IMG/VR virus record: IMGVR_UViG_3300025120_000518
Location: 1 to 24,646 of that record
Reading direction: 5' to 3' (one strand)
DNA: 24,646 nt
Source: a virus
The notes under the pieces are model-generated. The model worked only from the letters and a program-made list of their open reading frames with translations, made no database searches and was not told where the DNA came from. The first letter of the stretch is position 1. Each line of letters begins with the position of its first letter. A program made the translations under genes and the position numbers. Below, in pieces: positions 1 to 24,646 of the stretch.

Positions 1-129
1 TTTTATATAGGATTCTTTTAGCATTGGTATTCTGTGTATTGATTGTGATTGTAATTGATAAAACAATTTCTCATCTGTAATATTCTTACACCAACCAGTT
101 ATATCTTCTTTATTTAAATAGTACCACAT
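1..129 (-). CDS. Unknown protein, N-terminal 43 residues only
   Basis: An open frame starts at ATG 129 and runs off the left edge without a stop, giving 43 residues beginning MWYYLNKEDITGWCKN. Its ATG shares one base with the TAA of the preceding gene (TAATG), so the two are probably translationally coupled. I do not recognise the protein; the visible part has Trp, Tyr and a single Cys and no clear domain. Its place in the unit led by the DUF6291-like gene suggests a replication or early function, but that is only an inference from context. Confidence 0.6.
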   Translation of the reverse strand, partial: MWYYLNKEDITGWCKNITDEKLFYQLQSQSIHRIPMLKESYIK

Positions 130-269
130 TATTCTTCAAACATTATTCTGTTAAACTCTTCCTCTGTCATGATACCTTTCTTTTCTTTTCCTTGGTCTTT
201 TCTAATTTTAGTATAATCAGTATAACCAAAGAAGTCATTACTCTTAGGATTTTCTTTACGTTTTTTCAT
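129..269 (-). CDS. Small charged hypothetical protein (46 aa)
   Basis: ATG at 269 overlaps the 3' end of the preceding gene by 14 bases, and its TAA overlaps the next ATG. The 46-residue product begins MKKRKENPKSNDFFGY and ends EEEFNRIMFEE, with a basic N-terminal half and an acidic C-terminal tail. No family is recognised. The ending GIMTEEEFNRIMFEE resembles the end of its upstream neighbour (GIMSESQFNTIWNEK), so the two may carry a shared short tail motif. Tight overlaps on both sides support it as a real gene. Confidence 0.6.
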   Translation of the reverse strand: MKKRKENPKSNDFFGYTDYTKIRKDQGKEKKGIMTEEEFNRIMFEE

Positions 270-714
270 TCCATATTGTATTAAACTGTGATTCAGACAT
301 AATTCCTTTAAGATTTACAACCTCGGATTGCTTAGTAGTCAGCTGTAGCTTCTTATTATTATATTTCTTTTTAACTATATCTTTCTGTTTATCTTTCTCT
401 TTCTCTTTCTCTTTAAGGTTTTGTGGGTTAGGTTGGGTTTTCAATAAACCACTTGGGTTCTTTGGGTTCTTAGGTCTACCACCTAACTTACCATTCTTTT
501 GATTTCTTTCACAAGTTGCTTCATACTTTTCTTTTTGTGCAACAAAATCGTGTTTGATACCTAACCAGATTCCTTTTAATAAAGGGTCTGTTATTGATAT
601 CTCTTCACCTTTGTGAAACTTACCAATAGTTTTTATTAGTAATCCTGCTTGTTCGTTTGTGAGTTCATCCATCAGTTCGTAGTGACCGGGATAAATGATT
701 GTGCATTGTGCCAT
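256..714 (-). CDS. DUF6291-like phage protein, probable replication-module gene (152 aa)
   Basis: The product begins MAQCTIIYPGHYELMDELTNEQAG. Its N-terminal 70 residues match what I remember of DUF6291: an opening aromatic strand, the 'L(T/S)(N/D)EQAG.L...I' helix, a 'DPLLKGIW' segment, then 'KYE..CERNQKNGKLGGRPK'. A lysine-rich, low-complexity middle follows. Such proteins commonly sit in replication modules of Bacteroidota phages and prophages and are suspected of roles in replication initiation; no catalytic residues are visible. The frame is open from 771, but ATG 714 is preferred because the family starts there and because the earlier ATG would lie inside the promoter at 741-772. Family assignment is from memory. 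Confidence 0.7.
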   Translation of the reverse strand: MAQCTIIYPGHYELMDELTNEQAGLLIKTIGKFHKGEEISITDPLLKGIWLGIKHDFVAQKEKYEATCERNQKNGKLGGRPKNPKNPSGLLKTQPNPQNLKEKEKEKDKQKDIVKKKYNNKKLQLTTKQSEVVNLKGIMSESQFNTIWNEKT

Positions 715-740
715 TTTTTTATATACTTTTTTTGTTATAG

Positions 741-772
741 CTAATATACGAAAAATATTTGATATATCCAAA
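741..772 (-). promoter_or_regulatory. Leftward promoter P2 for the DUF6291 unit
   Basis: On the minus strand the site reads TTTGGAT, seven variable bases, ATATTTTTCGTAT, then ATTAG. TTTG lies 20 bases before TATATTAG, matching the -33/-7 spacing of the main Bacteroidota promoter, with two imperfect points in the -7 box (consensus TAnnTTTG). The two conserved blocks and their spacing are identical in the promoter at 2179-2210. It lies 27 bases upstream of the gene starting at 714. Confidence 0.65.
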
Positions 773-852
773 CGTTTTGTATATTATTTTTACCTTCATA
801 TATAAATATAGAGTTTTTAAAAAAACATAAAATATTTTTTATAATGCAAAAG

Positions 853-892
853 AAAACCGATTCGAACATTGGAGTGTTGTAAAATCGGCTTT
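853..892 (-). terminator. Hairpin terminator at the end of the late operon
   Basis: On the minus strand AAAGCCGATT pairs with AATCGGTTTT (10 pairs including one G-U), with a small inner AACA/TGTT stem in the loop, followed by TTTTCTTTT-like sequence. On the plus strand the G-U becomes an A-C mismatch, so the leftward direction is favoured. It lies 170 bases past the stop of the methyltransferase gene and just before promoter P2, where a late-operon terminator would be expected. Confidence 0.6.
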
Positions 893-1062
893 CTATAAAG
901 TATATATGTAAGACATGATAAAGGTAATTCTCATATCTGTTGTGTGTAGAACTTGTAACAGAACCAAAAAAGGGAGTAGGTCAAAATGGCAATAGTGAAC
1001 CGCTCTTATTAAGTTCTGTAACTCGTTCAGTATTATAACACATTAATTTTAGTTTGTCTATA
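893..1062. other. Non-coding 170-base segment with competing inverted repeats
   Basis: Together with the promoter and terminator this is part of the only gap over 300 bases (715-1062). No convincing gene is present. AGAACTT (about 950-956) can pair with AAGTTCT (about 1011-1018), and the overlapping GTAACAGAAC can pair with GTTCTGTAAC (9 of 10), so two exclusive folds are possible. A 26-codon plus-strand frame (915-995) is too short to call. The segment may encode a structured RNA made from the end of the late transcript, or may simply be spacer. Confidence 0.35.
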
Positions 1063-2175
1063 TTATTTTGTAAACATATAATAGTATATATCAGCCCACT
1101 TCATTTGGTGATGAGGTCTGTATAAGAACTGAGAGTTATAACCTTCTTTCTCAAACAACTCTATGATATCTTCTTTTGATTTACCAATCTCTCTTAACCA
1201 CTTATTGTGTATCTCTACTAAGAATGGTGTACCTCTTTCAAGATGTGTCTTAGCACCTAGTATTACTTCGTATTCATATGCTTCTACATCTATCTTTATT
1301 AAATCTACTTTATAAGGAAACAGATTATCTAAGGTATCTACATTACATTCAATATAGTTTCCTATCTTATCTTTGACATCTACCATACAACCAGTACCTT
1401 GATTGTATAATTTAGATACACCTTTCCAACTACCTGCAGCAGTTGGTATGATAGTAATCTGATTATCATTCTTTTCTTCTATCTTACTTATTCTATCTAA
1501 GTAATTTGTATCTGGTTCTAATGAATAGATTTTACCATTAGACATTGTATCATTTGCATAGTGTACAAACTCACCACTTTGCCCACCTACATCTATAATA
1601 GTAGAACCATCTTTACAATAATCAATATAGATTTGTTGGTCTAGTGTGTACTTTGGTTTGGGGTCACCATAGGTTGATAAGGGTATACCTGTAAAGTTGT
1701 AGTTTCTGTTCTTACCTTTAAACCAATTATCGTGTGGTTTATCGTATTCGTATTGCCAGAGTTGTGGATGTATCTTAGTTACCTTATCAGCAGTATAGAC
1801 AGGATTGTATATTCCACCATTTAATTCTTTATAAAATCTATCATCCGGTCGTATTTTAATTATTTCCCTCCAAATATCTTGATAGAACTCAGGCATCCAT
1901 GCACAATCTATTAATAATTCGTGTTCAAACCCTTTAGTTATCATTTCAGTAAAAGTTTTACTTAAATCATTTAGAGAGAGTTTAAGAGGTCTTTGTATTA
2001 GAAGTATATCCAAATCCCAAGTAGGAGAGTGTCCTTCTACAAAGTTACCTACGATGTACCAGTCATCAAGTGTACAAGTAAGAGATTGTTTCCACTCTAT
2101 AACTTTCTCTTTGGTAGGACGATTCCAAGGTGTAGTTGTCTCAACACCACCGAACTTTGTAAAAAACTTCATCAT
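1063..2175 (-). CDS. Fusion of a nucleotidyltransferase-like domain and an FkbM-family methyltransferase (370 aa)
   Basis: Residues 35-95 look like a minimal pol-beta nucleotidyltransferase: IVGNFVEG with G43, then W53-D54-x-D56, and a third acidic position at LLIDCAW (D90). Residues 185-330 carry an FkbM/Methyltransf_21 domain: SAM loop IIDVGGQSGEF (193-203), acidic LEP (219-221), 'ECNVDTLDNLF', and IKIDVEAYE (293-301), typical of that family. FkbM proteins are SAM-dependent O-methyltransferases, often acting on sugars; the substrate here is unknown. Virion or host-glycan modification is possible. It is the last gene of the late operon, separated from it by an oppositely oriented gene. Start is one of two adjacent ATGs (2175 or 2172). 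The methyltransferase call is firm, the N-terminal call moderate. Confidence 0.8.
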   Translation of the reverse strand: MMKFFTKFGGVETTTPWNRPTKEKVIEWKQSLTCTLDDWYIVGNFVEGHSPTWDLDILLIQRPLKLSLNDLSKTFTEMITKGFEHELLIDCAWMPEFYQDIWREIIKIRPDDRFYKELNGGIYNPVYTADKVTKIHPQLWQYEYDKPHDNWFKGKNRNYNFTGIPLSTYGDPKPKYTLDQQIYIDYCKDGSTIIDVGGQSGEFVHYANDTMSNGKIYSLEPDTNYLDRISKIEEKNDNQITIIPTAAGSWKGVSKLYNQGTGCMVDVKDKIGNYIECNVDTLDNLFPYKVDLIKIDVEAYEYEVILGAKTHLERGTPFLVEIHNKWLREIGKSKEDIIELFEKEGYNSQFLYRPHHQMKWADIYYYMFTK

Positions 2176-2178
2176 TTA

Positions 2179-2210
2179 TTTGGATTTGTAAGATATTTTT
2201 CGTATCTTTG
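2179..2210 (+). promoter_or_regulatory. Rightward Bacteroidota-type promoter P1
   Basis: TTTG at 2179-2182 and TATCTTTG at 2203-2210 are separated by 20 bases, an exact fit to the Bacteroidota primary promoter (TTTG/TTG, about 19-21 bases, TAnnTTTG). The ATG of the 52-codon gene starts 20 bases further on, so the leader would be very short. TTTGGAT and ATATTTTTCGTAT are shared, at the same spacing, with promoter P2 at 741-772. Confidence 0.75.
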
Positions 2211-2229
2211 TATATATTAATATATAACA

Positions 2230-2388
2230 ATGATAGAAGATTTAATTATTAAAAAGAGAAGAGAACTGGTAAGAGACCTGTTTAGTGCTACTATTACACC
2301 TGGTGATAAGTTCTACAAAGAAACTAAGGTTCATGTATTAGATGAAATCTTGTTGGAAGTACGCAATATGAAACTTAAAGAAGATTAA
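2230..2388 (+). CDS. Lone rightward small protein (52 aa)
   Basis: The only plus-strand gene I can support. ATG 2230 to TAA 2386-2388 gives a 52-residue charged, helical-looking protein starting MIEDLIIKKRRELVRDL and ending in a Lys/Glu-rich tail. Residues 3-18 and 32-50 look like two amphipathic helices joined by TITPGDKFYKET. It is served by promoter P1 and converges on the gene at 2385-2576, the two stop codons overlapping by four bases (TTAA). It interrupts an otherwise leftward late operon, like a moron gene. The family is unrecognised; a small early regulator or host-interaction protein fits the promoter, but that is inference. Confidence 0.6.
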   Translation: MIEDLIIKKRRELVRDLFSATITPGDKFYKETKVHVLDEILLEVRNMKLKED

Positions 2389-2576
2389 CCTTTGTATGTA
2401 GATTTCTTAACTACATCTCTTAATCGTTTCATTCTACTCAACTTAGATTCAGTATAAACAGAATTACAGATTGCGTATGCTTGTGATTCATCTTTACCAC
2501 TACCGATTTCTACTGCCATACAAGCAGATATAAACTCTTCTTTAGTATTATATTTATTTGGATTTGGTATTGGCAT
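2385..2576 (-). CDS. Small 'CM...YAIC' motif phage protein (63 aa)
   Basis: The 63-residue product starts MPIPNPNKYNTKEEFISACMAVE and has ESQAYAICNSVY near residues 34-45. The pattern MPIP-P...(D/E)EF(I/M)..CM......(Q).YA(I/V)C is one I associate with a short protein or module found near head-protease and portal genes in Bacteroidota phages. Its function is unknown. It begins one base inside the stop of the 32-codon gene (TAATG), indicating coupled translation, and belongs to the same cluster as the prohead protease. The two cysteines (19, 42) are the conserved feature I would expect. Confidence 0.7.
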   Translation of the reverse strand: MPIPNPNKYNTKEEFISACMAVEIGSGKDESQAYAICNSVYTESKLSRMKRLRDVVKKSTYKG

Positions 2577-2674
2577 TACTTTTTGGTTTTACAGTTACAG
2601 GTCTTGTTACAATCACATTCTTTGCTGAGTTGTAATAAAGGTATTGGTGCGTACACATAGTTTTGATTTTCCAT
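2576..2674 (-). CDS. Cys-rich micro-protein (32 aa)
   Basis: ATG 2674 to TAA 2576-2578 encodes 32 residues, MENQNYVYAPIPLLQLSKEC followed by DCNKTCNCKTKK. Four cysteines fall in a CxCxxxCxC cluster at the basic C-terminus, which could bind a zinc ion or form disulfides. It fits exactly between its neighbours, with the stop sharing a base with the next ATG. This supports a real gene even though it is very short. No family is recognised. Confidence 0.5.
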   Translation of the reverse strand: MENQNYVYAPIPLLQLSKECDCNKTCNCKTKK

Positions 2675-2675
2675 T

Positions 2676-3035
2676 TTATTTTACTTTATAAAACTGATTA
2701 CCGATTTTGATTTTCTCTACTGTACCCAAACGTATAGTTCTCCAACCTTGATTGGTTTCTGACCACACTACCCACATATTCTGTCTACGAAGTGTTCTCC
2801 TACGTTTAGTTACACCTGGTGATGAGTTAGGTATCAAATCCCAAGTTTGTTCGGTTCTTTTCATTCTAGCACCACTTAACTTAGTACTCCATACTTTCAT
2901 ATCAGTAAACTTAGTAGTTTTTATCTTTTGTGTCATTTGACGTCTTGATAATTCTACTGCAGGTTGAGCAAAGTGATGTTCTTTATCTATCACCTTATTC
3001 ATTACTTTACGATGTATGTTACTTAAGTAATCCAT
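2676..3035 (-). CDS. Basic hypothetical protein, possible virion or head-associated (119 aa)
   Basis: The frame is open from 3074, but that would overlap the protease gene by 35 bases. ATG 3035 lies just after its stop and gives a 119-residue protein starting MDYLSNIHRKVMNKV. It is strongly basic (RRQ, KRRRTLRRQ) with an Arg-rich stretch around residues 75-85. The C-terminal part (MWVVWSETNQGWRTIRLGTVEKIKIGNQFYKV) looks like a small beta-barrel, similar to 'WRTFR' SH3-like modules seen in small phage proteins. Nucleic-acid binding is plausible from charge, but no function can be assigned. Confidence 0.6.
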   Translation of the reverse strand: MDYLSNIHRKVMNKVIDKEHHFAQPAVELSRRQMTQKIKTTKFTDMKVWSTKLSGARMKRTEQTWDLIPNSSPGVTKRRRTLRRQNMWVVWSETNQGWRTIRLGTVEKIKIGNQFYKVK

Positions 3036-3039
3036 AGAT

Positions 3040-4383
3040 TTATTCTGGTATACAATTAGGAACTTCTCTACCATTCTTTATCTTTGTACCATATGCAATA
3101 TATCCTTCAGTACAAGGGTTAGGTGTGATTAGTTCTTCTAATTTACTAATTAAGATATCTGTTGTTTCCGAATGGTCTTTACATGGCATGAATAACATTT
3201 CACCATTAACCTCGTGTTGATGTGCTCCATCACAACCAATAGTCTTAGCAACCATTATTGCTTCTGCTTCTGTTTTGTATAAAGGTAAACCATCATATGA
3301 TGCTGCTTGTTCTAATCCTATTGTTTCTTGTACCTTTGCAATTGCATCTTCAATACTTTCTAATGCTTCACCAATAGAACCACTACTTACCTCACCTGGG
3401 TATGTTGATGCAGGAATAGAAGGTTGTACTTCATTCTCCTGCAACAACCCCAACTCTCTCAACTTATTTCTACTCCATCCTAATGCAGCTTTTCCTCCCC
3501 ATAACAAATAAGAGATTGTACCACACTCTGTGGATTTATTGGGGTCATAATATACTTCTGCTCGAGATAAGTAACTATGCATTCTCTTAATCGTTTCTAC
3601 TGAGATAGATTCTCCTTTAGCAAGTTGTTGTGCTCTTACCTTGCCTACTTGTGTTCCGCACTTGTTATCCTGTTTCTCATTCAGCTCGATTCCTCTCTTT
3701 GCATTATTGGAAACACTTTTAGGATAATCAGAGTACGATTCCATTTCGATTCTTTTACCTTTTTTATATCTTTTATCTTTTTTAATTACTGCACGTATCT
3801 GTGATAGTAAGTAATTTGCTTCTTCTTCTTGTATCTTATCTAATAGTATATCAGATGAAATCTTACCTGCTTTAACTAAATCATGCGTGAATAAACCTTC
3901 TATTGAGAATCCTTTTACTTCACCACTCTTTACGAACTCATTCCATACTGCATCGTTATCTATCTTCATAGAGCCCATCCAAGTACCAACTGGTAAGTTA
4001 AGACCATAAGAATTAGATTTATCTAACTTAGAAGTTTTAATCCATGATTCTACAAGGTGTACACCTTTTACTTTCTCTTCATGTTCTATCGTTGCTTTAT
4101 CTGTGTACTTACGTTTAAGATAGTTCTGTGCAAGTTTCTCTACTGTTTCTGGTGAGAAGAATACTTCATATCCATTACCTTCACCATCTATACGAAATAT
4201 CTTTTTATTAGGGATTAAGATAGGACCTACAACGATTCTTTTTTCGTTATCTATCTTTTTAAAAGATACTTTTTCTTTATCAAACCAAACGAAGTTAGAT
4301 TCTATTGCAGGTTCTCCTACTAAAGAGATTGCGAATACCTCATCTAAAAAATCATCATCTATGGTTAATTCAAATAGTTTCAT
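3040..4383 (-). CDS. XkdF-type prohead protease with extra C-terminal domains (447 aa)
   Basis: The N-terminal 170 residues match the XkdF-like (U35-related) phage serine protease: ISLVGEPAIES, RIVVGPILIPNKKIFR, then catalytic-type His101 (ATIEHEE) and Ser160 (VKGFSIEG). It would cleave scaffold and capsid proteins during head maturation. Residues 215-305 form a second module, ESYSDYPKSVSNNAKRG to LLWGGKAALGW, with paired CGT motifs (C242, C287) and RAQQLAKGE; I have seen this pattern in other phage head proteins but cannot name it. Residues 360-447 add a His/Cys-bearing segment (CDGAHQHEVNG, MPCKDH) and a CTEGYIAYGTKIKNGREVPNC tail. At 447 residues it is much longer than a simple protease. 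It is unusual in lying after the tape measure instead of beside portal or capsid. Confidence 0.8.
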   Translation of the reverse strand: MKLFELTIDDDFLDEVFAISLVGEPAIESNFVWFDKEKVSFKKIDNEKRIVVGPILIPNKKIFRIDGEGNGYEVFFSPETVEKLAQNYLKRKYTDKATIEHEEKVKGVHLVESWIKTSKLDKSNSYGLNLPVGTWMGSMKIDNDAVWNEFVKSGEVKGFSIEGLFTHDLVKAGKISSDILLDKIQEEEANYLLSQIRAVIKKDKRYKKGKRIEMESYSDYPKSVSNNAKRGIELNEKQDNKCGTQVGKVRAQQLAKGESISVETIKRMHSYLSRAEVYYDPNKSTECGTISYLLWGGKAALGWSRNKLRELGLLQENEVQPSIPASTYPGEVSSGSIGEALESIEDAIAKVQETIGLEQAASYDGLPLYKTEAEAIMVAKTIGCDGAHQHEVNGEMLFMPCKDHSETTDILISKLEELITPNPCTEGYIAYGTKIKNGREVPNCIPE

Positions 4384-4416
4384 ACTAATTTAACAATTAT
4401 TAATTAATTTATACTT

Positions 4417-6117
4417 TTATCCTCCACCGAAGGTTGCAGCATTATTGGTTCTTCTATCTAGTGATTGTACCGAACTAACTTCTGTTGATACAACATATGC
4501 TTGTACTGGTTTGTTAGAACTCTCTGCGATTGTTTCTGCAATCTGAGCTCCTGCATCACCACCTGCAGCACCTGCAGTTTGTATTTCTGGTGCAGCAATA
4601 CTAGGAGGTGGAGGTGCACTAGCACTACTTCCTCCTCCACTACTACCACCGCCACCACCAGGTGGTTTAGGTACTTTAGTAGATAATATCTTTTTAACAT
4701 TCATAAAACCAGCAGCAATAGTTACACCAGCAGCAATTGCTCCAAATGGTGGTGGATATGTTGCAAGTGCTAGAGTAGCACCTTGATAGGTATTGATAAC
4801 TGCTTGTGCAACAGCCAACGCTTTACCTGCAACTGTATTCTCACCAACTAAGGCTGATAACGAACCAAGTGCATCACCGATGATTGCCATCTTAGTTTGA
4901 GCCTGTGCTTCTTCTATCTGTGTTCTAGCAGTAGCAGTTTCTTTATCGAATGCTACTAACGCTGAATTGGTTGCTTTGTTTGCAACTAGTTCTTGTCTTT
5001 GTAATTCTCTTGATTTATCAAAGAACTGAAGTTCTTCTTCAAACTTCAATGCTCCAAGAGTTTGTCTTAAGTTAAAATCAGCTTCTAAGAATGCTAGTTC
5101 ATCTTGTCTTTTCTGTGCTTCTTTTTCTTTTCTTATTTCTTCTGAGTTATCTTCTACTACTGCAACATCTTCTTTGTACTTAGCATCTATTGATTTTAAA
5201 TCTTGTCTGTACTCTTCTTCTAACGCAGTAAAGTTTGTATAACCAGCAAGTTTTAAAGCAGCAAGTTCTTCATTGAATCTAGCTTCTCTTTCTACTATCT
5301 CTCTTTGTTTATCAGATAGTAAACTAAGTTCTGCTTCTTTTTGTATTGCTGCAGCTGTTTCAGTTATCTTTAATCTTTCATCAGCTTCCTTCTTAGCAGC
5401 ATCTATTCTTTTCTGTGTGTTCTCTTCTGTTGTTTTAGTTAACTCTTCTTGTCTTGCAGTTTCTTCATCTGCTGCTGTTTTAAGAACTTCTGATGAATTG
5501 ATACTTGCTTCTTCTATCTTCTCAGATGAGATACCTAAGAACTTAGCAAATCTATTAAATCCTTTACCAACTAATTCTAATAAATCAGCAAACTTCTCAA
5601 AGATTGGTAGAGCAACTGCTTCTATTAATGCAAATACAGGTCCTAGTATCTTACCAAAGGCACCTGATATTCTGTTAAGTGTTTCTTGTCCTTCTGCAGT
5701 CTTACTTAACGATTCTTTAAATGCTAAGAATAAACCCGCTAGAAGTGTTACTACTGCAATTATAGGGTTGGCAGCAAGTACTTTCAGACCACCATCTAAT
5801 CCTTTTAGTGAACCACCTACTAAACCGATGATACCTGGTTGTTCTGCAAGAGCATCAGAGAATCTACGAGATTGTATTTCTACATCCTCGAACTGACGTT
5901 CCATTGTATTAAGTTCTTTTCTTAATCTTTTAAACTCTGTCTTATCACCTTGTATAGCAGCCTTCTGTAATGCTTTTCTAGTCTTTTCAATAACTGCACC
6001 TAAATCCTCAAATCCATCTAATGAATCATCAAGAGATTTGTTTAACTTGTTAAAGTTATCTAGTCCAGTTGTTTCTACATCAACTACCGCTTTATATGTC
6101 GTAGTATTATCTGCCAT
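4417..6117 (-). CDS. Tail tape measure protein, short (566 aa)
   Basis: The layout is that of a tape measure: a charged coiled N-terminus (residues 1-90), hydrophobic stretches around 95-135 (NPIIAVVTLLAGLFLAF) and 150-190, a long Glu/Lys/Ala/Gln coiled coil (about 205-400), another hydrophobic region near 415-480 (AVINTYQGATLALATYPPPFGAIAAGV, given here in part as AVINTYQGATLALATYPPPF), then a Gly/Ser/Pro/Ala-rich tail. The tape measure sets tail length and is ejected with the DNA. By the usual 1.5 angstrom per residue this one would give a tail near 85 nm. Its ATG is one base past the stop of the 44-codon gene. A small tail-needle or internal virion protein is the alternative, but the coiled-coil/hydrophobic pattern favours tape measure. 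Confidence 0.75.
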   Translation of the reverse strand: MADNTTTYKAVVDVETTGLDNFNKLNKSLDDSLDGFEDLGAVIEKTRKALQKAAIQGDKTEFKRLRKELNTMERQFEDVEIQSRRFSDALAEQPGIIGLVGGSLKGLDGGLKVLAANPIIAVVTLLAGLFLAFKESLSKTAEGQETLNRISGAFGKILGPVFALIEAVALPIFEKFADLLELVGKGFNRFAKFLGISSEKIEEASINSSEVLKTAADEETARQEELTKTTEENTQKRIDAAKKEADERLKITETAAAIQKEAELSLLSDKQREIVEREARFNEELAALKLAGYTNFTALEEEYRQDLKSIDAKYKEDVAVVEDNSEEIRKEKEAQKRQDELAFLEADFNLRQTLGALKFEEELQFFDKSRELQRQELVANKATNSALVAFDKETATARTQIEEAQAQTKMAIIGDALGSLSALVGENTVAGKALAVAQAVINTYQGATLALATYPPPFGAIAAGVTIAAGFMNVKKILSTKVPKPPGGGGGSSGGGSSASAPPPPSIAAPEIQTAGAAGGDAGAQIAETIAESSNKPVQAYVVSTEVSSVQSLDRRTNNAATFGGG

Positions 6118-6118
6118 C

Positions 6119-6253
6119 TTATATTCGTTTCAGAAGGTTCTTTATACCCTTCCATGATTTTGGTACTTGGTACTTACCCTTTGCTATATCAATGTTATCT
6201 GATACCTTATGGAATTCAGAATATTGTAATAAATCTATTATGCTCTTTATCAT
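6119..6253 (-). CDS. Small hypothetical tail-module protein (44 aa)
   Basis: ATG 6253 to TAA 6119-6121 encodes 44 residues, MIKSIIDLLQYSEFHKVSDN onward, ending in a basic helix WKGIKNLLKRI. Its stop is separated from the tape-measure ATG by one base, so the two are likely translationally coupled. The N-terminus is amphipathic and the C-terminus cationic. No family is recognised; position alone suggests a role linked to tape-measure expression or tail assembly. Confidence 0.55.
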   Translation of the reverse strand: MIKSIIDLLQYSEFHKVSDNIDIAKGKYQVPKSWKGIKNLLKRI

Positions 6254-6272
6254 ATCTATATAACAAGTTTAG

Positions 6273-6809
6273 TTAAGTATATTGGTTATCTAACGCATCA
6301 TTGATAATTGGTCCTAATAGTTGTAATTCACACTCACCTGTTTTTAAATCGTATTGATTAATTGCACGTAAGTGATAATGATTACCTCTAAAGAATATTA
6401 TATCATTTAAATTTAAATCTACATATGTTGCAAATGGTAATACTGCTGAACACTCTATCAACCTTGTTTTAGGATTATATAATAACCCTATATATTTACT
6501 CCAATATTCTGTATATAAAGAACCAGTAGGTGCTACACCATACGCTGGAGTCTCGTTAAAGAATAGTAAAGATTTAGAATCTGCATTAGGAGTATCTGTT
6601 ACACTACCTGTTGTATAATGGTCTACATAAGGAAACCTATCTAATGTATATATACTAGATGAGTTACCCACTAGAGAGTTAGCTCCACCTATTGAATAAG
6701 GTGTAGTTTGTAATTTTCCATTATAGAAAAATAGACGTGGTCTAACCCTTGCAGATTCAAAAGCTGCATTGGATATAAACGTTGGTATGAACATTTTTTC
6801 TCTTGCCAT
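6273..6809 (-). CDS. Tail-tip/baseplate protein, probably the split-off C-terminal part of the upstream gene (178 aa)
   Basis: The product starts MAREKMFIPTFISNAAFESARVRPRLFFYNGKLQ and ends with IECSAVLPFATYVDLNLNDIIFF and a short CELQLL strand. In the Bacteroidota phage tail proteins I recall, 'kp.vRPRLFFYNG...YTQYW..YI..L.sPK.R...C...L...Di..LnLND.iy..g..Y.l..i' forms the C-terminal part of a larger protein whose N-terminal part is like the preceding gene. Here it is a separate gene, 16 bases downstream and in another frame. A structural baseplate or tail-hub role is inferred from family and position. Confidence is high that it is a gene and moderate for its role. Confidence 0.7.
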   Translation of the reverse strand: MAREKMFIPTFISNAAFESARVRPRLFFYNGKLQTTPYSIGGANSLVGNSSSIYTLDRFPYVDHYTTGSVTDTPNADSKSLLFFNETPAYGVAPTGSLYTEYWSKYIGLLYNPKTRLIECSAVLPFATYVDLNLNDIIFFRGNHYHLRAINQYDLKTGECELQLLGPIINDALDNQYT

Positions 6810-6825
6810 AATCTTATAGTTTTAA

Positions 6826-8904
6826 TTAACTTGTTGGACCACCTCCTCCACTACATATACCTATTGACAATACTATTGCACTAGACATATTCATTGTCAT
6901 TACTGTACCATTATCACAGATTGCTAAGAATGGAGCCATGATGAATGGTACTGTCATATTCGCATCCATAAATATTCTATCTCCAACAGTTGGTAAAGTA
7001 CCTGTACCATTGTGATATAATGTGAAACATGAAAGACCACCACAAGCTTGACTTGCAGTACCACCTGGATAAGTGTTATATGCAGTACCTTGTGTAAGTG
7101 CACCTGTACCAATAACACCACTACCTCCAACATATCTTAATGGAGATGCTGACATTGTAGTTTGTACTTTTAGTTCTCCTTGTGAAAAGAAGTTCTGTGT
7201 ATCTGTGTAATATGTTTTACCATATTCTCTGTTATTTGTCTTAGTAAAGTTTTGTGATAAGAAATCTATATCTGGTGTATCACCGAACTCTAAGTTCTTA
7301 ACACCTAAGTTATTTGCAGGTGTTACTTTTATTTTTTTATTTAAATCAACAAACGAATCTATATCTACTACTCTACCTTCTTTATACCAATCATTAAATT
7401 GTTTGATAATAAAGTGTCTTGGTTTTGTTTTACTTGGATAGATTTGTAAGTTGTATTTCTTTTGTAATCCTTGTAAGAACTCTAATGATGTAATACCTTT
7501 AGTTGCAAAGGGCATATTAGGAGGTATCTGCATGATACGATAATCTGCAATCTCAGTCATCTTAGTTACTTCTAAATAAGATTCTGCATTACCACCTGGT
7601 CCTATGATTACATCAGCAGATGTGTTAGCTGTTTGGAATCCATCAATAAAGATTTGTGGGTCATACTGTACACCTCTTGCTAGGGTAACTTGTATTTTTT
7701 GTTCTAAATCAAACTCTTCTTCACCTGTACCTGCTTTACCTATTAACCTACGATACATCTGTTCATTCATAAAAGCTAAGGGAACTATTGGTCCATTGAA
7801 AGAACCTGATTGAGGGTCCTCTTTAAAGAACAAAGATAAGTTAGGAATACTAACAGTAGAATCAGAACCAGTAACAAGATATTTTAAAGAGACTTCCATT
7901 TCGACTGGGAATCCAAATGATGTACCTGTTGTACCAAAGTTTCTTGTCATTGTATATTTAGCACCATCCATTTTAAACGATGGGTCAAATATTGTATTTT
8001 CAAAATCTAATGATTCAGATACACCTGATGTTGTAAGTGTAAGTGGTACTGATGAACCACTAATAGGTGCTATCTTTACTAGACCTTCTATGTTTAAATC
8101 TATACCACTATAATTGGCTCTCTTATTACCATTATCACAAAGTAAGTATTGGTCATCAAAGACATCAGAATCAAAGAAATCAGATTCAAAGGTATATTGT
8201 GATTGTGAGAAGATTGCTTCAACAACTCGTTTAGTACGAATCATTGGTTTCATATCTACTACGTTTATCTGTCCACCAGGGTCATCACCTGTGTTATCAA
8301 TACCAAAATCATTTCTAGTTGTAGCAGATTGGAATGTATATCCTTGTCCATAATCTACAATAGGATATATAATATCACCAACTTCAAACGAACCACTATT
8401 AGTAACAATACCTGCATCAGCAGCAGAACCACTCCATGTTTCTAATATGACTTCCATACTAGCTGTGTGGTTGTACTTATCTAGTGTATCTAAGTTAGTT
8501 AAATTGATTTGTGCTAAATCTCTACTAAAAGAAGATAATAATCCAAATATGGATACTGTATATGATTCTATGAACTTGTTTTCTTTTACAATTACATTCT
8601 CTAACTGCATATATCCTTGTGCAACATAGAAACCATCGAAATCAAATTGTGCTATTACCTTCTCATTTGTTTTAAACAAGTAAGGTTCATCAACAGATAT
8701 ATCATAGACGTGTTGAAAGAAATCATTATTCTTCTTAGTACCTGGTACTTGTATCTGACGTGTAAAATCACTCGGTAGTGCACCGATATCAAATAAACCT
8801 GTTACGTTGTTGGATAGTTTGATTGTTTCATCATTGAATAAATCTAACGTAGTCCCTCTTGCAATAAGTTTGAATACTTTGTTTCTTCCACTTGCTACTG
8901 CCAT
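6826..8904 (-). CDS. Tail hub/baseplate structural protein with an appended C-terminal module (692 aa)
   Basis: The N-terminus (VTGLFDIGALPSDFTRQIQVPGTKKNNDFF, about residues 34-63) matches a recurrent Bacteroidota phage tail protein opening 'SDFT..i.vPgT..N...F'. The middle is beta-rich, with ITSLEFLQGLQKKYNLQIYP around 465-485, again typical. Residues from about 592 to the end are different: Thr/Gly/Cys-rich, with paired Cys and TLPTVGDRIFMDANMTVPF, resembling a small module I associate with C-termini of Bacteroidota surface proteins. The gene is followed by a 178-residue gene that looks like its missing C-terminal half. It probably forms the tail hub or baseplate; no enzymatic motif is visible. 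Confidence 0.7.
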   Translation of the reverse strand: MAVASGRNKVFKLIARGTTLDLFNDETIKLSNNVTGLFDIGALPSDFTRQIQVPGTKKNNDFFQHVYDISVDEPYLFKTNEKVIAQFDFDGFYVAQGYMQLENVIVKENKFIESYTVSIFGLLSSFSRDLAQINLTNLDTLDKYNHTASMEVILETWSGSAADAGIVTNSGSFEVGDIIYPIVDYGQGYTFQSATTRNDFGIDNTGDDPGGQINVVDMKPMIRTKRVVEAIFSQSQYTFESDFFDSDVFDDQYLLCDNGNKRANYSGIDLNIEGLVKIAPISGSSVPLTLTTSGVSESLDFENTIFDPSFKMDGAKYTMTRNFGTTGTSFGFPVEMEVSLKYLVTGSDSTVSIPNLSLFFKEDPQSGSFNGPIVPLAFMNEQMYRRLIGKAGTGEEEFDLEQKIQVTLARGVQYDPQIFIDGFQTANTSADVIIGPGGNAESYLEVTKMTEIADYRIMQIPPNMPFATKGITSLEFLQGLQKKYNLQIYPSKTKPRHFIIKQFNDWYKEGRVVDIDSFVDLNKKIKVTPANNLGVKNLEFGDTPDIDFLSQNFTKTNNREYGKTYYTDTQNFFSQGELKVQTTMSASPLRYVGGSGVIGTGALTQGTAYNTYPGGTASQACGGLSCFTLYHNGTGTLPTVGDRIFMDANMTVPFIMAPFLAICDNGTVMTMNMSSAIVLSIGICSGGGGPTS

Positions 8905-8905
8905 C

Positions 8906-10090
8906 TTAGAATATTAGTTTATATCCTTGTCCTTGTTTAAAGGAGAATGAATACTGAATTAGTTTATCTACTTTATTTGTTTTTATATTGAAGTTAGATG
9001 TTTCTATTGCTAGAGGTCTTACCTTATTGTTTGGTTCATCATATACCCAATATATCTCATCACTTGATAAGAGTTGTTTAAATATCTCGTTATACTCTTC
9101 TTTAACATAATCAGAATTGACTGTTAACATTAAAGTAGAATCTATAATGTATTGTTGTATAGATGTCTCGTAATCTTGATAAGATAAAGATGTACCTTCC
9201 CAAGAACCAATCTGTGGTTGATATGCACTTCTTTTTGTTTTAAAGTTTTGTTTACTTACAAGATTAAAGTTAAAGTAATCGAATTGACCAAATCTGTTTT
9301 TCCATTTAACTCTAATGTTATCGTATTTCTTATCACACTCTTCTGTAAAGAATTGTGATGCTCCTATCTTATTACTACCATTGTAGTTAGAACCAGTAAT
9401 GAAAAAGATTTCCCATTGTTTTGTAGATGTTGATATTGGCCAATCTGGTTCGTTAGGAGTCATTGGGATTGTTACTACTGAACCCGAAGAGTTGTTAGAA
9501 GTTGCAGGTAATGCAACTGCGTTATCTTCACCTGGTTCATCTGATGCAGATACAACGTAATGTGATACATTTGTTTCTGGTCCATTCCATACACTTATTC
9601 TACCATAGTTACCATCTAATACAGATTGTGATTGTGGTCCATCTGTCATCGCTGGCCAGTAAGTACTTGTTTCACTTAGTTCTTGATTAACTTGAGATTG
9701 GAATAAATCATATCCATCTACTGCTTTGAACGTATCTGATTTAACATGAGAACCAGTAACAAAGATAGAACCACTTTGAAACTGAACGTAGGTATCAATA
9801 GCATAGAACTTTACTGAAGAAGAATCTGCTGCTCTTAAATCTAAGAAGGTTGATGCTAGTACTCTTGATACATCAAAGATACCACGACCTGATGGGTTAG
9901 GATATTTCTGTAATGTATAGTTTGCACTACTACCACTTTCTGTTAAACTTCCTGTCCAATAGAATAGTTCAGTTAGATATTGGAAAGATGAAGAAGCACG
10001 TAACGCTGCATCAGATTCAAATACCGTAAATGCGGTAGGTGATTGTGCAAGTGCTACTGTTGCTGGATTTTGTGTAATTGATAAAGCCAT
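8906..10090 (-). CDS. Distal tail/baseplate structural protein (394 aa)
   Basis: A beta-rich 394-residue protein starting MALSITQNPATVALAQSPTA. Features are an N-terminal sandwich-like domain ending GRGIFDVSRVLASTF, a TGS-rich middle, a central 'NIRVKWKNRFGQFDYFNF' segment, and a C-terminal region with EEYNEIFKQLLSSDEIYWV. Proteins with 'P..fev....G.fDiSRiL' and 'W.N.fG..DyF.F' sit between the neck genes and the hub protein in Bacteroidota phages and are considered distal tail or baseplate parts. It lies one base from the next gene and is preceded by the conserved leader motif at 10099-10121. The function is inferred from family pattern and position. Confidence 0.65.
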   Translation of the reverse strand: MALSITQNPATVALAQSPTAFTVFESDAALRASSSFQYLTELFYWTGSLTESGSSANYTLQKYPNPSGRGIFDVSRVLASTFLDLRAADSSSVKFYAIDTYVQFQSGSIFVTGSHVKSDTFKAVDGYDLFQSQVNQELSETSTYWPAMTDGPQSQSVLDGNYGRISVWNGPETNVSHYVVSASDEPGEDNAVALPATSNNSSGSVVTIPMTPNEPDWPISTSTKQWEIFFITGSNYNGSNKIGASQFFTEECDKKYDNIRVKWKNRFGQFDYFNFNLVSKQNFKTKRSAYQPQIGSWEGTSLSYQDYETSIQQYIIDSTLMLTVNSDYVKEEYNEIFKQLLSSDEIYWVYDEPNNKVRPLAIETSNFNIKTNKVDKLIQYSFSFKQGQGYKLIF

Positions 10091-10098
10091 CTAAATAC

Positions 10099-10121
10099 TT
10101 TTTCTAATATAACAAAAGGAT
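10099..10121 (-). promoter_or_regulatory. Leader motif CCTTTTGTTATATTAG, copy 1
   Basis: On the minus strand ATCC-TTTTGTTATATTA-GAAAAA lies just before the 394-codon gene. A nearly identical sequence (ATCCCC-TTTGTTATATTA-CAAAAA) precedes the 82-codon gene at 22420-22443. Here TGTTATAT can also pair with an upstream ATATAACA (8 bp, 9-base loop). It may be an internal promoter (TATATTAG is also the -7 box of P2) or an RNA processing site. Confidence 0.4.
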
Positions 10122-10140
10122 GTTGTTATATATTGGAACT

Positions 10141-10548
10141 CTATGATGCAGTGAATTCAGGTCCTGCTTGTTCCCACTTCTTACCAAAGCCTTCAAAGAA
10201 TACTTCTAATTCTTTTTCATTTCTTTCATTCATAAAGTCATCTATTGCTTTTCTAAGTAATGGAGATGCTGCTCCAACCTTTGCATAAGGTCTACCTTTC
10301 ATCTTAGTTGTACCATTATGTACATACTTTCCATAATCAGCAGCCTGTGGAGAAATGTTCATTACAAGGGATATCTTTTCACTTCCCTTACGATTACCCT
10401 TTTCTTTCTTAATAATCGATTGTGGCGTATTAGCATTGGAGACTGAACGATATAAGTTACCAGTATCAACCGCACGAGTTGGTCCTTGTTGGATTGCCTT
10501 GATGGTTTCGGTCTTATATATACCCGCTACGTCTTTTAGTGTTTTCAT
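10141..10548 (-). CDS. HK97 gp10-like neck/tail-completion protein (135 aa)
   Basis: A 135-residue protein with the HK97-gp10 signature: an N-terminal helix, VDTGNLYRSVS (27-37), a beta region KISLVMNISPQAADYGKYVHNGTTKMKG, RPYA, and a C-terminal helix LLRKAIDDFMNERNEKELE. Family members form part of the head-tail connection or tail completion complex and are normally located near portal and connector genes. Here it lies after two fibre/adhesin genes that separate it from the connector and terminator-like genes. Start ATG 10548 is four bases past the preceding stop. Confidence 0.75.
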   Translation of the reverse strand: MKTLKDVAGIYKTETIKAIQQGPTRAVDTGNLYRSVSNANTPQSIIKKEKGNRKGSEKISLVMNISPQAADYGKYVHNGTTKMKGRPYAKVGAASPLLRKAIDDFMNERNEKELEVFFEGFGKKWEQAGPEFTAS

Positions 10549-10552
10549 ATTG

Positions 10553-11461
10553 TTATGGGGTTGGAGGACAACTACCTGTTGGATACATTATTATTACTAA
10601 ACCATCTCCACCTTCTGCAGCACCATCTGGTCCAAAGGCATCACCACCACCTCCACCACCACCGGTGAATCGTGTTCCACTATCACTATCATTTGCAGAA
10701 TCAGCACCACTACCTCCTCCGAATAGAACTGCTCCAGCACCTCTTGTACCAACAGAGAATACACCTCCTCCACCTCCACCACCAACTTTGATGGTAGAAT
10801 CTCCAAGTGTTGGTGAAGTATAAGGTAATACAATAGTAGTACCAGCACCACCATCACCTCCATCGTTATTAACTGCATTACCACCATTAGCAGTAGAACC
10901 TGCTCCACCACCTCCGATGTTCTCTCCATTATCAGCACCACCAGTGAATCCATTACCACTATCTCCACCATCTGAGTTTGCAGGTGATACACCTCCATTT
11001 CCACCTTCACCTCCATTGGCTTGTACATTCAATTCAGAACCATCACCAAAATAGAAACGAGATGCATCTCCATTTTCTCCATTATAAGATGGTAGTGGTG
11101 CACCTGCATCAGCTCCTTCTCCTGCTCCTCCTACTTGTACTACATAGGATTGGTCTCTTTTATATAAGAATACTTCGTTGTTAATAGTAACACCTCCACC
11201 ACCACCAGCTCCACCAGCAGAACCACCAGATGTTCTTTGACCACCTCCTCCTCCACCACCTACGGTAATAACTCTTACACGAGATGAGAATCCTTTTTCT
11301 ACATCTACTGAAAATGATTGGTCATTTAATCTGATAGATGAAGTGAACTCGTGATAGTTGTAGGTTTCAGAACCAGAGATGAATGAACCACTCACTCCTC
11401 CGTTTGCTTTTAATAAGAAACAATCGTCAACGCCCATAAATGTTAATGGTGTAAATCTCAT
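10553..11461 (-). CDS. Glycine-rich adhesin-like structural protein (302 aa)
   Basis: A 302-residue protein with a mixed N-terminal domain (1-65, ending RVRVITVGGGGGGG) and then about 220 residues with many runs of 4-8 Gly, interspersed with Asn/Asp/Ser loops, ending GGDGLVIIMYPTGSCPP. The 'V.GGGGGGG...GG.G..I.y' pattern is that of phage glycine-rich tip proteins; polyglycine type-II helices packed in a lattice are known in the gp38 adhesin of Salmonella phage S16. A receptor-binding role at the tip of the neighbouring 514-residue fibre is a reasonable inference. The Gly repeats are DNA-level low complexity, so this is a likely site of indel variation. Confidence 0.65.
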   Translation of the reverse strand: MRFTPLTFMGVDDCFLLKANGGVSGSFISGSETYNYHEFTSSIRLNDQSFSVDVEKGFSSRVRVITVGGGGGGGQRTSGGSAGGAGGGGGVTINNEVFLYKRDQSYVVQVGGAGEGADAGAPLPSYNGENGDASRFYFGDGSELNVQANGGEGGNGGVSPANSDGGDSGNGFTGGADNGENIGGGGAGSTANGGNAVNNDGGDGGAGTTIVLPYTSPTLGDSTIKVGGGGGGGVFSVGTRGAGAVLFGGGSGADSANDSDSGTRFTGGGGGGGDAFGPDGAAEGGDGLVIIMYPTGSCPPTP

Positions 11462-11472
11462 ATTATTTTATT

Positions 11473-13017
11473 TTATCCAAAGAATGCTCCAGGTACTCCG
11501 TATAGTGTTGTTGAATCAAATGTTACAAAAGTTAGAATATCTGTTGTACTTGTCTGTGTAGGTGTATAACCTGCAGAGTTAATCATTTGAATATTAGGTG
11601 CTAACGAAGCTGTTGTATTACTTTGGGTTGGTACTCTTAATGATATTGTTTGACCTGGTATAATGTTCTGTGCTGCAAAGTGTGTAACTACACCTGTTGG
11701 TAATGCTCCACTAATTGTAAAGAAGTTACCTAAACTACAATCAATAGATGCAGTATTCGATGCAATAGTAATAGTTTCTACATTACCATTTACAGAACCA
11801 CTTATTGTTTGGTCTCCTACAAACGTTTGGTCTCTATCTAATCTTGCATAAGAACTTGTTTCTGCAATCAATGCATTTACTTCACCTTGTATAGATTGTG
11901 TGAATGCGTTGATACCTGTATTGATTACAAGTTGTGAAGAAGTGAAAGCATTTAAAGATGCAGTACTACTATTAAGATGTGATATAGATATATCGTTACT
12001 TGCAGTATAGTTGTTTAAAGAACTTGTAGATGTATTCAAGTGTGATATCTGTGATGCAACACTTGATGTGTAAGTATTAAACTTAGTTGTACTTACAAAA
12101 TCTACAAGTAAAGAAGAACTAAATAGTTCTAATGCATCTATTCTTTGGTCAAATGATGCAGAATCTACAAAGTATGATGCAGTAAACGTATTCAACGAAC
12201 TCGTAGAAGAGTTTAGATGTGATATAGAACTGTCTACTGATGAAGTGTAGGTACTAAGTGTACTGAACTTATTATCGATTGACTGAGTGAAGGAATTGTA
12301 TCCACTATTAATCGTTAATTGTGATGCAGTAAATGCGTTTAATGAATTGATTGACACATCGTTACTCGCAGTATATGCATTTAGAGAAGCAGTACTACTG
12401 TTCAAATGAGATATAGATATATCGTTTGATTGTGTGTATTGTTCTAAGTTGTTTAATCTATTATCAGTAGATTGTGTATAAGCATTGAATGAACCAGTAC
12501 TTAGTTTTTGGTTTATTCTTGTATCTGTATCGACAGGGTTACCTTTTAAGAACTCGTTGTTAGGTATGAATACATTACCATTTAAGGTCTGTACATCTGA
12601 TGCATCATCACCTAAGACGTTAGAACCACTTGAAAATATAACAGAAGCAGATTCTATTGTTATATTTAGTTTCCTTGCATTGATTGTATCAAAGGATGCT
12701 GTGTTTGCACTTATATCACCTTCAACAGTTACATTACCAAGTACATCTATTGAACCTGTATGTATCCATGCTCCATTTATATAAACAGAACCACTAACAT
12801 CTAAATCACCATCTATATCTACATTACCATCAACGTTTAGTTTGTTGTCTATGGTTACATCTTTTGTACTTGCATTTATCTTAATACCAAGATTAGTACC
12901 AATACCATCTTGAATTACAATATCCCCACTCTGTGATGTAATAGGTTGTAGTGAATTCTCTAAGTTTAAAATCCCATAAAAGGATTGACTAATAAATAAA
13001 TCTTTTAAGTTACTCAT
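11473..13017 (-). CDS. Repeat-rich fibre protein (514 aa)
   Basis: Residues 30-125 are a beta-repeat region (NVDGNVDIDGDLDVSGSVYI). Residues 170-390 are a Ser/Thr/Asn-rich helical repeat in which SISHLNSSTASLNAYTASND recurs at about 201-220, 264-283, 322-341 and 343-362, with weaker copies between, as expected of a trimeric coiled-coil shaft. Residues 413-514 form a C-terminal domain (ETITIASNTASIDCSLGN to FDSTTLYGVPGAFF) homologous to the end of the 829-residue protein. No enzyme motif is seen. It probably forms a tail or whisker fibre and may carry the glycine-rich protein encoded next. Confidence 0.75.
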   Translation of the reverse strand: MSNLKDLFISQSFYGILNLENSLQPITSQSGDIVIQDGIGTNLGIKINASTKDVTIDNKLNVDGNVDIDGDLDVSGSVYINGAWIHTGSIDVLGNVTVEGDISANTASFDTINARKLNITIESASVIFSSGSNVLGDDASDVQTLNGNVFIPNNEFLKGNPVDTDTRINQKLSTGSFNAYTQSTDNRLNNLEQYTQSNDISISHLNSSTASLNAYTASNDVSINSLNAFTASQLTINSGYNSFTQSIDNKFSTLSTYTSSVDSSISHLNSSTSSLNTFTASYFVDSASFDQRIDALELFSSSLLVDFVSTTKFNTYTSSVASQISHLNTSTSSLNNYTASNDISISHLNSSTASLNAFTSSQLVINTGINAFTQSIQGEVNALIAETSSYARLDRDQTFVGDQTISGSVNGNVETITIASNTASIDCSLGNFFTISGALPTGVVTHFAAQNIIPGQTISLRVPTQSNTTASLAPNIQMINSAGYTPTQTSTTDILTFVTFDSTTLYGVPGAFFG

Positions 13018-13026
13018 ATCGTTTCT

Positions 13027-13938
13027 TTATGTATATTGCCACTTTCTAAGTGCATCATCTATTTTGTTATTATCCCAACGTTCAGGTGTTGTACCCCAAA
13101 CTTTAGGTGTTGTCCATAATTCACATAATTCACAAGTTCCAAAATCCTCGTAAGGTATTGCTAGAACTGGTAAGTTATAGAAATCATAGTCATCTCTATT
13201 GTTTACCTCTGACAGTATTTCGAAACATCTAATGTTATCATAACTTGTAAGATAACTTTCTGGTTTTGAATCTGGAACATATTGTGTTGCAAACACTTGT
13301 CCTATCGAGCCAGTAACTGCTGTATCTAATACTGCATTAAATAATTCATTCGTTTCACAATCTTTTACTTTGAAATAACTACCATCAGGTATTATCAAAA
13401 AAAAAAGACAACGATTTTTATCATTGTGAACGGTTAAAGTGAATTCTGCAGACCATCCACAGAGTCCATTATTGAACCGGTCGGCGAAGGGGATACAATT
13501 AATTGCCGAATTAATCTCCATCCCATAGTTACTCTTCTGAGTAAATGCGGTTAAATCATTTAACACACTCAGAGTATTCGCGTGTATATCAACTATATCA
13601 TCTGTACCATCAAAGGGTACTAGTTGTTTATTTGTTTTCTTATTCTTAGTAATATCATCTCGCATTGTCTTTGATTTATCTGCAACTATCAATTGTACTT
13701 GATACTCTGTTACAGTTGGACCAAAGTTTGCATTACTGATTAATACATTACCAATAGGGTATTGTGGAAACTCAGTACTATCGAAGTTGTATATATCACC
13801 TTGTGTTACTTTAGCAATAGAAGGATGATTCTTCATTATTGTTTTAAAGTAATTCAATGTATTGTAATATAGTGAAAAGTTCTCTGCTGAGTTCTTTACT
13901 ACTTGACTTCTACTTGGTGTATAACTTGGTGTGCTCAT
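13027..13938 (-). CDS. Tail-terminator-like protein with a C-terminal extension (303 aa)
   Basis: Residues 1-178 match the Bacteroidota phage protein pattern 'LNYFKTIM..HPSI..VT.GDI......p.yP...i.......' and later 'PFADRFNN.L.GWSAEFTLTV.ND.NRC', usually about 160-180 residues and interpreted as tail terminator/completion. At exactly that point (codons 178-181) the DNA has ten consecutive T. The frame continues for a further 122 residues (PDGSYFKVKDCETNELF... CELCELWTTPKVWGTTPERWD), with a Cys/Trp-rich end. Slippage by one base in either direction would hit a stop within about four codons. The C-terminal part is unrecognised. It lies seven bases after the connector gene. Confidence 0.65.
   Translation of the reverse strand: MSTPSYTPSRSQVVKNSAENFSLYYNTLNYFKTIMKNHPSIAKVTQGDIYNFDSTEFPQYPIGNVLISNANFGPTVTEYQVQLIVADKSKTMRDDITKNKKTNKQLVPFDGTDDIVDIHANTLSVLNDLTAFTQKSNYGMEINSAINCIPFADRFNNGLCGWSAEFTLTVHNDKNRCLFFLIIPDGSYFKVKDCETNELFNAVLDTAVTGSIGQVFATQYVPDSKPESYLTSYDNIRCFEILSEVNNRDDYDFYNLPVLAIPYEDFGTCELCELWTTPKVWGTTPERWDNNKIDDALRKWQYT
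13397..13406 (-). promoter_or_regulatory. T10 slippery run at a domain boundary
   Basis: Ten T on the coding strand span codons 178-181 (CTT TTT TTT TTG). Both shifted frames stop quickly: TGA directly at the end of the run in the -1 frame, and GAT AAT ACC TGA in the +1 frame. Polymerase or ribosome slippage would therefore give a protein of about 180 residues, close to the usual length of this family, besides the 303-residue form. Confidence 0.4.
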
Positions 13939-13944
13939 AGTTTC

Positions 13945-14457
13945 TTATAATTGAATACCTCCGAAGTATTGATTAGATTGGTCTGGGAATATGTTAGTTG
14001 CATCACCTGTAGTTTGTAAGTACTCAGGTAAGTTTTGTGAATTTGCAGTTAAATAATCTTGTAATCTAGTCGAATAGTAATCGGCGTTGTTTAATGCTTT
14101 GTTTAATAGGTAATCTATTTCACTCTTAGATGGAGCAACACCAGTCTCTGACTGTTGTTTAACTGCACCATTAGATTTGAATTGTAATGATGAGAATGGT
14201 ATGTACTCAACACATGAATACCAAATCAAAGTTGGTTTGACATAATCTTCTACTAACGTTTGGTAATAACCAGTAAACGCAGTAGATGCTTCTACATCAT
14301 CTTGTAGTTTGTTATATAAGACAGTACCTAATAAGTTAAGTATGTATTTTTCTTGTGCAGTTCTTACGAAAGGTAAAAGTGCATCAGCATCAACTGCACC
14401 ACCTAATGGGGTGTTCTTGATGATATCGTTTCTTGTTATTAATAATCCAAAAGCCAT
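13945..14457 (-). CDS. Head-tail connector, DUF6712-like (170 aa)
   Basis: A mostly helical 170-residue protein: ITRNDIIKNTPLGGAVDADALLPFVRTAQEKYILNLLG, then LVEDYVKPTLIWYSCVEYIPF and a C-terminal 'SEIDYLLNKALNNADYYSTRLQDYL'. This 'I...a...YI..iLG..LY..L......Y..L...YV.P.L.w....e..pf' pattern is that of the DUF6712 family, found after the portal in Bacteroidota phages and thought to be a head-tail adaptor. Its position directly after the portal supports this. Start ATG 14457 lies five bases past the portal stop. Confidence 0.75.
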   Translation of the reverse strand: MAFGLLITRNDIIKNTPLGGAVDADALLPFVRTAQEKYILNLLGTVLYNKLQDDVEASTAFTGYYQTLVEDYVKPTLIWYSCVEYIPFSSLQFKSNGAVKQQSETGVAPSKSEIDYLLNKALNNADYYSTRLQDYLTANSQNLPEYLQTTGDATNIFPDQSNQYFGGIQL

Positions 14458-14462
14458 AGTTC

Positions 14463-15743
14463 TTAGTCTGATTTATAATGTCTATTGAATCCAAAATCAG
14501 ATGGTCTGATTGGTTCATATTCATCGTTAAAGGTTTCTTCTTTTACTTCATCTTCAGATTCTACTGTATCATCTGATTGTAAGTTGTCATCTATCTCTTG
14601 TTGTACTTCTTCTATTGTTTGGTCTGTATCATCAGCAGTATCAGAAAGGATTACAAGAGGTGTCAGTTGTTCGAAATACAAATCTCCTATATCTACTCCA
14701 CCGTATCTAAAAGCATTGTATATAGCGTTTAAGATTAAGTTTTGGAATGGGAAGATTGTCATCGTTTGCATAATAGAATACGCAGTTTTCATTTCTTCTG
14801 ATTGAGAAGAGAATCCATTACTTGCAGTTCTAATACCAAATAGTAATGGCGATACAATTCTATGTGCTACAAGTATTCTATCTTGTGAGTACTCTGCAAC
14901 GTATTGGTACTTCTCGTGAAGGTTCTCCATAGGAAGTGTATCAATAGTTGGCTTGTTAACTGCTTCATCGTTAAACGATACCATAAATCTACCAGCATTC
15001 TTAGTACCAGTAAACTTTTGTTCTAATGCAGCTTCAATGGTTTGTCTTTCTTCAGGTGCAGGTACTCCGTTATTGAAGTTAACCATAGCAACAGGCAAGA
15101 AACCATTTTCTATATTGTTTAAATGTAGATTAGATAATTCTGCTTCTGAGAATGAGAATTGTAATGCACTAATCCAATCTGGTAATGAGTAATAGTATCT
15201 GTTAGGTTCATACTCTTTTATGTAAAGTATTTCCATATCGTTCTCAGAACAACCAAATGCAGGTATATACCTTTTATCTCTTTGTTTTCTTACATCATCC
15301 CAATCAGTACAGTAGTAGTATCCATCTACCTTCATACCCTCTATCTTCTTAGCACGTAAGTTCTGAACAGGTGTATGATACATCTTTTTGATTCTTGTAT
15401 GGTCATCACTCCATAATACTTGGAACGCAGCGTTACCATATAGTTTTAAATCAAATGTTACTTTCTTTAAATCTTCTGATGGAATCAATCTATCTAACTC
15501 TGTTTGTCTACCTTCATCGTTTGTAAATAAACCTTTACCATAGATTAAATCACCTACACCATCAATACAAGCTGCATTGGTTGTTGAAGTATTGTATGCT
15601 TCTGTTAGTAAGTTAAAGTAATCATCTTGTTCGTGAATACCAACTGGCACCCAATGGTGTCTAGTTCTTCTATCTTCTGTTACGATAGGAATATCCTGTC
15701 TAGTAAGATTTAATACATTAAAGTGTGTTTCTTTTTTTATCAT
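14463..15743 (-). CDS. Portal protein, HK97-like (426 aa)
   Basis: This 426-residue protein has the HK97-type portal profile: YFNLLTEAYNTSTTNAACIDGVGDLIYGKGL near residues 42-72, a 'YGNAAFQVLW' wing, 'YHTPVQNLRAKKIEG', the FTGTKNAGRFMV segment (about 239-250), YVAEYSQDRILVAHRIVSPLLFGI, and GFSSQSEEMKTAYSIMQTMTIFPFQNLILNAI. An acidic C-terminal tail (VESEDEVKEE) follows. Twelve copies would form the DNA gate at the capsid vertex, binding terminase and connector. Its ATG overlaps the previous stop by four bases. It is odd in lying downstream of the major capsid gene, beyond a terminator hairpin; the standard order is terminase, portal, protease, capsid. Confidence 0.85.
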   Translation of the reverse strand: MIKKETHFNVLNLTRQDIPIVTEDRRTRHHWVPVGIHEQDDYFNLLTEAYNTSTTNAACIDGVGDLIYGKGLFTNDEGRQTELDRLIPSEDLKKVTFDLKLYGNAAFQVLWSDDHTRIKKMYHTPVQNLRAKKIEGMKVDGYYYCTDWDDVRKQRDKRYIPAFGCSENDMEILYIKEYEPNRYYYSLPDWISALQFSFSEAELSNLHLNNIENGFLPVAMVNFNNGVPAPEERQTIEAALEQKFTGTKNAGRFMVSFNDEAVNKPTIDTLPMENLHEKYQYVAEYSQDRILVAHRIVSPLLFGIRTASNGFSSQSEEMKTAYSIMQTMTIFPFQNLILNAIYNAFRYGGVDIGDLYFEQLTPLVILSDTADDTDQTIEEVQQEIDDNLQSDDTVESEDEVKEETFNDEYEPIRPSDFGFNRHYKSD

Positions 15744-16105
15744 AGCACTATATATTCATTATCTGTTACGTTAGATATAAACTTATCATTCTGAGTAACA
15801 TAGTTTGGTTTATCAATACTTTGTGATGCGTATATCTGCATTGAACCAAAGTAAATAGAACCACTATTACTACCACTAATCTCTACTAAGTACTCCTCAC
15901 CTGTTTCTACACTACCTTCTAAAGATTGTGAGAATGTTAAGATGTTCTCATAAGGATTGAAGTTATAAGAACTAGTTGGTATAGTATAAGAAGAGGTTGC
16001 ATATGTTAACATATCCTCTAACTTTAGAGTAAACACATCATTAGAACCTGTGTTTCTAGTTCTAATCACGAATTCATTTGATTGACTTATGTAATAACTC
16101 AGCAT
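15740..16105 (-). CDS. Small hypothetical structural-region protein (121 aa)
   Basis: The frame is open from a GTG at 16186, but its first codons lie within the terminator hairpin and read MRGFFYVYLQ, so ATG 16105 (MLSYYISQSNEFVIRTRN) is preferred, giving 121 residues. The product is beta-rich with TGS/ISGSNSG loops: FTLKLEDMLTYATSSYTIP, ILTFSQSLEGSVETGEEYLVEI, SIYFGSMQIYASQSID. This fits a small immunoglobulin-like or capsid-surface fold and resembles short proteins placed beside capsid genes in Bacteroidota phages, though I cannot name a family. The stop overlaps the portal start (ATGA). Confidence 0.65.
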   Translation of the reverse strand: MLSYYISQSNEFVIRTRNTGSNDVFTLKLEDMLTYATSSYTIPTSSYNFNPYENILTFSQSLEGSVETGEEYLVEISGSNSGSIYFGSMQIYASQSIDKPNYVTQNDKFISNVTDNEYIVL

Positions 16106-16170
16106 ATCTACGTCTTGTTTTAGACTATAACAACTGCAACTTAACTTGTAATTATCCTGTAAATAGACAT

Positions 16171-16198
16171 AAAAAAACCCTCTCACGAAGAGAAGGTT
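16171..16198 (-). terminator. Intrinsic terminator after the capsid unit
   Basis: On the minus strand AACCTTCTC-TTCGT-GAGAGGGTT forms a 9-bp stem (one G-U) with a 5-base loop, followed directly by five more T. It lies 55 bases past the stop of the 177-residue gene and before the small gene and portal. It would stop most transcripts of the capsid unit, so the portal and tail genes must rely on read-through or another promoter. Confidence 0.8.
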
Positions 16199-16253
16199 AA
16201 TTTACAATTTAATTAAATAAATTATTATTATAAGCTCTTGAGTACTTCTACTA

Positions 16254-16787
16254 TTAACTATATACGATAGTAGGTTGACCAACAAGATTTACAAATGGGT
16301 CAGTTGTAGTTGAACCAGATAAGAATGCTGCTGGAAGTTTCTCTTCACCAGTCATCGTTACAGAGTAACCATATAGGTCTCCTAACGCTCCACCAGTTTG
16401 GATTGTTCCTGCAGTTAAATCTGCTCCATGCTCTTCACCAACCAATAGTGCATCTCCAGAGTTAGTCCACACAATGATTTGTGGTCTACCGTAAGCTAAT
16501 AACTTTAACTGAGTAGTCATTTCATTCGTAAGTTTTTTAAGATTCAACACTGTCTCTTGCGAGAAGAATGTTGTTCCGTTTTCTCTTGATGAATTAACTG
16601 TTTCAGTATAAGCAGATGTACCTTTAAGTTCGTAATAATATACAGTAGTACCAGCCAATGTAGTTACCTCACCTGAACCATTCTTAGTGAATGAACCAGA
16701 TTCAAAGTTTATAAAATAAACTCCTTGTAGACCACCTACGCTGTCTTTACATACTTCTTGCCTTCCGGCTGTCAAATTACAACTCAT
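16254..16787 (-). CDS. Abundant structural protein beside the capsid gene, possible tail tube or decoration (177 aa)
   Basis: The protein begins MSCNLTAGRQEVCKDSVGGLQGVYFINF and has a beta-rich body: TETVNSSRENGTTFFSQETVLNLKKL, LLAYGRPQIIVWTNSGDALLVGEEHGADLT, YGYSVTMTGEEKLPAAFLSG. I recall this 'C(K)DSVGG...vYF.....' and 'L..GRp..iv.d..G..ll.GE..Ga..tgG....G...GdlyGy...l.g.E..PA.fl' family from Bacteroidota and marine phages, normally directly after the capsid protein. A tail-tube-like fold or a capsid accessory protein are both possible. It has the best Shine-Dalgarno seen here (AAAAAGGAG, seven bases before ATG) and is followed by the terminator, so it is probably made in large amounts together with the capsid protein. 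Confidence 0.7.
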   Translation of the reverse strand: MSCNLTAGRQEVCKDSVGGLQGVYFINFESGSFTKNGSGEVTTLAGTTVYYYELKGTSAYTETVNSSRENGTTFFSQETVLNLKKLTNEMTTQLKLLAYGRPQIIVWTNSGDALLVGEEHGADLTAGTIQTGGALGDLYGYSVTMTGEEKLPAAFLSGSTTTDPFVNLVGQPTIVYS

Positions 16788-16818
16788 AGTATTTCTCCTT
16801 TTTAGTTATTAGTTAATA

Positions 16819-17805
16819 TTAAAATGCACCAAAGTAAACGATATCAGCACCAACACCAAATTGTGTTCCAGCAGTATATCTCATAATTACTCGGTAGTTT
16901 TGCGAGCCGTCAAGGTTCGCCATGTCAAGCACTCTTACTTCGTTATGGTCAGAAAGTAAGCCAGTCCCGAAGAACAAGTTAGATTTCTGTGCAGCAACGA
17001 TTCTATCATCACTCATACCAGGACATAGAACTAATTCTATACCTTGGAAGTTTAATGGTTTCTCACCAACGTTTAATTGGTTGTTGTAAGAATTGTTTAC
17101 AGGGTCAACTAATCCTGAAAGTGCAGATTGATATGCTCTTGCAGTTTTAGAACCGATATAGATAACTAAATCTTCTTTACCATATACGGCAGAAGGGATA
17201 GTATCGTAAACATCTTGTAAAGTTTGTACTACGTTAGCAGCAGTAATAGAACCAGATACGATAGCACCGTCTCCATTTCTTCTTGCAGCTTGTACAGCAG
17301 TAGTTAATCCAGTTGCAGCAGATGCAGATAATGCACTTTCGAATCCACCGAACTCACCATTTGTAGTAGAAACACCACTCCAAATATCTTGTTCAGTTTT
17401 TTCAGCAACTTTACCTCCAACGTAAGATACTAGGAAATCGTTGAAATCTCTTGGGATTTCATCGAATGCACTGTATCCAAGTTGTAAAGCATTCCAAGAA
17501 TCAACGAATTCTTGCTTACAAAGTGATAAATTCACTTGCAGTTCTTTTGGTTGTAGTATTCTCTCTTCGATAGATACTGAACCACTTGTTACGAAATCAC
17601 AAGAAGCATCTTGTACGATTCCAGAAACGTCTACCTTTTGAATCACCTCCTTAAACTTAACGTTAGGCTTGATAGTTACCAATTGGTTATCAAGAGTCCT
17701 AGCAGATAGCAACGCTGCTGCAATATAATCAGCAGCCGCTTCACCAGCGTAAGTAGAGTTATTGATTACTGGTTGACCAGTTGTAAAATTTTGTAATTTT
17801 CTCAT
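16819..17805 (-). CDS. Major capsid protein, HK97-like (328 aa)
   Basis: A 328-residue protein with the HK97-fold pattern: an N-terminal region, SARTLDNQLVTIKPNVKFKEVIQKV, a KELQVNLSLCKQEFVDSW strand-helix, DFNDFLVSYVGGKVAEKTEQDIW (spine-helix-like), then A-domain segments VVQTLQDVYDTIPSAVYGKEDLVIYIG and FQGIELVLCPGM, ending RVIMRYTAGTQFGVGADIVYFGAF, a typical capsid C-terminus. No obvious N-terminal scaffolding domain is attached; the acidic gene upstream fills that role. The leader AAAAAAGAGAGAGAAA directly before ATG 17805 is shared with the scaffold gene. Its order (scaffold, capsid, 177-residue protein) suggests strong co-expression. Confidence 0.85.
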   Translation of the reverse strand: MRKLQNFTTGQPVINNSTYAGEAAADYIAAALLSARTLDNQLVTIKPNVKFKEVIQKVDVSGIVQDASCDFVTSGSVSIEERILQPKELQVNLSLCKQEFVDSWNALQLGYSAFDEIPRDFNDFLVSYVGGKVAEKTEQDIWSGVSTTNGEFGGFESALSASAATGLTTAVQAARRNGDGAIVSGSITAANVVQTLQDVYDTIPSAVYGKEDLVIYIGSKTARAYQSALSGLVDPVNNSYNNQLNVGEKPLNFQGIELVLCPGMSDDRIVAAQKSNLFFGTGLLSDHNEVRVLDMANLDGSQNYRVIMRYTAGTQFGVGADIVYFGAF

Positions 17806-17823
17806 TTTTTCTCTCTCTTTTTT
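17806..17823 (-). promoter_or_regulatory. A/G-rich translation leader of the capsid gene
   Basis: The 18 bases before the capsid ATG read AAAAAAGAGAGAGAAAAA on the coding strand. The central AAAAAAGAGAGAGAAA is also found before the scaffold ATG. It is not a standard Shine-Dalgarno; A-rich leaders are known to aid translation in Bacteroidota. Confidence 0.5.
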
Positions 17824-17825
17824 AA

Positions 17826-18554
17826 TTATCTATACATTTTTGATAATACCGTATTGTGAGAATTCGGTATCTTGTATGTATTCTTTTTGTTAGTTTTACT
17901 GAATTTTGATTTAGCTTCGATAGGAGCTCCATCTAATTTCTTAGATTCCATCTCTTTTTCTTCTTCTAATTCTTCTTCAATTTTAATTTCTTCCTCTTTG
18001 ATTTCTTCGAAATATTTAGTAAGTTCTTCAATTCTTTCTTTCATTTCTTCAATCTTAGATTCAGCTTCTTCCATTTTTTCAGCAAGTTTACCTAGGTCAA
18101 CGATTTCAGCGTCTTTATCAACAACCTCCTCGTCTATTAGTTCTTCTTCCTTCTTTTCATCTTCTAAAGCAATTTGCTCATCAGATGACTTTGCTGTTCC
18201 AGCTTCTGGTAGTTTTGCTACTTTAACTGTTTCAACATCAGCCATTTCTTCTTCTTTCTTCTCGCCTTCTTCAAGTTCAACGTTTTCTCTTTCTGATATG
18301 TGACCATCCTTTACAAAGATTTTGAACAACACAGACTCACCTTCAGCACCGGTAAGTTCTAATTCATGTTCACCATCTGGTGCAGGGGATTTAGACCCAT
18401 CTTCAGAAACGATTTCAACTGTTTCACCCACATCGAAAGTTGGAGATTCTAAAAGAGTACCATCGGCTAGTTTTGCGTATGCAAGTTTAATGGCTTCATC
18501 ATTTTTTAATGATAATAGAGTCATTACCTTGCTAAGTACTGTGTTTGAATTCAT
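17826..18554 (-). CDS. Capsid scaffold (assembly) protein, acidic coiled coil (242 aa)
   Basis: Residues 1-90 include KLADGTLLESPTFDVGETVEIV and KSPAPDGEHELEL, a small beta domain that I recall in scaffold proteins of Bacteroidota and marine phages ('DGT..es..fdvGe.v..v.eDG...pAPDGeheL'). Residues 95-215 are Glu/Lys-rich and clearly coiled coil (KMEEAESKIEEMKERIEEL). The last 12 residues are basic, NSHNTVLSKMYR, as expected of a C-terminal capsid-binding helix, and repeat the N-terminal NSNTVLSKV. Its place directly before the capsid gene and its composition support a scaffold. The coupled protease would be the XkdF-like gene far downstream. Confidence 0.75.
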   Translation of the reverse strand: MNSNTVLSKVMTLLSLKNDEAIKLAYAKLADGTLLESPTFDVGETVEIVSEDGSKSPAPDGEHELELTGAEGESVLFKIFVKDGHISERENVELEEGEKKEEEMADVETVKVAKLPEAGTAKSSDEQIALEDEKKEEELIDEEVVDKDAEIVDLGKLAEKMEEAESKIEEMKERIEELTKYFEEIKEEEIKIEEELEEEKEMESKKLDGAPIEAKSKFSKTNKKNTYKIPNSHNTVLSKMYR

Positions 18555-18573
18555 AGTTTCTCTCTCTTTTTTT
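18555..18573 (-). promoter_or_regulatory. A/G-rich translation leader of the scaffold gene
   Basis: The coding strand reads AAAAAAAGAGAGAGAAACT just before ATG 18554, sharing AAAAAAGAGAGAGAAA with the capsid gene leader at 17806-17823. The repeat suggests selected, high-level translation of both genes. Confidence 0.5.
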
Positions 18574-18574
18574 A

Positions 18575-18609
18575 GTGATACGTCATATATAACATCGTAT
18601 ATATAACAC
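18575..18609 (-). promoter_or_regulatory. Repeat-bearing regulatory gap before the capsid unit
   Basis: In this intergenic segment the minus strand has two direct copies of TGTTATATAT 14 bases apart, and ATACG/CGTAT as an inverted pair 13 bases apart, inside a GTG...CAC frame. This looks like an operator or late promoter for scaffold, capsid and the 177-residue gene. No clear TAnnTTTG box is present, so a phage-specific late promoter would be needed. Confidence 0.4.
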
Positions 18610-18648
18610 TTCTGGTTAAATTTATAGTAATTTTTATTTTATGGTTTA

Positions 18649-19668
18649 TTAAGTTCTTGATTGATATATTGGTACACCTGCATTTAATACAGAACCTGAT
18701 GTAACACTACCGAGTGAATCTCTAATAGTTTTCATCTGTGGTAATGATGTATCTGAGTAATCTTCATTACCTAAATTTGGAAATCCAAACTTACCATTTA
18801 ATTGGTCTGTTAATGTAGCACCAGTTGTTTGTTCTTTCTGGTCCTCGTGTAATCTATAAAGTAATTGTGCAGGTTTATCTAATATGTTAGTTGGTTGACC
18901 CCATGGTTGTGAGGTTATAGTATTTAGTTCATCTTGTGTTAACGAAGATGTATAATATGCAACTTCTCCATAAGAACCACTTGCAACTGCTAATCTTGTA
19001 ATCTTATCATCATATCCAAACGTAGTTTTGTTACCACCACTATTAGCAATATCATTACACCATTGTTTAGTTCCTTGATTACTTCCATTGTCTCTGTTCT
19101 CATGTAATGCACCAACTGTAACACCATTTAAGGATGCTCTCCATACATCTGAATGGTCATATGCAATTGCAATAGTAAATGGTTTATGGTCTGCATCATT
19201 AGGGTCCCATTGATATATAGAACCACTATCTATGATTACCATACCATCGTTGTTACCACCACCACTATGTCTTTCTCTGATTGAGATACTAAACGTACCT
19301 TTTTCAAATCCATTAGAGTTACCTTGACAGATGACAGGATAGTTACTAGCACCACCGATTTGTAAGTTATTAGTACCTGCTACATAAAACTGCCACCATG
19401 CAGATAAGTTGTTAGATACACTACACCATAACATATATTTCTTTTCACTTTCAAACGATGATTTAAATACATCAGAACCAGGCCATGCTTGTACTACTAT
19501 TGTACCATTGTTACCTGTAGTACCAGGAGTACCATCAGTCCAAAAATCAGAATTAGGAATACCATATCCATTCTTTTTATCTGTGTTATCTACTGCATAG
19601 TTAGAGTTATCTAATCTATCGTTAAGAGTTACTTTGTTTCTATTATTTGCTAATGGAAAGAATGACAT
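18649..19668 (-). CDS. LamG/concanavalin-like surface protein (339 aa)
   Basis: Residues 70-260 have a jelly-roll lectin pattern: KKYMLWCSVSNNLSAWWQFYV, GTFSISIRERHSGG, KPFTIAIAYDHSDVWRASLNGVTVG, and the very typical LamG/laminin-G-type end GEVAYYTSSLTQDELNTI (about 233-250). An N-terminal PLANNRNKVTLNDRLDNSNY and a C-terminal 'LYRLHEDQKEQTTGATLTDQLNGKFGFPN' complete it. Such domains bind glycans or decorate virions. It starts one base after the stop of the 829-residue fibre gene, so it probably works with that fibre as a receptor- or glycan-binding part. Decoration of the capsid is the alternative, as the scaffold gene follows. Confidence 0.7.
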   Translation of the reverse strand: MSFFPLANNRNKVTLNDRLDNSNYAVDNTDKKNGYGIPNSDFWTDGTPGTTGNNGTIVVQAWPGSDVFKSSFESEKKYMLWCSVSNNLSAWWQFYVAGTNNLQIGGASNYPVICQGNSNGFEKGTFSISIRERHSGGGNNDGMVIIDSGSIYQWDPNDADHKPFTIAIAYDHSDVWRASLNGVTVGALHENRDNGSNQGTKQWCNDIANSGGNKTTFGYDDKITRLAVASGSYGEVAYYTSSLTQDELNTITSQPWGQPTNILDKPAQLLYRLHEDQKEQTTGATLTDQLNGKFGFPNLGNEDYSDTSLPQMKTIRDSLGSVTSGSVLNAGVPIYQSRT

Positions 19669-19669
19669 A

Positions 19670-22159
19670 TTAACTTAAGTTGTTTATAAAGGTTGCGTAT
19701 GCTACACCATCTATTGATGCTATTGATATGATATCTTTTGCACTAAAGACTGGAGTTGGAACATAACTAGTACCTTGACCAAACTTAAAGTTAGAATCAA
19801 ATGATATAGAACCAGTTGCTCCACCAGGTTGTGATAATAAGATGTTTGCACTTTGTCCACTATTAGAGAAGTTAGTAATAGATAGATGAGTATCTGCACC
19901 ACCTACGATATCTAATTTATATGTGTTTGCAGTTCTTAAATCAATAGATGCAGTATTACTTGATACAGTTAGTGTAGTAATAGCACCTCCGATAGAACCA
20001 TCTACATCTACAACACCTTTTGGTTTAAATGAACCAGTAACTTCTAAGTTGTTAGTAGTTGCGTAGAATGAACCTGTCTGTTCAAAGATACCACTTGCAC
20101 CTCCTGCAAATGATGAGGTTGGAACTGCTTTAGTTACATTGTTAACATCACCTACCCATGCGTAACCATCTTGTAATGAAGCGGTTACAGTACCACCAAT
20201 AGATAAAGTAGTAACAGAACCACTAATGTTATCAGGTGCTGTAATATCTCTTAAGAATGTTATAGGTTTGTAATATCTTGTAGTACCATCTTGATAAGCT
20301 CCGATTACTGTTCTACCATCTGCACCATCTTGGAATCCCATTGCTAATTGAAATGCAGCGTTACCATTATCATATCCATCAAATGTAGTTTCACCGAAGT
20401 ATGCTTCGAACTTACCATCACCAGGAGCACCAGCATATGTACCATTATCTTTTAAGATATATGCTTGGAACGTCATGGATGTACCATCTGTGTTTACGAT
20501 AAAGGAGTTGAACTGACCAGGTGATGAAGGTGTAAACAAGTTAACAGAACTACCATCGTAGTTTAAGTTACTATCAGTTAGAGAGTTACTACCATTGTAG
20601 ATAGGGAACGTATTACTTGTACCACTACCTTGTAATGCAGAACCTGTAAAGGTATTTAAATCTGCTACTGAAGAACTAACTGTTTGTACTGTTGTGTTTA
20701 ACGTAGATACGTTAACACCATCTACGGTACCTGTTGTTGTTATGTTACCTTGTACATCTGTATTAGAGTTTAAGGTAATTAAAGTACCACTATCAGAGAT
20801 GTTAGAATCGTTTAGATTGTGTTTACCATCTGATTTAGGTATTGTGTTACTTGTTAAGTAGATAGGTGAACCTGCAGTATTGTATTCAGGTCCTTGTATT
20901 AATACACCAAAGTTATCAGGATCACCAGATGCAGTATATTCTGCAAACCAATCTTTTGTACTACCATCGAATTGTAATGATGCAGTTGCTTGTGTAGAAC
21001 CACTATCTATTATTTTTATACCAGCAAATCTTTCTGTTGGTGTATCGTTGTTTAAGATTAAGAACGCATCTCCTATAATCTTAGCACTACCAGTTACAGA
21101 TTGTATATATCCGAATGAACCAGTACCACTTACTGAGATGTTGTTAAATGATTGTGTACCTGTAAAGGTATTGTTTTTATTTATAAATGCAATAGAGCCA
21201 GTTGAAAACTCTTCTGGTACTCCATTACCATCTCCTACCCATATGTATCCTTCTGTAATGTTTGGTAAATCGTTACTTCTACCACTACCTTGGATTACTA
21301 TCTCTCCAGCACTTACGTTTACTTTACCTACAACACCTATGTTTTGTATTAGTGATGTACCTGTTGGTTTAGTTTGTGTAAATGAACCATTTGTATTTAC
21401 ATATATGTTTCTACCTGCAGTAAACCCATCAGTATTAACACCAACGATTTTACCACTTACAGTTGCTTCACCTACTGCATTAGCGTTTATATTTTGTTGT
21501 AGTACTGCAACTGCTGGCATTGTATTTGCAGAATCGTTACTTGCACTTGCAATGTTTATGTTCTCACCAGTTACTCCAGTTGCGTAGACAGGTGTACCTT
21601 TTACAAGATTAACACCTGATGTGTTCTTTACATTAATGATTACTTCTTGTGCAGTTTCACTAAACTCTGCATGAGATGCTGATGTTGCGTTTACTACATT
21701 GTTAACTGTAAGACCAAATGTAGAACCATCACCCTTTGTAAAGGTAGAGGTTGCATCAGTTACAGAACCAGTAATCATAAACGAACCAGTGTTGATTGTA
21801 CCACCTGGTATTATGTTTGTGAATGTACTACCATCTCCTTTAGTAAACGTCTGTGTTCTCGTTCCACTATCAAAAGAAGCAGTTGTTAATAAAGAACCTG
21901 TGTCTGTTGCTCCACCACTACCACCTGGTATAGTGTTAGTATATGTTGTACCATCTGCCTTTGTAAATGTTTGTATTCTTGTACCACTATCGAATGATGA
22001 TGTAGTAACAAATGAACCAGAGTCATTGGATACAACCATTGAATCAATAATATCACCTTGAAAGTTTCTAAGTATTGCAGGTGTTATTGCTTGAGAGTTG
22101 TTATTAGGAAAACTATTAGAGTTCTCCGTTCTTAATTGTGATTTACTTTTACTACTCAT
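19670..22159 (-). CDS. Large TGS-rich fibre protein (829 aa)
   Basis: The N-terminus ITPAILRNFQGDIIDSMVV (about 25-43) resembles the start of flavophage fibres. Residues 46-150 hold three tandem copies of a unit with TTxSFDSGTRxQTFTKxDG, the last degenerate. Residues 155-310 form a domain with VKNTSGVNLVKGTPVYATG, AGRNIYVNTNGSFTQTKPTG and ITEGYIWVGDGNGVPEEF, which I recall from other marine phage fibres; a second copy of the WVGD motif is near 671. A further beta region follows. The last ~105 residues are homologous to the C-terminus of the 514-residue fibre. No chaperone or esterase motif is visible. Probably a tail or head fibre; its attachment point is unknown. Confidence 0.75.
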   Translation of the reverse strand: MSSKSKSQLRTENSNSFPNNNSQAITPAILRNFQGDIIDSMVVSNDSGSFVTTSSFDSGTRIQTFTKADGTTYTNTIPGGSGGATDTGSLLTTASFDSGTRTQTFTKGDGSTFTNIIPGGTINTGSFMITGSVTDATSTFTKGDGSTFGLTVNNVVNATSASHAEFSETAQEVIINVKNTSGVNLVKGTPVYATGVTGENINIASASNDSANTMPAVAVLQQNINANAVGEATVSGKIVGVNTDGFTAGRNIYVNTNGSFTQTKPTGTSLIQNIGVVGKVNVSAGEIVIQGSGRSNDLPNITEGYIWVGDGNGVPEEFSTGSIAFINKNNTFTGTQSFNNISVSGTGSFGYIQSVTGSAKIIGDAFLILNNDTPTERFAGIKIIDSGSTQATASLQFDGSTKDWFAEYTASGDPDNFGVLIQGPEYNTAGSPIYLTSNTIPKSDGKHNLNDSNISDSGTLITLNSNTDVQGNITTTGTVDGVNVSTLNTTVQTVSSSVADLNTFTGSALQGSGTSNTFPIYNGSNSLTDSNLNYDGSSVNLFTPSSPGQFNSFIVNTDGTSMTFQAYILKDNGTYAGAPGDGKFEAYFGETTFDGYDNGNAAFQLAMGFQDGADGRTVIGAYQDGTTRYYKPITFLRDITAPDNISGSVTTLSIGGTVTASLQDGYAWVGDVNNVTKAVPTSSFAGGASGIFEQTGSFYATTNNLEVTGSFKPKGVVDVDGSIGGAITTLTVSSNTASIDLRTANTYKLDIVGGADTHLSITNFSNSGQSANILLSQPGGATGSISFDSNFKFGQGTSYVPTPVFSAKDIISIASIDGVAYATFINNLS

Positions 22160-22164
22160 AATTC

Positions 22165-22413
22165 CTATTTCGTTATTGTTATATCAAATCCTGCAGAGAA
22201 CCCTTGGGAGAATCCACCTCTGTTAGTTATTACTTTCTCAGTTTGACCGATTCCTTGATTCATTAAGTATCCATCGCAACATTCGGTACTATAAGTTGAG
22301 TTATCTAAACACAAACAACCTCTTCTACTATTCTTAGGTGAGGATTGTCCTACTGTCGGGCCAATCCAAATACCACTTCGTGCATACTTACGTTTAGTTC
22401 TGGAATATGACAT
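22165..22413 (-). CDS. Small Cys-rich phage protein (82 aa)
   Basis: The 82-residue product starts MSYSRTKRKYARSGIWIGPTVG and has a Cys cluster RRGCLCLDNSTYSTECCDGYL (four Cys at about 33, 35, 45, 46), then QGIGQ. I recall a widespread small protein of uncultured marine and Bacteroidota phages with the pattern 'R..RSGIW.G......(R)GCLC.D...Y...CC.G....QGIG'; its function is unknown. Metal binding is possible from the cysteines, and location before the fibre suggests a virion or fibre-linked role. It starts a new sub-cluster after a 48-base gap that carries a conserved leader motif. Confidence 0.65.
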   Translation of the reverse strand: MSYSRTKRKYARSGIWIGPTVGQSSPKNSRRGCLCLDNSTYSTECCDGYLMNQGIGQTEKVITNRGGFSQGFSAGFDITITK

Positions 22414-22419
22414 AATTGT

Positions 22420-22443
22420 TTTTTGTAATATAACAAAGGGGAT
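22420..22443 (-). promoter_or_regulatory. Leader motif ATCCCCTTTGTTATATTAC, copy 2
   Basis: Minus-strand ATCCCC-TTTGTTATATTA-CAAAAA precedes the 82-codon gene and matches the motif at 10099-10121 over 21 of 24 aligned positions, allowing small indels. The TATATTA core also occurs in promoter P2. Promoter or processing site. Confidence 0.4.
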
Positions 22444-22461
22444 AAGGTTTGTATAAGATTC

Positions 22462-22749
22462 CTATTTATACTTCTTCATCATACTACGATGAATTGCTCT
22501 TTCCATTGTGTTCTTATCTGTCATATAGGTTAAAAACAACAAACATTCTTCTAACGGTCTTTGTAAGACGTTGGGAAAATTGAGTATGTTTTCTTGTGCA
22601 AGGATTGCCACTGATTGATAACCTTTCCACTTTCTTGAAAAATTCGCTGAATATACGGATGTTGGGTCTCCCCCTTCAATACTTCCTCCTTCGAAGAGCT
22701 CAGGATATCTTTCAACAAGTCCAAGTAGATAGTCTTGAAGAAAAAAAAA
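22462..22749 (-). CDS. -1 frame extension of the chaperone-like gene (frameshift product, C-terminal 95 codons)
   Basis: This frame joins the gene at 22551-23246 by a -1 shift on the T9 run and ends at 22462. It reads LQDYLLGLVERYPELFEGGS, then VYSANFSRKWKGYQSVAILA and RPLEECLLFLTYMTDKN, ending AIHRSMMKKYK. It resembles a conserved C-terminal domain of Bacteroidota phage proteins ('FsrKWgwY.siy.La......f..v..l.v.eCL.fL.y..dK.e.e'), so it is probably the truly conserved continuation. A separate start within this frame (22785) would lie inside the upstream gene with no ribosome site. The shifted product would have about 261 residues. Confidence 0.65.
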   Translation of the reverse strand, partial: FFFLQDYLLGLVERYPELFEGGSIEGGDPTSVYSANFSRKWKGYQSVAILAQENILNFPNVLQRPLEECLLFLTYMTDKNTMERAIHRSMMKKYK

Positions 22750-23246
22750 CACCCAAAGTGTACATCCATTGTTACATTCAACCATCTATCTTCATCCCAA
22801 GGTTCTACTCCTTGGTATCCTTTAATCTCATACAGAGCTCCTTGTTTCTTTATTACTTCTCTATATAGTATTGCCATGATAGTAGACCAGTTCTTATCTA
22901 TACTAAGAGTTTCAAACTTACTGATATCTAAGTACGCACCATATGCAATGTTTGCTAAGTTAGGTTCGAATCCATATTCTTTATCTTCTACTTTGACAAC
23001 CTTTTGTAAATCATACTCTTGATTGTTTAAGAGTACGTTTAAATCGTTTTTAATACTGTCTAAGGTATTCTTATCTAATTTATTAGTTAGTTCAGGAGTT
23101 AACTTACAAAGGTTAAATAAAAGGAAAGCATCTTGTGCTTCTTTATCATCTTCGTAATTCTTTAAATCATCTTGTATCTTAAGATATTGTTTTAAGGTTA
23201 CTGCACTAAAGTCTTTAGGTACTGTTATCTCTATTTCTTTTTTCAT
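22551..23246 (-). CDS. Tail-assembly-chaperone-like protein, unshifted form (231 aa)
   Basis: The 231-residue frame starts MKKEIEITVPKDFSAVTLKQYLKIQD and continues with DAFLLFNLCKLTPELTNKL, VEDKEYGFEPNLANIAYGAYLDISKF and MAILYREVIKKQGALYEIKGYQG. Residue 167 onward is encoded by a T9 run (FFFF), after which the unshifted frame continues for about 61 residues to the stop at 22551. A -1 shift gives a 261-residue form with a conserved-looking C-terminus. Two-form proteins of this kind with a slippery site are characteristic of tail assembly chaperones (lambda G/GT), though those normally lie just upstream of the tape measure. Here the gene is close to the terminase, so the assignment is by analogy. 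Confidence 0.65.
   Translation of the reverse strand: MKKEIEITVPKDFSAVTLKQYLKIQDDLKNYEDDKEAQDAFLLFNLCKLTPELTNKLDKNTLDSIKNDLNVLLNNQEYDLQKVVKVEDKEYGFEPNLANIAYGAYLDISKFETLSIDKNWSTIMAILYREVIKKQGALYEIKGYQGVEPWDEDRWLNVTMDVHFGCFFFFKTIYLDLLKDILSSSKEEVLKGETQHPYIQRIFQESGKVINQWQSLHKKTYSIFPTSYKDR
22741..22749 (-). promoter_or_regulatory. T9 slippery site for -1 frameshifting
   Basis: In the upstream reading frame the codons are GGG TGT TTT TTT TTC TTC AAG, which contain the canonical X XXY YYZ heptamers T TTT TTT and T TTT TTC. A -1 shift places the ribosome in the frame that continues to 22462. Transcriptional slippage, or a homopolymer error in the assembly, would give the same result. Confidence 0.6.
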
Positions 23247-23249
23247 ATA

Positions 23250-23615
23250 CTATTTCTTTTGTATTGGATTCTTACCAAGTGTTCCTCTTACTTCATGAAA
23301 CTTAACTGATGCATCTAAATACGGCATTCTCTTCTTATCTGTTACATCTTCGTGTGGTACATCTTCTACTTCTGATTCCAACTTAAGATTGTTAATCTCT
23401 ATGTTCTTATGACCTACCATTGATTTTAACTTTAAGATATCTGCACGTAATAACTTCTCTCTTGTTTGTCCTAGTTTTAACTCTGCGTTTAAATCTTGTA
23501 CCAACTGTTTAAGATGATGAGCATACTCACTAACCTTTTCAAGATGGTCATATATCTCATATCTGTTCTTATCTTTGTATTCATCTGGTATATTGATTTC
23601 TATTATCTTTGCCAT
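23250..23615 (-). CDS. Coiled-coil hypothetical protein (121 aa)
   Basis: The 121-residue protein has a short N-terminal strand (KIIEINIPDEY), then a long helical coiled-coil region at about residues 20-85 (YEIYDHLEKVSEYAHHLKQL, ELKLGQTREKLLRADILKLK), and a polar C-terminal tail ending TLGKNPIQKK. No family is recognised. It follows the 61-codon gene by one base and precedes the chaperone-like gene by three. Such a coiled coil could be an assembly factor; a small-terminase role is possible from its length and location near the large terminase, but there is no visible DNA-binding motif. Confidence 0.6.
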   Translation of the reverse strand: MAKIIEINIPDEYKDKNRYEIYDHLEKVSEYAHHLKQLVQDLNAELKLGQTREKLLRADILKLKSMVGHKNIEINNLKLESEVEDVPHEDVTDKKRMPYLDASVKFHEVRGTLGKNPIQKK

Positions 23616-23616
23616 C

Positions 23617-23802
23617 TTATTGTTTTTTTAAGTAAAGTTTTTCACCATCGTATGATATATCTCTATTCTCTACTAACCAATCAAAGAGTAGTAGTTGATG
23701 TTGGGACTCTTCAGCATATGCAGGTATATCCATTTTACCTCCATCTCTTAATATCTTTGCTACTCTATTCCAATACTTCTTGTGTTCTAATTCTATTGCC
23801 AT
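23617..23802 (-). CDS. Small hypothetical protein (61 aa)
   Basis: A 61-residue, mostly helical protein starting MAIELEHKKYWNRVAKILRD and ending YDGEKLYLKKQ. It begins five bases past the terminase stop and ends one base before the next gene, so it is embedded in the operon. The ending ENRDISYDGEKLYLKK suggests a small beta hairpin after two helices, perhaps a winged-helix-like fragment. No family is recognised and no function is proposed. Confidence 0.55.
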   Translation of the reverse strand: MAIELEHKKYWNRVAKILRDGGKMDIPAYAEESQHQLLLFDWLVENRDISYDGEKLYLKKQ

Positions 23803-23807
23803 TGTTT

Positions 23808-24646
23808 TTATTTAAATGTTAATGTGTATTTACCTTTGTTCTCTGCTTTGATAGATAACCTTGACATTGCAACGTATCTTAAACTATCTAACAAGTGGTC
23901 TAATCCTCCTTGTGGTTTATCTAGTTGTACGCCGTACTTATCTGTCATCCATTCATATGCATATAGTTCGTTGATTAGATTCTGTGATTTACGTTCTACA
24001 CATAAACCATAGTTCTGTACTACACCGATTCCAAAGTTAATTGAGTTTGGTCCTTTCTTGACTGGTTTAATATTAAAACCACCTCTATATATTTCTTCGA
24101 TTAATCGTGGGTCTGCACTATCGCCCCATATCTCTGTTTTACCGATGTTTAATTTACCTAGCCTGTTAATGATATCTTTACTTACTAAACCTTTCTCATA
24201 TAAGAGTTCTCGTAGGTACAACATATCTCCTTGTCTATGTACTGCAATCAAAGCAGTTGGGTCATTAGAAAATCCAAAGTCCATGCCAAGAGCTACTAAC
24301 TCACATACTGGTATCTCATCTACTATTTGGAATGAGTAGATTGCTTTATCGTTAGGTGCGTATTCTCCTTTACCATAGATTGTCCAATACTTAGGATTCT
24401 TATCTTGTAAATCCTCTATTGCTTTTACCATCTCTTTAGGTAGATAAGGATTATCTTTGTAAGTAGTTGTAAACTTCTCTACATCTTCTTGTGTTCTTAA
24501 CCAATGATAAGGTGATATAGTTGGATTGAATGCTAAGATGATATTGCCAGTTGTACGAATAGATAATTGAAAGTATGCTTCTTCGTGTATCTCTGATGCC
24601 TCGTCTATAAACAAGATATCTGATTTAACACCTCTTAACTTATCAG
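23808..24646 (-). CDS. terL: Terminase large subunit, C-terminal 278 residues (5' end outside window)
   Basis: The frame is open to the right edge, so the ATPase N-terminus with Walker A is missing. Visible parts are the Walker B strand LFIDEA with catalytic Glu, the coupling motif TTGNIILAFNP, and the RNase-H-like nuclease domain: VALGMDFGFSNDPTALI (first Asp), WGDSADPRLIEEI (second Asp) and GGLDHLLDSLRYVAMS (third Asp). The protein packages DNA into the prohead by ATP hydrolysis and cuts concatemers. It acts with the portal encoded about 8 kb downstream. A TTG in this frame at Walker B is an ordinary Leu codon, not a start. All nuclease acidic residues are present, so the gene looks intact as far as visible. 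Confidence 0.92.
   Translation of the reverse strand, partial: DKLRGVKSDILFIDEASEIHEEAYFQLSIRTTGNIILAFNPTISPYHWLRTQEDVEKFTTTYKDNPYLPKEMVKAIEDLQDKNPKYWTIYGKGEYAPNDKAIYSFQIVDEIPVCELVALGMDFGFSNDPTALIAVHRQGDMLYLRELLYEKGLVSKDIINRLGKLNIGKTEIWGDSADPRLIEEIYRGGFNIKPVKKGPNSINFGIGVVQNYGLCVERKSQNLINELYAYEWMTDKYGVQLDKPQGGLDHLLDSLRYVAMSRLSIKAENKGKYTLTFK

What the first reader, a model, noticed from the sequence alone, without database searches (positions are those of the whole stretch)
22462..23246. Programmed -1 frameshift (or polymerase slippage) on T9 in a gene near the terminase
A T9 run contains two canonical -1 heptamers in the correct phase, and the -1 frame stays open for 93-95 codons with a sequence that looks more conserved than the unshifted end. 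A two-form product of 231 and about 261 residues resembles lambda G/GT chaperones, but the gene lies by the terminase, not the tape measure. A homopolymer error would also produce this picture.
Basis: partly seen in the sequence, partly recalled or inferred. Interest (0 to 1): 0.7.

Follow-up and report, generated by a model that had tools for sequence, protein, structure and literature searches.

The report
Conserved T9 recoding in phage chaperone gene
A run of nine Ts lets one gene of a marine Bacteroidetes-type virus yield two proteins, both kept by selection across hundreds of relatives; the gene is probably a tail-assembly chaperone, and the run seems to work by making the RNA polymerase (less likely the ribosome) slip.

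Summary
In all 153 loci of the first sets, and 78 of 79 scorable loci of a more distant branch, the C-terminal domain lies in the -1 frame of the N-terminal domain. The isolated Nonlabens phages P12024S and P12024L (~26% identity) are among them. All 184 distinct junctions carry exactly T9 or T10, in all three codon phases. The 0-frame extension is selected too: synonymous change in the overlap falls to about 0.6 of expectation, and the 0 frame stays open 2-3 times longer than in synonymous shuffles. So two proteins are expected, 231 and 261 aa. Remote matches to the P2 gpE family, and a place in the tail module of the distant branch, point to a tail assembly chaperone that works like gpE/E' or gpG/GT. 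A run length held at 9-10 in every phase, without downstream RNA structure or Shine-Dalgarno, favours RNA-polymerase slippage over a ribosomal heptamer; this step is inferred. A second conserved T10 (13397-13406), with stops in both other frames, would cut a 303-aa protein where distant relatives end it naturally. New variant of a known kind.

The parts
22551..23246 (-). 0-frame ORF, 231 aa: N-domain (about residues 1-168) plus the 0-frame tail; probable tail assembly chaperone, short form
22741..22749 (-). T9 slippage run (A9 on + strand), holding T_TTT_TTT and T_TTT_TTC in phase
   Evidence: T9 or T10 in 184/184 distinct junctions
22462..22749 (-). -1 frame C-domain (95 codons from the run plus stop); fused to the N-domain gives the 261-aa long form
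22551..22740 (-). dual-coded overlap: 0-frame tail and -1 frame C-domain both under selection
23250..23615 (-). 121-aa ORF just upstream of the chaperone-like gene, unknown function
23808..24614 (-). terminase large subunit (runs off the window end)
13397..13406 (-). second conserved run, T10 (A10 on + strand), inside the 303-aa gene; stops follow at once in both other frames
13027..13938 (-). 303-aa gene; its first ~177 residues are a stand-alone protein in the distant branch, ending at the cysteine that precedes the T10
4417..6117 (-). tape measure protein, the expected client of the chaperone

Best explanation
This is a tail-assembly-chaperone-like gene of a tailed phage of Bacteroidetes (probably Flavobacteriia) whose T9 run is a programmed slippage site. 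Most likely the RNA polymerase slips on the nine Ts, so that part of the mRNA carries one extra U (or lacks two). Faithful mRNA gives a 231-aa protein; slipped mRNA gives a 261-aa protein with the same N-domain and a different, helical C-domain. By analogy with gpG/gpGT and gpE/gpE', the short form would bind the tape measure protein and the rarer long form would recruit the tail tube protein. Shown here: the conserved frame relation, the conserved run, and selection on both C-termini. Inferred: that the polymerase rather than the ribosome slips, the ratio of products, and the chaperone role.
For: Frame relation in 153/153 and 78/79 loci, also in isolated Nonlabens phages. T9/T10 in 184/184 junctions, in three codon phases, with at least 12 phase changes on the tree. 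When the 5' codon supplies fewer than 9 Ts the next codon starts with T in 108/108 cases, against 7/71 when the 5' codon is TTT. Dual-coding selection. No downstream RNA structure, almost no SD-like motif. gpE-family matches at this gene only: PF10109 in 9 of 21 records (best E 4.7e-6), phrog_166 in 12 of 21 (best E 6.6e-9); P2 gpE itself matches phrog_166. Tail-module neighbours in the distant branch. A second conserved T10 with stops in both other frames. Published: bacterial RNA polymerase slips efficiently at runs of 9 A or T, with a 9-10-bp hybrid (PMC5009743).
Against: A T9 run always contains a T_TTT_TTT heptamer, so a ribosomal shift cannot be excluded. Amino-acid preference around the run explains part of its length, and the phylogenetically independent pair test is underpowered (p 0.125). 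PF10109 scores stay under the curated cut-off and profile-profile scores are weak. The window's gene is not next to the tape measure. Some distant unnamed BFVD entries match both N and C models, so single-frame long forms may exist.
Confidence: 0.6

Rival explanations
1. The same two products are made by -1 ribosomal frameshifting on T_TTT_TTT or T_TTT_TTC, as in P2 gene E (T_TTT_TTG) and lambda G/GT; the long T-run only raises the efficiency.
For: An in-phase heptamer is present in every junction (follows). The related P2 gene E is annotated with a translational -1 shift, and its sequence there is T6-G. L/V/I or F before FF, and Y/F after it, account for part of the run.
Against: Runs of 7 or 8, which would suffice in two of the three phases, never occur. 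No downstream structure, no SD. The second T10 site has stops in both other frames, which a pure -1 ribosomal shift would not need.
Confidence: 0.33
2. Recoding is real but the protein is not a tail assembly chaperone; it serves packaging or head assembly together with the terminase.
For: The terminase gene lies upstream on the same strand in 209 of 209 loci where it is found. Pfam matches are sub-threshold. No significant solved relative by fold.
Against: Repeated gpE-family matches at this gene only. In the distant branch the next genes are tail-completion-like, and a tape-measure-like ORF follows. A two-product -1 architecture is typical of these chaperones (PMC5009743).
Confidence: 0.15
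3. Sequencing or assembly error in the homopolymer; the gene is really one frame.
For: Homopolymers are error-prone; single-indel variants exist at the second site (L299 T11, L300 T9).
Against: The same frame relation and T9/T10 in 184 distinct junctions from many independent metagenomes and in isolated phages. Selection on both frames.
Confidence: 0.01

Closest known systems
P2 gpE / gpE+E' tail assembly chaperone (Phage_TAC_7, PF10109; phrog_103 and phrog_166)
   Same: Two products sharing an N-part, the longer by a -1 shift on a T-rich run; remote sequence similarity over about residues 1-75.
   Different: P2 uses T6-G, here T9/T10. The N-domain is about 168 aa against 91 aa for the whole of P2 gpE; the 0-frame tail is ~50-60 aa and dual-coded; gene order differs. 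Scores are under the curated cut-off.
Lambda gpG / gpGT
   Same: Short and long chaperone forms from one gene by a -1 event; both needed for tail assembly (PMC5009743).
   Different: Lambda's shift is ribosomal and its gene lies next to the tape measure; no sequence match was found here.
Thermus thermophilus dnaX and Shigella T3SS genes (transcriptional slippage on runs of ~9 A/T)
   Same: Run of 9-10 A/T as the only signal; nearby stops in an unused frame; two products (PMC5009743).
   Different: These are cellular or plasmid genes. Slippage itself has not been measured in the phage.
Nonlabens phages P12024S_38/_39 and the P12024L counterparts
   Same: Same gene, same T9, C-domain in the -1 frame.
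   Different: About 26% identity. Annotated as two hypothetical proteins. The gene follows the terminase directly and is followed by tail-completion-like genes.

Membership tests
Phage tail assembly chaperone (gpE/E', gpG/GT type) | Two products sharing an N-terminus, the longer by a frame change near the end of the first ORF | tested here: met
   Frame relation and selection on both products; the proteins themselves were not observed
Phage tail assembly chaperone (gpE/E', gpG/GT type) | Sequence homology to a chaperone family over a curated threshold | tested here: inconclusive
   PF10109 best 21.9 bits against a cut-off of 25; phrog_166 E 6.6e-9; hhalign E 0.0075 with low probability
Phage tail assembly chaperone (gpE/E', gpG/GT type) | Gene between tail tube and tape measure genes (usual, not strictly defining) | tested here: inconclusive
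   Not so in the window (terminase side). In the distant branch it lies in a tail module; in L209 a tape-measure-like ORF is four genes on
Phage tail assembly chaperone (gpE/E', gpG/GT type) | Binds the tape measure protein; absent from the mature virion | not testable with these tools
   needs a laboratory test
Programmed transcriptional slippage | Run of about 9 or more A or T at the junction, length conserved | tested here: met
   T9 or T10 in 184/184 distinct junctions
Programmed transcriptional slippage | Requirement independent of the codon phase of the run | tested here: met
   Three phases, at least 12 changes on the tree, length kept; amino-acid preference explains part of it
Programmed transcriptional slippage | mRNA population with inserted or deleted bases | not testable with these tools
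   no transcript data
-1 programmed ribosomal frameshift | X_XXY_YYZ heptamer in phase | tested here: met
   T_TTT_TTT in phase in the window and necessarily in any T9 run
-1 programmed ribosomal frameshift | Downstream stem-loop/pseudoknot or upstream Shine-Dalgarno stimulator (usual, not obligatory) | tested here: not met
   Mean z 0.09 and 0.24 at 5 and 15 nt downstream; 2 of 68 with an SD-like motif; window z -0.48; pseudoknots not modelled

The most novel reading that the evidence does not exclude
A large lineage of Bacteroidetes phages makes the two forms of its tail chaperone by RNA-polymerase slippage on T9/T10 instead of a ribosomal shift, with a dual-coded 0-frame tail. Part of the lineage uses the same device a second time (T10) to make short and long forms of a tail-module protein, so that product ratios in virion assembly are set at transcription.
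Probability: 0.5. Interest if true: 0.75.

Novelty: new variant of a known kind. Interest (0 to 1): 0.62.

Why it matters
Tail chaperone frameshifting is a textbook case of ribosomal recoding kept across many long-tailed phages. Here a widespread aquatic phage group appears to reach the same two-product outcome with a polymerase slippage run, and to code two selected proteins in one ~150-190-base overlap. That makes 'same outcome, different machine' directly testable by sequencing mRNA. It also identifies hundreds of genes that annotation now splits or truncates, as in the Nonlabens records, and a second slippage site of the same type.

Tried and rejected
The PDB comparison gave only weak matches for the N model (best Z 3.2) and none for the C model. 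BFVD gave mostly unnamed phage proteins plus Nonlabens, and one weak 'Tail assembly chaperone protein' (E 0.11). A few unnamed BFVD entries (A0A516L611, A0A6J5N0W0, A0A6J5SVK3, A0A6J7XA66, A0A6J5N3F3) match both N and C models, so distant single-frame long forms may exist; their DNA was not at hand. The prophage search in bacterial genomes found one Bacteroidetes MAG contig only. Pfam and solved-structure sequence searches with the window protein or N profile gave nothing useful; Rfam gave no hit. I first thought that run length alone excluded the ribosome; checking the codons showed that amino-acid preference explains part of it, so that claim was lowered. Searches of the held library found no report of transcriptional slippage in a tail chaperone; most subscription papers are not held.

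Full report
What is there. On the minus strand, an ORF from 23246 to 22551 (231 aa) contains TGT TTT TTT TTC. The T9 run is A9 at 22741-22749 on the + strand, and two -1 heptamers are in phase. The -1 frame stays open to the stop at 22462, which would give a 261-aa protein. The record is an IMG/VR virus contig of 24.6 kb with terminase, portal, tape measure and other structural genes on the same strand.

Is it real. Two scans of IMG/VR with the N-part and the C-part returned 7 and 66 loci (a few contigs appear twice). In every one the C-part is in the -1 frame relative to the N-part, and a long T-run lies at the joint. A scan with a fused family alignment added more (589 candidates confirmed before the cut to 80), and one locus came from a Bacteroidetes MAG. 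Together with the Nonlabens phage, 153 of 153 loci are in the -1 frame. A more distant query added 79 scorable loci, 78 in the -1 frame; the exception, L212, has a broken N-part. Nonlabens phages P12024S and P12024L, which are isolates, show the same frame relation with T9 in P12024S, annotated there as separate hypothetical proteins. In 184 distinct junctions the run is T9 (144) or T10 (40), never other. No homopolymer error can do this.

Both products are kept. The 0 frame after the run stays open for 49.7 codons on average against 17.9 in synonymous shuffles of the -1 frame, and for 55.7 against 24.8 in the distant branch. The third frame closes after 5.6 and 1.9 codons. Synonymous change in the -1-frame codons drops to 0.63 of expectation over the first 40 codons after the run and returns to about 1.0-1.13 where the 0-frame ORF ends. 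In the distant branch the overlap gives 0.53-0.75 against 1.13-1.20 in the N-domain, and many 0-frame tails end in an LKISLN-like motif. So the short form is a selected protein with its own tail, and the region is dual-coded. RNA-level constraint could add to this, but no structure was seen.

What the protein is. The N-domain (AlphaFold mean pLDDT 88.9) belongs with phrog_32199, of unknown function. In a scan of 21 records, PF10109 (Phage_TAC_7, P2 gpE/Mu gp41) matched in nine, once each, best E 4.7e-6, below the curated cut-off; comparison of coordinates with the loci places each match in this gene's N-part. phrog_166 matched in 12 records, best E 6.6e-9, and P2 gpE itself matches phrog_166 at 4e-7 over the same profile range. 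Scanned singly, 10 of 36 members match PF10109 and 12 of 36 match phrog_166, while most other families appear once. Profile-profile comparison is weak. The C-domain is helical, without a solved relative found.

Location. The terminase lies upstream on the same strand in all 209 loci where it is found. In the distant branch the gene after this one is a homolog of the N-terminal part of the window's 303-aa protein. In L209 the following gene shares phrog_29822 with a Nonlabens protein that also matches phrog_5, tail completion/Neck1, and a tape-measure-like coiled-coil ORF lies four genes on (the tape-measure reading of that ORF is mine). So the gene belongs to a tail module, which in the window's lineage is separated from the tape measure by other structural genes.

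Mechanism. A T-run of nine always contains a T_TTT_TTT heptamer, so the heptamer's presence proves nothing. Three observations favour polymerase slippage. First, the length stays at 9-10 in all three codon phases, with at least 12 phase changes on the family tree; when the 5' codon gives fewer Ts the next codon supplies them (108/108, against 7/71 when the 5' codon is TTT). The phylogenetically independent test has too few pairs (p 0.125), and amino-acid preference explains part of it. Second, there is no downstream structure and almost no Shine-Dalgarno-like motif. Third, there is the sister site below. The literature puts efficient slippage of bacterial RNA polymerase at runs of 9 A or T, with a 9-10-bp hybrid (PMC5009743). 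I give polymerase slippage about 0.6 and the ribosome about 0.33.

A second site. The only other run of 9 or more in the window is A10 at 13397-13406, a T10 in the 303-aa gene 13027-13938. In 62 of 64 distinct homologs it is exactly T10, in one codon phase. In all 62 the long frame continues, the +1 frame stops at once using the last T of the run, and the -1 frame stops within 1-5 codons. Two single-indel variants exist (T11 in L299, T9 in L300). In the distant branch the homologous protein ends by itself at the cysteine that directly precedes this run (67 of 68 such loci; Nonlabens too). Slippage here would therefore give the stand-alone form, and faithful mRNA a form with about 125 more residues.

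Limits. There are no transcript or protein data. The chaperone assignment rests on remote similarity, architecture and gene neighbours. The two structural models are of parts, not of the fused protein. Loci are related to each other, so counts are not independent events.

Noticed in passing
window 13397-13406 (-), in ORF 13027-13938: Second conserved T10 run (62 of 64 distinct homologs) with stops in both other frames right after it; slippage would cut the 303-aa protein to about 180 aa, the length at which the homolog in distant relatives ends naturally.
   Followed up: yes
L166-L245, about 520 nt upstream of the junction (e.g. L171, L195): A hairpin followed by T9, typical of an intrinsic terminator, lies just upstream of the chaperone-like gene in part of the distant branch, so the gene seems to begin a new transcription unit there.
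   Followed up: partly
L075 (JQ823122) 8001-8695: Nonlabens phage genes P12024S_38 and P12024S_39 are one recoded gene; P12024S_39 is only the end of the -1 frame C-domain.
   Followed up: yes
L212: The N-part of the chaperone-like gene is interrupted although the T9 is intact; an assembly indel or a real mutation.
   Followed up: no
L190, L242: In these two distant relatives the 0 frame stays open about as long as the -1 frame (85 and 84 codons), so the short and long forms would be almost equal in length.
   Followed up: no
window 3040-4383 (-): 447-aa ORF whose N-part matches head maturation protease families, lying after the tape measure gene: an unusual gene order.
   Followed up: no
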